Assembly: GCA_001513045.1 (NCBI GenBank)
Contig: LFSB01000010.1
Span: 127,791 to 182,084 of the forward strand
Reading direction: 5' to 3'
DNA: 54,294 bases
DNA from: Clostridiales bacterium DTU089
Lineage (GTDB): Bacteria > Bacillota > Clostridia > Oscillospirales > Acutalibacteraceae
Shown piece after piece: positions 1 through 54,294 of the stretch (position 1 is its first letter; every line of letters starts with the position of its first letter). The notes beneath the pieces are model-generated. The model did no database searches and had not been told where the DNA came from. It worked only from the letters and a program-made list of their open reading frames with translations. A program made the position numbers and the translations under genes.

Positions 1-1
1 G

Positions 2-184
2 GTGTCGGTGACACCGTTGATGAAAAAGCTCGGGGAGCTGATTTCACGCGGAGCGGCGTCCTCGCGGTTTATGCGTGGGGTCAATGCGGTTCTTCAGATT
101 GCCTTGCCGATAATACTGCTGCTGCTTTCGACAATTTGCCTCGTGGGAGACAGCTACAATCCGTTCCTGTATTTTCAATTCTGA
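2..184 (+). CDS. MBOAT family O-acyltransferase, C-terminal end (partial)
   Basis: Only the last 60 or so residues are in the window; the frame is open to the left edge, so the true start lies upstream. A hydrophobic segment (about residues 27-49 of the visible part) is followed by a short tail ending FLYFQF, as in the last membrane helix of AlgI/DltB-like MBOAT proteins. The identification leans on context: the next gene, 18 nt downstream, is a DHHW-family (AlgJ/AlgX-like) protein, and MBOAT plus DHHW pairs acetylate exported polysaccharides. In that pairing the MBOAT protein moves the acyl group across the membrane. The tail alone would not identify the family. Confidence 0.6.
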   Translation: MSVTPLMKKLGELISRGAASSRFMRGVNAVLQIALPIILLLLSTICLVGDSYNPFLYFQF

Positions 185-202
185 TTCAGAGGGTAATATA
201 AA

Positions 203-1612
203 ATGTCAAAACGCAAAGAAAAAACCGAAAAGAAAAGCACACGCGCAGGGCGAAGGGATATAAGAGCCGAAAAGGCGAAAATTTTTATCTTTTGTGCCGT
301 GATGCTTGCGGGAGCTGTCGTCTCCTTTATAATGCCGCTTCGCCCGGAGTATTCCGAGAGCGAAAAGCGCAAGCTTGCCGTATTTCCCGCGTTCAGCACT
401 CATGCACTTTTTGAGGGGACATATTTCGACGACATAAACACGTGGTTTTCAGACACGTTCCCGTTCCGAGAGCATTTTATGCAGCTCAACGGAAAGCTTG
501 AAAAGGTTTGGGGAATAAGGCGCGTGGCTATTCACGGAGAAGTCGATAACGGTGATGAAATTCCCGATGTGCCTCTTATTGAGGAGCCTTCCTCAAGCGA
601 TGTTCCGCCCTCGTCCATGCCCGGAGAGCAGATTACAACCACCGAGACTGTTCCGGACTTTACTACCGATGCCCCGAGTGTATCTCAAACCACTCCGTCA
701 CAGTCGGACGAGGTGAAGACACAGACTCTCGGCGCGGTTCTGATTGTCGGCGATTCGGGCTATGAGTATTACAATTTCAACCAGACCGCAGCAACGAGCT
801 ATATCAACACCGTAAGGCGGGCAGCGTCACTGCTTGAGGGGAAGGCAAACCTGTATTTGCTTCTCACGCCTACGAGTATTGACATCACTCTTGCCGACTC
901 TGTGCGTTCAACTGTAAAAAGCTCCGACCAGAAAAAGGCGATAAACTATTTCTATTCCTCCGTGCCGTCGTCGGTAAAGACTGTTCCGGTTTACGATACG
1001 CTCAGAGCGCACAGGAGCGAGCCGGTGTTTTTCCGCACGGACCATCACTGGACAGCGTTAGGCGCGTATTACGCTTACAGGGAATTTGCCGCAGTCAAGG
1101 GCGTCACCCCTGATGAGATCGGACGCTTTAAGACGAAAACCTTCGGTGGCTTCCTCGGCTCCTTCTATTCGGATACACTCAATGAGGGGCTTGCAAAGAA
1201 TCCGGATACTGTTACGGCATACGTGCCTTACTCAAACGCAAAGCTTGTGTTTTATGATACAAAAGGCGCCGCGACAAATTGGCCTATAATAAACAATGTG
1301 GAAAATTACAAGAGTCACAGCAAGTACAGCACCTTTGTCGCCGGAGATCAGCCGTTCGAGATAATAACAAATTCCGACCTCAAGGACGGCTCGTCCTGCC
1401 TCGTTATAAAGGAATCCTTCGGAAATGCGATGATTCCCTTCCTTATCGGTCATTATCAGACAGTGTATGTTGTGGACCCGCGTTATTATACCGCCAACAC
1501 CTTGACGGGGCTTGTCTCGCAAAAGGGTATAAAGGATGTGCTGATAATAGACAATATCTCAGCAACAAGAAGCCGCGTTTATACTGCGGCAATTGACAAG
1601 TTTGTAAGATAA
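203..1612 (+). CDS. DHHW family protein (AlgJ/AlgX-like polysaccharide O-acetyltransferase partner)
   Basis: A 469-residue protein with a basic N-terminus, one membrane segment (about 29-47) and an extracytoplasmic body. The family signature DHHW is at residues 280-283, and KESFGN around Ser405 fits the position of the catalytic serine in AlgX/AlgJ-type SGNH enzymes. A Ser/Thr/Pro-rich linker at about 125-175 separates the anchor from the catalytic part. Family role: transfer of acetyl groups, delivered by the MBOAT partner, to a surface polysaccharide; the polymer cannot be told from sequence. AGAGGG lies about 9 nt before the ATG. It is 18 nt downstream of the MBOAT gene, so co-transcription is likely, and a strong terminator follows. 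Confidence 0.8.
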   Translation: MSKRKEKTEKKSTRAGRRDIRAEKAKIFIFCAVMLAGAVVSFIMPLRPEYSESEKRKLAVFPAFSTHALFEGTYFDDINTWFSDTFPFREHFMQLNGKLEKVWGIRRVAIHGEVDNGDEIPDVPLIEEPSSSDVPPSSMPGEQITTTETVPDFTTDAPSVSQTTPSQSDEVKTQTLGAVLIVGDSGYEYYNFNQTAATSYINTVRRAASLLEGKANLYLLLTPTSIDITLADSVRSTVKSSDQKKAINYFYSSVPSSVKTVPVYDTLRAHRSEPVFFRTDHHWTALGAYYAYREFAAVKGVTPDEIGRFKTKTFGGFLGSFYSDTLNEGLAKNPDTVTAYVPYSNAKLVFYDTKGAATNWPIINNVENYKSHSKYSTFVAGDQPFEIITNSDLKDGSSCLVIKESFGNAMIPFLIGHYQTVYVVDPRYYTANTLTGLVSQKGIKDVLIIDNISATRSRVYTAAIDKFVR

Positions 1613-1621
1613 AGGGCTTTT

Positions 1622-1653
1622 GCCGCGCGGTTTTTATCGCGCGGCTTTTTTAT
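1622..1653 (+). terminator. Rho-independent terminator after the MBOAT-DHHW genes
   Basis: A perfect 8-bp GC stem, GCCGCGCG (1622-1629) with CGCGCGGC (1638-1645), and an 8-nt loop are followed directly by six T residues. It ends the acetylation pair. Confidence 0.9.
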
Positions 1654-1712
1654 GGGCTGTGAAGCCTGTATCGCTCTTGCGGCGCTGTACGGTCAATAGG
1701 GAAATAAATATT

Positions 1713-1741
1713 TTGCATTTATCTTACAGATGTGGTATTAT
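1713..1741 (+). promoter_or_regulatory. Sigma-A type promoter for the methionine/folate genes
   Basis: TTGCAT (1713-1718), a 17-bp spacer and TATTAT (1736-1741), with an extended -10 TG one base upstream. The transcript would start about 1748, leaving a 5' UTR of only some 25 nt, too short for a SAM riboswitch. Confidence 0.7.
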
Positions 1742-1773
1742 ATTATGTACTGATTTTTGCAGGAGGGAACAGG

Positions 1774-3549
1774 ATGCTTTATTCGCCAGACAAGAACGGC
1801 TGTCTGCTTTTTGACGGCGCTATGGGAACGTATTTTCTTGAACACGGCGATGCACAGCAGCTCGCCTGTGAGACTGCGAACCTGTCATCGCCGCACCTTA
1901 TTGCCAACATACATAAAAGCTATATTGCCGCAGGTGCGAATGCGATTAAAACAAACACCTTCGGTGCAAACACGCGTCTTACCGGCGGAGATTTCGCTCA
2001 GGTGCGCCGTATAATAGAGGCGGCGTGGAGTATTGCGCTCAAGGCTGCGGACGGGGATGCATATGTCTTTGCGGACATAGGCCCGATACCCCTTGAGAGT
2101 GAGGATGACAGCGCAACAGCAGAGTATCATGATATAGTTGACACCTTCCTTTCTCTCGGTGCTGAAAATTTTCTTCTGGAGACCTTTCCGGAGTGCGATA
2201 CACCGATTGAAATTGCAAGCTATATAAAGCAAAAATGCCCCAAATCCTTTGTTATTTGTTCGTTTTCCGTAACGCCGGACGGCTTTACCAAGCAGGGAGT
2301 TCAGGGCGCATCCCTTATTAACAGGGTTCGCTCGTCGGGCTGTGCCGATGCCTTCGGCTTTAACTGCCTTTCCGGTCCCTCACATCTTGCCCAGCTTGTC
2401 AAGGAGTATAACTGGACAGGCTGCCGGCTTTCGGTTATGCCCAATGCCGGATATCCCGCCATGGTTTCAAACCGTACGGTATATATGACCTCGCCGGAAT
2501 ACTTCGCAGAAAAAATGCTTGAAATATATAACTGCGGAGCCTCAATACTCGGCGGCTGCTGCGGTACCACACCCGCGCATATCGCGGCGTTGTCGCGACT
2601 GCTCAAGGCATCTGCGGGACGCGAAACGACGGGTACGGACAGCGAAAAGGATGTGCGCGTAAGCGTAAAAGAAAGCCGCTTTTCAAGGAAGCTTGCCGAG
2701 GGTAAACGCGTTGTGGCGGTTGAGCTTGACTCTCCGGCAGACGGGGATATGGAGGGCTTTATCTCCGCCGCCCGTTCGCTCAGGGATGCCGGAGCGGACA
2801 TTCTTACGGTTGCCGATTGCCCCGTGGCACGTGCAAGAATGGATTCAAGTCTGCTTGCGGCGGTAACAATGAGGGAGACACAAATAGAGATAATGCCGCA
2901 CCTTACATGCCGCGACAGAAACCTTAACGCAACAAAGGCGCTGTTGCTCGGACTTAACGGTGCGGGCATATCCGATGTGCTTGTGGTTACCGGAGACCCG
3001 GTTCAGGCGCCTGACAAAAACGAAATACAGCGCATGATGAGGTTTCATTCTCTGATGCTTGCGGGCTACATAAGCGATCTTAACTCGTCGGTTTTTGCCT
3101 CTTCGCCGTTTGCAATAGGCGGTGCGCTGAATATAAATGCGGTAAACTTCCCCGCGGAGCTCGGCCGTGCTCAGAAAAAGGAGCAGGCGGGCATCACGCG
3201 CTTTCTGACACAGCCCGTATTTACCGAACAGGCGATTGAAAACCTCAGCCTTGCAAGAAAAACTCTCAAAAGCAGCATACTCGGCGGCATCATGCCGCTT
3301 GTAAGCTATCGCAACGCAAGCTTTGCGGCGAACGAAATAGCCGGAATAACGGTGCCGGATGAAATCGTGGAGCGCTATCGCGGCTTGTCGCGCGAGCAGT
3401 CGGCTGAGCTGGCAGTGGAGCTGTCGTGCGGGATTGCGGAGAAAATATCGGATTTTGTTGACGGCTATTACCTGATAACGCCGTTCAGACGCGTCGAAAT
3501 AATAAATGAAATTCTCGGGAGGCTTTACGACAATGGTTATTGTGGGTGA
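1774..3549 (+). CDS. Bifunctional homocysteine S-methyltransferase / methylenetetrahydrofolate reductase
   Basis: A 591-residue fusion. Residues 1 to about 290 are a homocysteine S-methyltransferase barrel starting with FDGAMGTYF. Its zinc ligands are visible as Cys198 (FNCLSGP) and the Cys262-Cys263 pair (GGCCGTTP). Residues about 305-590 are a MetF-like FAD barrel (VAVELDSPAD, VLVVTGDP, FLTQPVF) that reduces methylenetetrahydrofolate to methyl-THF. The architecture matches Bacillus YitJ. The ATG at 1774 is chosen over an in-frame upstream start at 1732 because AGGAGG lies just before it. The next gene overlaps the 3' end and supplies a pterin-binding module, so the two together resemble a split MetH. 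Whether methyl transfer here uses cobalamin cannot be told from this gene alone. Confidence 0.9.
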   Translation: MLYSPDKNGCLLFDGAMGTYFLEHGDAQQLACETANLSSPHLIANIHKSYIAAGANAIKTNTFGANTRLTGGDFAQVRRIIEAAWSIALKAADGDAYVFADIGPIPLESEDDSATAEYHDIVDTFLSLGAENFLLETFPECDTPIEIASYIKQKCPKSFVICSFSVTPDGFTKQGVQGASLINRVRSSGCADAFGFNCLSGPSHLAQLVKEYNWTGCRLSVMPNAGYPAMVSNRTVYMTSPEYFAEKMLEIYNCGASILGGCCGTTPAHIAALSRLLKASAGRETTGTDSEKDVRVSVKESRFSRKLAEGKRVVAVELDSPADGDMEGFISAARSLRDAGADILTVADCPVARARMDSSLLAAVTMRETQIEIMPHLTCRDRNLNATKALLLGLNGAGISDVLVVTGDPVQAPDKNEIQRMMRFHSLMLAGYISDLNSSVFASSPFAIGGALNINAVNFPAELGRAQKKEQAGITRFLTQPVFTEQAIENLSLARKTLKSSILGGIMPLVSYRNASFAANEIAGITVPDEIVERYRGLSREQSAELAVELSCGIAEKISDFVDGYYLITPFRRVEIINEILGRLYDNGYCG

Positions 3550-4327
3550 AAAGCTCAACAGCTCCATACCGTCCGTTCAGGAAAAGCTTGCGGCGCGTGA
3601 CGCTGATTTTGTAAAAGATATGACGCAGCGCCAGCTGGAATGCGGTGCGGACTATATTGATTTGAATGCCGGCGCGTTTCTCTCCGGAGAAACGGAGATG
3701 CTTCTGTGGATGCTTGAAGCGGCAACTGCCGTTGAGGGCGCAAAATTCATGCTTGATTCTCCCGATTACCGCGTGCTTGCCTGTGCGCTGGAGCGCTTTC
3801 CGCTTGAGAATGCGGTGCTCAACTCCGTAACACTTGAAAAGGAACGCTTCAACGGCGTGCTTGGGCTTGTGAAAAAATACAATACGGGAGTAGTTGCGCT
3901 GCCCATGGACGGGAAGTCTGTTCCTAAAACTGCGTCCGAAAGATTTGAAAAGGCTTGTGCGCTTGCAGATGCTCTTGTTGAAAACGGTGTGCCTGAGGAC
4001 AAAATATTTATCGATGCCCTTGTTGAGGCGGTGTGTGCCGATTTTGAAGCGGCGCGTGAAACCGTTGAAACGATACGGCTTGTGCGCGAAAAGTACCCGA
4101 ACATCCATATAACCGGAGGCCTCTCCAATGTTTCCTTCGGTATGCCGAAAAGGAAGTTTATAAACTCCGCATTTCTTGCCGCCGCAATCTATGCGGGACT
4201 TGACAGCGGAATAATGGATATAACAAATCCCGATGCGCCTATGATACTTGCGGCGTCGCAGCTCGTTGCCGGTAAGGATGAGTATTGCTGCGGCTACATG
4301 GAAGCATATAACAATCTGAAGGGTTGA
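3533..4327 (+). CDS. Pterin-binding methyltetrahydrofolate methyltransferase domain protein
   Basis: A 264-residue protein that is a single pterin-binding TIM barrel of the DHPS/MetH/AcsE superfamily: VGEKLNSS at the N-terminus, DYIDLNAGA near residue 45, and ITGGLSNVSFG near 200, the family's conserved barrel-end motif. It binds methyl-THF and passes the methyl group to a corrinoid. No cobalamin-binding domain is attached, so it needs a partner protein encoded elsewhere. The ATG at 3533 is preferred over the in-frame 3506 because GGGAGG (3518-3523) sits about 9 nt upstream. It overlaps the preceding fusion gene by 17 nt, suggesting translational coupling and a joint role in methionine synthesis. 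A role in acetogenic C1 metabolism (AcsE) is possible, but no neighbour supports it. Confidence 0.8.
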   Translation: MVIVGEKLNSSIPSVQEKLAARDADFVKDMTQRQLECGADYIDLNAGAFLSGETEMLLWMLEAATAVEGAKFMLDSPDYRVLACALERFPLENAVLNSVTLEKERFNGVLGLVKKYNTGVVALPMDGKSVPKTASERFEKACALADALVENGVPEDKIFIDALVEAVCADFEAARETVETIRLVREKYPNIHITGGLSNVSFGMPKRKFINSAFLAAAIYAGLDSGIMDITNPDAPMILAASQLVAGKDEYCCGYMEAYNNLKG

Positions 4328-4332
4328 TTTTT

Positions 4333-5775
4333 ATGGAAAGAAAAAGCGGAGTGCTCATGCACATTTCATCTCTGTTCGGCGATTATTCCTGCGGAAGCTT
4401 CGGCGAGAGCGCAAAATATTTTATTGATTTCCTTTCACGCGCCGGATTTTCATATTGGCAGGTTCTGCCGTTTTGCATGGTTGATGAGTGCAACTCGCCG
4501 TATAAATCCTATTCTACATTTGCGGGGAATCCGTATTTTATCGACCCGGAAAAGCTTGCCGAGAAGGGTCTTCTCACTCAGGAGGAGCTTGCCTCGCATC
4601 GTCAGCAGACACCTTACAGCTGTGAGTTTGTAAGGCTTTATCACACGCGCTTGCAGCTGCTTATGACTGCCTCGCAGCGAGTGAGCAAGGCGGACTCACT
4701 GAAGATAGAGAGCTTCATCCGTTCGGACGCGTATCTTGAAAAGTTCTGCGAGTTCATGACCTACAAGGCGGCGAATGATGAAAAGCCGTGGTATGAGTGG
4801 AAAAACCTTATTATAGATGAGAAAATCCTGTTCATGTGGAAGTTTATACAGTACGAATTCTTCACACAATGGGATGAAATAAAAAAATATGCGAACGCAA
4901 AGGGTATAGGAATCATAGGTGATATACCCATATATGTCTCACATGACAGCTGCGATGTGTGGAGCAATAAACAACTGTTTTGCATGGATGAGAAATACAG
5001 CCTGACACAGGTTGCCGGAGTACCGCCCGACTATTTTTCGGCGGACGGTCAGCTTTGGGGAAATCCCCTCTACAACTGGGAGACTATGGAAAAGGATGGC
5101 TACGCATGGTGGTGCGACCGGATATCGCATGCGCTTAAACTGTTTGACGGAGTGCGCATAGACCACTTCCGCGGTCTTGAGTCATACTGGGCGGTTCCGG
5201 GCGATGCGAAGACGGCGAAGCAGGGCAAGTGGGTAAAGGGTCCGGGACTTGCACTTACTCAAAAGCTTTCGGAAATTGCCGAGGACAAGCTGATAATTGC
5301 CGAGGATCTCGGCGATATAACCGAGGAGGTTGTGAAGCTTGTCAAGGACAGCGGCTTCCCCGGAATGCGTGTGTTTCAGTTCGCCTTCCTCGGTGATGAA
5401 AAGACACCGCATCTGCCTCATAATTATGAAAACAACTGCGTTGCATACTCAGGTACGCATGACAACAACACGCTGCTGGGCTATCTGTGGGAGATGACAC
5501 CTCAAACGCGGGCGCACATGCTTGAATATTGCCGCTTCCCGGGCGGAAGCTGGGATTCCTCCGGCTGCGAAACAGTAATAAAAACCCTGCTTTCAAGTGC
5601 CGCCGGACTCACCGTGTTCCCGATACAGGATTTGCTGGGCTACGGCTCGGACACGAGGCTGAACATTCCCGGCAAGGCGGACGGAAACTGGCAGTACCGT
5701 ATAACGCGTGAACAGCTTGACTCGATAGATGCCGGAAAATATTATGCCCTTAACAGGCTGTACGGGAGGATATAG
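4333..5775 (+). CDS. malQ: 4-alpha-glucanotransferase (amylomaltase, GH77)
   Basis: A 480-residue GH77 enzyme that disproportionates malto-oligosaccharides and glycogen-derived glucans in the cytoplasm. Diagnostic motifs in order: SGVLMHISSL at the N-terminus, DGVRIDHFRG with the nucleophile Asp, IIAEDLGD with the acid/base Glu, and SGTHDNNT with the third carboxylate. The length is typical. An in-frame TTG at 4324 overlaps the previous stop, but GAAGGG (4318-4323) is better placed for the ATG at 4333. It follows the methyltransferase gene almost without a gap, so it probably shares that transcript despite an unrelated function. The HAD gene starts 1 nt after its stop. Confidence 0.95.
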   Translation: MERKSGVLMHISSLFGDYSCGSFGESAKYFIDFLSRAGFSYWQVLPFCMVDECNSPYKSYSTFAGNPYFIDPEKLAEKGLLTQEELASHRQQTPYSCEFVRLYHTRLQLLMTASQRVSKADSLKIESFIRSDAYLEKFCEFMTYKAANDEKPWYEWKNLIIDEKILFMWKFIQYEFFTQWDEIKKYANAKGIGIIGDIPIYVSHDSCDVWSNKQLFCMDEKYSLTQVAGVPPDYFSADGQLWGNPLYNWETMEKDGYAWWCDRISHALKLFDGVRIDHFRGLESYWAVPGDAKTAKQGKWVKGPGLALTQKLSEIAEDKLIIAEDLGDITEEVVKLVKDSGFPGMRVFQFAFLGDEKTPHLPHNYENNCVAYSGTHDNNTLLGYLWEMTPQTRAHMLEYCRFPGGSWDSSGCETVIKTLLSSAAGLTVFPIQDLLGYGSDTRLNIPGKADGNWQYRITREQLDSIDAGKYYALNRLYGRI

Positions 5776-5776
5776 A

Positions 5777-6562
5777 GTGACCTCATTAAAGGATATTCAG
5801 CTTTTTTTGCTTGATATGGACGGTACGATAAACCTTGATTACCGTCTTATAGACGGTGCCGCCGAATTTATCGGAGCACTTGTCAATCAAGGTAAGCGGT
5901 ATGTTTTTCTGACAAACAACTCGTCGAAAAACGCCTCGGATTATGTTGAAAAAATGCGTTCGCTGGGCTTGCCGTGCGAGAAGGAGAACGTCTTTACCTC
6001 CGGTATGGCGGCGGGGATGTTCCTCTCATCACACCGGAAGGGGAAAAGTGTTTTCGTCGTCGGTACGCGCTCGCTCAGAGCGGAGATAGCCTCCTACGGG
6101 GTTGAGGTTAGGGAGGATAACGCCGACATAGTGCTGCTCGGCTTTGATCGCGAGCTTACCTATGCGAAGCTTGAAACGGCATGCGAATTGCTCGATTCCG
6201 GAGCGGAGTATTTTGCAACAAATGTCGATATGGTTTGTCCTATTGATAACGGCAGATACATTCCCGACTGCGGCAGCATGGCCGACATGATAGAAAACGC
6301 GGTTCACCGCCGGCCGGTGTTTATAGGCAAGCCCGACCGTGCAATGGTAGATATAATTTCGGAAAAAACCGGCATTTCGCTTTCAAATATTGCAATTGTC
6401 GGCGACAGGATATATACTGATATAAGAACAGGCGTAAATGCGGGGATAACCTCCGTGCTTGTGATGTCCGGCGAAACCGATGAGAAAACGCTGAATGAAT
6501 CGGACATAACGCCCACGTATACTCTCGGCTCGGTAAAGGATATTTATAAAGCTATAATATAA
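5777..6562 (+). CDS. HAD-IIA family sugar-phosphate phosphatase (NagD-like)
   Basis: A 261-residue HAD-superfamily hydrolase of the IIA (NagD/PGP) type. Motif I is LLDMDGT with Asp13 as nucleophile and Asp15 as acid/base. Motif II is FLTNNSS, typical of this subclass. A Lys follows in FIGKPD, and motif IV VGDRIYTD supplies the magnesium-binding acids. The C2 cap between motifs II and III fits IIA enzymes. The start is a GTG at 5777, 1 nt after the malQ stop, with GGGAGG (5764-5769) upstream; a longer reading from 5729 would lie inside malQ. The substrate is not defined by sequence; family members dephosphorylate small sugar phosphates or p-nitrophenyl phosphate. Confidence 0.88.
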   Translation: MTSLKDIQLFLLDMDGTINLDYRLIDGAAEFIGALVNQGKRYVFLTNNSSKNASDYVEKMRSLGLPCEKENVFTSGMAAGMFLSSHRKGKSVFVVGTRSLRAEIASYGVEVREDNADIVLLGFDRELTYAKLETACELLDSGAEYFATNVDMVCPIDNGRYIPDCGSMADMIENAVHRRPVFIGKPDRAMVDIISEKTGISLSNIAIVGDRIYTDIRTGVNAGITSVLVMSGETDEKTLNESDITPTYTLGSVKDIYKAII

Positions 6563-6586
6563 GGAATGTAAAAAGGGGACGTAAAC

Positions 6587-8977
6587 ATGAAAAGAAGAAA
6601 AATACTTTCCGTGCTTCTCGCAATGCTGCTGACCGTGTCGGTGCTTTCGCCGGCAATGGGGGTGTCCGCAGTGGTGTCCGGGGATTATGAGATTGAGTAC
6701 CTCACAGCGGACACAGTCAAAATAGTGAAATACAACGGCAGCTTTACAAAGGAGATGTATATTGAGCCGGAGCTTGACGGCTGCGCGGTTGTCGAAATAG
6801 CGGATGACGCCTATGCCAATGTTTCCGGCGGTACCTACATTTCAAATACCGTCACCGAAAAGATATACATACCGGACAGCGTAAAGTATATCGGCAGCTT
6901 TGCATTTTACAATTTTACAAACCTCCAGGAGGTTCATTTTACCGGCACGCTCAACGGAGCCGGAGCGCAGATATTCGGCGCTTCTCCGTGGTGGCACAGC
7001 TTTTCAGGGGATTTTGTAACAGCGGCAAACGTGTTGCTTGAATACACCGGAACAGGCGGAAATGTCACTCTTCCCTCCAACGCGAAGCACGTTGCGGAGT
7101 ATGCCTTCTCTTCCTACGATGCTTTCAACAACCGCTTTATTCCCTCTACGGCGGTGCTTTCGTTAATAATTCCCACAGGCTATAAGAGCATAGGCGAAAA
7201 CGCGTTTACCGGCTGCGGAATGTCAGCGCTTTCGCTGCCCGCAACACTTACAACTATCGGGGATAGAGCCTTCTACTATTGCACCGAGCTTACCTCGGTC
7301 GTTATTCCGAACTCTGTTCAGAGCATAGGCGCACAGGCGTTTTCGGGGTGTGAAAGCCTTGAGAATATAACGGTTTCGCAATATGCATCATATATAGGCA
7401 CCGAGGCTTTCGGCGATACTCCGTGGCTCAACGCCAGAAGCGGATATGTTATTGAGGGCGACGGCATACTTATAAAAGCGCAGGAAAACGATACCACAGC
7501 AACCATTCCGGAGCTTGTAAAATATGTAAACTCCGATGCGTTTACCGCATACGGCACCGACGGTAAAAAGCTTCCCGAAACCAGAATAAGACGCATAAAG
7601 CTTTCCGACAGCGTTACGGGTATCGGCAGAGATGCGTTTTCAAACTTCAAATCACTTGAATCGGTTACATTTTCCGCATCAATGTCGAGTATTCCGGAGA
7701 ATGCCTTCAGGGGCTGCTCGTCACTTATGAGCATCAGCTTCCCGGGTACAATTTCCGAAATAGGCGCCTATGCCTTCGCCGATTGTACGGCGCTTCCCGA
7801 GGTGGTATTTAAAGAGGGCATGAGAATAATAGGCGATTACGCCTTCCAGAACTGCACATCGCTTGAAAGAGTTGAAATACCGGATAATGTAATAAGCATA
7901 GGCTATGAGGCGTTTTCGATATATGACACCGATACGCACCAGTTTATCCGCAATGCCGTAATTGTGTGCAACCGCGACTCTGTCGCTTACGATTACGCGA
8001 CGGAAACCGGTCACCCCATGACGGTTGCCGATGAAATTGTCAAGGGCGACCTCGACGGTAACGGACTTGTAGAGGCGAAGGATGCGAGAATCGCACTCAG
8101 AGCCGCAACGGGACTTGAGAGCCTCACTGAAACTCAGCGCAGAGCGGGAGACATAAACGGCAGCGGCGAGGTTGACGCGTCGGACGCAAGAACAATACTG
8201 CGTGTCGCAACCAAGCTTCAAACCTTTGATACTAACGATTTCGACCCCACAGGAGGTTCATTCAAGGGCTTCTCAGGCGGCGGAGTGTTCCAGAGCAAGG
8301 AGCAGCTTGCGGCATACTTTAATTCAAACCTCAACAAGGTAAAGACCGTTTTCCCCAAGTTTACGGAAAACGAAAATTCGGCTATTGAATACGCAATCGG
8401 GTCGGTCAGCGCAACCTTCCTCGGCAGAGAAGCAGATTTTTCAATCGATGCCGCCAAGAAGCTTATAGACGGCATACTTGAGGACCGCTTTTTGCAGCCG
8501 ACGACAACCGAATTCACCTTTGGTCAGGATTGCAGAAACGATGTGCTTGTTGATGAAAAGGAATACGTTTCAGCCTTGACGGCGGACGACCTTTACGGCG
8601 CGAGATGCGTTGAAGCGAACGACACCTACGTAATAACCATAGCGCTTGCAAACTGCACGTCGCAGAACTATACAAAATCAGCTTACCCCAGAGCCATCAA
8701 GGCGGATGAGGTTTCAGCGGAGATAATCGAAAAAGCGGCGGGCTTCGGGGCTTCGCTTAAAAACACCGATTTCACAGTGGGATATGAGAACGCTCTTCTC
8801 ACAGCGGTGTTTGATAAGCAGACAGGCGCAGTGCTGTCATACGATGTGACGGTTGACCTCAACATCTTTATCAAAACCGCCTCGCTTCTTGCCGGCAACA
8901 GCTTTTTGAACATCGGAATAAAGAATGCGGACATTGACGTAAAGAGCAATTACGCTTATTCAAACTTCACATGGTAA
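6587..8977 (+). CDS. Secreted BspA-like leucine-rich-repeat protein with a dockerin module
   Basis: A 796-residue exported protein with a Sec signal peptide (about 1-29: KRRK, hydrophobic core, then GVSA). Residues about 60-475 hold BspA-type (LRR_5) repeats of the form IGxxAFxxCxxLxxVxIPxSVxxIG. Residues about 485-546 form a type I dockerin-like pair of calcium loops, GDLDGNGLVEAKDAR and GDINGSGEVDASDAR, each followed by a helix. The last 250 residues are an unrecognised domain. There is no LPXTG or other anchor, so attachment may be through the dockerin to a cohesin scaffold. It starts 24 nt after the HAD gene with AAGGGGA upstream. BspA-like proteins serve adhesion; carriage of cargo on a cellulosome-like scaffold is inference. 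Confidence 0.85.
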   Translation: MKRRKILSVLLAMLLTVSVLSPAMGVSAVVSGDYEIEYLTADTVKIVKYNGSFTKEMYIEPELDGCAVVEIADDAYANVSGGTYISNTVTEKIYIPDSVKYIGSFAFYNFTNLQEVHFTGTLNGAGAQIFGASPWWHSFSGDFVTAANVLLEYTGTGGNVTLPSNAKHVAEYAFSSYDAFNNRFIPSTAVLSLIIPTGYKSIGENAFTGCGMSALSLPATLTTIGDRAFYYCTELTSVVIPNSVQSIGAQAFSGCESLENITVSQYASYIGTEAFGDTPWLNARSGYVIEGDGILIKAQENDTTATIPELVKYVNSDAFTAYGTDGKKLPETRIRRIKLSDSVTGIGRDAFSNFKSLESVTFSASMSSIPENAFRGCSSLMSISFPGTISEIGAYAFADCTALPEVVFKEGMRIIGDYAFQNCTSLERVEIPDNVISIGYEAFSIYDTDTHQFIRNAVIVCNRDSVAYDYATETGHPMTVADEIVKGDLDGNGLVEAKDARIALRAATGLESLTETQRRAGDINGSGEVDASDARTILRVATKLQTFDTNDFDPTGGSFKGFSGGGVFQSKEQLAAYFNSNLNKVKTVFPKFTENENSAIEYAIGSVSATFLGREADFSIDAAKKLIDGILEDRFLQPTTTEFTFGQDCRNDVLVDEKEYVSALTADDLYGARCVEANDTYVITIALANCTSQNYTKSAYPRAIKADEVSAEIIEKAAGFGASLKNTDFTVGYENALLTAVFDKQTGAVLSYDVTVDLNIFIKTASLLAGNSFLNIGIKNADIDVKSNYAYSNFTW

Positions 8978-8992
8978 GCTTACTGAAAAAAC

Positions 8993-9025
8993 GCGCGGGC
9001 CTGAAAAGGTCCGCGCAATTTTTTT
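8993..9025 (+). terminator. Rho-independent terminator after the LRR-dockerin gene
   Basis: GCGCGGGCC (8993-9001) pairs with GGTCCGCGC (9008-9016) across a TGAAAA loop with one G-T wobble, followed by AATTTTTTT. Confidence 0.88.
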
Positions 9026-9055
9026 GCATAAAATCCTTACAAACGGGGCATAACA
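9026..9055 (+). promoter_or_regulatory. Possible sigma-F-like promoter before the SpoIIQ-like gene
   Basis: GCATA (9026-9030) and GGGCATAACA (9046-9055), 15 bp apart, approach the sigma-F pattern GYWTA / GGNNANAHTR with one mismatch. No good sigma-A promoter is seen between 9017 and the gene. In Bacillus spoIIQ is under sigma-F control. This is a weak match read by eye. Confidence 0.35.
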
Positions 9056-9073
9056 CTTGCGGAGGTGTTTTGC

Positions 9074-9787
9074 TTGATAAAAAACGATAAAAGCTCAGTT
9101 TCCAAAAAGCTTTTCAGCCTGAAGGCGCTGTACGGCGTTCTTGCGGTAATAATGCTCGGAGCCGGCGTGAGTGCATGGTACGGTGCGTCAAGAAGAACGC
9201 AAACTCAGAGTCCGCCTACGGTGAACAGCCTTCCGACGACGGTGCGCCCTGCGGAAAGAACTACACAGCCTCCTCAGCAGGCGGGTGCAGATGTGACCGG
9301 AGTTCCCGATGAGCGTGACATTACAACCACAGAGCCCCCCTCATCGGAAAGAACGTACGCGAAGCCCTACGAGGGATATTATTCCCTGCCGCTCGGAACC
9401 GATATCGGCATAGATTACAGCAACGGTGAAATGGTGTATTCAGCCACTCTTAACGACTGGAGAACGCACAACGGAATTGATTTTAACGGAGCCTCCGGCG
9501 ACCCGGTAAAAGCGGTGTCGAACGGCATCGTGACCGCGGTGTACGATGATGCTCTGTGGGGTACGGTTGTTGAGATAGACCACGGCGAAGGCCTGTGTGC
9601 GAAGTATTGCGGTCTGAATAAGGGCAGCACGCCCGAGAAGGGGGCCGATATCGAAATAAACGATGTCATAGGCTATCTCGGAAGCATTCCGGCGGAAAGT
9701 CTTCAGGGAGCGCACCTTCACCTCGAAATGAGGGTTAACGGAGAAATCGAAGACCCGCTGAAGGTTATGGGAAGATACAGCGAATAA
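9074..9787 (+). CDS. M23 family (LytM) metallopeptidase, SpoIIQ-like
   Basis: A 237-residue protein: short cytoplasmic start, one membrane segment (about 18-36), a Thr/Pro-rich linker (about 42-95) and a C-terminal M23 domain. The zinc-binding set is intact: His132 and Asp136 (HNGID) and His214-x-His216 (HLH). The single anchor, short extracytoplasmic LytM domain and spacing resemble SpoIIQ, the forespore partner of SpoIIIAH in engulfment; intact zinc ligands are usual in clostridial SpoIIQ. The TTG at 9074 is chosen because GGAGG (9061-9065) lies 8 nt upstream; an in-frame GTG at 9065 overlaps that site. spoIID, often adjacent in other genomes, is absent, so a vegetative wall hydrolase remains possible. 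Confidence 0.75.
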   Translation: MIKNDKSSVSKKLFSLKALYGVLAVIMLGAGVSAWYGASRRTQTQSPPTVNSLPTTVRPAERTTQPPQQAGADVTGVPDERDITTTEPPSSERTYAKPYEGYYSLPLGTDIGIDYSNGEMVYSATLNDWRTHNGIDFNGASGDPVKAVSNGIVTAVYDDALWGTVVEIDHGEGLCAKYCGLNKGSTPEKGADIEINDVIGYLGSIPAESLQGAHLHLEMRVNGEIEDPLKVMGRYSE

Positions 9788-9806
9788 TAAAAAGAGGAGA
9801 ACAATT

Positions 9807-10001
9807 ATGGCAAAACAGGAAAAGAAAAGCAATCAGATAGGCTGCAGCGTTGAATCGTGCGAGCATCATGTGGGAAGTGAAAATTGCTGCTGCCTTAACA
9901 GCATAGACGTAGGCTGCTGCAACTGTGTTCCGTCACATTATGAGAATACCTGCTGCCGCTCCTTCAAGGTGAAAAAATCCGACTCATATAACGGCAAGTA
10001 A
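9807..10001 (+). CDS. DUF1540 small cysteine-rich protein
   Basis: A 64-residue protein with eleven cysteines, including CSVESCEHH, CCCLNS, GCCNC and CCRSF. The opening CSVxxC and closing CxSF pattern matches DUF1540, small probably metal-binding proteins of Firmicutes with no established function. An AGAGGAG site precedes the ATG, and the gene is 19 nt after the M23 peptidase with no terminator between, so the two are likely co-transcribed. If the upstream gene is sporulation-specific, this protein may be too. A strong terminator follows. Confidence 0.8.
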   Translation: MAKQEKKSNQIGCSVESCEHHVGSENCCCLNSIDVGCCNCVPSHYENTCCRSFKVKKSDSYNGK

Positions 10002-10033
10002 GTCCGTCGCATGATGACAGCATCGGCGGCGTA

Positions 10034-10060
10034 CCCCTCCGTAACAGGAGGGGCTTTTTA
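10034..10060 (+). terminator. Rho-independent terminator after the DUF1540 gene
   Basis: Perfect 7-bp stem CCCCTCC (10034-10040) with GGAGGGG (10047-10053), loop GTAACA, then CTTTTTATTT. Confidence 0.88.
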
Positions 10061-10061
10061 T

Positions 10062-10090
10062 TTGACATTTTGCCGGAAATATTATACACT
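10062..10090 (+). promoter_or_regulatory. Promoter of the GDPD gene
   Basis: A consensus TTGACA (10062-10067) lies directly after the terminator T-run. With a 17-bp spacer the -10 is TACACT (10085-10090); TATACA (10083-10088) at 15 bp is the alternative. Confidence 0.6.
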
Positions 10091-10121
10091 TATGTAAATT
10101 ATGTGCAGGGAGACGATGGTT

Positions 10122-11114
10122 GTGAAAAAAGCGTTGAAGGTTATTGCAATTGTTATTGTTGTGCTTGCCGTTGCCGTCGGTTCGGTTTATCTTACGATAA
10201 CCCACGACTTCAATGACCCGGTAGTTGCGGTTGAGACATCGGCAAATCCTTATGTTGTAAAAACAGGCAAGACCATGGTGTCGGCTCATCGTTCCGGAGG
10301 AGATATCGCACCGGAGAATACGATGGCTGCATTTGAAAACTGTGTTGAAAGCAGCAGCTTCTCCATTGATTTGTTTGAGTTCGATTTGCATATTACAAAG
10401 GACGGCGAGCTGGTGCTCCTGCACGATTCAACCTTTGACAGAACAAGCAATTCCATAGAGCTTTTCGGAAAAGAGGGGGTTCTCCCCTCGGAGAAAACCT
10501 ATGAGGAGCTGCTGGCTCTGAATATGGGTGAGAACTTTAAAAACGAAAAGGGCGAAACCCCTTATAAGGGACTCAGGGGAGAGGATATACCCGAAAATCT
10601 TCATGTAGTACGCCTTCAGGACGTCTTTGATTACCTCAAGCCCTACGGAGATTACAGCTTTATAATCGAAATCAAGGACGGCGACGAGCTCGGTAAAAAG
10701 GGCGTCGATAAGCTTTATTCAATACTCAGCGAATATAACATGATAAACAAGGTTGTTTTCGGAACCTTCCACGGAGAGATAAGCGAATATGTCGATGCTA
10801 CATATCCCGATATGCTGCGTTCGGCAGGCATAACAGAGGTTGTTGACTTTTATTTTTCAAGTCTTTTCGGTATCGAGCATAAGCAGGATTACTACAAATT
10901 CGATGCTCTGCAGATTCCGGATGACGATTATGTTTTCAATCTCGGCACAACAAGGGTTGTAAACTATGCGCACAAATATGATATAGCCGTTCAGTACTGG
11001 ACTATAAACGACCCGGAGGATGTGAAGCATCTTCAGAGCATAGGCGCAGACGCGGTTATGAGCGACAATCCCGACATGGCATACAAGGCGATGTACGGCG
11101 ACGAGCTGGTTTAA
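10122..11114 (+). CDS. Membrane-anchored glycerophosphodiester phosphodiesterase
   Basis: A 330-residue protein with one N-terminal membrane segment (about 5-25) and a GDPD barrel. Catalytic motifs are clear: SAHRSGGDIAPENT (the HRG..xPENT signature, here HRSGG), then DLHITKDGELVLLHD with the second His, and IEIKDGD further on. The C-terminal VQYWTIND and GADAVMSDNP are the usual end of the barrel. It hydrolyses glycerophosphodiesters to glycerol-3-phosphate and an alcohol, probably outside the membrane given the anchor. The GTG at 10122 is preferred: AGGGAG (10107-10112) is 9 nt away, whereas the ATG at 10116 is too close. It has its own promoter and faces the convergent sugar transferase gene. 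Confidence 0.88.
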   Translation: MKKALKVIAIVIVVLAVAVGSVYLTITHDFNDPVVAVETSANPYVVKTGKTMVSAHRSGGDIAPENTMAAFENCVESSSFSIDLFEFDLHITKDGELVLLHDSTFDRTSNSIELFGKEGVLPSEKTYEELLALNMGENFKNEKGETPYKGLRGEDIPENLHVVRLQDVFDYLKPYGDYSFIIEIKDGDELGKKGVDKLYSILSEYNMINKVVFGTFHGEISEYVDATYPDMLRSAGITEVVDFYFSSLFGIEHKQDYYKFDALQIPDDDYVFNLGTTRVVNYAHKYDIAVQYWTINDPEDVKHLQSIGADAVMSDNPDMAYKAMYGDELV

Positions 11115-11138
11115 TGAATCCCGTCTCATAAACAAAAA

Positions 11139-11166
11139 GCAGCCTGCATAATTTGCAGGCTGCGCG
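11139..11166. terminator. Bidirectional terminator between GDPD and sugar transferase genes
   Basis: Perfect 10-bp stem GCAGCCTGCA (11139-11148) with TGCAGGCTGC (11154-11163), loop TAATT. In the reverse direction it is followed by TTTTTGTTT, so it mainly serves the reverse-strand gene; the forward tail GCGTTTATTT is weaker. Confidence 0.85.
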
Positions 11167-11167
11167 T

Positions 11168-11806
11168 TTATTTGTCGGCGGTTTCCCGTTCCTTTTCATC
11201 CGTTTGTTTTTGAAGCTCTCCGGTGCCGCCTTCAACAACTCCGTCATGCTTGAGCACCGACAGCACCGTGCCGATGAAGCACTTGCAGTCAAAGCCGAAG
11301 CTCATTTTTTCAACATATTCACCGTCAAGTGCCGCCTTGACACCGATTTCAAGCTCATCTCTGCCGTTTATCTGTGCCCAGCCGGTAAGCCCGGGCTTTA
11401 CATCGTTTGCGCCGTATTTATCACGTTCGTCAATGAGGTCATATTGGTTCCAGAGCGCCGGACGCGGACCGATTACAGACATCTGACCGACAAAAATATT
11501 GAATATTTGCGGCAGCTCGTCAAGACTGGTTTTTCGCAAAAGCCTTCCGACTCCGGTTATCCATTGGTCGGGATTTTCAAGCAGATGCGTGGGGGTGTCG
11601 TGCGGAGTGTCAACCTTCATGGTCCGGAATTTTAAAATCTTAAAATACTTCTTATGTATTCCCACACGCTTTTGTGAGAAAAAAACAGGTCCCGGGTCCG
11701 TTATAACAATCGCCGCCGAAAGAATAAGCAGCACGGGAGAGAGCAATATGATTCCGACAAAAGACAGTGCTATGTCGAAAAATCTCTTTAAAAACCGTCT
11801 GTACAT
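11168..11806 (-). CDS. Polyprenyl-phosphate sugar (hexose-1-phosphate) transferase
   Basis: A 212-residue protein of the bacterial sugar transferase family (PF02397), the catalytic half of WbaP/EpsL/PglC-type enzymes. It has one hydrophobic N-terminal segment (about 9-36), then GPVFFSQKRVG, KFRTMK, SLDELPQIFN and KPGLTGWAQINGR, all family signatures. It transfers a sugar phosphate to undecaprenyl phosphate, the first membrane step of exopolysaccharide, capsule or glycoprotein glycan synthesis. It stands alone here without glycosyltransferases; the C-terminal 30 residues are charged and variable. AAAGGGG precedes the ATG, a strong promoter lies upstream and a terminator follows, so it is monocistronic. 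Confidence 0.9.
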   Translation of the reverse strand: MYRRFLKRFFDIALSFVGIILLSPVLLILSAAIVITDPGPVFFSQKRVGIHKKYFKILKFRTMKVDTPHDTPTHLLENPDQWITGVGRLLRKTSLDELPQIFNIFVGQMSVIGPRPALWNQYDLIDERDKYGANDVKPGLTGWAQINGRDELEIGVKAALDGEYVEKMSFGFDCKCFIGTVLSVLKHDGVVEGGTGELQKQTDEKERETADK

Positions 11807-11839
11807 TTGCGTATTTCCCCTTTCAAAGCACCGTGATAT

Positions 11840-11868
11840 ATATTAACATCTGTTTAAAGCGCTGTCAA
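11840..11868 (-). promoter_or_regulatory. Promoter of the sugar transferase gene
   Basis: On the reverse strand, consensus TTGACA (11868-11863), a 17-bp spacer and TAATAT (11845-11840). It lies back to back with the rplU promoter. Confidence 0.75.
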
Positions 11869-11914
11869 CATGAGCGCAACAAAATAAAAAGGGAAATCGT
11901 TCCGCAAAAAACTC

Positions 11915-11943
11915 TTGACTTCATCCCCCGGCTGTGTTACAAT
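11915..11943 (+). promoter_or_regulatory. Promoter of the rplU-prp-rpmA operon
   Basis: TTGACT (11915-11920), a 17-bp spacer and TACAAT (11938-11943): one mismatch from consensus in each hexamer. Confidence 0.8.
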
Positions 11944-11949
11944 CATCGT

Positions 11950-12050
11950 TGCCGCATATTCAAGGCAGGCATTGCTATGCCTACAAGACGGAGCATGCGC
12001 TTCGCGCCCTAAGTAGCGAGACTGTAAATAAAGGCAGGTAGAACAAACTG
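11950..12050 (+). promoter_or_regulatory. Leader of rplU (candidate L21-type leader RNA)
   Basis: About 100 nt of untranslated RNA separates the likely start site from rplU. It contains short inverted segments (AGGCA with TGCCT near 11964-11981, GCGC with GCGC near 11998-12007). Firmicutes commonly carry a conserved L21 leader here that is thought to give autogenous control. I see the length and pairing potential but cannot confirm the Rfam consensus by eye. Confidence 0.45.
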
Positions 12051-12362
12051 ATGTACGCAATCATCGAAACCGGCGGCAAGCAGTACAAGGTTGAAGCGGG
12101 CGATACCGTATTCATCGAGAAGCTTGAAGTCGAGCAGGACAGCACAATAACCTTTGATAAGGTTGTTGCAGTCGGAACGGACGACGGAATCAACGTCGGA
12201 GCACCTTATGTAAAGGGCGCAACCGTAACCGCAAAGGCAATCAAAAACGGCAAGGCCAAGAAGATAGTTGTCTTCACCTACAAATCAAAGAAGAATGAGA
12301 AGCGCAAGATGGGTCACAGACAGCCCTACACTAAGGTTGAAATCTCAGCCATCAATGCGTAA
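12051..12362 (+). CDS. rplU: 50S ribosomal protein L21
   Basis: A 103-residue protein with the L21 start [14 protein letters not shown], the central GDTVFIEKL, and the C-terminal [11 protein letters not shown]. Length is typical. It is first in the rplU-prp-rpmA operon, the conserved Firmicutes order, behind a strong promoter and a 100-nt leader. L21 binds 23S rRNA in the large subunit. The prp start is only 2 nt beyond the stop codon. Confidence 0.98.
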
Positions 12363-12364
12363 TC

Positions 12365-12688
12365 ATGATTGAGGTCACTTTTTATTCGCTTGACAGCGGA
12401 GCGCTGAGCGGTTTTTCATCGCTCGGGCACGCAAATGCCGGAGACGCGGGCAACGACATAGTTTGCGCGGCGGTTTCCTCTGCGGTATATATGGCGGCGA
12501 ACACCGTAACGGATGTTCTCGGCATTGACGCGCAGGTCAGATGCGACGAAGCGTATCTGTCGCTGAGAATCAATGCGGATGATACCGAAAAGGCACAGGG
12601 GATACTCGGCGGGCTGCTTCTTCATATTGAACAGCTTCAGCAGCAGTATCCGAAGAACGTTTCAGTACAAAAACGGAGGTGTAACTAA
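12365..12688 (+). CDS. prp: Ribosomal-processing cysteine protease Prp
   Basis: A 107-residue YsxB-family protease with the signature [18 protein letters not shown]. His22 and Cys34 fall at the positions known as the catalytic dyad in Staphylococcus aureus Prp. It removes the N-terminal extension of L27 before or during ribosome assembly. Its place between rplU and rpmA is diagnostic, and the downstream L27 has a matching extension. It starts 2 nt after rplU without an obvious ribosome binding site of its own, so it is probably translationally coupled. Confidence 0.95.
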
Positions 12689-12690
12689 CA

Positions 12691-12975
12691 ATGCTTAAAA
12701 TAAACATTCAGCTTTTCGCTCATAAAAAGGGAATGGGCTCCACCCGTAACGGCCGTGATTCCGAATCCAAGAGACTCGGTGTTAAGCGTGCGGACGGTCA
12801 GGCAGTTCTCGCAGGCAGCATCCTTGTAAAGCAGAGAGGCACCCACATTCATCCCGGCACAAACGTTGGCAAGGGCAAGGACGATACTCTCTTTGCACTT
12901 GAGGACGGAACTGTCAGATTTGAGCGCCTTGGCAGAGACCGCAAAAAGGTCAGCGTCTACAAGGTAGAGCAGTAA
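12691..12975 (+). CDS. rpmA: 50S ribosomal protein L27 with Prp-cleaved N-terminal extension
   Basis: A 94-residue L27 recognised by [14 protein letters not shown] and [11 protein letters not shown]. The first residues, [10 protein letters not shown], are the Firmicutes-specific extension; cleavage is expected after Phe9, exposing the mature N-terminus that reaches toward the peptidyl-transferase centre. A strong GGAGGTG site precedes the start. It is last in its operon and is followed by a strong terminator. Confidence 0.98.
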
Positions 12976-12985
12976 TCAACAAAAT

Positions 12986-13024
12986 AAAAGAGCTGTTGCG
13001 CTTCGGTGCAACAGCTCTTTTTTT
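12986..13024. terminator. Terminator after rpmA (bidirectional)
   Basis: A 14-bp stem, AAAAGAGCTGTTGC (12986-12999) with GCAACAGCTCTTTT (13008-13021), around GCTTCGGT, ends in a T-run forward and a T-rich tail in reverse. It can also serve the convergent acyltransferase gene ending at 13035. Confidence 0.92.
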
Positions 13025-13034
13025 TCGGTATGCT

Positions 13035-13994
13035 TTATGCAAGATGGAGTAGCTTTGTCTGCTTGTTTTCGCTGCCGGAAATCCAGCTTCGGATAATTTC
13101 GGGCTCTTCAAAAATACCGTCGAGATGCTTCATGAACGGGACAATTTCACCGAAGTCGAGCGCCCTGTGGTCAAAGGCTATGCACAGCGGCAGCACCTTG
13201 CGCGCTTCGACGCTCTTTTCGCCGTTCTCCTTTGTTATCACTATTGCCTTGTCCTGTATGGCACCGACTGCGAACGCGCACACCTGCGGCGGAACAATTT
13301 CAAGCAACGAGGTTGCGCCGCGCTGTCCGAGATAGGTTGAGCCGATATTTGAAACCGTCACCGTGCCCTGCTCAAGGTCCCTGTGGGTAAGGCGGTCGCA
13401 TTCGGGAATTTTTTCATATTCCTTGCGCTGCTTTGCACTCATGCTTTTTACCCTGTGGCTTCCGGTTTTTGAGCCTATAAGGCGTCGGATGGCCTGAAGA
13501 ATTTTACCCTGCTTCAGACCCTTGAGAGTGTCGTTCATAGACACGCCGAACATCGCCTCATTGAGGTCGGTGTTGCGTATGCGGCGGTTTACATCGGCAA
13601 TATATTCTGTCATTTCATCAAGGCTTTTATTGTCAAAATTTCTGAGATTTATTGTCATCATTTCTCCGCTCGGGAGTATGGTGGGCATGGATATATTGAT
13701 GTCCTCGAAGGCTTCGATTTTTCCGCGCACGAGCTTGCCGTTGTACTGTATGTGTGCGTTCATATCCGGCGCCTTTTTAAGTCCCTCGGCTATGACCTTG
13801 AGCATGAGTGTGTTGAGTGTGATTTTCTCATCCTTGCATCTTCCTGCGTTAAGGCGTTTGTACTCCTCAAAGAAGTCCGTTACGTCCGGCTCATACATAT
13901 ATGTTACGTGAGGGATGTTTTTCCAGGATTCGCTTGTCATATTTGCAACGATTTTTCTCTGTATTCCGAAGTGGGTGGTTTTTGTAATTTTCAT
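13035..13994 (-). CDS. Stand-alone 2-oxoacid dehydrogenase E2-type acyltransferase domain protein
   Basis: A 319-residue protein consisting only of an E2/CAT-like catalytic domain: NTLMLKVIAEGLKKAPDMNAH, INISMPT, TVSNIGSTYLGQ and the C-terminal active-site segment FDHRALDFGE. The HRxxD pattern keeps the catalytic His and Asp, although the usual DG is DF. No lipoyl or E3-binding domain is present and no E1 or E3 gene is nearby, so it is unlikely to work in a normal pyruvate dehydrogenase complex. The true start is the ATG at 13994 with GAGGAG upstream; the frame stays open to 14360, but that part lies opposite the divergent regulator. Function is unknown; acyl-CoA-dependent transfer to a small acceptor is the family-based guess. 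Confidence 0.75.
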   Translation of the reverse strand: MKITKTTHFGIQRKIVANMTSESWKNIPHVTYMYEPDVTDFFEEYKRLNAGRCKDEKITLNTLMLKVIAEGLKKAPDMNAHIQYNGKLVRGKIEAFEDINISMPTILPSGEMMTINLRNFDNKSLDEMTEYIADVNRRIRNTDLNEAMFGVSMNDTLKGLKQGKILQAIRRLIGSKTGSHRVKSMSAKQRKEYEKIPECDRLTHRDLEQGTVTVSNIGSTYLGQRGATSLLEIVPPQVCAFAVGAIQDKAIVITKENGEKSVEARKVLPLCIAFDHRALDFGEIVPFMKHLDGIFEEPEIIRSWISGSENKQTKLLHLA

Positions 13995-14133
13995 GTCTGT
14001 ATTCTCCTCGTTATAGTGTGGGCGGATTTCTCTGTCCGCACTGCTACAATAGCAAATTTTGCCGTTTGCAGCCACCGATTTTAGTTTGCAAAACGGGTAA
14101 CAAGTGACAACTTCGGTTGCATTTTGCCCGCAA

Positions 14134-14173
14134 CCGGGCGTTTTGATGCTGTTTTGTAATAAACAACGCCCGG
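14134..14173. promoter_or_regulatory. Inverted repeat in the divergent E2-like/XRE intergenic region
   Basis: CCGGGCGTT (14134-14142) and AACGCCCGG (14165-14173) form a perfect 9-bp inverted repeat with a 22-bp spacer, between the divergent acyltransferase and XRE genes. It is placed as an operator for the XRE regulator would be; a transcript hairpin is the alternative. Confidence 0.45.
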
Positions 14174-14211
14174 ATGTGTAGTAAAATGAAAAAAGGAAAC
14201 GGAGTGGAATT

Positions 14212-14910
14212 ATGGATTTTATAACCGCCGCAAGGCTTGTTGAATTGAGAAAGAAAAACGGATATTCGCAGGAGACGCTTGCCGAAAAGCTGGGCTTGAG
14301 CAGACAGGCGATTTCAAAATGGGAGCGCGCGGAGTCCTCTCCGGACACCGACAATCTCATTGCACTCGCCTCCCTTTACGGAATGACTCTTGATGCGCTT
14401 TTGAATCCGGGTGCGCCGGAGCAGGCGGAGGCTTCACAGGCAGTAAAAGCTCCTGCGGATACGGAGGCTCTTCGGTCTGATACGGATACACCTCAAATCG
14501 AGGAGCGGGAGGAGAGGCCTTCACCGGGTGAGAAAAAAACGCTCAGACGCGAACGTCTCAACAAAAAGAAGTCCGCTCCGGCAGTGTTTCCGAAAGCGGC
14601 ATTGTTTTTGAAAAAGTTTCCGTATATAATTATTGTTGCGGCAGTATTTGTTTTGCTCGGCTACTACAAAAAGCTGTGGCATCCGGGCTGGGTGCTGTTC
14701 GTAAGTGTGCCTGTTTATTACGGCTTCGCTTTCGCGTGCTCCGCTAAAAGTATGCGTTCGTTTCGTATGCGTATACCCGTAATATTTATTGCGGCCTTTG
14801 TGTATCTTTGCCTCGGCTTCGGCGGGGGACTGTGGCATCCCTACTGGGTGCTGTTCCTGATTGTGCCGGCGTATTATTGGATAGCCTCCGGTAAGAAGCA
14901 CGTCAGCTGA
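14212..14910 (+). CDS. XRE family regulator with a C-terminal membrane domain
   Basis: A 232-residue protein. Residues 6-60 are an XRE/Cro helix-turn-helix (LRKKNGYSQETLAEKLGLSR, then ISKWERAESSPD). Residues about 65-125 are a charged linker, and about 135-228 hold several hydrophobic helices. The membrane part contains two copies of LWHPxWVLFxxVPxYY (around 162-177 and 208-223), suggesting a duplicated hairpin. Such proteins are membrane-tethered DNA binders that may sense envelope state or a small molecule. It is divergent from the E2-like gene, with an inverted repeat between them. GGAGTG lies before the ATG. The signal and target are unknown. Confidence 0.8.
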   Translation: MDFITAARLVELRKKNGYSQETLAEKLGLSRQAISKWERAESSPDTDNLIALASLYGMTLDALLNPGAPEQAEASQAVKAPADTEALRSDTDTPQIEEREERPSPGEKKTLRRERLNKKKSAPAVFPKAALFLKKFPYIIIVAAVFVLLGYYKKLWHPGWVLFVSVPVYYGFAFACSAKSMRSFRMRIPVIFIAAFVYLCLGFGGGLWHPYWVLFLIVPAYYWIASGKKHVS

Positions 14911-14925
14911 CGAAAACAACAGTTT

Positions 14926-14965
14926 AAAAATGCGCTTCGCTTTTGAGCGGAGCGCATTTTTTTAT
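14926..14965. terminator. Bidirectional terminator between the XRE and PLP lyase genes
   Basis: A 16-nt arm, AAAAATGCGCTTCGCT (14926-14941), pairs with AGCGGAGCGCATTTTT (14946-14961) across TTTG with one mismatch; runs of A and T on both sides give a U-tract in either direction. Confidence 0.88.
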
Positions 14966-16224
14966 ATCGCAAGTGTTTGCCTTACTTCCTCGGCGGCAAG
15001 CATTATGTTGAGCTTGGCGCTGTGGAAATTAAGTCCGCCCTGAAGCCATACCGCGTACGGCTCGCGCAGCGGAGCATCCGCCGAAAGCTCTATGGAGGAG
15101 CCGAGCGTGAACGCCCCCGCCGACATTATAACCTTGCTGTCGTAGCCGGGCATATCCCATGCCTCGGGAACTACAAATGAATCCACGGGAGCACCCTTCT
15201 GAAGACCTCTGCAAAACGCACAGAGGGTTTCACTGTCGCGCAAACAAAGGGTTTGAATTATATCGTGGCGTACCTCGTCGGGCTTAGGTGTTACATCATA
15301 TCCGAACGCACTGAAAAGTCCGGCGGCAAAGCAGGCGGTTTTCATCGCCTCGCCGACAACATGAGGTGCGTTGAAAAGACCCATGAAAAGCTCGCGCGAA
15401 TGGCCGAGGGTTGCGCCGACCTCTCTGCCGAGTCCGGGGGTGGTCATACGGTAGGAGCACAGCTCGACTAAATCCCTGCGTCCGGCTATGTAGCCTCCGC
15501 TCGGGGCTATGCCGCCTCCGGCATTTTTTATCAGAGAGCCTGCGATTAAATCCGCGCCGACGGCAAGCGGCTCCTGCTTTTCCGCGAACTCACCGTAGCA
15601 GTTATCAACAAGCACAAGCGCGTCGCTCGTCTGCTTGACAACATCGCAGATGCCGCCTATTGTTTCAACCGAAAGCGAGTCGCGCAGAGCATAGCCTCTC
15701 GAACGCTGAATGTATACAGCCTTAATTGTTTTGTCCGACAAAAGCGCCTCGCGTATTGCTTCAAAATCGGGGTGCCCTTCGGCATCGAGCTCAACCTGCC
15801 TGTAATTTATTCCGAAATCCTTCAGTGAGCCCTGCCCCTCGCCGCGAAGACCGATTACCGAGTGTATCGTGTCGTAGGGCGTGCCGGTTACGCACAGCAG
15901 GGTGTCGCCGGGGCGCAGCACTCCGAAGAGCATTACCGAAAGCGTGTGGGTTCCGCAGGTGAAGGAGTGACGTATTATCGCATCCTGTGCCCCGAGAGCA
16001 TCCGCGAGCACCCTGTCGAGTGTCTCTCTGCCGCGGTCGCCGTAGCCGTAGCCGGTGGAGGCGGAAAACATCTGCTCGCTTACCTTGTTTTTTATAAATG
16101 CCGCAAGCACCTTGTGCTGATTGAATTCCGTTATCTTGTCAATGCGTGCAAAGGTGCCGGAAAGCTCCTTAGTAACTCTTTCCGAGAGCTTCAATATACT
16201 TTTGTCAATGTTGAAAAAATCCAT
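14962..16224 (-). CDS. Methionine gamma-lyase family (YnbB, aluminium-resistance-type) PLP enzyme
   Basis: A 420-residue fold-type I PLP enzyme of the PF06838 family. Landmarks are FSASTGYGYGDRGRETLD near residue 55, RHSFTCGTHTL near 87, LVDNCYGEF carrying the PLP-binding Asp, and GSLIKNAGGGIAP with the Schiff-base Lys. These proteins are often annotated as aluminium resistance or methionine gamma-lyase, but a C-S lyase role is only inferred from the fold. No convincing ribosome binding site precedes the ATG at 16224, the weakest start on this strand. It is downstream of the GNAT and M42 genes and ends at a terminator. Confidence 0.88.
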   Translation of the reverse strand: MDFFNIDKSILKLSERVTKELSGTFARIDKITEFNQHKVLAAFIKNKVSEQMFSASTGYGYGDRGRETLDRVLADALGAQDAIIRHSFTCGTHTLSVMLFGVLRPGDTLLCVTGTPYDTIHSVIGLRGEGQGSLKDFGINYRQVELDAEGHPDFEAIREALLSDKTIKAVYIQRSRGYALRDSLSVETIGGICDVVKQTSDALVLVDNCYGEFAEKQEPLAVGADLIAGSLIKNAGGGIAPSGGYIAGRRDLVELCSYRMTTPGLGREVGATLGHSRELFMGLFNAPHVVGEAMKTACFAAGLFSAFGYDVTPKPDEVRHDIIQTLCLRDSETLCAFCRGLQKGAPVDSFVVPEAWDMPGYDSKVIMSAGAFTLGSSIELSADAPLREPYAVWLQGGLNFHSAKLNIMLAAEEVRQTLAI

Positions 16225-16303
16225 TTTTAATTGCCGTGGATACAGGGGGGGAATTCAAGAAGACCTTTCATGCCCCGGTATCTTACCTTTCTGATATTTT
16301 TGC

Positions 16304-17062
16304 TTATTGTGTGCACTGTGCGCGCCGCGAGCATACCGAGAAGCCCAGACGCTCGTAAAAGCCGTTTATATCCGGCGAGGCAGTGCAGACATAAATTTTT
16401 TTATTCGGTAGCTTTTCGGCGAGGTCAAGCACCAGAGCCGATGCAAGACCGTTGCCGCGATATTCTTCTTTTGTATGTATTCCGGAAAGCATTGCCGCAT
16501 CCTCGCTTTCGGCGCTTACTGCCGCGACGCAGACAATCTTGCCGTCAATATATATTGACTCAAGTGCTCCGCTTCCCGAATTCATGCGGGCAGCGGCATC
16601 GGTGTACCATGTGTCAAAGCGGGTGCTCCGTTCACCCTCGAACATCAGAGCGAACGCGTCACGAAAATCTGCCTCCCGGCTGCAAATGCGTATTTCGGGC
16701 TTGTTGCCCGCAAGCGGAGATTTAAAACGCTCAAGGCAAAGGATATCCTCACGGCTGTCCGGAGTAATTCCGAGGAGGGCTGTGAACCTGTCATCCCATG
16801 CGAGCGAGGTGAATCCAACGGCGCGTGTGAATTCGAGCACTTCGTCCGTGTCCGAGCTGTTGCTCAAATGCAGTGTGATTGCTGTGTCGAGCTTGAGCAC
16901 GGCACTTACAATGCTTTCGTTACGGTACTCGAGCCAGACGTTGCAAAAGGAGCAGTCGGTACCGTAAAGCCTTGCGGCAGAACAAACCGCAAGTCCGAAC
17001 GGATTTTCACGGCAAAAGCGTGAAAGCTCACATGCGTCGGAATCCGTCATCAGCTTAAGCAT
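16304..17062 (-). CDS. GNAT family N-acetyltransferase
   Basis: A 252-residue protein whose C-terminal half (about 120-245) is a GNAT fold. GIHTKEEYRGNGLASALVLD contains the acetyl-CoA pyrophosphate-binding RGNGLA loop, and ASPDINGFYERLGF is the usual closing strand and helix. The N-terminal half is a divergent domain with several Cys and no clear motif, so it may be a two-domain GNAT. It starts 8 nt inside the end of the preceding M42 gene with GGAG just upstream, indicating translational coupling. The acceptor is unknown; proximity to peptidases suggests amino acids or peptides, but this is inference. Confidence 0.8.
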   Translation of the reverse strand: MLKLMTDSDACELSRFCRENPFGLAVCSAARLYGTDCSFCNVWLEYRNESIVSAVLKLDTAITLHLSNSSDTDEVLEFTRAVGFTSLAWDDRFTALLGITPDSREDILCLERFKSPLAGNKPEIRICSREADFRDAFALMFEGERSTRFDTWYTDAAARMNSGSGALESIYIDGKIVCVAAVSAESEDAAMLSGIHTKEEYRGNGLASALVLDLAEKLPNKKIYVCTASPDINGFYERLGFSVCSRRAQCTQ

Positions 17063-18074
17063 TGCAAAGCTCCGTCAGAAGTGCGCCTGCCAGACGCAGA
17101 GTATCCTCGGCATCATTGAAATCAATCACGCATGAGGGAGAGTGGAGATATCTGCACGGAGTCGAAAGCGTTACGGTTTTCACTCCGCCCCGGCTTTTGT
17201 GTATGGCTCCCGCATCGTTGCCTCCGGCAACCATGGTCTTGGGCTGGCATTTTATTCCGTTTTCGGCGGCAACTCTGAATGCCGTGTTGAAAAGCTCTTT
17301 GTCATATACCGTGCTTCTGTCCATAAACGATACCGCCGGACCGTTGCCGAGAAGGCATACGCGGCTTTCCGCGGGCACATCGATTATATCCGCCGCGGTG
17401 GTGGTTTCAAGCACGATTGCATAATCGGGAGCAATTGTAAACGCAGCGGCTGTCGCTCCGCGTGTTCCGACCTCCTCCTGGGAGGAGAAGGAGAACCATG
17501 CATCGTATTCAAGGTCGCTTTCTATAAGCTTTATCATAACGGCGCAGCCCACGCGGTCATCGAGTGCGCGCGCCTTTATTTTAGAATCTCCGAATTCGAT
17601 AAGCTCGGAATCGAAAAACGCGATATCTCCGGCGGATACATGTCTGAGCGCGTCGGCCTTGTCGGCGGCGCCGATATCTATATACATATCGCTTATTTCC
17701 GGAAGGGTGTTTTCCTCGCTCTCCTTGAGCAGATGCACGGGCTTTACTCCGATTACACCGCCCGCTTCGCCGCTGCCGACCCTGACTGCGCGTCCGAGCA
17801 GCACCGATGGATTTATTCCGCCTACGGTGTCGAATTTCAGAAGTCCGTCATCGGTTACGCAGGTTATTATAAGCCCCACTTCATCGGTATGAGCGTCAAG
17901 CATAACCTTGTTTTTAGAAGCTTTTTTACCTTTTTTAAACACTATGAGGTTACCGAGCGGGTCAACCGAGTACTCGGCTTTTCCGTCTATGCGTGAAATT
18001 ATATACTCGCGCACCTTGCCCTCGTTTCCGGATATGCCCTCAAGCGAGCACAGAGCTTTAAGCGTCTCAAGCAT
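17055..18074 (-). CDS. M42 family metallopeptidase (glutamyl/lysyl aminopeptidase type), copy 2
   Basis: A 339-residue M42 aminopeptidase. Metal-site motifs are in order: MLDAHTDEVG (His/Asp), RALDDRVGCAV (bridging Asp), SSQEEVGTRGA (catalytic Glu pair), VLETTTAAD, and a late HSPSC. The family forms large tetrahedral cytoplasmic complexes that trim peptides from the N-terminus. The ATG at 18074 has GGGAGG upstream; an open reading continues to 18110 but inside the previous gene. It overlaps the first M42 gene by 8 nt and the GNAT by 8 nt. Near LETTTAAD the usual acidic metal ligand is shifted compared with copy 1, so specificity may differ. Confidence 0.9.
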   Translation of the reverse strand: MLETLKALCSLEGISGNEGKVREYIISRIDGKAEYSVDPLGNLIVFKKGKKASKNKVMLDAHTDEVGLIITCVTDDGLLKFDTVGGINPSVLLGRAVRVGSGEAGGVIGVKPVHLLKESEENTLPEISDMYIDIGAADKADALRHVSAGDIAFFDSELIEFGDSKIKARALDDRVGCAVMIKLIESDLEYDAWFSFSSQEEVGTRGATAAAFTIAPDYAIVLETTTAADIIDVPAESRVCLLGNGPAVSFMDRSTVYDKELFNTAFRVAAENGIKCQPKTMVAGGNDAGAIHKSRGGVKTVTLSTPCRYLHSPSCVIDFNDAEDTLRLAGALLTELCNA

Positions 18075-19092
18075 TTTCCACGCCTCCCTTTGAAAGAATA
18101 TATTCCGCAATCAGCTGCGCGGCGGCTTCAAGGTCAACTGTATCTGCTATTTCCGCACCCGTGTGCATGTTCCGCAGCGGTATTGAAAGCAGTGATGTGC
18201 GTATGCCACCGGCGCACAGAGAAATATCGTCGGCATTTGTGCCTGTGCGTCCGCCCATAACCTCTGTCTGTGAGGGGATGGCTTTTGACGCGCATATTTC
18301 CTGCAGAACTGTTCTCATGTGTGAGTCAAGACACGGAGAGCAGCCTATCATTACACCTTCGCCGAGCCTTCCGCATTTTTCGGGAGGACAATCGGGTGCA
18401 AGCGCAAAGCTTACGTCAACCGCAATCGCCTCGTCCGGACGCGATGAAAACGCCGAGGTGGATGCTCCGCCGCCGGAAACCTCCTCCTGTACGGAGAAGA
18501 GCGCGGTTATATGGCAGTGATGCTCCTTGCCGGAGAGAATATCAAGTGCACGCAGAATTACAGCTATACCCGCCCTGTCGTCAAGCGCAGGTGAGCATAC
18601 CCTCGTTCCGAGCAAGGGAGTGAATTTGCCGTTCAGAGTTATTCTGTCACCCGGGGACACAAGCTTTGACGCCTGTTCAAAGGACAGCCCGATATCAACA
18701 CCGAGCTTGTCAAAGGCGACGGCCTTGTTTTTGTCCTCGGGCTTTGTGAGATGCGGAGGTGTTGAGCACACCACACCGAAAAGCTTTTCTCTGCCGTGTA
18801 CCGTAACCTCGTGTCCGGCGAGCACTCTCGCGTCGGCTCCGCCGCATTTTGCAACGCGCAGAAATCCGGTCTTGTCGATTCCGGTGACAATAAGACCTAT
18901 CTGGTCAAGGTGGGCATCAAGCAGTATGTGCGTATCGCCGCACCCGGCTTCGCCCACTACGCTTCCGAGAGGCGAGATGCTTACCTTTGCGAATTGTGCA
19001 AGCATTTCGGCACATACCGCCGCCGCCTCCGATTCGCATCCGGAGACGCCGCTTGCCGAGGTCAGTTTACTGAGAATTTCGGATATGTTCAT
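18067..19092 (-). CDS. M42 family metallopeptidase, copy 1
   Basis: A 341-residue M42 aminopeptidase, paralogous to the gene after it. Motifs: LLDAHLDQIGLIV (metal His/Asp), SPALDDRAGIAV (bridging Asp), SVQEEVSGGGAS (catalytic Glu pair), IAVDVSFA (Asp ligand) and NMHTGAE (His ligand). All expected ligands are present. It probably acts with the second copy as a hetero-complex or with a complementary specificity, as tandem M42 genes do in other Clostridia. GGGAG lies just before the ATG. I see no strong promoter, so transcription may read through from galK. Confidence 0.9.
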   Translation of the reverse strand: MNISEILSKLTSASGVSGCESEAAAVCAEMLAQFAKVSISPLGSVVGEAGCGDTHILLDAHLDQIGLIVTGIDKTGFLRVAKCGGADARVLAGHEVTVHGREKLFGVVCSTPPHLTKPEDKNKAVAFDKLGVDIGLSFEQASKLVSPGDRITLNGKFTPLLGTRVCSPALDDRAGIAVILRALDILSGKEHHCHITALFSVQEEVSGGGASTSAFSSRPDEAIAVDVSFALAPDCPPEKCGRLGEGVMIGCSPCLDSHMRTVLQEICASKAIPSQTEVMGGRTGTNADDISLCAGGIRTSLLSIPLRNMHTGAEIADTVDLEAAAQLIAEYILSKGGVENA

Positions 19093-19127
19093 ATATTATT
19101 ACTCCCGATTATTTTTCAGTTCAATTT

Positions 19128-19155
19128 AAAAGTCTCCCCGTGAAGGGAGACTTTT
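19128..19155 (-). terminator. Terminator-like hairpin downstream of galK
   Basis: GTCTCCC (19132-19138) pairs with GGGAGAC (19145-19151), extended by AAAA/TTTT flanks; on the reverse strand the tail is TTTTAAATT. It probably attenuates rather than fully ends transcription into the M42 genes, which lack an evident promoter. Confidence 0.7.
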
Positions 19156-19165
19156 ATGCGTAAGT

Positions 19166-20449
19166 TTATATCTCCGCTCCGCCGGTGCGTCTTACAGAGA
19201 GCACGTAGCAGCTCTTTTTGCCGAAAACACCTTGCATCGCCTTGATGTATTTTCCGAGCATGTCCTTGGGAAGGAATACCTGAATTGTTCCTGCGAAGCC
19301 GCCCCCGTGTACGCGCCATGCGCCTTTGCCTGCGAGCATTGTCTCACTCATTGCAAGCGCAACCGCTACGGGCTGCTCGGCAGTTGCTCCCTTGGCGTAA
19401 ACGTTTTGGTTATACATGTAGGATGAGCGTCCGCTCTCTATAACAAGCTTTTTGAATGCACTGAAGTCATTCTTTTCAAGAGCCTGAGCCTCAAGCGCTA
19501 CACGCTCATTTTCTTTAAAGAAGTGCATCGAACGCAGCAGTGCGCGGTCTCCGAGCAGCAGGCGCAGCTTAACAAAATTATCATCAAATTTTTCTTTTGA
19601 GATGTCACGCAGAGTCTCTCCTCCGAGAGCCTGAGCGACCGAGCACATGTCCTTGCGAATGGCTGCGTATTCATCGGTGAGGTCGGAGTGGCTTCCGCCT
19701 GTGTCTATTATGCACAGGACGTGTCCGCTGTGGGAGAAATCAAAATTCACGGATTCTATCACAGGATTTTCGGTGTCCTGAAAGTCTATTTTTACAAAGC
19801 CTCCCACCGAGCAGGCGGTTTGGTCCATAAGTCCGCAGGGCTTGTTGAAGAACTTGTTTTCGGCATATTGGGAAATTTTTGCAATTTCAACAGCGGAGAT
19901 TTTTCCGTCGTTGAACATGTGGTTGAGAATAGTGCTGATAAGTACCTCGAATGCCGCTGAGGACGAAAGCCCGGAGCCGGAAAGCACTCTTGAAACGGTT
20001 GCTGCATCAAAGCCGCCTATGTTATAGCCGAGTTGCTTGAAGCGCGCGCAAATACCCCGTATCAGCGCCGCGGAGGTTCCCTCCTCGCTTTTTTGCGGCG
20101 TAAGCTCGTTGAGGTCCACAACATCCATATTGTAGCCTGCGGATTTTACGCGTATTTTATTTGTCCCCGCGGACGGTACCGCGGCAGCGATTGCGTCAAG
20201 GTTTATGCTTGCCGCAAGCACACAGCCGTGGTTGTGGTCGGTATGGTTTCCGCCGATTTCGGTTCTTCCGGGAGCGGAAAAAAATCTTATTCCGTCGCGG
20301 GCGCCGAATATTTCCTCGAAATCGTCAACAAGCGCTATATATCGGTCCCGCTGGCTGAGCACCTCAGCCTTGCTTTCGTAGACGCGCTCAAGACGGTCAT
20401 CGAAAGCCCCCATAGAGATTTTTTCTCTTACAGTGTAAAGATTATCCAT
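19166..20449 (-). CDS. galK: Galactokinase
   Basis: A 427-residue GHMP kinase that phosphorylates galactose to galactose-1-phosphate in the Leloir pathway. The galactokinase signature GRTEIGGNHTDHNHG (about 61-75), the ATP-binding loop SGSGLSSSAAFE (about 158-169), LMDQTACSVGG with the catalytic Asp, and the C-terminal HGGGFAGTIQ are all intact. It has AAGGGA before the ATG. The start overlaps the VTT gene by 8 nt, so the two are coupled. galT and galE are not in the window; the GH4 glycosidase at 39398 could supply galactose, but it is 19 kb away. Confidence 0.95.
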   Translation of the reverse strand: MDNLYTVREKISMGAFDDRLERVYESKAEVLSQRDRYIALVDDFEEIFGARDGIRFFSAPGRTEIGGNHTDHNHGCVLAASINLDAIAAAVPSAGTNKIRVKSAGYNMDVVDLNELTPQKSEEGTSAALIRGICARFKQLGYNIGGFDAATVSRVLSGSGLSSSAAFEVLISTILNHMFNDGKISAVEIAKISQYAENKFFNKPCGLMDQTACSVGGFVKIDFQDTENPVIESVNFDFSHSGHVLCIIDTGGSHSDLTDEYAAIRKDMCSVAQALGGETLRDISKEKFDDNFVKLRLLLGDRALLRSMHFFKENERVALEAQALEKNDFSAFKKLVIESGRSSYMYNQNVYAKGATAEQPVAVALAMSETMLAGKGAWRVHGGGFAGTIQVFLPKDMLGKYIKAMQGVFGKKSCYVLSVRRTGGAEI

Positions 20450-21206
20450 TTTTTTCTTCCCTTCTTTTGCTGTTCTCGGTCAAATTAAGGCTCTTAAGCA
20501 TTATATTGAAGATAAGCAAGGCTATTCCGGAAATGAGCAGGAGTATGATTATCGGGAGCAGGAAGCCTACCGAAAACGGGTCGTAGACGTGGCGGCCGAT
20601 AACGCTGTATGAAATAATCCTCGGAGCAAAGCCGAGCAGAGAAATAAGCAGATATTTTTCGTAGTTGAAATTGAGCGAGCCGTAGAGCTGGCTGACGGTG
20701 TTTACCGGAATTACCGGTATGAGCCTGAACAAAAAAAGCATGACTCCGTTTCCGTTTTCCTCAAGCTTCAGCAGCTCGGTGAGCAGCTCGCTTTTTTTCA
20801 GCAAACGTCCCGCCTGACCGGAACCGACCTTGCAGCCCCAGGCATAGCGTATGGACATGAGTAATATGAAGCCGGCTATATTTATAAGTGTTGCGTATTG
20901 AACCTTGAAAACCATGCCGGACATTATAAACATGGCGGAGAGCGGAATTATCGGGACAAAGCACTTGAGCGCAAACACGAGCAGTATGGCAAGTATGACA
21001 AGCCATTTGCGCGGAAGGGAGGTGATGAACACCTCGAATTCAAGCAGTGTTGCCTGAAGGTCCTCATAGCGTATTCGGATAATGTCTATCTTTGCAATAA
21101 GCGTCCAGATAAAGAGTGCCGCCGCCGCGGACAGCATAATTATGGATATCGTATTCAGGATTTTATATCTTCTGTGTATCCTGTTAAGCTCTGCGGCGTC
21201 TGCCAA
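20442..21206 (-). CDS. TVP38/TMEM64 family (VTT domain) membrane protein
   Basis: A 254-residue protein with about six membrane helices. The VTT core is recognisable from FVPIIPLSAMFIMSG, the Gly-rich helix with RYAWGCKVG, and FRLIPVIPVNTVSQLYG, a re-entrant-loop proline motif of the SNARE-associated/DedA superfamily. Members are proposed lipid scramblases or flippases. The start is a TTG at 21206 with GAGGTGAA upstream. It is followed by galK with an 8-nt overlap; no functional link to galactose use is known. Confidence 0.85.
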   Translation of the reverse strand: MADAAELNRIHRRYKILNTISIIMLSAAAALFIWTLIAKIDIIRIRYEDLQATLLEFEVFITSLPRKWLVILAILLVFALKCFVPIIPLSAMFIMSGMVFKVQYATLINIAGFILLMSIRYAWGCKVGSGQAGRLLKKSELLTELLKLEENGNGVMLFLFRLIPVIPVNTVSQLYGSLNFNYEKYLLISLLGFAPRIISYSVIGRHVYDPFSVGFLLPIIILLLISGIALLIFNIMLKSLNLTENSKRREEKNG

Positions 21207-21254
21207 TAAGATTCACCTCACATTGGGAGAGTGTTCCGTTGCAATAACACTCCT

Positions 21255-21284
21255 ATTTTATACCATATAAGCGGCGCGGTCAAA
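21255..21284 (-). promoter_or_regulatory. Promoter of the VTT-galK operon
   Basis: On the reverse strand TTGACC (21284-21279) and TATAAAAT: a TATAAA -10 (21262-21257) at 16 bp, or TAAAAT (21260-21255) at 18 bp. Confidence 0.65.
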
Positions 21285-21312
21285 TAAAACTTGAAAATAT
21301 TTTACATTTATG

Positions 21313-21341
21313 TGGAAAAACTTTGAACTATATGGTAAAAT
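21313..21341 (+). promoter_or_regulatory. Extended -10 promoter of the 2-hydroxyacid dehydrogenase gene
   Basis: TGGAAA (21313-21318), 17-bp spacer, TAAAAT (21336-21341) preceded by TG and one base. The same 14-mer, TATGGTAAAATAAC, occurs in the hom promoter. It leaves an untranslated leader of about 90 nt in which I see no clear structure. Confidence 0.55.
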
Positions 21342-21439
21342 AACAAAAACCGGCCTCGGAAGAATGGAAAAACAGCTAAAAAAGCCTTTGTCATCATACC
21401 GACAATGCTCGCAAACAACACGGAAGGGAAGGCTCAGAT

Positions 21440-22408
21440 ATGGAAAATCGCAGATATAAGGCGGTAATTCTGGACGCTCACGCGGAAAATCCCGGAGATT
21501 TAAGCTGGAAGGAGCTTGAGCAGCTGTGCGATGTGACTGTATACAGCCGTACGCCTCCGGAGCTGGCCGTTGAACGTGCCGCCGGGGCGGATATAGTTGT
21601 CACAAATAAGACACCCATTACACGCGAGGTGCTTGAACAGCTGCCGGATGTAAAATTCATAGCGCTGCTCTCAACCGGCTATAACATAGTTGACTGTGCT
21701 TGTGCGAGGGAGAGAGGAATACCGGTTTCAAATATTCCGTCATATTCCACTAACGCCGTAGCGCAGCTGGTTTTTGCATATATTCTGGAGTTTTGCAATC
21801 GCGTGGCGCTGCATGATGAGTCCGTAAAGAACGGCGAGTGGTGCAGATGTCTGGATTTCTGTTACTGGAAGGCTCCGCTTACAGAGGTCAGTGGAAAGAC
21901 GCTGGGAATAATCGGCTTCGGCAAAATAGGCAGGGCTGTCTCAAGAATTGCGCTGGCTATGGATATGCGTGTGCTTTGCTTCACCCCGTCCGGTGCAAAG
22001 CCGGACGCTCCCGGAGTGGAGTTTACCGACAGAGATACAGTTATAAGCAGCTCGGACTTTATAACACTTCATTGCCCGCTGACCAGGGAGACCACGGGTA
22101 TGCTTAACCGCGATTTCATCTCAAAAATGAAGCCTTCGGCGTTTGTGATAAATACCTCAAGGGGAGGCGTCGTAAACGAGGCAGCACTTGCGGATGCGTT
22201 GAATTCCGGACAAATTGCAGGTGCGGCGGCGGATGTGTTGTCAATTGAGCCGCCCACGGTGGAAAACCCGCTGCTTACGGCGAAAAACTGTATTCTTACT
22301 CCTCATATAGCGTGGGCGGGCTTTGAAACGCGCGAGAGGCTTATGAATATATTCGTGTCAAATGTAAGAGCTTTTATCGCCGGAGAAGTGCAGAACGTTG
22401 TCAACTGA
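21440..22408 (+). CDS. D-2-hydroxyacid dehydrogenase (glycerate/hydroxypyruvate dehydrogenase-like)
   Basis: A 322-residue NAD-dependent enzyme. The nucleotide-binding loop is IGFGKIGRAV near 158, and the catalytic Arg, Glu and His lie in NTSRGGVVNEAAL, DVLSIEPPTVENPLL and LTPHIAWAGFETRER. LDFCYWKAPLTEVSGKTLG is typical of the glycerate dehydrogenase (HprA) subgroup. It interconverts a 2-hydroxy acid and the 2-keto acid with NAD(H) in the cytoplasm; hydroxypyruvate or glyoxylate is most likely. It is monocistronic with its own promoter and divergent from the VTT-galK pair. A GGAAGG site precedes the ATG. Confidence 0.9.
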   Translation: MENRRYKAVILDAHAENPGDLSWKELEQLCDVTVYSRTPPELAVERAAGADIVVTNKTPITREVLEQLPDVKFIALLSTGYNIVDCACARERGIPVSNIPSYSTNAVAQLVFAYILEFCNRVALHDESVKNGEWCRCLDFCYWKAPLTEVSGKTLGIIGFGKIGRAVSRIALAMDMRVLCFTPSGAKPDAPGVEFTDRDTVISSSDFITLHCPLTRETTGMLNRDFISKMKPSAFVINTSRGGVVNEAALADALNSGQIAGAAADVLSIEPPTVENPLLTAKNCILTPHIAWAGFETRERLMNIFVSNVRAFIAGEVQNVVN

Positions 22409-22509
22409 CGGCTTTTGGAAATATTATACGCATTTTTCGCGTGAAACTTCAAAAAATATGTCAAAATGCCAAAAGTTTGTAAAAGTCGGTTAAAATTATA
22501 ACAAAGTTC

Positions 22510-22538
22510 TTGCATAATTACGGCAATAGAGGTAAAAT
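22510..22538 (+). promoter_or_regulatory. Promoter of gap
   Basis: TTGCAT (22510-22515), exact 17-bp spacer, TAAAAT (22533-22538), leaving about 40 nt of leader before the AGGAGG site of gap. Confidence 0.75.
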
Positions 22539-22583
22539 ATAACGGCAAAGCAAGAATACAATAAAAATCAGGAGGACAAAATC

Positions 22584-23594
22584 ATGTCAGTAAAAGTTGC
22601 AATTAACGGATTCGGCAGAATAGGCCGTCTTGCGTTCCGCCAGATGTTCGGCGCAGAGGGTTACGAAATTGTCGCAATCAACGACCTTACGGACGCTGCA
22701 ATGCTTGCACATCTTCTTAAGTATGACTCCGCACAGGGCAGATATGACGGCCACACCGTAGAGGCGGGCGAGGGCTCAATCACGGTTGACGGCAAGAAAA
22801 TCATAATCTATGCAGAGAAGAACGCAGCCGACCTTCCCTGGGGCAAAATCGGCGTAGATGTCGTTCTCGAGTGCACAGGCTTCTATTGCTCGAAGGAAAA
22901 GAGCCAGGCTCATATAGATGCAGGCGCAAAGAAGGTTGTCATCTCCGCTCCCGCAGGCAATGACCTTCCCACCATCGTTTTCAGCGTTAACGAGAAGACT
23001 CTTAAAGCTTCCGATACCATCATCTCAGCTGCTTCCTGCACCACCAACTGCCTTGCTCCCATGGCAAAGGCTCTTAACGATTACGCTCCCATCCAGAGCG
23101 GTATCATGGCTACAATCCATGCATACACCGGCGACCAGATGGTTCTTGACGGCCCCCACAGAAAGGGTGACCTCAGAAGAGCCAGAGCGGCTGCTGTCAA
23201 CATCGTTCCCAACTCAACGGGTGCTGCAAAGGCAATCGGCCTTGTTATCCCCGAGCTTAACGGCAAGCTTATCGGTTCCGCACAGCGCGTTCCCGTACCG
23301 ACAGGCTCAACCACACTTCTTACCGCTGTTGTCAAGGGCGACGACGTAACCAAGGAAGGCATAAATGCCGCCATGAAGGCTGCTGCAAGCGAATCCTTCG
23401 GCTACAATGAGGACCAGATAGTTTCCTCCGACATCATCGGCATCAGATACGGCTCGCTTTTCGATTCAACTCAGACAATGGTTGCGAAGATTGCAGACGG
23501 TCTGTACGAGGTACAGGTGGTTTCGTGGTATGACAACGAGAACTCCTACACCAGCCAGATGGTCAGAACCATCAAATATTTTGCGGAGCTGTAA
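22584..23594 (+). CDS. gap: Type I glyceraldehyde-3-phosphate dehydrogenase
   Basis: A 336-residue glycolytic GAPDH. NAD-binding [14 protein letters not shown] opens the protein, the catalytic Cys152 sits in SCTTNCLAP, and WYDNENSY near the C-terminus is the conserved closing motif. It oxidises glyceraldehyde-3-phosphate to 1,3-bisphosphoglycerate. Codon choice is noticeably biased (ATC for Ile, CCC for Pro, CTT for Leu) compared with the ATA-rich genes around it, as expected for high expression. A strong AGGAGG precedes the ATG, and two consecutive terminators follow. Confidence 0.97.
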
Positions 23595-23613
23595 GCTTTA
23601 ACGAAATAATATT

Positions 23614-23647
23614 GCCGCACGGACTTGGGTTCGTGCGGCTTTTATTT
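23614..23647 (+). terminator. First terminator after gap
   Basis: Stem GCCGCACG (23614-23621) with CGTGCGGC (23632-23639), 10-nt loop, then TTTTTATTTT. Confidence 0.85.
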
Positions 23648-23678
23648 TGTGCGCCGCACACGAATAATAAAACCATGA

Positions 23679-23716
23679 AACGCAGGGTGAATTCGCACCT
23701 TGCGTTTTTTCTTTTA
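23679..23716 (+). terminator. Second tandem terminator after gap
   Basis: AACGCAGGGTG (23679-23689) pairs with CACCTTGCGTT (23696-23706), one G-T wobble, 6-nt loop, then TTTTCTTTT. The two terminators insulate gap from the dcw cluster. Confidence 0.82.
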
Positions 23717-23745
23717 TGATTTGTCTGAAAAATATAAAAAAACTA

Positions 23746-23774
23746 TTGCAATTTCATGTGTGAGCGGTTATAAT
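23746..23774 (+). promoter_or_regulatory. Main promoter of the dcw cluster (Pmra)
   Basis: TTGCAA (23746-23751), exact 17-bp spacer and a perfect TATAAT (23769-23774). The 70-nt leader before mraZ contains AGTGGTGGAAA near 23784, loosely like the MraZ-binding repeats, but I do not see the expected array of evenly spaced copies. Confidence 0.8.
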
Positions 23775-23846
23775 ATGAGCAATAGTGGTGGAAAAAGCAT
23801 CAAAAAAGAGCAAATTCCCACAAAAAGGTGAATGGAGAGCCGCAAA

Positions 23847-24281
23847 ATGTCCTTCTACGGTGATTTCCAACATAATATTGACCAGAAAAAACGCCTGTTC
23901 ATCCCGGCACAATTCAGGGATGACCTCGGCGAATCCTTTATGCTGTGCAAATCGCCCGACTCTTACAAGTGTATTTATGCATACACCAATGAGCGCTGGG
24001 AGGAAATCTGTGAGGAGCTTCATAATCTTCCGCCCTCGGAGGCGGCGCGTCAGAGGCAGCGCTTTGCGCTTGTCGGCGCTATGCGCGTTGAACCGGACAA
24101 GCAGGGGCGTATCACTATCGGTCAGAAGCTTTGCGAATACGCGGGGCTTGAACGGGAGGTCGTAATCTTCGGTTCTGGGCACCGCATAGAAATATGGGAT
24201 GCCGCCAAGTGGGAGCAGGCTCTCGCAGAGGCGGAAAAGGAATGCTCCGGCAGCGATACGGCGGTGGGCATACATTATTAA
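23847..24281 (+). CDS. mraZ: Transcriptional regulator MraZ
   Basis: A 144-residue protein opening with FYGDFQHNIDQKKRLFIPAQFR, the first AbrB-like half, with the second half around DKQGRITIGQKLCEYAGL. It forms ring oligomers that bind repeats in its own promoter and control the dcw cluster. The ATG at 23847 gives the normal length and has GGAGAG upstream; an in-frame ATG at 23832 would add five residues and overlap that site. It is first in the cluster, 18 nt before rsmH. Confidence 0.95.
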   Translation: MSFYGDFQHNIDQKKRLFIPAQFRDDLGESFMLCKSPDSYKCIYAYTNERWEEICEELHNLPPSEAARQRQRFALVGAMRVEPDKQGRITIGQKLCEYAGLEREVVIFGSGHRIEIWDAAKWEQALAEAEKECSGSDTAVGIHY

Positions 24282-24299
24282 AAGAGGGGAGCGGACAGC

Positions 24300-25220
24300 G
24301 TGGACTTTTCGCACACACCGGTGCTTCTCAAGGAGACTGTTTCCGCTCTTTCAATAAAGCCGGACGGCATTTATGTTGACGTTACGGCGGGCGGAGGCGG
24401 ACATTCCTCCGCAATACTTGAAAAACTCGGCGCGAACGGCTCTCTTATATGTGTTGACAGGGACCCGGATGCTGTTGAGGTGCTCAAAAACCGTTTTTCA
24501 TCCGACAGCAGAGTTGCGGTTATTCACAGAAATTTTTCGGAAATAAAAAATATATTGTGCGACTTGAAGTCAGACGGTGTTGACGGGATTCTTGCGGACC
24601 TCGGAGTGAGCTCGCATCAGCTTGATACACCTGAGCGCGGTTTTTCGTTCCACAGCGATGCGCCTCTCGATATGAGGATGAGCCGCGAGGGTATAACGGC
24701 GGCGCAGTTCGTGAACACCTTACCGGAAGCGGAGCTTGCACGTATCATTTTTGAATACGGCGAAGAGAAATTTTCCAGAAGTATAGCAAGAAATATAGTT
24801 AAGGCAAGACAGGACAAGCCCCTGGAGACCACCTTGGAGCTTGCCGAAATCATAAAGGCGTCAGTGCCGGCAGCGGTAAGACGCGAGGGGCATCCGGCGC
24901 GAAAGACCTTTCAGGCTCTGCGAATAGCGGTTAACGGTGAGCTTGATATGCTTCCCGGAGCGCTCAAGGATATGTTCTTCTCACTCAACACAGGCGGCAT
25001 ACTTGCCGTAATCAGCTTTCATTCACTTGAGGACAGAATAGTAAAACGGGCATTTTCATCCTTCTGCACGGGATGCACGTGTCCTCCGGATTTCCCGATT
25101 TGCGTGTGCGGTAAAACGCCGGCGGGCAAGCAGGGAAAAACCTTTACCGCAGATGAACGCGAGCTCGGAGAAAACAACCGCAGCCGAAGCGCAAAGCTTC
25201 GCACCGTAAAGAGATTATAA
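24300..25220 (+). CDS. rsmH: 16S rRNA (cytosine-1402-N4)-methyltransferase
   Basis: A 306-residue SAM-dependent methyltransferase (formerly MraW). HTPVLLKETV at the N-terminus, DVTAGGGGHS as the SAM loop, ADLGVSSHQLDTPERGFSF as the family signature, and AVISFHSLEDRIVK are all present. It methylates N4 of C1402 in the decoding centre. The start is a GTG at 24300 with GAGGGGAG just before. It lies between mraZ and ftsL as in most Firmicutes. A four-Cys cluster near the C-terminus (CTGCTCPPDFPICVCGK) is a known feature of the family. Confidence 0.97.
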   Translation: MDFSHTPVLLKETVSALSIKPDGIYVDVTAGGGGHSSAILEKLGANGSLICVDRDPDAVEVLKNRFSSDSRVAVIHRNFSEIKNILCDLKSDGVDGILADLGVSSHQLDTPERGFSFHSDAPLDMRMSREGITAAQFVNTLPEAELARIIFEYGEEKFSRSIARNIVKARQDKPLETTLELAEIIKASVPAAVRREGHPARKTFQALRIAVNGELDMLPGALKDMFFSLNTGGILAVISFHSLEDRIVKRAFSSFCTGCTCPPDFPICVCGKTPAGKQGKTFTADERELGENNRSRSAKLRTVKRL

Positions 25221-25262
25221 GAGCGGATTTTCAGCTCCGCATAACAAAAAGGGGAAAGAAAT

Positions 25263-25793
25263 ATGGAGTCATACATCGGAACAGAGGCATACGACCTCTC
25301 GCTGTTTGAACCTCAGACCGTAACGAGTACGGCGGCTGTACCCGGAAAGCAGCCCGCCGCGTCTCCGCCTTTGCGGCAGGTGAAAAAGAAGCCGCAGTCA
25401 CACCGGCAAACCCGTCAGGAGGCGGCAATATACAGACGCAGGATGCTAAAGGTGCTCTCGGTGTCGCTTTGCATGCTCACCTTTGTTGCGGCGATAATCT
25501 ATACGAGAGTCCAGGCGGACGAGGCACAGCGCGAGATAACACGCCTTCAGAAGAACATCACCGCGATACAAAGCGAAAATGTCAGGCTGAGTATGGAGCT
25601 TTCATCAAAGGTTTCCATGGATAAGGTCGAGAGCTACGCCGAGGATACGCTCGGAATGGTGAAGGCGGAGAATTATCAGATAACCTATATTGACCTCTCC
25701 GAGGGTGACGAGGTTGTTCTCTCCGGCGGAAAAAAACTTCAAAATGCTTCATTCTTCGCAAAAATAAAGGAAAAGCTGGCATATATTTTTTAA
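25263..25793 (+). CDS. ftsL: FtsL-like cell division protein
   Basis: A 176-residue bitopic protein: a basic, Pro-rich cytoplasmic N-terminus (1-60), one membrane helix (about 63-82), a coiled coil (about 84-112, rich in Gln, Glu and Lys with hydrophobic heptads) and a short tail with the DivIC/FtsL pattern VESYAEDTLGMVKAEN. Identification relies on this layout and on its place between rsmH and the class B PBP. It would join FtsB/DivIC and FtsQ to activate septal synthesis. The cytoplasmic region is longer than in Bacillus FtsL. GGGGAAAG precedes the ATG. Confidence 0.85.
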   Translation: MESYIGTEAYDLSLFEPQTVTSTAAVPGKQPAASPPLRQVKKKPQSHRQTRQEAAIYRRRMLKVLSVSLCMLTFVAAIIYTRVQADEAQREITRLQKNITAIQSENVRLSMELSSKVSMDKVESYAEDTLGMVKAENYQITYIDLSEGDEVVLSGGKKLQNASFFAKIKEKLAYIF

Positions 25794-25814
25794 CATAAAA
25801 ATATCTATTAAGGA

Positions 25815-25860
25815 ACGAGAGTTAAGAATACTTGACTCTCGTCGCCTTGATTTTTAAGGC
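25815..25860 (+). other. Two consecutive hairpins between ftsL and the PBP gene
   Basis: A 12-bp stem with a four-base loop, ACGAGAGTTAAG (25815-25826) with CTTGACTCTCGT (25831-25842, one G-T wobble), is followed by GCCTT (25844-25848) with AAGGC (25856-25860). The first lacks a U-tract; the second has TTTTT in its loop. They may be a processing site or partial attenuator. Confidence 0.6.
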
Positions 25861-25915
25861 ATAAGACAAAATGCGGCAAAAACCGCTTTTTTGAGCCGGG
25901 AAAGGACAAAATATC

Positions 25916-28144
25916 ATGGCTGCTCCATCAAGAAAACTTGCACAGCGTTCGCTCATCGCCGCAGCACTTCTTTTTATAGTGGGCTTTGGCGCGGGGCTTG
26001 TTTCGCTATTTAGAATACAGCTTCTTCACGGCGATGAATATCAGCAGCGCGCCCAGGAGCAGCAGCTGAGTGATACCGTTATCAGTGCCGACAGAGGAAC
26101 GATATACGATTCAAACGGAAAAATAATAGCGCAGAGCGCCGGAGCATGGCTGATATATATAAACCCGTCAAAAATCAAGAACGATACCCAGAAGGAAGCT
26201 GTGATAAGCGGACTTACGTCAATACTCGGTGTCTCAGAGGAAACAGTAAGGAAAAAGACAGAGAACGTAAAATACAGCTACGAGAAGATAAAGGGTCAGG
26301 TCGAAACGGTGCAAAAGGAGCAGATAAGCGCCTTTATCAAGGAAAACAATCTTTACGGAGTAGTATGCATAGACCCCGACACAAAGCGCTATTATCCCTA
26401 CAGCAGCTTTGCGTCCTCGGTTATAGGCTTCACCGGTAACGACGGAGTCGGGCGTTACGGACTTGAGCTTAAATACAACGATTCTCTTACCGGCATCCCC
26501 GGAAGAATAATTTCGGCAAAGAACGCGCTTGCCGGCGCGCTTCCGAATGAGTATGAAACCACCTACGATGCCCAGCAGGGAACCAGCCTTGTGCTCACCA
26601 TCGATGAAACCATACAGTATTATCTTGAAAAAGCTCTTGAGCAGGCACTCATCGACAACGACGCAACGGGGGCGTACGGAATAATCACAGACGTTGAAAC
26701 CGGCGCGGTGCTTGCAATGTCCTCAAAGCCGGATTATGACCTCAACGAGCCGTTTAAAATATACAACGAGCGGCTTTCCCTTGAGCTTCAGCAGCAGTCC
26801 GAGGCTGCCGCAGATGACACGGAAAAGACAAATCTTGCCACCAATATGCAGTTCAGACAGTGGCGAAACTGCGCAATAAGCGACACCTATGAGCCCGGCT
26901 CGGTTTTCAAGGTTATAACCATGGCTGCCGCTCTTGAGGAAGGCGTAATAGATGAGAGCTTCACTTACAGCTGCACAGGCGGAATCAAGGTCGGACCGAA
27001 CATAATCCATTGCAGCAGACTCACCGGACACGGCTCGCAGGACTTGAAGATGGGGCTTAAAAACTCCTGTAACCCGTACTTCATAACGGTGGGACAGAAG
27101 CTCGGCTCTGAAAAATTCTTTAAATATTTCGAGGCAACCGGCTTTACCGAGCCTACAAATATAGACCTTCCCGGAGAGGCTGTTCCCGCCGCCAATGTGA
27201 CTTATTACACTCAGGCGCGCCTCGGAATAGCGGAGCTGTCGAGCTGTGCGTTCGGTCAGACCTTCCAGATAAGTCCGATACAGATGATAACTGCTGTCGG
27301 TTCAATAGCGAACGGCGGCAAGCTCATGGAGCCGTATCTCGTTTCGTCAATGCTCGACCAGAGCGGAAACACCGTTTATACTCATGAGCCGACAGTTAGG
27401 CGTCAGGTTATATCGGAGAAGACCGCTCAGACAACAGCCTCGCTTATGGAGGAGGTTGTCAAGGGCGGAACCGGTAAGAACGCCTATGTTGCGGGATACA
27501 GAGTCGCAGGTAAGACGGGAACCTCGGAAAAGCTTACCTCGGACGGCCAGTTTATAGCCTCCTTCAGCGGCTTTGCTCCGGCTGATGACCCGAAAATAGC
27601 GATACTCATAATAATTGACGAGCCGCAGGGTGCTGTTCACAGCGGCGGCGGTATAGCCGCTCCCATAGCCGGCAGCGTATTAGAGCAGTCACTGATATAT
27701 CTCAATGTGGAGCCGAGATATACACAGGAGGAGCTTTCAAAGCTGAACGCAACCGCTCCGAATATAGTCGGCAGCACGGTGGCGGAGGCGAAGTCGATGC
27801 TGTCCAACCAGGGCTTCACCGCAAGAATAGTGGGCGACGGCAATATGGTGGTGAGCCAGACTCCGGCACAGGGACAGACACTTCCGAAAAACGGCGTAAT
27901 AGTCGCTTACACCGAATCCGAGGGGCTTTCAACCTCCGGAGCGGTTCCGGTGCTTACGGGACTTTCGGTTTCACAGGCAAACGCCCAGGCGGCAAATTCG
28001 GGCTTTAATGTAAAAATTACGGGTATATCCCAAAACAGCGGAGAGGTAATATCCTATCGTCAGAGTGTGGAGGCGGGGACGCTCGCAGAGCTCGGAAGTA
28101 CAATAACCGTCTATTTTAAAACGGATACGGGGGTAGCAGATTAA
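25916..28144 (+). CDS. Class B penicillin-binding protein with two PASTA domains (FtsI/PBP2B/SpoVD type)
   Basis: A 742-residue transpeptidase: one N-terminal membrane helix (about 13-35), a PBP dimerisation domain (about 50-220), a transpeptidase domain with the full active-site set, Ser329 in SVFK, Ser384-Cys-Asn386 and Lys533 in KTGT, then two PASTA domains (about 612-670 and 675-738). It cross-links septal peptidoglycan. The dcw position equals that of both pbpB and spoVD in Bacillus. Two PASTA domains fit PBP2B better, while clostridial clusters often carry SpoVD, so the vegetative or sporulation assignment is left open. AAAGGA precedes the ATG. Confidence 0.93.
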   Translation: MAAPSRKLAQRSLIAAALLFIVGFGAGLVSLFRIQLLHGDEYQQRAQEQQLSDTVISADRGTIYDSNGKIIAQSAGAWLIYINPSKIKNDTQKEAVISGLTSILGVSEETVRKKTENVKYSYEKIKGQVETVQKEQISAFIKENNLYGVVCIDPDTKRYYPYSSFASSVIGFTGNDGVGRYGLELKYNDSLTGIPGRIISAKNALAGALPNEYETTYDAQQGTSLVLTIDETIQYYLEKALEQALIDNDATGAYGIITDVETGAVLAMSSKPDYDLNEPFKIYNERLSLELQQQSEAAADDTEKTNLATNMQFRQWRNCAISDTYEPGSVFKVITMAAALEEGVIDESFTYSCTGGIKVGPNIIHCSRLTGHGSQDLKMGLKNSCNPYFITVGQKLGSEKFFKYFEATGFTEPTNIDLPGEAVPAANVTYYTQARLGIAELSSCAFGQTFQISPIQMITAVGSIANGGKLMEPYLVSSMLDQSGNTVYTHEPTVRRQVISEKTAQTTASLMEEVVKGGTGKNAYVAGYRVAGKTGTSEKLTSDGQFIASFSGFAPADDPKIAILIIIDEPQGAVHSGGGIAAPIAGSVLEQSLIYLNVEPRYTQEELSKLNATAPNIVGSTVAEAKSMLSNQGFTARIVGDGNMVVSQTPAQGQTLPKNGVIVAYTESEGLSTSGAVPVLTGLSVSQANAQAANSGFNVKITGISQNSGEVISYRQSVEAGTLAELGSTITVYFKTDTGVAD

Positions 28145-28162
28145 TTTTACAGAGGTGACATC

Positions 28163-29599
28163 ATGAGGTTATCTGAGCTTTTAAAAGGAACGCAGGTGCT
28201 TAATAAATATACGGACCGTGAAATTCTCGGAGTTACGGATAAATCTGATGACGTAAAACCAGGCTGGGTTTTTGTATGCATACGCGGAGCGAAATTTGAC
28301 GGAAGCAATTTTGCAAGACGTGCATTTGAAATGGGCGCTGCGGCGATAGTCGCAGAAAGCGATACGGGTGAAAGCAACACGGTCATAGTGGAGAATGTGC
28401 GCTCGGCTTACGCACTCATGTGTGCGGAATTCTTCGGAAACCCGTCAAAAAAGCTGCGTCTGATAGGCATAACCGGCACGAACGGTAAAACCAGCACCGC
28501 ATTCTTTCTCAAGGAAATCCTTGAAAATCTCGGACACAGGTGCGGCCTTATGGGTACGGTGAAGAACATGGCGGGGGAGCGGGACTATCCCTCGGGACTC
28601 ACCACACCCGAGCCGTACACCCTTAACAATATGTTTGCCGAGATGGTGGCGCAGGGCTGTGAGTTTTGTATTATGGAAGTCTCCTCGCAGGCTCTTGACC
28701 AGCATCGCGTGGACGGATGCCGTTTTGAGGCGGCTGTATTTACAAATCTTGAGCAGGACCATCTTGATTATCATAAAACAGCGGAAAACTATTTTCTTGC
28801 AAAACGCCGGCTTTTCGAGCAGACGGATATTGCGATAGTGAATCTTGACGATGCCTCCGCCGGACGCATGACAGACGGACTTGACTGCCGGACGGTTTCG
28901 TTCTCGGTGAACACGGACGAATCCGATTATACGGCGAAAAATGTGCGTCTGAAAAGAGACTGCGCGGAATATGAGCTTGTTTGCAGTGAGGATATAGGCA
29001 GAGTAAGCTGTTGTGTTCCGGGTATGTTTTCCGTATATAATTCAATGGGCGCCGCGGTATGCGCCATACAACTCGGTGAGGATTTTCATGACGTGCTTGA
29101 GGCGGTAAAGCGTACCCACGGCATAAAGGGGAGAATGGAGGTCGTTGAAACCGGAAGAGATTTTACGGTTATCATCGACTACGCACATACCCCCGACGGA
29201 CTGGAAAAGGTGCTCACCGCGATAAACGGCTTTAAAACCGGCAAGCTTATTACGGTTTTCGGCTGCGGAGGCGACAGGGACAGAACAAAGCGGCCCGTTA
29301 TGGGGCGTATAGCCTCGGAGCTTTCGGATATGGTTATAATCACCTCGGACAATCCGCGCACGGAGGCGCCGCTTGAAATAATACGCGAAATAATGTCCGG
29401 AATAGACGAGACGGATGCCGCGATTATCAGCATGGCAGACAGAACCTCCGCAATAAAATGTGCGCTTACACAGGCTCAGACGGGCGACACGGTACTGCTT
29501 GCCGGCAAAGGGCACGAAACCTATCAGATACTCGGTACGGAAAAAATAGATTTTGACGAACGTAAAAAGATATCGGAAATAATTGATGAGATTGGGTGA
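28163..29599 (+). CDS. murE: UDP-MurNAc-tripeptide synthetase
   Basis: A 478-residue Mur ligase that adds the third amino acid to UDP-MurNAc-L-Ala-D-Glu. The ATP loop is ITGTNGKTS (around 103-111), with the carbamoylated-Lys and metal region further on. DNPR at 396-399 is the motif associated with meso-diaminopimelate specificity, so a DAP-type wall is predicted. AGAGGTG precedes the ATG. It is followed by murF after 6 nt; murD is not next to it. Confidence 0.96.
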   Translation: MRLSELLKGTQVLNKYTDREILGVTDKSDDVKPGWVFVCIRGAKFDGSNFARRAFEMGAAAIVAESDTGESNTVIVENVRSAYALMCAEFFGNPSKKLRLIGITGTNGKTSTAFFLKEILENLGHRCGLMGTVKNMAGERDYPSGLTTPEPYTLNNMFAEMVAQGCEFCIMEVSSQALDQHRVDGCRFEAAVFTNLEQDHLDYHKTAENYFLAKRRLFEQTDIAIVNLDDASAGRMTDGLDCRTVSFSVNTDESDYTAKNVRLKRDCAEYELVCSEDIGRVSCCVPGMFSVYNSMGAAVCAIQLGEDFHDVLEAVKRTHGIKGRMEVVETGRDFTVIIDYAHTPDGLEKVLTAINGFKTGKLITVFGCGGDRDRTKRPVMGRIASELSDMVIITSDNPRTEAPLEIIREIMSGIDETDAAIISMADRTSAIKCALTQAQTGDTVLLAGKGHETYQILGTEKIDFDERKKISEIIDEIG

Positions 29600-29605
29600 A
29601 GCTTT

Positions 29606-30973
29606 TTGGAGAAAATAACTTTAAAGGATATAGCTTCTTACTGCTCGGCATATACCGACAGCGACCTTTCGGTGTGCGGTATTTCAACGGACAGCCGTAC
29701 GGTTGAGCCGGGTGAGCTTTTTGTCGCAATAGAGGGCGAAAGCTTTGACGGACATGATTACTGCAAAAAAGCGGTTGAAAACGGTGCGGCGGCTGTGCTC
29801 GCGCACAAAAAGGTCGATTGCGATGTGCCGGTGATAAATGTAAAAAACACCACACAGGCCTTGCTGGATATCGCAGGGGGCTACAGAAGACGGTTTAACA
29901 TACCCGTAATTGCACTTACCGGCAGCGTCGGAAAGACAACCACAAAGGGTATGATATATACGGTGCTTTCAAGCGCGTTTAGAACGCTTCGCACCGAGGG
30001 GAATCTGAATAACGAAATCGGGGTTCCCAAAACCATATTCGGGCTTGACGGTACATACAGTGCGGCTGTGCTTGAGATGGGTATGAACCATTCGGGGGAG
30101 ATATCTAAATTGAGTCTGGCGGGTGCCCCGACTGCCGCCGTGATAACCAATATCGGGGTTGCACACATAGGCAATCTCGGCTCGCGTGAGGGTATACTTG
30201 CCGCAAAGCTTGAAATACTTGACGGCATGGCACAGGACGCGCCTCTCATACTCAACGGTGATGACGACATGCTTTCGGGTGTTGAATCGGATACAAGAAA
30301 AATCATTTATTACGGCATAAACAACCCGAAATGCAGCTTTACGGCGGAGAATATAACAGCCCATGATGACGGAATGCGTTTTACTGCGGTGTGCGGAGAA
30401 GAAAGGGCGGATTTCTTTGTGCCGGTACCCGGCAAGCATAACGTTTACAATGCTCTCGCCGCCGCGGCAGCAGGAAGTCTTTGCGGTATAAGCCTGAATG
30501 ACGCGGCAAAGGCGATAAAGAATTTCAAGGTCGAGGGTATGCGTCAGCGCGTCGGCAGGGTAGGCACAAAAACCTTTATTGAGGATTGCTATAATTCAAA
30601 TCCCGACTCGATGCGGGCGGCGATAGATACTCTCGTTTCGCTCAAGGGCAGCGGACGTGCGATAATCGTGATGGGCGATATGCTCGAATTAGGGGAAATA
30701 TCCGAAAAAGCACATGCCGACATAGGCAGACATGCAGCAAGCGCGGGTGCGGATGTGCTGCTCGGCTTCGGGGAGTACACAAAGGCGGCGGTAAAAAGCG
30801 CGCTTGAAAGCGGAATCTATTTTTCGTCGTTTTTTACAGATAAGCACGAGCTTGCAAACACCTTATACGAACTGCTGCGCGACGGGGACTGTGTGCTTTT
30901 CAAGGGCAGCCGTTCGATGAAAACAGAGGATATTGCCGAGGAGATAAAGGAAAGGATTGAAGTTTCGGAATGA
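29606..30973 (+). CDS. murF: UDP-MurNAc-tripeptide-D-alanyl-D-alanine ligase
   Basis: A 455-residue Mur ligase that adds D-Ala-D-Ala to make the pentapeptide precursor. The ATP loop is GSVGKTTTK (106-114); NEIGVPKTIFGL, EMGMNHSGEISKL and EDCYNSNPDSM are MurF-specific. It starts with TTG at 29606, GGGTGAA upstream, and ends in a 4-nt ATGA overlap with mraY. Length is normal. Confidence 0.96.
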   Translation: MEKITLKDIASYCSAYTDSDLSVCGISTDSRTVEPGELFVAIEGESFDGHDYCKKAVENGAAAVLAHKKVDCDVPVINVKNTTQALLDIAGGYRRRFNIPVIALTGSVGKTTTKGMIYTVLSSAFRTLRTEGNLNNEIGVPKTIFGLDGTYSAAVLEMGMNHSGEISKLSLAGAPTAAVITNIGVAHIGNLGSREGILAAKLEILDGMAQDAPLILNGDDDMLSGVESDTRKIIYYGINNPKCSFTAENITAHDDGMRFTAVCGEERADFFVPVPGKHNVYNALAAAAAGSLCGISLNDAAKAIKNFKVEGMRQRVGRVGTKTFIEDCYNSNPDSMRAAIDTLVSLKGSGRAIIVMGDMLELGEISEKAHADIGRHAASAGADVLLGFGEYTKAAVKSALESGIYFSSFFTDKHELANTLYELLRDGDCVLFKGSRSMKTEDIAEEIKERIEVSE

Positions 30974-31998
30974 ATATTTATATTGCATGGTCAATGGCGG
31001 CGGTTATAGGCTTCGTTGTTGCGTTCCTGTTGGGGTACGTTATAATACCGTGGCTGCATAAGCTGAGCTTCGGGCAGACAATACTGGATATAGGCCCTAA
31101 ATGGCATGAAAAAAAGCAGGGCACACCGATAATGGGCGGACTGATGTTTATGGCGGCGCTCGTTGTTGCGTGCGCAGCCGTAATTATAACCGACAGAATT
31201 ATCGGCGGCGATATAGTGACGGGCAACGCGGTCAACGCTTCCGCCGCCAAGGTCAAGTTTTACGGCGGAATACTTATGGCGTTTGCCTTTGCGCTGATAG
31301 GCTTTGCGGATGATTTTATAAAGGCGGTAAAGAAGAGAAATCTCGGACTTACGGTTGTCCAGAAAACCTTTGCACAGCTGGTTGTTTCGATTGTATACCT
31401 CGGAACGCTTTACAGCGTCGGTGCAACATATATGTTCATACCGTTTTTCGGAATGGTTGACCTGAAAATTTTCTTCTGGTTTTTCGGAATATTCGTCATA
31501 TACTGTGTTACAAATGCGGTTAATTTCACCGACGGAGTGGACGGACTGTGCGCCTCGGTTACCGTCAGCGCCGCTGTTGCGCTGCTCGTGGTCGCATATC
31601 TTCGCAACAACCTCGGAGTGAGTATGCTGTGTGCCGCACTCGCAGGCTCCTGCGCCGGATACCTTATATGGAACTGGAATCCTGCAAAGGTTATGATGGG
31701 AGATACCGGTTCAATGTTCCTCGGAGGCATGATAATCGCCGCGGCGTACGCTATTGACTGCCCGCTGATAATCGTACCGATAGGGATAATTTATGTTATA
31801 GAGTTTGCGTCCGACATAATCCAGATATCATATTTCAAGGCTACACACGGGAAAAGAATATTTAAAATGGCACCCATACATCATCATTTCGAGATGTGCG
31901 GCTGGAAGGAAAAGAAAATCGTAAAAATATTTACCCTCGTGAACGCAATCGGCGGTGTTGCCGGAATATTACTTGTATATTTTGGAAATATAAAGTAA
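30970..31998 (+). CDS. mraY: Phospho-N-acetylmuramoyl-pentapeptide transferase
   Basis: A 342-residue integral membrane enzyme with about ten helices that transfers phospho-MurNAc-pentapeptide to undecaprenyl phosphate to form lipid I. The catalytic acids are in FADDFIKA, NFTDGVDGL and MMGDTGSMFLG, and the cytoplasmic HHHFEMCGWKE loop is diagnostic. It overlaps murF by 4 nt. In most dcw clusters murD follows, but here the next gene is ftsW. Confidence 0.97.
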   Translation: MNIYIAWSMAAVIGFVVAFLLGYVIIPWLHKLSFGQTILDIGPKWHEKKQGTPIMGGLMFMAALVVACAAVIITDRIIGGDIVTGNAVNASAAKVKFYGGILMAFAFALIGFADDFIKAVKKRNLGLTVVQKTFAQLVVSIVYLGTLYSVGATYMFIPFFGMVDLKIFFWFFGIFVIYCVTNAVNFTDGVDGLCASVTVSAAVALLVVAYLRNNLGVSMLCAALAGSCAGYLIWNWNPAKVMMGDTGSMFLGGMIIAAAYAIDCPLIIVPIGIIYVIEFASDIIQISYFKATHGKRIFKMAPIHHHFEMCGWKEKKIVKIFTLVNAIGGVAGILLVYFGNIK

Positions 31999-32021
31999 TA
32001 AGAAAAAATGGGAGAACGGTT

Positions 32022-33314
32022 ATGGAAAAGGCGAAACCGGCGCGTAAGCGCGGAATATTAAGTGAATATATTGCCGAGAGCGGCTTCGACATAACCTTTC
32101 TGGTGCTTGTGCTGACATTGCTCACGATAGGTCTTGTCATGCTGTTTTCCGCAAGCTATACCTATGCCTATTATTATGAACACGGCGACAGCACCTTTTA
32201 CTTTGTCAAGCAGCTGGAGTTTGCACTTATAGGAATTGTTGCAATGTTCGCAATTTCAAAAATCAAGTATGAGTATTTAAAAATCGGCGCTGTAATAGGT
32301 ATAGGCGTTGCGGTGCTGCTGCTGGGAATAGTTCTTCTTGTTCCTGAGCAGGTTCCGGGTTTCAAGCGCTGGATACCGGTTCCGGGTATAGGCACGTTTC
32401 AGCCCTCCGAGGTCGCAAAGCTTGCACTTATACTTTTCTGCGCGTGGGGTATGGATAAGGACCACAAGAAGATAGTCGGTAAAATTCCGGTTGAATCTGA
32501 GTGGGCGAAAAAAATTCAGGGGATTACAAACGGAAAAATTACCGTTTACAAGTCGCTCACCTCACTGTTTATATATGGCGGCGTAATAGTTTTTATAGCC
32601 GGACTTGTGTATGCCGAAAATCACGTTTCCGGCACTGTACTCATCCTCGCGATAGGCGTGGTAATGCTGTGGATGGGCGAATTTAAATCTCACTGGTTTA
32701 TAATCGGAGGCACGCTTGCCATACTGATGATAATAATTTTCGTGCTCAATCCGCAGCTGCTTGAAAACTATGCGGGGGAGAGAATAACGGCGTGGCTCGA
32801 CAAGGATTATTCCCCCGGCGACAAGCGCTGGCAGATAAATCAATCGCTTTATGCAATAGGCTCGGGCGGCTTCCTCGGTGAAGGGCTCGGCAACTCCAAG
32901 CAAAAGCATCTTTATGTATCCGAGCCGCAAAATGACTTTATTTTCTCAATCGTATGCGAGGAGCTCGGCTTTATAGGAGCGGCAATAATAATAATTCTGT
33001 TTATCCTTCTGGTATGGCGCGGTATAGTAATAGGAATGAAGGCGCGTGACCGCTTCGGAGCGCTGCTTTCGATAGGAATAGTTTTTCAGGTCGGCTTGCA
33101 GGCGGCACTGAACATTGCGGTTGTTACGGATACCATTCCCAATACCGGAATAAGCTTGCCGTTCTTCAGCGCCGGAGGTACCTCGTTGTGTATACTGCTT
33201 TTTGAGATGGGTATAGTTCTCGGTGTTTCAAGATATTCACGATTACCCAAGGCGGACGCGCCCGCTCCGGCGCGCACAGGCTCAAGGGTAAAACAAAACA
33301 AGGCGGGAGATTGA
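32022..33314 (+). CDS. ftsW: SEDS family peptidoglycan polymerase (FtsW/SpoVE type)
   Basis: A 430-residue polytopic protein with about ten helices. WIPVPGIGTFQPSEVAKLAL and NTGISLPFFSAGGTSL are SEDS signatures; the basic conserved loop with PGDKRWQINQSL is also present. SEDS proteins polymerise lipid II into glycan strands together with a class B PBP, here the PBP at 25916. The ATG at 32022 (GGGAGAA upstream) is chosen over a longer frame from 31896 that lies inside mraY. The Pro-rich basic C-terminus is cytoplasmic. FtsW and SpoVE cannot be told apart by motif. Confidence 0.93.
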   Translation: MEKAKPARKRGILSEYIAESGFDITFLVLVLTLLTIGLVMLFSASYTYAYYYEHGDSTFYFVKQLEFALIGIVAMFAISKIKYEYLKIGAVIGIGVAVLLLGIVLLVPEQVPGFKRWIPVPGIGTFQPSEVAKLALILFCAWGMDKDHKKIVGKIPVESEWAKKIQGITNGKITVYKSLTSLFIYGGVIVFIAGLVYAENHVSGTVLILAIGVVMLWMGEFKSHWFIIGGTLAILMIIIFVLNPQLLENYAGERITAWLDKDYSPGDKRWQINQSLYAIGSGGFLGEGLGNSKQKHLYVSEPQNDFIFSIVCEELGFIGAAIIIILFILLVWRGIVIGMKARDRFGALLSIGIVFQVGLQAALNIAVVTDTIPNTGISLPFFSAGGTSLCILLFEMGIVLGVSRYSRLPKADAPAPARTGSRVKQNKAGD

Positions 33315-33318
33315 ATTT

Positions 33319-34440
33319 ATGCGTATAATGTTTGTTGCCGGAGGAACCGGCGGACATATAAACCCGGCGCTTGCCGCCGCAGGCGAGCTGCGCGCAAGGG
33401 ATAAAAATACGGAAATACTGTTTGTGGGAACGCCCGACAAAATGGAGGCGCGTCTTGTACCCGCTGCCGGTTACGCATTTAAAACAATAAAAATGAGCGG
33501 CTTTCAGCGCAAGCCGTCGCTTGAGAATCTGAAAAGAAACCTCGGTACGCTTAAAAATCTTGCATTTGCCACAAAGCGTTCAAAAAAGCTGATTGAGGAC
33601 TTCAAGCCCGATGTTGTAGTCGGCTTCGGAGGCTATGTGACAGGTCCCGTTGTCCGTACAGCGGCAAAAATGGGTATAAAAACGGCAATACACGAGCAGA
33701 ACGCCTTCCCCGGAGTCACAAACAAGGCTCTTGCCAAAATGGCGGACAGCGTTATGCTTACCGTTCCTCAAGCAGAAAAATATCTTGAATGCAGGAATGC
33801 TCCGGTGGTTACAGGGCTTCCGGTTCGCGGTGAGCTGCTTGAAGCGGACAGGGATTTTTCGCGTGCACAGCTGAAGCTTGACAACCGTCCGCTCATCCTT
33901 TCCATGGGCGGCAGTCTCGGCGCAATGTCGATAAATAATGCGATTGTAGAGCTTATAGCCGCAAGGCACGAAAAAAAGGATTGTCACTACATTCACGCCA
34001 CCGGACAATACGGTCTTTGGGTTCCGGACGAGCTTAAAAAACGCGGCGTTGATGTGGAGGGAAATCCGGACATCACAATAAGGGAATACATAGACGATAT
34101 GGCGCGATGCCTTTCTGCGGCGGATCTTGTAATCGGCCGCGCGGGTGCGTCCTCGCTTTCGGAAATAGAGGCTCTCGGTAAGGCGTCGATTCTCATACCC
34201 TCTCCGAACGTGGCGGAGAATCATCAGTATCACAACGCAATGGCGCTTGTTGAAAACGGTGCTGCGGTGATAATAGAGGAAAAGGAGCTTACACCCGAGC
34301 GCATAATAAGCGAGGTCGAGACACTTCTGGCGGATGCAAACGCCCTTGCACGTCTCGGGGAAAATGCCAAAAAATTGTCGGTAAGCGATGCCCAGAAGAA
34401 AATTGCGGACATCATAACCGAGCTTGCACAGCAAAAGTAA
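33319..34440 (+). CDS. murG: UDP-GlcNAc:lipid I N-acetylglucosamine transferase
   Basis: A 373-residue GT-B enzyme that makes lipid II. The N-terminal GGTGGHINPALA loop, HEQNAFPGVTNKAL, and the UDP-GlcNAc-binding GRAGASSLSEIEALGK and NVAENHQYHNA are family hallmarks. It starts 4 nt after ftsW with GGGAG upstream. It is membrane-associated on the cytoplasmic face. A hairpin lies between its end and murA. Confidence 0.97.
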   Translation: MRIMFVAGGTGGHINPALAAAGELRARDKNTEILFVGTPDKMEARLVPAAGYAFKTIKMSGFQRKPSLENLKRNLGTLKNLAFATKRSKKLIEDFKPDVVVGFGGYVTGPVVRTAAKMGIKTAIHEQNAFPGVTNKALAKMADSVMLTVPQAEKYLECRNAPVVTGLPVRGELLEADRDFSRAQLKLDNRPLILSMGGSLGAMSINNAIVELIAARHEKKDCHYIHATGQYGLWVPDELKKRGVDVEGNPDITIREYIDDMARCLSAADLVIGRAGASSLSEIEALGKASILIPSPNVAENHQYHNAMALVENGAAVIIEEKELTPERIISEVETLLADANALARLGENAKKLSVSDAQKKIADIITELAQQK

Positions 34441-34473
34441 ATCGTAACACCGTATGCGCGCACGGCATAATAT

Positions 34474-34520
34474 GAGAGCAGTGAGGCGTTCGGGGCAAAA
34501 TACTGCCCTGCGCTCTCTTT
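34474..34520 (+). terminator. Terminator-like hairpin between murG and murA
   Basis: GAGAGC (34474-34479) pairs with GCTCTC (34512-34517) around an inner GGGCA (34493-34497)/TGCCC (34504-34508) stem, then TTTT. Since the cluster continues, it would reduce rather than stop transcription. Confidence 0.45.
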
Positions 34521-34541
34521 TATGCGAAGGAGCGTGCGAGC

Positions 34542-35798
34542 ATGGGGAAATTCATCGTCGAGGGCGGCAGGCGGCTGCGCGGAGAAATAAAGATTCAAGG
34601 CTCAAAAAACAGCGTTTTGCCGATATTGGCGGCGTGCGTTCTGGTAGACGGAGTCAGTGTGATACATAACTGCCCTCTGCTTTCGGATACGGATGTAACA
34701 ATAAAAATTCTTGAGCATCTTGGGTGCTCGGTTATGCGTGAGGGACACACGGTTACTGTGGACAGCACGGGAGTAAACGCCTTCGATATACCGGATACGC
34801 TCATGCGGGAAATGCGCTCCTCAGTGATATTTCTCGGCGCCATAATAGGCAGGAGCGGCAGAGCGGAGATATCCACGCCGGGCGGCTGTGAGATAGGGCT
34901 TCGTCCGATAGACCTGCACATATCATCAATAAAAAAGTTCGGTGTTGAGATAGCCGAGGAGCACGGCAGACTCGAATGCTCTGTTCCTGATGCACTCAGG
35001 GGCACAGAAATAACACTGGCGTTTCCGAGCGTTGGAGCTACGGAGAACATAATGCTCACCGCGGCAACCGCCCGCGGTACAACCACGATAATAAATGCGG
35101 CGAGAGAGCCGGAAATAAGCGACCTTGCGGATTTCCTCAACGGCTGCGGGGCAAGAATCCACGGCGGGGGCGAGGGGATAATAACCGTTGCCGGAGTAGA
35201 CTCCCTCTCCGGCACCGAGCATACGGTCATACCCGACCGCATAGCTGCCGCAACCTATATGTTTTCCGCGGCTATGACCCACGGAACGATAATTTTAAAG
35301 GATATAATACCCGCACACATCGGGCCGGTATTCCCCGTGCTTGAGGAAGCGGGCTGTGAAATCAACATAAAGGGGCGGGAGCTTGAGCTTACCGCTCCGC
35401 CGAGAATAAGGCGCATACATAAAATTTCAACCATGCCTTATCCGGGCTTTCCAACCGATATACAGGCGCCCATAATGGCGCTTACGGCGGTTGCCGACGG
35501 AACAAGCGTGATAATAGAGAACATATTCGAGAGCCGCTTTAAGCACGTTGCGGAGCTTATACGCATGGGTGCGGACATAAAAACCGAGGGCAGAATGGCT
35601 GTAATACAGGGTGTACCGTATCTGACCGGAGCATCGGTTGTTTCGCCGGATTTGCGGGGAGGGTCTGCGCTTGTGCTTGCGGGGCTCGCAGCAAAAGGAA
35701 TTACCGAGGTATCGGATATCCATCATATTGACAGGGGATATGAGTCATTCGAGGAAATACTGTGTGCGCTCGGTGCAAGCGTGAAAAGGAAAGCATAG
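34542..35798 (+). CDS. murA: UDP-N-acetylglucosamine 1-carboxyvinyltransferase
   Basis: A 418-residue EPSP-synthase-fold enzyme for the first committed step of peptidoglycan synthesis. IQGSKNSVLPILAA at the N-terminus holds the catalytic Lys/Asn; Cys116 in STPGGCEIGLRPIDLH is the fosfomycin-target cysteine, so the enzyme is predicted sensitive. FPTDIQAPIMAL and GGSALVLAGLAAKG close the domain. GAAGGAG precedes the ATG. Only one copy is in the window, though Firmicutes often have two. Confidence 0.96.
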   Translation: MGKFIVEGGRRLRGEIKIQGSKNSVLPILAACVLVDGVSVIHNCPLLSDTDVTIKILEHLGCSVMREGHTVTVDSTGVNAFDIPDTLMREMRSSVIFLGAIIGRSGRAEISTPGGCEIGLRPIDLHISSIKKFGVEIAEEHGRLECSVPDALRGTEITLAFPSVGATENIMLTAATARGTTTIINAAREPEISDLADFLNGCGARIHGGGEGIITVAGVDSLSGTEHTVIPDRIAAATYMFSAAMTHGTIILKDIIPAHIGPVFPVLEEAGCEINIKGRELELTAPPRIRRIHKISTMPYPGFPTDIQAPIMALTAVADGTSVIIENIFESRFKHVAELIRMGADIKTEGRMAVIQGVPYLTGASVVSPDLRGGSALVLAGLAAKGITEVSDIHHIDRGYESFEEILCALGASVKRKA

Positions 35799-35824
35799 CA
35801 CATCCTCTGAAGGGAATGAAAAAA

Positions 35825-36724
35825 ATGTCGGGAAATCAAAGAGTATACACAAGACCGGACGGAGAGCCTATGTCGGGCGACGAGAGGCGCAGAGCGCGGG
35901 CGCTCTATCTTCGCCGCAAGCGAAAAAGGCGGCAGATAATCATATATACCGTTCTGCTCGTGGCGTTTGCCGGAGTGGGGATAGCGCTGTCGCTGACCGT
36001 GTTTTTCCACATAGATAAGGTTCAGATAGAAAATTCGGCCATTTATACAGATGAGGAGATAACGGCGGCTGCGAAAATAGAAATGGGCAAGAATCTGTTT
36101 TTATTTGATTCGGAGATGGCTGTAAGTAATGTTCAGACGACTCTGCCGTATATAGGAAAGCTTACGGTTAAGAGGCGCTTGCCGGGTACGCTCGTGCTCA
36201 TTGTCGAGGAGACCGCGGAGCGTGCGGCAATACCGTTTAACGATGCCTACGCTCTCATAAATGAGGACGGGAAGGTGCTGAGCACCTCCTCGATAACTCC
36301 GGCGGACAACAGCGCTGTGATAAATGATGTCGAAATACTGGAGGCGACTCCCGGCAAAACCATTGTTCTGAGTCAGGAGGAGGCTCTTGAGAGCATAAAA
36401 AGCATTCTGAAGGCGCTCGATGAGTACTCGTTTGACGGAATTACGGAGATGTGTGTGTCGGACAGTCTTTCACTGCGTCTGGTTTATGATAACCGTCTGA
36501 CACTCAGACTCGGGCCTGCCGCCGATATGCAGCGCAAGCTCCGGCTTGCAGCCGAGTGTATAGAAAAGGAAAATCAAAGGAATCCCCAGCTCAGAGGAGT
36601 TATAAATCTTACAATAGACGGCAGAGCGTATGTCGGTCCGGAGGAAACAACCGTTAATACCGCAGAGAGCACAACCGCAAGTCCGGAGCAGCAGATTACA
36701 TCAACAACAGTACCCGCGGCGTAA
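35825..36724 (+). CDS. ftsQ: Cell division protein FtsQ/DivIB
   Basis: A 299-residue bitopic protein: a very basic cytoplasmic N-terminus (RRRARALYLRRKRKRR), one membrane helix (about 36-57), a POTRA domain starting FHIDKVQIENSAIYTDEEI and a beta domain with LPGTLVLIVEE. The final 30 residues are a Thr/Ser-rich tail (STTASPEQQITSTTVP). It connects the FtsL/FtsB pair with the septal synthase. The ATG at 35825 is best spaced from AAGGG (35810-35814); the upstream in-frame GTG at 35762 lies inside murA. It is the last gene before the ftsZ promoter. Confidence 0.88.
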   Translation: MSGNQRVYTRPDGEPMSGDERRRARALYLRRKRKRRQIIIYTVLLVAFAGVGIALSLTVFFHIDKVQIENSAIYTDEEITAAAKIEMGKNLFLFDSEMAVSNVQTTLPYIGKLTVKRRLPGTLVLIVEETAERAAIPFNDAYALINEDGKVLSTSSITPADNSAVINDVEILEATPGKTIVLSQEEALESIKSILKALDEYSFDGITEMCVSDSLSLRLVYDNRLTLRLGPAADMQRKLRLAAECIEKENQRNPQLRGVINLTIDGRAYVGPEETTVNTAESTTASPEQQITSTTVPAA

Positions 36725-36801
36725 TTAGTGTCGAAAAGCCAAAGAGAAATCGGATAAAATACAAAAAAATGAAAATTTTCGCATTCTTTTTATTATTTTT
36801 A

Positions 36802-36830
36802 TTGAAATCCGCGGAAAAGCATGTTATTAT
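36802..36830 (+). promoter_or_regulatory. Promoter of ftsZ
   Basis: TTGAAA (36802-36807), exact 17-bp spacer, TATTAT (36825-36830) in an AT-rich stretch, so ftsZ can be transcribed independently of the upstream cluster. Confidence 0.7.
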
Positions 36831-36891
36831 AGGTTGTAATTAAGATTAAATACGTATGTTTATATTTTCATGATGATATGGAGGATGTAAA

Positions 36892-37980
36892 ATGGCATTC
36901 GAGATTGCAAACGATGAGGTCGTAACCAGCATAAAGGTTATAGGCGTGGGCGGCGGCGGCGGAAACGCTGTTAACCGTATGGTGCGTTCGGGAGTAAACG
37001 GCGTTGAGTACATAGCAGTTAACACCGATAAGCACGTGCTCAACTATTCCGAGGCTACCCATAAAATTCAGATAGGCGAGAAGGTCACCGGCGGCAGAGG
37101 CGCAGGTGCGCATCCCGAGGTAGGCCAGAAGGCAGCCGAGGAGAGCCATGAGGCGATTGCCGAGGCACTCAGCGGTGCGAATATGGTGTTTATTACTGCG
37201 GGTATGGGCGGCGGAACCGGAACCGGTGCAGCCCCCGAAATCGCAGCAATGGCAAAGGAAAAGGGTATACTTACTGTCGGCATTGTCACCAAGCCCTTCG
37301 TCTTTGAGGGAAAGGTCAGAATGAATCAGGCTGAGTCGGGCATTGCAGAGCTCGCACAGCATGTTGACAGCCTTATTGTTATCCCCAATGAGCGTCTTAA
37401 ACTCGTTTCCGACCAGAAAATCACCCTTCAGAATGCCTTCGATAAGGCTGATGATGTTCTCCGTCAGGGCGTAAAGAGCATATCCGAGCTTATCACCATC
37501 CCTGGCTTTATAAACCTTGACTTTGCCGATGTTACGGCAGTTATGAAGGACGCCGGCTATGCTCACATGGGTGTCGGCCGTGCAACAGGTAAGGATAAAG
37601 CTGAGGCTGCCGCAAAGGACGCTATCAACAGCCCGCTGCTTGAGACCACCATTCAGGGAGCAAAGGGTGTTATCATAAGCATCTCCTCGTCCTCGGATAT
37701 AACCCTCGAAGAGGTCGATGCCGCTGCGCAGATAGTTCACGATGCAGCCGACAAGGACGCGAACATCATCTTCGGTGTATCCTTTGATGAGAGCCTTGAT
37801 GACGAGATGGTTATAACCGTTATCGCCACAGGCTTCGGCACAGAGCTTAACGGCACCGCCAAGAAGCCCCCGAAGTCAGAGAACGTTGAAGCTGATTCCT
37901 CTGCTGATATCAACAGCGGTTACGGCAATGACGATGATGACCTTACGGACATACTTGACCTGTTTAAGGGCAGGAAATAA
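36892..37980 (+). CDS. ftsZ: Cell division GTPase FtsZ
   Basis: A 362-residue tubulin homologue. GTP-binding is shown by the tubulin signature GGGTGTGAA (106-114) and by [13 protein letters not shown] near the start; the T7 catalytic loop [15 protein letters not shown] carries the activating Asp. A short acidic linker leads to a C-terminal [13 protein letters not shown] peptide, the binding site for FtsZ partners. It forms the Z-ring. Codon use is biased as in a highly expressed gene. ftsA is not adjacent. A strong terminator follows. Confidence 0.98.
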
Positions 37981-37997
37981 ACACAAGAAACAATAAT

Positions 37998-38034
37998 AAA
38001 GGCTGCCGCACAGATGATGCGGCAGCCTTTTTTT
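37998..38034. terminator. Bidirectional terminator after ftsZ
   Basis: Perfect 13-bp stem AAAGGCTGCCGCA (37998-38010) with TGCGGCAGCCTTT (38018-38030), followed by T residues; serves both ftsZ and the reverse-strand genes ending at 38039. Confidence 0.92.
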
Positions 38035-38038
38035 GCGC

Positions 38039-38584
38039 TCACAGGCGGAGTGTTTCGTCGCTTTTTATGCCGCACAGCAGAAGCACCGAGGCGCTCGCAA
38101 GCAGCGGATAGGCGTCAAACTCTCCGGTGAATTCCGCTTTTATTTCACACGGAAGAATGTCGCTGCCGTCGAGAGCCGTCAGAGTGCGCTGGACGCTTAC
38201 GGATATGCTCTCGCCGTTTACGCTTGATATGCTTACACTGTCCCGTGGGGAGCTTCCGCAGACTATTGCCGGAACCTGCAAAAAAGCAAGCTTTTTCATG
38301 GTCAGCGCATCATCCGCGCGCGCGATACACACAAGCGCATTCTGAGCGCCTATCGCCGGCAGTGAGGAGGTTTGCTCGGCCTTGAATATAAACACGCCCT
38401 CGCTTGCGTTGAGTGAACGCAGGGTGTCTGTTTCATATATAAGAAAGCGGACGCCGGAGCGTGAGTTTTCGGTGACGCTGCCGTCACAGATATGAACAGC
38501 TCCTCCGAGTCCGAAAAGGACGGGGAGGAGCCTGCGTGAGATTGATTTATCTTCGTTTTTGCCGTATATAAAAATCTTTGTCAT
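38039..38584 (-). CDS. Unrecognised protein, conserved-looking, end of the hom operon
   Basis: A 181-residue protein that I do not recognise. It starts MTKIFIYGKNEDKSI, is mostly alternating hydrophobic strands and small residues, has scattered Cys (AVHICDG, NALVCIARAD, PAIVCGSS), and has no signal peptide or clear membrane helix. The pattern suggests a cytoplasmic alpha/beta fold, possibly nucleotide-like in its first strand (FIYGKN), but no catalytic motif is evident. The ATG at 38584 has only a weak GGGACGG upstream; the frame is open to a GTG at 38635. It follows the zinc-ribbon gene by about 50 nt and is last before the terminator. Confidence 0.6.
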   Translation of the reverse strand: MTKIFIYGKNEDKSISRRLLPVLFGLGGAVHICDGSVTENSRSGVRFLIYETDTLRSLNASEGVFIFKAEQTSSLPAIGAQNALVCIARADDALTMKKLAFLQVPAIVCGSSPRDSVSISSVNGESISVSVQRTLTALDGSDILPCEIKAEFTGEFDAYPLLASASVLLLCGIKSDETLRL

Positions 38585-38638
38585 AGCGCACACCGTCCCG
38601 TGATTAGTATGGGAAGATGTTCGCAAAAAATACACGGT

Positions 38639-39382
38639 TCAGACGTTGGCTTCGTTTTCTTTTTTCAGCTCGTCCGCGAGCTGCTTTTTGCAGCCGATTC
38701 CCACAATAATGTTCAGAACAACATTCAGCATAAACAACGCGATTCCGACAAATATTCCGTATGAGATGCTGCCGGTAAAAAGTCCGAGCTGACCTACAAT
38801 CGGTATGGATTTAAAAACGCAGAACAGTATTCCGGCGGCCGCAAAGCACACAGCGGCAAGCGCGGAAAGCACGGCATTGCTGCGGGTTTTCATGCGAGGG
38901 GCGTTTATAAGCACAAAAACGAAGTTCAAAACTCCGAACACCACCGCCAGATACAGCAGAACAACACAAATCATCATCAGAAGCACGGCGGAGCCGATTA
39001 TTTCAGACGAGAAAAGCTTTACGGCGGCGCCTATATCTATCGCGGTTATCATTTTAAGCGTTATGTTGAGCAGACTTATTGTTTGCGCCGGACGCTCAAT
39101 AAAGGGTGCGGAAAAGCTGCCGGTTGCAAGCGGCAAAATCAGCGCAATAAGCGGCAAAAATGTGCATACAAACCGTACAATTCGGAGCTTCCTGCCGAAA
39201 AGAGCGCTTTTGAAATGGGACCATGTGATACCGAATTTTTTCAATGCCAGCTCGGCTTTCTCAGAGTCCTCGTCAAGGCGATTTTCCCAGTTGTAGTTAG
39301 GGATATTTATTCCGCATTTCGGACATTCAGCCTTGACATCCCAGGGCTTGAGCTTGTATTGACAGTTAGGACATTCAGCCAT
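38639..39382 (-). CDS. Zinc-ribbon membrane protein
   Basis: A 247-residue protein. Two CxxC pairs (CPNCQY and CPKCGI, residues 4-25) form a zinc ribbon, then a soluble stretch to about 66 and four or five membrane helices (about 70-90, 107-125, 132-160, 176-196, 210-235) with a basic end KKQLADELKKEN. Such proteins are widespread and mostly uncharacterised. GGGGG lies upstream of the ATG, 15 nt after the GH4 gene, so it is within the same operon. No function can be assigned. Confidence 0.75.
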   Translation of the reverse strand: MAECPNCQYKLKPWDVKAECPKCGINIPNYNWENRLDEDSEKAELALKKFGITWSHFKSALFGRKLRIVRFVCTFLPLIALILPLATGSFSAPFIERPAQTISLLNITLKMITAIDIGAAVKLFSSEIIGSAVLLMMICVVLLYLAVVFGVLNFVFVLINAPRMKTRSNAVLSALAAVCFAAAGILFCVFKSIPIVGQLGLFTGSISYGIFVGIALFMLNVVLNIIVGIGCKKQLADELKKENEANV

Positions 39383-39397
39383 TGTGTTAAAGCCCCC

Positions 39398-40897
39398 TTA
39401 CTTTTTAAGGTTTCCCTTGTCTGCAGCGTCGGCGTTGGCTGTGGCGGCAGCCTTGTCACGTGCCATTTCCTCCACGGTCTTTGTGTGAAGTCTTGCAGCT
39501 CCGGCATAGTCGCTGCGTGTGGGAATCACATTTCCGCGCGCAAAATACGCCTTTGCGTCGCGTATGGCGTCGGAGTACTGCGGAAGCCATTGTTCACCGG
39601 CTATCAGCATCTCGTCAACCATCTGTGAGATTTCCGGAGTGTTGCATACCGCCCCGGTGAGCGGGTCAAGCATAGCCGCCTGCTTGAGAAGCTTTACATC
39701 GCCGTGTACGGCAGCCTCAACTGAAAGGCGCTGTACCCATACACTCTGCGAGCATACTGCGGCGCAACCGAGCGGAAGCTCTCCTACCCTTGCAACGGAA
39801 ACGCCGTTTCCGTCAACATAGCAGGGGACTTCGACTATGCAGTCGTCCGGCAGGTTTGTGATTGAACCGTTATTGACGACATTGAAGCAGCCTCTGTAAC
39901 GTCTGCCGGTTTCAAGACCCTCTATTATGTATGAGCCGTGCTCCGAGCTTCTTTGCTCTGGGATATATTTTTTCGGCTCGCCCTTCATCCAGTTCGGGAA
40001 GTCGGTTTCAAACCAGTTTCTGCCCTCAACGCAGACGCGGAGATATCCTCCGGTTTCGCCGAAATGCCATTCATCGAGGCTTATCCAGTTCTTTATGTCG
40101 TCCGGACGCTTACGGTACCACGCAAGATACTCGGAGAGATGTCCGTTTGACTCGGTTGAATAATATCCGAAGCGGCGCAGAATATCTATTCGTACCTTTT
40201 CGTGCTCTGCAAGGTCGGGCTTGGACTCATACGCCTTGAGAAGCTCGTCTGCTTCGATTTTTCTGCCCCTGTGCTTTATTGATATGTACCAGGTCTGATG
40301 GTTAATTCCGGCGCAGATAAAGTCAAGCTCGTTGTGAGGGATGCCGAGAGCATAGGCAATCTGATGCTCGCCGCCCTGCACTCCGTGGCAAAGCCCGAAG
40401 GTTCTTACCTTGCCGTATTTGTTCGCCGCCCATGTCATCATGGCGTTGGGGTTTGAATAGTTAAGAAGTATGGCGTCCGGCGCGGAAACCTCACGGATAT
40501 CCTTGCAGAATTCAAGCATCTGAGCTATACCGCGCTGACCGTACATTATACCGCCGATGCATATTGTATCGCCGACGCACTGGTCAACTCCGTACTTGAG
40601 AGGAATTTCAACGTCCGTAACGAAGCCTTCAAGGCAGCCGATGCGCGCACAGCAGATGATGTACTTTGCACCCTTGAGCGCTTCGCGGCGGTTGAGGGTC
40701 GAAAATATTTTTGTCTTTATACCGTTTTCATCGATATCCCGCTGGCAAAGCTCTGTGACCATACGAAGATTGTCGGGGTTTATGTCCGTAAACGCAAACT
40801 CAGTGTTGTCGCGGAACTCAGGCACTGTGAGAATGTCGGCAAGAAGACGGCGCGTAAAGCCGATGGAGCCTGCACCTATAAATGCTATCCTGAACAT
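39398..40897 (-). CDS. GH4 family alpha-glucosidase/alpha-galactosidase
   Basis: A 499-residue NAD- and metal-dependent glycosidase. IAFIGAGSIGFTRRL is the Rossmann opening; NYSNPNAMMTWA, GLCHGVQGGEHQIA and CAGINHQTWY hold the metal-binding Cys and His residues of the GH4 family. The CHGVQ variant is usual for MelA/LplD-like alpha-galactosidases and related alpha-glucuronidases or alpha-glucosidases, so the substrate is not settled. It would act in the cytoplasm on short imported oligosaccharides. The C-terminal Ala-rich tail is unusual. GGAGG precedes the ATG; it follows the broken arabinofuranosidase by 13 nt. Confidence 0.9.
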   Translation of the reverse strand: MFRIAFIGAGSIGFTRRLLADILTVPEFRDNTEFAFTDINPDNLRMVTELCQRDIDENGIKTKIFSTLNRREALKGAKYIICCARIGCLEGFVTDVEIPLKYGVDQCVGDTICIGGIMYGQRGIAQMLEFCKDIREVSAPDAILLNYSNPNAMMTWAANKYGKVRTFGLCHGVQGGEHQIAYALGIPHNELDFICAGINHQTWYISIKHRGRKIEADELLKAYESKPDLAEHEKVRIDILRRFGYYSTESNGHLSEYLAWYRKRPDDIKNWISLDEWHFGETGGYLRVCVEGRNWFETDFPNWMKGEPKKYIPEQRSSEHGSYIIEGLETGRRYRGCFNVVNNGSITNLPDDCIVEVPCYVDGNGVSVARVGELPLGCAAVCSQSVWVQRLSVEAAVHGDVKLLKQAAMLDPLTGAVCNTPEISQMVDEMLIAGEQWLPQYSDAIRDAKAYFARGNVIPTRSDYAGAARLHTKTVEEMARDKAAATANADAADKGNLKK

Positions 40898-40910
40898 TGT
40901 AAAACCTCCG

Positions 40911-42419
<1,509 letters not shown>

Positions 42420-42435
42420 TTACAAGTCTTGATTT

Positions 42436-43647
42436 TTATTCCTCGGGGATAAACGCCTTGTGGATGACATTCACGGCGCGGTCTGCGTCGGCGATGTCGA
42501 TAAGTACGGAAATCTTTATCTCACTTGTGGATATCATCTGAATATTGATGTCCGACTCATACAGAGCCTCAAACATCTTTGCCGCCGTTCCGGGGTGCGA
42601 TTCCATACCGGCGCCTACGACGGATATCTTTGCAACCTCGGTGTCGCAGATTATATCCTTGCCCTCAAGCTCGGTGAACGAGGAGCGCAGAGCTTCTATT
42701 GCGCTGTCCTTGTTTGCTTTGCCGACCGTAAAGGTTATGTCCTTTGTGTTGTCGCGGCCGACTGATTGAAGAATGATATCAACATTTATCTTCCTTGCGG
42801 CAAGGCGTGAGAAAATTTTGAATGCAATTCCTGGGATATCGGGAACACCTATTATTGAAAGACGGGCGACGTCCGTATCCTTTGTGACACCTCTGACAAG
42901 CATTTTTTCCATGGTTGCAACCTCCTTAACGATAGTTCCGGGAACTCTTTTGTAGCTTGAAAGAACCTCTAATTCGATTCCGTATTTTTTTGCCATTTCA
43001 ACCGAACGGTTGTTGAGCACCTGCGCGCCGAGTGTTGCAAGCTCAAGCATCTCGTCGTAGGTTATCTCCTGAAGCTTCTTCGCTCCGGGTATTTTACGCG
43101 GGTCGGCCGTGAACACGCCCTCAACATCGGTAAATATCTGGCATCTGTCTGCATGGAGAGCCGCCGCTATTGCCACGGCGCTTGTGTCCGAGCCGCCTCT
43201 GCCGAGTGTTGTCAGGTCGTCGTATTTGTTGAGCCCCTGGAATCCGGCAACAACAACAATATTGCGTCTGCCGATTTCGGCACGAAGTCTGTCTGCTTTT
43301 ATGCTTTTTATGCGCGCACTGCCGTAGGTTGAATCGGTCTGAAAGCCTGCCTGCCAGCCGAGCAGCGATATAACCGGAAATCCGAGACTTTCAATTGCCA
43401 TTGCAAGCAGAGCGACGGAAATCTGTTCGCCCGAGGTGAGCAGCATATCCATCTCTCGTGCAGAGGGCTTTGAGGATATCTCCGCGGCTTTTTCGATGAG
43501 GTCGTCGGTTGTGTCGCCCTGAGCGGAGACAACCACCACAACATCGTTCCCCTTTGAATAGGTTTCGGTGACGATGCCGGCGACATTCATCACTCTCTCG
43601 GCGTTTTTAACTGAGCTTCCGCCGAATTTCTGAACTATAAGACCCAA
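42436..43647 (-). CDS. lysC: Aspartate kinase
   Basis: A 403-residue kinase catalysing the first step of the aspartate family (Lys, Met, Thr). The N-terminal KFGGSSV, LLTSGEQISVALL, and GRGGSDTSAVA mark the catalytic domain (1 to about 250); two ACT domains follow (about 265-403), with ISVVGAGMESHPG and IQMISTSEIKISVLI, giving feedback control. The start is a TTG at 43647 with AGGAGGGA upstream. It follows hom by 15 nt, so flux from aspartate to homoserine is encoded as a unit. No lysine riboswitch is present. Confidence 0.96.
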   Translation of the reverse strand: MGLIVQKFGGSSVKNAERVMNVAGIVTETYSKGNDVVVVVSAQGDTTDDLIEKAAEISSKPSAREMDMLLTSGEQISVALLAMAIESLGFPVISLLGWQAGFQTDSTYGSARIKSIKADRLRAEIGRRNIVVVAGFQGLNKYDDLTTLGRGGSDTSAVAIAAALHADRCQIFTDVEGVFTADPRKIPGAKKLQEITYDEMLELATLGAQVLNNRSVEMAKKYGIELEVLSSYKRVPGTIVKEVATMEKMLVRGVTKDTDVARLSIIGVPDIPGIAFKIFSRLAARKINVDIILQSVGRDNTKDITFTVGKANKDSAIEALRSSFTELEGKDIICDTEVAKISVVGAGMESHPGTAAKMFEALYESDINIQMISTSEIKISVLIDIADADRAVNVIHKAFIPEE

Positions 43648-43662
43648 GAAAATCCCTCCTGA

Positions 43663-44901
43663 TTAATAATCTGTAACACGTATAACCGATGCCGGCTCAA
43701 GTCCGGCTATTGAAGCGAGCTTTTCGCGCAGCTCGCCCTCCTTGCCGCGCGGGGTGACAAAGGCGATTTCGTCGTCCGGTGCGCCCTCACGTGCGAGAGT
43801 CTCTATTTTCCCGAAAACAGCGGCGCATCTTCCGAGAAGCTTATCGGAGGCCTCGGAGAACGCCCTGACGTACAATGCTGTTTCATTTTCAAGATGGCTG
43901 ACAACATAGTCGGGTACGGCATCGCCCCAGCCGAAAACCTTTTTGCGTGCCGAATGCTTTGCGCAGTCGATGATGTCGGCAACCACGGCGCTTGCGGTGG
44001 GAAGCTTTCCCGCGCCTCTGCCGTAAAACACGACATCGCCTATTGCGTCGCCGCGTACGAGTATGGCATTGAAAACATCGTCAACACCGGCGAGCTGGCA
44101 GTGCTTTGAAACAAAAGCCGGGCTGACCATCGCATATATGTGGTTTTCATCTATCCTTTTAGTGCAGGCGATGAGCTTTATAACTCCGCCCCATGAACGG
44201 GCATATTCAACGTCTGCAAGCGTTATCGCCGTGATGCCTTCTGTATGTACGCTGTCTGGATAGACATGCTTGCCGAAGCACAGCGAAGCGAGTATGCATA
44301 TTTTGCGGCACGCATCGGTGCCCTCAACATCGGCTGCGGGATTCCTTTCGGCGTAGCCGTTTTCCTGAGCAAGCTTCAGAGCCGCCTCGAAGCTCATGCC
44401 GTCGGATATCATTTTTGTGAGTATAAAGTTTGTAGTGCCGTTAAGTATGCCGGCAACCTCTTCAATTTCGTTTGCCGCAAGGCACTGGCTTATGGGGCGG
44501 ATTATCGGTATACCTCCGCCGACGCTCGCTTCAAACAGAAAGTTTACGTTTTTCTTTTCAGCCAGAGCCAGAAGCTCTCTGCCCTTAACGGCGACAAGCT
44601 CCTTGTTTGAGGATACCACGCTCTTTCCCGCTTCGAGGCAGGAGGATACAAACTCGTAGGCGGGATGAAGTCCGCCCATGGTTTCAACGACAATACCGAC
44701 CTCCGGGTCGTTAATTATGATGTTGACATCATTTACGATTTTATCCTCGTAAGGGTCGCCCTTAAAATCTCTGATATCAAGAATATATTTCAGCTCGAGC
44801 TTGCTCTGCGTGCTTTTGGAAACGATGCTTTCATGGTTCTTCATGAAAAGCTCGGCAACTCCTGAGCCGACAACACCGTAACCCATTATTGCGACGTACA
44901 T
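43663..44901 (-). CDS. hom: Homoserine dehydrogenase
   Basis: A 412-residue NAD(P)H-dependent enzyme converting aspartate semialdehyde to homoserine. The nucleotide loop is IMGYGVVGSGVAEL near the start; GILNGTTNFILTKM and EGTDACRKICILASL carry the catalytic and substrate-binding residues; a C-terminal ACT domain (about 343-412) offers Thr feedback. The ATG at 44901 fits family length, with AAGGAAG upstream; the open frame runs to 44964 in the untranslated leader. It is first in the reverse operon and has an extended -10 promoter. Confidence 0.96.
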   Translation of the reverse strand: MYVAIMGYGVVGSGVAELFMKNHESIVSKSTQSKLELKYILDIRDFKGDPYEDKIVNDVNIIINDPEVGIVVETMGGLHPAYEFVSSCLEAGKSVVSSNKELVAVKGRELLALAEKKNVNFLFEASVGGGIPIIRPISQCLAANEIEEVAGILNGTTNFILTKMISDGMSFEAALKLAQENGYAERNPAADVEGTDACRKICILASLCFGKHVYPDSVHTEGITAITLADVEYARSWGGVIKLIACTKRIDENHIYAMVSPAFVSKHCQLAGVDDVFNAILVRGDAIGDVVFYGRGAGKLPTASAVVADIIDCAKHSARKKVFGWGDAVPDYVVSHLENETALYVRAFSEASDKLLGRCAAVFGKIETLAREGAPDDEIAFVTPRGKEGELREKLASIAGLEPASVIRVTDY

Positions 44902-44950
44902 AAATAATACTTCCTTTTCTTGCATTGTTATGTTTGAACCATACCGAGTT

Positions 44951-44979
44951 ATTTTACCATACATTAGTAATATAATAAA
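44951..44979 (-). promoter_or_regulatory. Extended -10 promoter of the hom operon
   Basis: On the reverse strand TAAAAT (44956-44951) is preceded by TG and one base, within TATGGTAAAATAAC. The -35 at 17 bp is only TTTATT, consistent with an extended -10 promoter. Confidence 0.55.
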
Positions 44980-45018
44980 GAGGAAAACAAAAAGTTTTTT
45001 ATTTTTTTATACTTTATA

Positions 45019-45047
45019 TTGTAATATGATAAAAAATAGTATAAAAT
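45019..45047 (+). promoter_or_regulatory. Promoter of ytvI
   Basis: TTGTAA (45019-45024), 17-bp spacer, TAAAAT (45042-45047) in very AT-rich DNA, leaving about 120 nt of leader. Confidence 0.5.
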
Positions 45048-45161
45048 AAAAAGGCATGAGGAAAAATCAAACATATTAAACAAAATCAAGCTTTTAAAAT
45101 TGAATGAATTAAAAAGGGGACTCTTTTTAATTTGACGGATTTTTCAATTTAAAGGAGAGGG

Positions 45162-45173
45162 ATGGTCAAATAA
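45162..45173 (+). other. Minimal in-frame micro-ORF (Met-Val-Lys-stop) abutting ytvI
   Basis: ATG GTC AAA TAA runs straight into the ytvI ATG at 45174 in the same frame. AAGGAGAGGG (45152-45161) is better placed for this first ATG than for ytvI, whose start is about 16 nt from the AAGGAG core. Confidence 0.4.
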
Positions 45174-46361
45174 ATGGATGCTGTGGAAAAGAAAAGAAGC
45201 TTTATAATAAGCGTCATATATTATGCTATGCTTATAGGACTGTTCTATTTATTTTTTAAATTCGCTTTCGGCATAAGCCTGCCGTTTATGATAGCCGGAG
45301 CCGTGGCGCTGCTGCTTCATCGTCCCGCGGAAATGATTTCTTCAAAAATCCGTGTAAGGAACGGCTTTATATCGGTTGTGCTTGTTGTGGTCAGCTTCGG
45401 TGTGGTTATGCTGGCGCTTACGCTTGTGGGAATACTCATTGGCAACGAGCTGAAAGGCTTTTTCTCGTTTTTGATGGGAAAGTTTTCCGACATTCCGCAG
45501 CTGGTGGCATCTGTTGAGAGCTGGGTGCTTAACGCGCTTACCGTGCTTCCCGACGGTGCGGAAAATATAGTAAAAGGCTCGGTCACTGAATTTTTCAACA
45601 CTTTGCTTACCGCCTCACCTGAGGCACCTGATGCCGGCTCTGGCTTTGACTTTTCAATGCTGGCGACTCCTATTCAGGGAGCGTGGAACGGCGTAAAGCA
45701 GATACCCAGTATGCTGCTTGCAATAGTTATTACGGTTATCGCAAGCTGCTTTATGACGGTGGATTACACAAGGCTGCGCACCTCCATTTTGGGCTTTTTC
45801 CCCCGTGAAAGAGCGGAAAAAATAATCAAGACCAAGCGTGTCATGACAAGCGCGCTCGCCAAGCTTTTTAAGGCTTATACGCTCATTATACTCATTACCT
45901 TCTGTGAGATGTTCCTGGGGCTGAATCTTCTCAAGCTTATAGGAGTTTATAACGGCGGATATATAGCGATACTTTCATTTGTAACCGCGCTTGTTGATAT
46001 TCTTCCCGTGCTCGGAACCGGAACCATACTTATCCCGTGGGCTGTATATCTCTTTATAACCGGCAATGTTCCGCTCGGAATAGGCATAACAATAATTTAC
46101 GCGGTTATCTGGATAGTACGTCAGGTCATCGAGCCCAAGCTGGTGGCAGGGCAGGTGGGTCTTCCTTCGATAGTGACAATAATTGCCATGTATGTCGGAG
46201 CGAAGGTGTTCGGTGCTCTGGGAATATTCCTTCTCCCGCTTACGGTAATATTTATAAAGCTGCTTGCGGATGAGGGTGTAATAATGACGAAGCGGCATCA
46301 CGCCAGGGAAAAAGCGGACGGAGAAGAAGCTGTATCCGGGGGAGCCGCAGGCCGGAGATAA
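45174..46361 (+). CDS. ytvI: AI-2E transporter superfamily protein, YtvI-like sporulation membrane protein
   Basis: A 395-residue polytopic protein with about eight helices and a central soluble region (about 105-165). The family core is visible in the ETFLG-like helix (TFCEMFLGLNLLKLIG), the DILPVLGTG loop and the basic IEPKLVAGQVGLPSI. YtvI is annotated as a sporulation integral membrane protein in Bacillus, but its function is unclear; general AI-2E superfamily members are proposed exporters or ion antiporters. The C-terminus is charged and Gly-rich. A three-codon micro-ORF lies immediately before the start. cpsB follows after 5 nt, so they share a transcript. Confidence 0.82.
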   Translation: MDAVEKKRSFIISVIYYAMLIGLFYLFFKFAFGISLPFMIAGAVALLLHRPAEMISSKIRVRNGFISVVLVVVSFGVVMLALTLVGILIGNELKGFFSFLMGKFSDIPQLVASVESWVLNALTVLPDGAENIVKGSVTEFFNTLLTASPEAPDAGSGFDFSMLATPIQGAWNGVKQIPSMLLAIVITVIASCFMTVDYTRLRTSILGFFPRERAEKIIKTKRVMTSALAKLFKAYTLIILITFCEMFLGLNLLKLIGVYNGGYIAILSFVTALVDILPVLGTGTILIPWAVYLFITGNVPLGIGITIIYAVIWIVRQVIEPKLVAGQVGLPSIVTIIAMYVGAKVFGALGIFLLPLTVIFIKLLADEGVIMTKRHHAREKADGEEAVSGGAAGRR

Positions 46362-46366
46362 CGGAA

Positions 46367-47116
46367 ATGATTGATATACACTGCCATGTGCTGCCGGAGA
46401 TGGATGACGGCTCGCAGTCCCTTGAGGAATCGCTGGACATGTGCGCGGCGGCGGAACGCAACGGTATAAGCGATATAATTGCGACTCCGCATTTGAAGAA
46501 CGGGGAACATCTTGAGCATTTTATTGAAAGGCGTGACGCTGCACTGCATCGTCTCAATTCAGCGCTTGAGTCCGCCGGTATAGATGTTACCGTGCACGCC
46601 GGTGCGGAGGTGTTCGCCAGAAGCTGGCTTGAGCAGGCGAGGGAGCTTTCGCCGTTTACCTTGTGTTCAAGCCGATATATGCTTATAGAGTTCGGGTTTT
46701 TCGGTTCGGAATCGGAGCGGATTGAAAAATATGTAAGACTGCTTCAGTCCAGGGGAATCACGCCGATAATTGCCCATCCCGAACGCTATGATTACTTTCT
46801 TTGTGACCCGGAACTGCTTGAATATACAGGTTCTCTCGGAACGCTGTTTCAATGCAACGCCACTTCTCTTGCAGGCGTGAACGGAGAGCAGGTAAGGCGG
46901 CTTGCAACCGATATGGTTACCGCGGGCTTTGCGGATTTTATTGCTACAGATGCCCATTCCTGTGTACACCGCACAACAAATCTGATGAATATGATACGAG
47001 ATTTTTCATCGGAAATAGACGATACGGATGTTGAACTGCTTTGCGGAAAGCATCCCCGATACATACTTGAAGATATGCCCTTCCCTTCGCGTAAAAGAGG
47101 ATATCTTGCGGAGTGA
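46367..47116 (+). CDS. CpsB/CapC-type (YwqE) protein tyrosine phosphatase
   Basis: A 249-residue PHP-fold metallophosphatase. DIHCHVLPEMDDGS carries the first metal ligands, IIATPHLKNG the next His, AHPERYDY another, and FIATDAHSC the final Asp-His pair. These enzymes remove phosphate from BY-kinases such as CpsD/YwqD and so control capsule or exopolysaccharide export. The usual partner kinase is absent here, so the gene is separated from its typical locus. GGAG lies 9 nt before the ATG and the gene starts 5 nt after ytvI. Confidence 0.92.
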   Translation: MIDIHCHVLPEMDDGSQSLEESLDMCAAAERNGISDIIATPHLKNGEHLEHFIERRDAALHRLNSALESAGIDVTVHAGAEVFARSWLEQARELSPFTLCSSRYMLIEFGFFGSESERIEKYVRLLQSRGITPIIAHPERYDYFLCDPELLEYTGSLGTLFQCNATSLAGVNGEQVRRLATDMVTAGFADFIATDAHSCVHRTTNLMNMIRDFSSEIDDTDVELLCGKHPRYILEDMPFPSRKRGYLAE

Positions 47117-47207
47117 TACGGGCAAAAAAATAACAGAAAGGCAGCGGTACAGGGCACAAAAACGGTTTTACAACGCTTGAATGCTTTATGTATTGCAGAT
47201 TGCACAG

Positions 47208-47981
47208 ATGGAACTTACAGACCTCAGACTCGCGGTGCTTATTGACGCGGATAATGTATCTCACACATACGTTAAGGAGATGCTTCAGGAGATAGCACGC
47301 TACGGCACCCCCACAATAAAAAGAATTTACGGAGACTGGACGCAGCCCAATCTGTCCGGCTGGAAAAAAATCCTGCTTGAAAACGCGGTAACTCCGGTTC
47401 AGCAGTACGCATACACTCAGGGGAAGAATTCTACGGATTCCGCCATGATAATCGATGCTATGGATATCCTCTACACCGGTAAGGCGGACGGCTTTTGCAT
47501 AGTATCGAGTGACTGCGACTTTACACGTCTGGCAACAAGACTTCGCGAGGCGGGCGTAAAGGTTATAGGCATGGGGGAGAAGAAAACTCCGCAGCCGTTT
47601 ATCGCCTCTTGCGATAAATTTATATACCTTGAAATACTCATGCCGCAGAAAACCAAGAAGGCCTTGCCCAAGAAGGAGAAAAACACGCATTCCGGTCCGG
47701 AGGAGCACGAGACAGTTAAGCAGGAGAAAAAGCTGCCGGAGGATATAGTTGAGCTTATAGAAAGCTCGGTCGAGGACCTTGCGGATGACGCAGGCTGGGC
47801 GTATCTCGGCGATATAGGAAATCTTCTGCTTAAAAAATGCCCGTCATTTGACAGCAGAAACTACGGCTACCGCAAGCTGACGCAGCTTATGGCGGCGGTG
47901 GGAACGCTTGAAATAGACCAAAGGGACACCGGAAACAAGACGGTAAAACACATCTATATAAGGCTGAAATCCGTTGGTTAA
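47208..47981 (+). CDS. NYN domain protein with an OST-HTH (LOTUS) domain
   Basis: A 257-residue protein. Residues 1-150 form a NYN/LabA-type PIN-like ribonuclease fold: VLIDADNVS, GKNSTDSAMIIDAMD and VSSDCDFTRLATRLREAG hold the metal-binding acids. Residues 180-255 are an OST-HTH/LOTUS domain (IVELIESSVEDLADDAGWAYLGD and YGYRKLTQLM), which binds RNA in eukaryotic relatives such as MARF1. Function in bacteria is unknown; RNA processing is the likely guess. The ATG at 47208 matches family N-termini; an in-frame ATG at 47181 also exists and neither has a good ribosome binding site. Confidence 0.85.
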   Translation: MELTDLRLAVLIDADNVSHTYVKEMLQEIARYGTPTIKRIYGDWTQPNLSGWKKILLENAVTPVQQYAYTQGKNSTDSAMIIDAMDILYTGKADGFCIVSSDCDFTRLATRLREAGVKVIGMGEKKTPQPFIASCDKFIYLEILMPQKTKKALPKKEKNTHSGPEEHETVKQEKKLPEDIVELIESSVEDLADDAGWAYLGDIGNLLLKKCPSFDSRNYGYRKLTQLMAAVGTLEIDQRDTGNKTVKHIYIRLKSVG

Positions 47982-48006
47982 AACTTACAAAAAAACGAAT
48001 AGTCGA

Positions 48007-48023
48007 TTGTGCATCATGCACAA
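48007..48023. repeat. Perfect palindrome upstream of the small-protein pair
   Basis: TTGTGCA (48007-48013), TCA, TGCACAA (48017-48023). It is followed by A residues forward, so it is not a forward terminator; it could be an operator about 35 bp above the -35 box, or a reverse-direction terminator. Confidence 0.5.
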
Positions 48024-48059
48024 AAAACTGCTTTATTGAAAAAAATGGTTTTAAAGTAA

Positions 48060-48087
48060 TTGACACGGCGAGAAAATGTGGTAAAAT
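48060..48087 (+). promoter_or_regulatory. Strong promoter of the small-protein pair
   Basis: A consensus TTGACA (48060-48065), 16-bp spacer and extended -10 TG-G-TAAAAT (48079-48087); the best -35 plus extended -10 in this part of the window. Confidence 0.75.
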
Positions 48088-48151
48088 TGATAATGTATTA
48101 ACATGCTATGCATTTAGTATACGCATTTTTCGAAGAAAGGAGGATACTAAA

Positions 48152-48382
48152 ATGCTTCAGTCAATTTATGCACTGCTTGCGAACTACGGACTTGACGTTC
48201 AGGATATAGCAAACGCCATGAGCTCGCTTATCACTACGTCAATAGACCCCGATACCGGTGAAAAGGTTTTCGGCGGCCCTCTCGCTCCTCTTGCGAGCAT
48301 GCCTGTTGTAGGGGAGATCCTCGAACTCTTCGCCAGCTTCGCACCTGTTGTTACAACAACGGTTGAGAGCACAATTGCTTAA
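48152..48382 (+). CDS. Small acidic protein of unrecognised family, copy 1
   Basis: A 76-residue protein I cannot assign. It has an amphipathic start (MLQSIYALLANYGLDVQDIA), a loop with DPDTGEK, a second hydrophobic helix (VGEILELFASFAP) and a Thr-rich tail (VVTTTVESTIA). There is no Cys, no signal peptide and just one Lys; net charge is strongly negative. The coding call rests on a near-perfect AAAGGAGG, a strong dedicated promoter, a terminator after the pair, and similarity to its neighbour in LANYG and in LFAxxAPxxTxxxxTxIA. It has no resemblance to a bacteriocin leader or toxin-antitoxin pair that I recognise. Confidence 0.8.
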   Translation: MLQSIYALLANYGLDVQDIANAMSSLITTSIDPDTGEKVFGGPLAPLASMPVVGEILELFASFAPVVTTTVESTIA

Positions 48383-48426
48383 CTTTTGCAGGTTAACTGA
48401 AATTATGAAAAAGGAGGTCTGTCACA

Positions 48427-48615
48427 ATGTTAGACCAGTTATGGAGCGTTCTTGCCAATTACGGCATAAGCATCGATGCAATATCCGAGTGGTTTGAGAA
48501 GGCAATGTCCACCCTCGCACCCCTTCAGGACACTGAGGTTCTCAGCACCATTATAGCTCTGTTTGCACAGCTTGCCCCCACCACCACAGAGGTTACCACG
48601 ACCTTCATTGCTTAA
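48427..48615 (+). CDS. Small acidic protein of unrecognised family, copy 2
   Basis: A 62-residue paralogue of the preceding protein: MLDQLWSVLANYGISIDAIS aligns with its first helix, and ALFAQLAPTTTEVTTTFIA with its end; the middle loop is about 15 residues shorter. It is acidic and Cys-free, lacking a signal peptide. AAAAGGAGGT sits before the ATG. The gene is 44 nt downstream of copy 1 with no terminator between, so the two are co-expressed, and it ends at a strong terminator. Tandem duplication with retained ends implies both are used, perhaps as two parts of one assembly. Confidence 0.8.
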   Translation: MLDQLWSVLANYGISIDAISEWFEKAMSTLAPLQDTEVLSTIIALFAQLAPTTTEVTTTFIA

Positions 48616-48626
48616 ATGAAAAAATC

Positions 48627-48657
48627 ACGGCGCGGAGTTTCCGCGCCGTATTTTTTT
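48627..48657 (+). terminator. Terminator after the small-protein pair
   Basis: CGGCGCGG (48628-48635) with CCGCGCCG (48641-48648), 5-nt loop, then TATTTTTTT. Confidence 0.92.
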
Positions 48658-48682
48658 GTCTTATTTTACCCGGACGCGGCAC

Positions 48683-48711
48683 TTGAAATATGCAAGGCAA
48701 TGTGTTATTAT
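48683..48711 (+). promoter_or_regulatory. Promoter of the lipoprotein gene
   Basis: TTGAAA (48683-48688), exact 17-bp spacer, TATTAT (48706-48711), the same hexamers and spacing as the ftsZ promoter. Confidence 0.7.
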
Positions 48712-48748
48712 ATGTAATAACGTATAAATTGAAACTGAGGTGGCCGTG

Positions 48749-49408
48749 ATGAGACGTTGCTTTTCATATCTTTCGCTGCTTGTTGCGGCGTTGCTTATAT
48801 TTTCTTTGTGCGGTTGCGGAGACGGAAGCACGCGGGGCGGAAGCACCGCTGCGTCCTCAACCACCGAGACAGTTGGAGCTCCTCCCTCGAGAAGCGATGA
48901 GTTGAATCCCGGCTCTACCGAAGATGCCTCCGGCGACTCCTCCGGGGATTCTGTAAGCACAAGAGCGCCTTCGGGTCATTCGGGGAATCTTGTCGTAACA
49001 GGTGACGAGACAAACGAAATAGTTTATGATGACGGCACGGTGCGCGCGGTGATAACGGTTGAAAAAACAGGCGACAACATCATCACGACGGATCGCGAAA
49101 ATAAGTACATAAAGGCGATTGTGGAGAAGTACAAAGTAAATCCGGATTATCTCGTGGCGATATATACCGAACCCGAGAGCGACAACAACATGGTCTATGA
49201 GTTTGACGGTGCTTTAAAGGATGACGGCACTTATCTGAGAAGTCCCGACAATATGGTTCGTCTTTATACGGTTACTGCCGACTTGAAAATCGAGAAGGCT
49301 GAGGCCGACGTGAGTGTCAGAAACCTTAAAAAGTGGTTTTCCGTTCAGCTTGCCAAGGGCATTATTATGGAACAGCATCCGGATGTATTTGATGTTCCGG
49401 AAAAATAA
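48749..49408 (+). CDS. Predicted lipoprotein of unknown function
   Basis: A 219-residue protein with a lipoprotein signal peptide: RRC, a hydrophobic core and LCGC, with Cys23 as the likely lipidated residue. A Ser/Thr/Gly-rich low-complexity stretch (about 28-85) leads to a compact domain (about 90-215) with DDGTVRAVITVEKTGDN, a helix ENKYIKAIVEKYKV, and YLVAIYTEPESDNNMVYEF. I do not recognise the domain. GAGG lies 8 nt before the ATG at 48749; an in-frame GTG at 48740 overlaps it. It has its own promoter. The C-terminal helix is followed by the S10 promoter region with no evident terminator. Confidence 0.8.
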   Translation: MRRCFSYLSLLVAALLIFSLCGCGDGSTRGGSTAASSTTETVGAPPSRSDELNPGSTEDASGDSSGDSVSTRAPSGHSGNLVVTGDETNEIVYDDGTVRAVITVEKTGDNIITTDRENKYIKAIVEKYKVNPDYLVAIYTEPESDNNMVYEFDGALKDDGTYLRSPDNMVRLYTVTADLKIEKAEADVSVRNLKKWFSVQLAKGIIMEQHPDVFDVPEK

Positions 49409-49430
49409 CCCTCTTTTCGGGAAGAAGATT

Positions 49431-49469
49431 AAAAAAAATTGAAAAAAGTTGAAAAAAAGTTGAAAAAAA
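49431..49469 (+). repeat. Phased A-tracts upstream of the S10 promoter
   Basis: Four A-tracts, A8, A6, A7 and A7, start at 49431, 49442, 49452 and 49463, a spacing of 10 to 11 bp, separated by TTG or GTTG. They end 2 bp before the -35 box. This is the layout of an UP element or intrinsically curved DNA. Confidence 0.75.
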
Positions 49470-49471
49470 CC

Positions 49472-49500
49472 TTGCAATATCAATATTTGTATGATATTAT
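49472..49500 (+). promoter_or_regulatory. Promoter of the S10 ribosomal operon
   Basis: TTGCAA (49472-49477), exact 17-bp spacer and TATTAT (49495-49500), directly after the phased A-tracts, followed by a GC-rich start region CGGGGCGCGC. Confidence 0.8.
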
Positions 49501-49507
49501 ATCGGGG

Positions 49508-49815
49508 CGCGCGTAGAGAGCGTGTCCCTTTTTTGTGCTCTCTGTAAGCGAGCTTGATATGCGATGATGCGGGAGGTGGCCGTCCTTCGAGACGGGGAAT
49601 TTCCGCGGAGTATGTCCGATTTTAAAACCGGGCGAAAGAATATCTGTCTTCACTTTTCGGTGCTGTCCTTAACTGCAGCCCAATATAAAGTGGAGCAGGC
49701 GCAAAACGTCACCCCGGAAACATTGCTGCTTCCGGTTTTTAAACGGGAAGAGGTGAAACGCCCGGAGGCGTGTTGAAATTTTGCGTGCCCGCCAATTAAT
49801 AAGGAGGCGTCAACA
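49508..49815 (+). promoter_or_regulatory. Long untranslated leader of the S10 operon with candidate attenuator
   Basis: About 300 nt of leader carries several structures: AGAGAGC (49515-49521) with GCTCTCT (49537-49543); CCGGAA (49714-49719) with TTCCGG (49730-49735) followed by TTTTT (terminator-like); and AAAACCGG (49624-49631), which can pair instead with CCGGTTTT (49732-49739). This gives an either/or layout of terminator and antiterminator. No protein is likely coded: an open frame from 49564 to 49776 has no family pattern and ends before the rpsJ ribosome binding site. Confidence 0.55.
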
Positions 49816-50127
49816 ATGGCAGTTAAGGAGAAAATTCGCATCAGACTCAAGGGCTACGATCACAATCTCGTAGACAAAGCGGCAGAGAAAATAGTTGAAA
49901 CCGCAAAGCGCACGGGTGCTCAGGTTTCCGGCCCCATCCCGCTCCCGACCGAAAAGGAAATCGTAACGGTTCTCCGCGCAGTTCATAAGTACAAGGATTC
50001 CCGCGAGCAGTTTGAACAGCGCACCCACAAAAGGCTCATAGACATCCTCAGACCTTCGAACAAAACAGTCGAAGCACTCACAGGACTCGAGCTTCCCGCA
50101 GGCGTTGATTTTGAAATCAAGCTTTGA
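49816..50127 (+). CDS. rpsJ: 30S ribosomal protein S10
   Basis: A 103-residue S10 with [26 protein letters not shown], and [18 protein letters not shown]. Length is normal. It is first in the S10 operon behind the long leader with AAGGAGG before the ATG. It binds 16S rRNA in the small-subunit head and also works in transcription antitermination with NusB. Confidence 0.98.
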
Positions 50128-50151
50128 TTTCAATTCCTATTATACTATTAT
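50124..50151 (+). promoter_or_regulatory. Possible secondary promoter before rplC
   Basis: TTGATT (50124-50129), overlapping the rpsJ stop codon, 16-bp spacer and TATTAT (50146-50151) in an AT-rich gap. Confidence 0.35.
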
Positions 50152-50214
50152 ATATAGGTACGCAGCAGGTCAAGTTGGCGAAAGTCAACCAATAATCTGA
50201 AGGAGGAAAAAACA

Positions 50215-50850
50215 ATGCAAAAAGGTCTTATCGGAAAGAAAATCGGCATGACTCAAATCTTTGACGAAAAGGGCAATGCAATTGCCGTCACCGTTATTGA
50301 AGCAGGTCCGTGCACGGTTATCCAGAAGAAGACAGCCGAGAATGACGGTTATGAAGCCATTCAGTTCGGTTTCGGCGATGTAAAGCAGCAGCGCGTAAAC
50401 AAGCCCGACAAGGGTCACTTCGCAAAGGCTGACGTCGCTCCCAAGAAGGTGCTCAAGGAGTTCAGACTCGCTGACACCGCGTCGCTCAACGTAGGCGACA
50501 TACTCAAGGCAGATATCTTTGCTGCCGGCGAAACGGTTGACGTTATCGGCACCGGAAAAGGTAAGGGCACCGCTGGTGCAATCAAGAGATGGAATTTCTC
50601 CAGACTCAAGGAAACTCACGGTTCCGGTCCCGTCGCAAGACACGCAGGTTCACTCGGCTCCTGCAGCGATCCCTCAAGAGTTTACAAGGGAAAGAAAATG
50701 GCAGGTCATCTCGGTTGTGAGCGTGTCACCATTCAAAATCTGACAGTTGCTAAAGTTGATGCAGAGAACAATCTCATCGCTATCAAGGGCTCGGTTCCCG
50801 GACCCAAGGGCGGCATCGTTACTATAGTTGACGCAGTCAAAAAAGCGTAA
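50215..50850 (+). CDS. rplC: 50S ribosomal protein L3
   Basis: A 211-residue L3 recognised by GLIGKKIGMTQIFDEKG at the start, the RWNFSR loop reaching the peptidyl-transferase centre, and KMAGHLG. It binds near the 3' end of 23S rRNA. GAAGGAGG precedes the ATG. It follows rpsJ after an 87-nt gap that may hold a minor promoter. Confidence 0.98.
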   Translation: MQKGLIGKKIGMTQIFDEKGNAIAVTVIEAGPCTVIQKKTAENDGYEAIQFGFGDVKQQRVNKPDKGHFAKADVAPKKVLKEFRLADTASLNVGDILKADIFAAGETVDVIGTGKGKGTAGAIKRWNFSRLKETHGSGPVARHAGSLGSCSDPSRVYKGKKMAGHLGCERVTIQNLTVAKVDAENNLIAIKGSVPGPKGGIVTIVDAVKKA

Positions 50851-50869
50851 GGAAGGAGTGTAACGGATA

Positions 50870-51493
50870 ATGAAGTTGTCAGTATTCGATATGGCAGGCA
50901 AGAAGAAGTCCGACATCGAGCTCAACGAAAGCGTATTCGGCATTGAGCCCAACACCTCGGCAATGCATCTTGCAGTTGTCAATTATTTGGCAAACCAGCG
51001 TCAGGGCACTCAGTCAACGCTTACCCGTGCAGAGGTTTCCGGCGGCGGAAAGAAGCCGTGGAGACAGAAGGGCACAGGCCGCGCCAGACAGGGTTCGACG
51101 CGTTCTCCGCAGTGGTATCACGGCGGTATAGCATTCGGCCCCAAGCCCCGCGAATATGGTTTTTCAATCAACAAGAAGGTCAAAAGGCTTGCAATGAAGT
51201 CGGCTCTCTCCTCTAAGGTTTCCGCCGACGAGATGATAATCCTTGATTCTCTCAAGCTCGACGCCATAAAGACCAAGGAAATCGTTAAGGTTCTCGCCGC
51301 TCTCAAGGCAGGTAAGAAAACTCTTATCGTTCTTCCTGAGAAGGATGACGTTGTCTACAGAAGCGCAAGGAACATCGCAGGTGTAAAGACCTCCATAGTA
51401 AACACACTGAATGTCTATGACATTCTCAACTGCGACACCATAATCCTTCTCAAGGATTCGGTCGCAAAAGTCGAGGAGGTGTATGCTCAATGA
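50870..51493 (+). CDS. rplD: 50S ribosomal protein L4
   Basis: A 207-residue L4; the extended loop [21 protein letters not shown] lines the exit tunnel and is where macrolide resistance mutations occur. In Escherichia coli L4 represses this operon through the leader; whether that holds here is unknown. GGAAGGAG lies upstream, and the 3' end overlaps rplW by 4 nt (ATGA). Confidence 0.98.
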
Positions 51494-51786
51494 GCAAGCT
51501 TGCACAGGAAATAGTTATCCGCCCGATAATCACAGAAGAGAGCATGATGGGCACTGCGAACAAGAAGTACACCTTTAAGGTCGCAAAGGATGCCAACAAG
51601 ATAGAGATAGCCAAGGCTGTCGAAACTCTTTTCGGCGTTGAAGTAGCCAAGGTAAACACCCTTAACGTAAAGGGTCACCTCAGACGCTACGGCCGTTACG
51701 AAGGCTATACTCCTTCGTGGAAAAAGGCGATTGTTACTCTTACCGAGAAGTCAAAGACCATCGAGTTCTTTGACGGCATGATGTAA
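51490..51786 (+). CDS. rplW: 50S ribosomal protein L23
   Basis: A 98-residue L23 with [13 protein letters not shown], the beta-strand core [15 protein letters not shown], and [12 protein letters not shown]. It lies at the exit tunnel and docks trigger factor and SRP. GAGGAGG before the ATG lies inside rplD, and the genes overlap by 4 nt. Confidence 0.98.
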
Positions 51787-51864
51787 GAAATACTTTATAA
51801 AATCCGGCGGTAATGTATGGAGCCCGACATGCTCCGCTAAGCTGCTGTGAGGAGTGTGAATAAA

Positions 51865-52698
51865 ATGTCGATAAAGGTCTACAATCCGACTACCAACGCA
51901 AGACGTAACATGTCGGTAACGGATTATTCCGGTCTTTCAAAGGTCGCTCCCGAAAAGAGCCTCCTCGAGACCGTTTCAAACAACGCAGGCCGTAACAGCT
52001 ACGGCAGAATAACTGTCCGTCACAGAGGCGGTCAGAATCGCAGAAAGTACCGTGTTATTGACTTCAAGCGCGACAAGTTTGACGTTGACGCAACAGTCAA
52101 GACCCTCGAGTACGACCCCAACCGTTCAGCGCACATCGCTCTGCTTGAGTACAACGACGGCGAGAAAAGATACATCCTCGCTCCCGACGGACTCAAGGTC
52201 GGTGACATCGTAGAGGCAGGCCCCGGCGCCGACATTAAGCCCGGCAACGCTCTTCCTCTTGCGAACATCCCGACAGGTACTATCGTACACAATGTTGAGC
52301 TTTATCCCGGCAGAGGCGGCCAGCTTGCAAGAGCAGCAGGTAACGCAGCTCAGCTTATGGCAAAGGAAGGCATTTACGCCCTTCTTCGTCTGCCGTCAGG
52401 CGAGCTTCGCAATGTTCCGGTAGGCTGCATGGCAACAGTCGGTCAGGTCGGAAATCTTGACCATGAGAATGTCAAGATAGGTAAGGCAGGACGCACGCGT
52501 CACATGGGCATTCGTCCCACAGTCCGCGGCTCGGTCATGAACCCCTGCGATCACCCGCACGGCGGCGGCGAGGGCAAATCGCCCATCGGTCGTCCCGGCC
52601 CGGTTACTCCCTGGGGCAAGCCCGCGCTCGGTTATAAGACACGCGCTAAGAAAAATCGCTCCGATAAGCTTATCGTGAAGCGTCGCAACGGCAAATAA
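51865..52698 (+). CDS. rplB: 50S ribosomal protein L2
   Basis: A 277-residue L2 with [24 protein letters not shown] and the C-terminal [18 protein letters not shown] with the conserved His close to the peptidyl-transferase centre. The ATG at 51865 is chosen (GAGGAG upstream); an in-frame ATG at 51847 would overlap that site. A 78-nt gap with a short GGAGC/GCTCC hairpin separates it from rplW. Confidence 0.98.
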
Positions 52699-52719
52699 GC
52701 CGGAAAGGAGCTGTGATTT

Positions 52720-53001
52720 ATGAGCAGAAGCGTTAAAAAAGGACCTTTTGTGCAGCCTAAGCTGCTCGAGAGAGTTCAGCAGATGAATAAAGCGGGCGAG
52801 AAAGTCGTCCTTAAAACCTGGAGCAGGAGCTCCACAATCTTCCCGGATTTTGTCGGACACACCTTTGCAGTCCATGACGGACGCAAGCATGTTCCGGTAT
52901 ATGTAACGGAAGATATGGTCGGTCACAAGCTTGGTGAATTTGCACCGACAAGAACCTTCAGAGGTCATGCCGGTTCCAAAGTTTCCAACGCCGGTAAATA
53001 A
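52720..53001 (+). CDS. rpsS: 30S ribosomal protein S19
   Basis: A 93-residue S19: [10 protein letters not shown] at the start, [20 protein letters not shown] in the middle, [16 protein letters not shown] near the end. It binds 16S rRNA in the head with S13. AAAGGAG precedes the ATG. Confidence 0.98.
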
Positions 53002-53025
53002 TCAGTCGAAAGGAGTGTGTAATCA

Positions 53026-53385
53026 ATGGAGGCAACCGAAATGAACGTTGTTGAGGCATTTGCCAAGGCACCGTATGTTCGTATAGCTCCGCGTAAGGTC
53101 CAGATAGTTCTCGACCTTATCCGCAACAAGCCCGCCGATGAGGCAATGGCTATTCTCAAGCACACGCCCAAGGCTGCGTGTGAGCCGCTTGAGAAGCTTC
53201 TCAAATCCGCAATAGCAAATGCGGAAAACAACAAAAACATGGATACTTCAAGGCTTTATGTTGCTAAGTGCACCGTCAGTCAGGGACCGACACTCAAGCG
53301 CATAAGACCCAGAGCAAGAGGCAGTGCGAACCGCATAAACAAGAAGACTTCGCATATCGTCCTTGTGCTCAGAGAAGCAGAATAA
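53026..53385 (+). CDS. rplV: 50S ribosomal protein L22
   Basis: A 119-residue L22 with [18 protein letters not shown] and the tunnel hairpin [27 protein letters not shown] lies before the ATG at 53026; another in-frame ATG at 53041 is closer to the usual L22 N-terminus, but is farther from that site. Confidence 0.97.
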
Positions 53386-53402
53386 CGGGAGGAGGTAAAT
53401 AA

Positions 53403-54071
53403 ATGGGCCAGAAAATAAATCCTACGGGTTTAAGAATGGGCGTTATCAAGGATTGGGAATCACGCTGGTACGCCAAGAAATCGGATTTCGGCGATAATCT
53501 TGTAAAGGATTATGAGCTTCGTGAATACCTCCTTGAGCTGCTTGCTCCCGCAGGAGTTCCGAAAATCGAAATCGAGAGAGACCCCAAGAGAGTCCGTGTA
53601 AACATCTATTGCGCTAAGCCGGGTATGGTAATCGGCAAGGGCGGCTCGGAAATCGAGAAGCTCAAAGCTCTTTGCAAGAAAAAAATCGGCGGCGACAAAG
53701 AAGTTTTCATCAATATTACAGAAATCAAGCAACCCGACCTCAATGCACAGCTTGTTGCTGAAGGCATTGCGGCACAGCTTGAAAAGCGTGTTTCCTTCCG
53801 CCGCGCACTTAAGCAGTCCATCGGACGCACAATGAAGGCGGGCGCAAAGGGAATCAAAACACAGGTTTCGGGAAGACTCGGCGGCGCAGAAATCGCGCGC
53901 GTTGAGAATTATCACGAGGGTACTATTCCGCTTCAGACCATCCGCGCCGACATCGACTACGGCTTTGCCGAGGCAAAGACAACCTACGGTCGTATCGGTA
54001 TCAAGGTTTGGGTATATAAGGGCGAGGTCCTTCACGATACACGCAAGAAAAGGGAAGGAGGCGCCGGCTGA
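53403..54071 (+). CDS. rpsC: 30S ribosomal protein S3
   Basis: A 222-residue S3 starting [17 protein letters not shown]. The KH domain motif is [12 protein letters not shown], and the C-terminal domain has [11 protein letters not shown] and KVWVYKGE. It lines the mRNA entry tunnel. GGGAGGAGG precedes the ATG. Its stop codon TGA shares its last A with the rplP start. Confidence 0.98.
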
Positions 54072-54294
54072 TGTTAATGCCTAAGAGAGTTAAGTACCGC
54101 AGAGTCCACAGAGGACGCCTTACCGGTACTGCGCATCGCGGAAATACCGTCACCTACGGCGACTACGGTCTTGTTGCTCTTGAGCCCGCATGGATTACCT
54201 CTAATCAGATAGAGGCTGCCCGTGTAGCTATGACAAGAAGTATCAAGCGTGGCGGTCAGGTTTGGATAAAGATTTTCCCCGACAAGCCCGTAAC
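54071..54294 (+). CDS. rplP: 50S ribosomal protein L16 (partial, cut by the window end)
   Basis: The first 74 codons of L16: [17 protein letters not shown], then [24 protein letters not shown]-like KRGGQVWI and FPDKPV. It runs off the right edge; the missing half would hold the loop near the A-site tRNA. It overlaps rpsC by one base and AAGGAGG lies just before the ATG. Confidence 0.95.

Follow-up and report, generated by a model that had tools for sequence, protein, structure and literature searches.

A gene for a small, acidic, Cys-free protein and the gene that follows it, here named A2, form a conserved two-gene unit, which we found in a 54,294-nt stretch of DNA from Clostridiales bacterium DTU089 (the window) and in related genomes. 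The side-by-side occurrence of the two genes in several genera suggests that their products work jointly at the cell envelope. In our preferred reading, to which we give a probability of about 0.38, they make up an envelope module that has not been described, and the small protein is probably a leaderless peptide, active at membranes and perhaps exported, that acts with A2.

In the window, two such small ORFs are located on the plus strand shortly 5′ of the S10 ribosomal operon, between a gene for a protein with NYN and OST-HTH/LOTUS domains (47181..47981, plus strand) and A2 (48749..49408, plus strand). ORF A (48152-48382) encodes 76 aa and is classed, from its homologues, dN/dS and a structural model, as a leaderless acidic small protein of the A-type; ORF B (48427-48615) encodes a divergent paralogue of 62 aa that lacks the middle stretch. 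Both ORFs had been called by the first-pass annotation with the same lengths and places. BLASTP showed that they are homologous (E 7e-9, with the same residue in 20 of 65 columns), and they share ML..LANYG near the N-terminus, of which LANYG had been recognised before, and the ending LFAxxAP. The longer ending reported for both, LFAxxAPxxTxxxxTxIA, is complete in B, but A has S for the last T. The proteins are very acidic and free of Cys, as had been described, with net charges of -7 (A) and -6 (B), and no signal peptide was seen in either by eye. An AlphaFold model of A, built with 20 family rows, predicts helices at residues 2-11, 16-26, 45-48 and 51-62, a hairpin formed by strands 28-31 and 38-41, and a disordered Thr-rich tail (residues 68-76), at a confidence that is only moderate (mean pLDDT 71.8, pTM 0.47). 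Hydrophobic moments were likewise moderate (0.30-0.52), and in the alignment of A with B the hairpin stretch is missing from B.

Each ORF is preceded by a strong ribosome-binding site, AAGGAGG for A (48137..48143, plus strand, 8-nt spacing) and, from the sequence, AAGGAGGT for B (48411..48418, plus strand), in agreement with the near-perfect sites noted earlier; of the window's ORFs with 28-120 aa that start with ATG, those with a Shine-Dalgarno match of at least 7 are A, B and two ribosomal protein genes. The extended -10 promoter and the terminator claimed for the pair were also located: a promoter-like site (48060..48087, plus strand; TTGACA-16-TAAAAT with TG) has 11 of 12 consensus matches, and an intrinsic terminator-like hairpin lies 3′ of ORF B (48627..48649, plus strand). 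A2 has a separate promoter-like site on its 5′ side (48683..48711, plus strand; TTGAAA-17-TATTAT with TG). Since a 1.7-kb stretch gave 3 promoter-like sites where chance would give 2.1, their count alone is insignificant. The 17-bp palindrome pointed out upstream of the pair is present at 48007, but palindromes of this kind (2 in the window versus 0.95 in shuffles) are at chance level, and in the 300 nt 5′ of the 19 copies from relatives the nearest match still had 5 mismatches of 16; the palindrome was therefore rejected as an operator. The suggestion that the pair is highly expressed gained no support from codon usage, as CAI values were 0.64 for A and 0.69 for B, compared with 0.66-0.79 for eight ribosomal genes and a median of 0.60 for 76-codon pieces of other genes, 28% (A) and 16% (B) of 197 such pieces equalling these values. 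Codon usage of A and B is thus slightly above average, and very high expression is not supported.

A profile search over the genus, which comprises 22 genomes, detected the small-protein family in 19 of them, counting that of the window, with a consensus of approximately MLDSIWQLLANYGLD..EIA..I.SL......Y.GTLA...DFP.IG.VL..FADFAP followed by a variable, often Thr-rich tail. Of these 19 genomes, 17 have one copy, and two copies are present in the window's genome and in G151, in which each has its own promoter-like and terminator-like site (by eye); a second match in G150 (E 0.43) was left out of the count. With two copies in 2 of 19 genomes only, tandem paralogues were rejected as a conserved unit, and the idea of a two-component system of paralogues was not supported. 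In the tree, B and the single copy of G150 stand apart from the 19 others on long branches (support 97/87). In our preferred reading, B is a divergent extra copy in the window's lineage and not a required partner of A. The three genomes of the genus in which the profile had no match were G152, G161 and G169; A2 was likewise not found in G152 and G161, and in G169 A2 is present with a TTG-started acidic ORF of 49 aa just upstream. For 8 of the 10 named relatives, the stated source was the ruminant gut (roe deer, water deer, yak, buffalo, goat and cattle).

All 19 copies from the 18 relatives carry a Shine-Dalgarno match of 7-8 nt, and these copies together with the window's two have net charges of -5 to -11 and no Cys. 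Pairwise dN/dS, a check that the first-pass annotation had proposed, ranged from 0.08 to 0.35 in 28 pairs from three groups of relatives, the MGDMLV clade among them; these ratios, which are not near one, indicate that the family is under purifying selection. In the two within-genome pairs, synonymous sites were saturated. In the order as a whole, matches to the first profile came, apart from the window's genome, from 7 of 295 genomes, and all of these were weak (best E 0.006). A wider profile, the alignment of which includes G076 and G056, reached a G076-like protein of 90 aa in G606, a 46-aa relative at another place in G056 and, weakly when each is taken alone (E 0.001-0.014), proteins of 49-54 aa in G637, G043, G590, G261 and G182; 7 of its 22 matching genomes were taken as chance, the match lying inside a frame of at least 284 aa in 5 and having internal stops in 2.

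For the members tested, Pfam and NCBIfam gave no match above cutoff and PHROGs no match with E under 0.5, consistent with the initial statement that no family was recognised, and a search of PDB gave no significant match for the small protein. No description of the family was found in the literature, judged from search results alone. The A/B family thus appears to be new in the libraries searched, and its mechanism is one that we infer. A phage or mobile origin was rejected, given the PHROGs result and the failure to find the small protein (by peptide pattern) in viral contigs, in which the 3′ hairpin described below was not found either (by 24-mer).

A2 has a lipoprotein signal (LFSLCGCG), a Ser/Thr-rich linker and a conserved C-terminal domain. 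In all 34 A2 proteins examined, the N-terminus is a lipoprotein signal or a transmembrane (TM) segment; the lipobox pattern matched in 10 of the 34, and the A2 of G169 looks similar by eye. The C-terminal domain had no significant match in Pfam (5 members) or in a PDB profile search, and A2 had none in NCBIfam (28 members). A second A2-like C-terminal domain was noticed in the window's genome on a dockerin-bearing, secreted-looking protein (L114:182-1573, contig C43), the gene of which is upstream of an apparent glutamate 5-kinase gene (by eye).

Conserved neighbours had been named as a point to check, and A2 was the next mapped gene downstream of the small gene in 19 of 19 genomes of the genus and likewise at all 7 loci from two other genera. 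For counting, a small ORF was required to have 33-95 aa, a ribosome site of at least 5 at 4-11 nt, a net charge of -2 or below, no Cys and at least 40% AILMFVW, and to end in an interval of some 490 nt that precedes and overlaps the start of the A2 open frame; these criteria, acidity among them, were set after the loci had been looked at. Such an ORF was found directly upstream of A2 at 32 of 37 loci, as against 0 of 273 control genes (other genes of at least 150 aa in the same loci, from a simple gene finder) and 0 of 275 when exactly the same stretch was searched. Since most of the 37 loci had been found via the small protein, the fair subset consists of the 12 found via A2 alone (G043, G060, G056, G013, G098, G169, G219, G289, G613, G656, G730 and G765), at 8 of which the ORF was present, versus 0 of the 58 control genes there. 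As to the loci that did not count, G765 has a 35-aa ORF beside A2 with a weaker ribosome site (4), the small gene of G156 is present but too far from A2, the two genes are far apart in G056, and A2 of G013 and G060 has no small neighbour. The 37-locus set omits a partial G006 match, all A2 matches weaker than 2e-6 and the dockerin-linked A2-like gene on C43, which has only 181 nt of contig upstream, with no small ORF seen there. Seven A2 loci were found in genus g98, all with a small neighbour, which at 4 of them comes right after an apparent rplL; the g98 peptides (35-48 aa) share position, size, charge and pattern with A and B but align poorly with either, so that common descent is unproven.

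The genes farther out are more variable. In the genus, genes for an AI-2E family transporter (PF01594; 45174..46361 in the window, plus strand) and a CpsB/CapC family protein (PF19567; 46367..47116, plus strand) are upstream neighbours at 19 of 19 loci; in the two further genera, the transporter is near at 4 of 7 loci and CpsB at none of the 7. Beyond the small gene and A2, the context included the S10 operon, rplL, an aminotransferase-like and an NAD-synthase-like gene (names by eye). While the context changes, the pair itself is thus kept. The S10-Clostridia ribosomal leader RNA (RF03136; 49555..49635, plus strand), which precedes the S10 operon in the window, is given as context only. Among the 32 mapped loci, the NYN and OST-HTH/LOTUS gene occurs only in the window and in G182, a genome of another genus, in which it lies between the AI-2E transporter gene and the small gene. 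In G056, where A2 is followed by an AI-2E transporter gene, a hydrophobic ORF of 39 aa was also noticed some 1.8 kb downstream of that transporter gene (L109:9058-9177); its Shine-Dalgarno match is 8 nt long.

By our proposal, A and B would be leaderless, acidic, amphipathic small proteins that form a module with A2, which would be anchored outside the membrane. The small protein would bind the membrane through the amphipathic helices predicted in the model, may leave the cell without a signal peptide, by analogy with the phenol-soluble modulins, and would act at the cell surface with A2, which may bind, anchor or neutralise it. Leaderless export is proposed because the conserved domain of A2 is expected outside, so that a direct partnership needs the small protein to be outside as well; no exporter was recognised by eye at the locus. 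The early hunch of a surface role fits A2, with its lipoprotein signal or TM segment, but gained no support as to export of the small protein.

If the small protein is not exported, it may act at the inner face, and this is the main rival to the exported-peptide reading. It would then be a peripheral inner-membrane protein that does not leave the cell, covers or senses the membrane from the cytoplasmic side, and modulates the TM segment of A2, the AI-2E permease or the CpsB-type protein. The predicted amphipathic helices, the acidity and the lack of a visible export signal are consistent with this, as are the permease and CpsB genes upstream throughout the genus and the permease at 4 of 7 loci elsewhere. 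However, it is A2 that is present at all 7 loci of the two other genera, which lack CpsB throughout and the permease at 3, and in the 10 of 34 A2 proteins with a lipobox anchor, processing would leave no TM segment to be bound from inside. We consider an inner-face role conceivable, though rather doubtful.

The proximity of a peptide to a surface protein, the separate promoter-like sites and the existence of A-type and B-type versions could also point to a leaderless peptide of the bacteriocin kind, against which the lipoprotein A2 would give immunity. Leaderless bacteriocins have no leader, amphipathic helices and an immunity-type neighbour. Against this stand the net negative charge of A and B, the occurrence at one locus in most of the genus (19 of 22 genomes), with the same neighbours in 19 of 19, in place of the patchy distribution of an accessory trait, and the finding that no processing genes were recognised beside A and B. 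In addition, the divergence of the peptides is only a little faster than that of A2, mean identities (peptide vs A2) being 0.52 vs 0.57 in the genus (7 genomes), 0.55 vs 0.58 in g44 (5 genomes) and 0.40 vs 0.45 in g98 (7 genomes), with the reverse in one g76 pair (0.70 vs 0.64). A bacteriocin is on these grounds improbable.

Examination of the small-gene flanks in relatives revealed two further conserved elements. On the upstream side, a dyad TTCY-N5-RGAA is present at 15 of 21 copies, versus 0.16 expected from mononucleotide shuffles; the distance from its start to an extended -10 (TRTGNTA) is exactly 30 bp at every one of the 15. Counting G150, whose site lies farther upstream, 16 of 19 genomes have dyad and extended -10 at the small gene. 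In 20 of the 22 genomes this combination was found, 26 times in total, and a reversed control pattern was found 0 times. Ten of the sites lie elsewhere, and 6 of these precede the gene for a secreted-looking protein some 480 aa long (L159, L160, L172, L174, L178 and L179; 1050-1501 of the oriented locus); of three such proteins tested, two had a dockerin domain above cutoff, and the third an SH3 domain above cutoff and EF-hand matches below it. It is possible that the small gene and these secreted-looking proteins have a shared regulator in six genomes. The window's genome had no dyad/-10 match, and the small-gene promoter there is of the TTGACA type.

On the downstream side, GTGAATTATTGCAATAGTTTTCAC, 24 nt in length, follows the small-gene stop codon in 12 of 22 genomes, in 11 of them without mismatch and in the twelfth with 2 mismatches, and occurs once per genome, only beside the small gene, between its stop and terminator (L040:6862-6885, with equivalents in 11 further genomes of the genus, e.g. 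G157:C34:93861-93884). Next to the terminator it is predicted to form a hairpin with a folding energy of -6.5 kcal/mol (z about -2.4), and the two changes in G168 keep the pairs. A known RNA family was rejected, since among six loci only the S10 leader (five) and one sub-threshold match were obtained, and base pairing between hairpin and 5′ UTR, considered by eye, was dropped because it was not kept. These properties, together with the invariance of only 7 of 61 third codon positions in the same 12 small-gene copies, would suit a dual-function RNA, in which the hairpin regulates something and the peptide is secondary; but 10 of the 22 genomes, among which are that of the window, G150 and the five of the MGDMLV clade, had no match to the hairpin, and the protein is under purifying selection in all three groups tested, that clade included, which makes such an RNA quite improbable.

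An extended form of our preferred reading, more speculative and in our judgement unlikely, would be a core, vertically kept system of the Oscillospiraceae, in which an exported leaderless amphipathic peptide is recognised by a dedicated A2, with a hairpin at the 3′ end of its own mRNA and a promoter type in common with secreted dockerin-type proteins, as a new route of envelope control or kin sensing. More generally, an orphan pair of tiny ORFs has become a testable module of a small protein and one partner, together across genera despite changing surroundings. Small proteins of this sort are easily missed by annotation, and the candidate partner A2 makes the function testable, while the invariant 24-nt hairpin and the promoter dyad with its fixed spacing provide two handles on control in uncultured gut Clostridia.

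Among known systems, the corynebacterial PorA and PorH lack a signal peptide, and the corynebacterial envelope differs from that of the group hosting A and B, in which, to our knowledge, a mycolate envelope is not expected. PorA and PorH are described as very small polypeptides, thought to be helical, with genes in tandem in the corynebacteria listed, C. jeikeium excepted (PMC5944148). The tandem arrangement of two small proteins favours a hetero-oligomeric channel of this kind, which is nonetheless very improbable because two copies are present in only 2 of 19 genomes and the sole match to the PorACj model had an E of 0.68 in one relative, no family match being obtained.

Staphylococcal phenol-soluble modulins are made without a signal peptide. 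In A and B none was seen by eye, and helices are predicted with a mean pLDDT of only 71.8 and moments of 0.30-0.52. The beta-type modulins are small secreted amphipathic helical peptides with several genes per operon (PMC4585213), and the modulins are exported by the ABC system Pmt (PMC5080381). The modulin family models gave no significant match, the nearest being PSM epsilon (E 0.023, 7 residues, one relative); since this match failed and export is proposed only, A and B are not filed as modulins. In contrast to the modulins with their Pmt-type exporter, no exporter was recognised by eye beside A and B, which are also longer, have in A a hairpin in the middle, and are accompanied by a conserved surface partner, A2.
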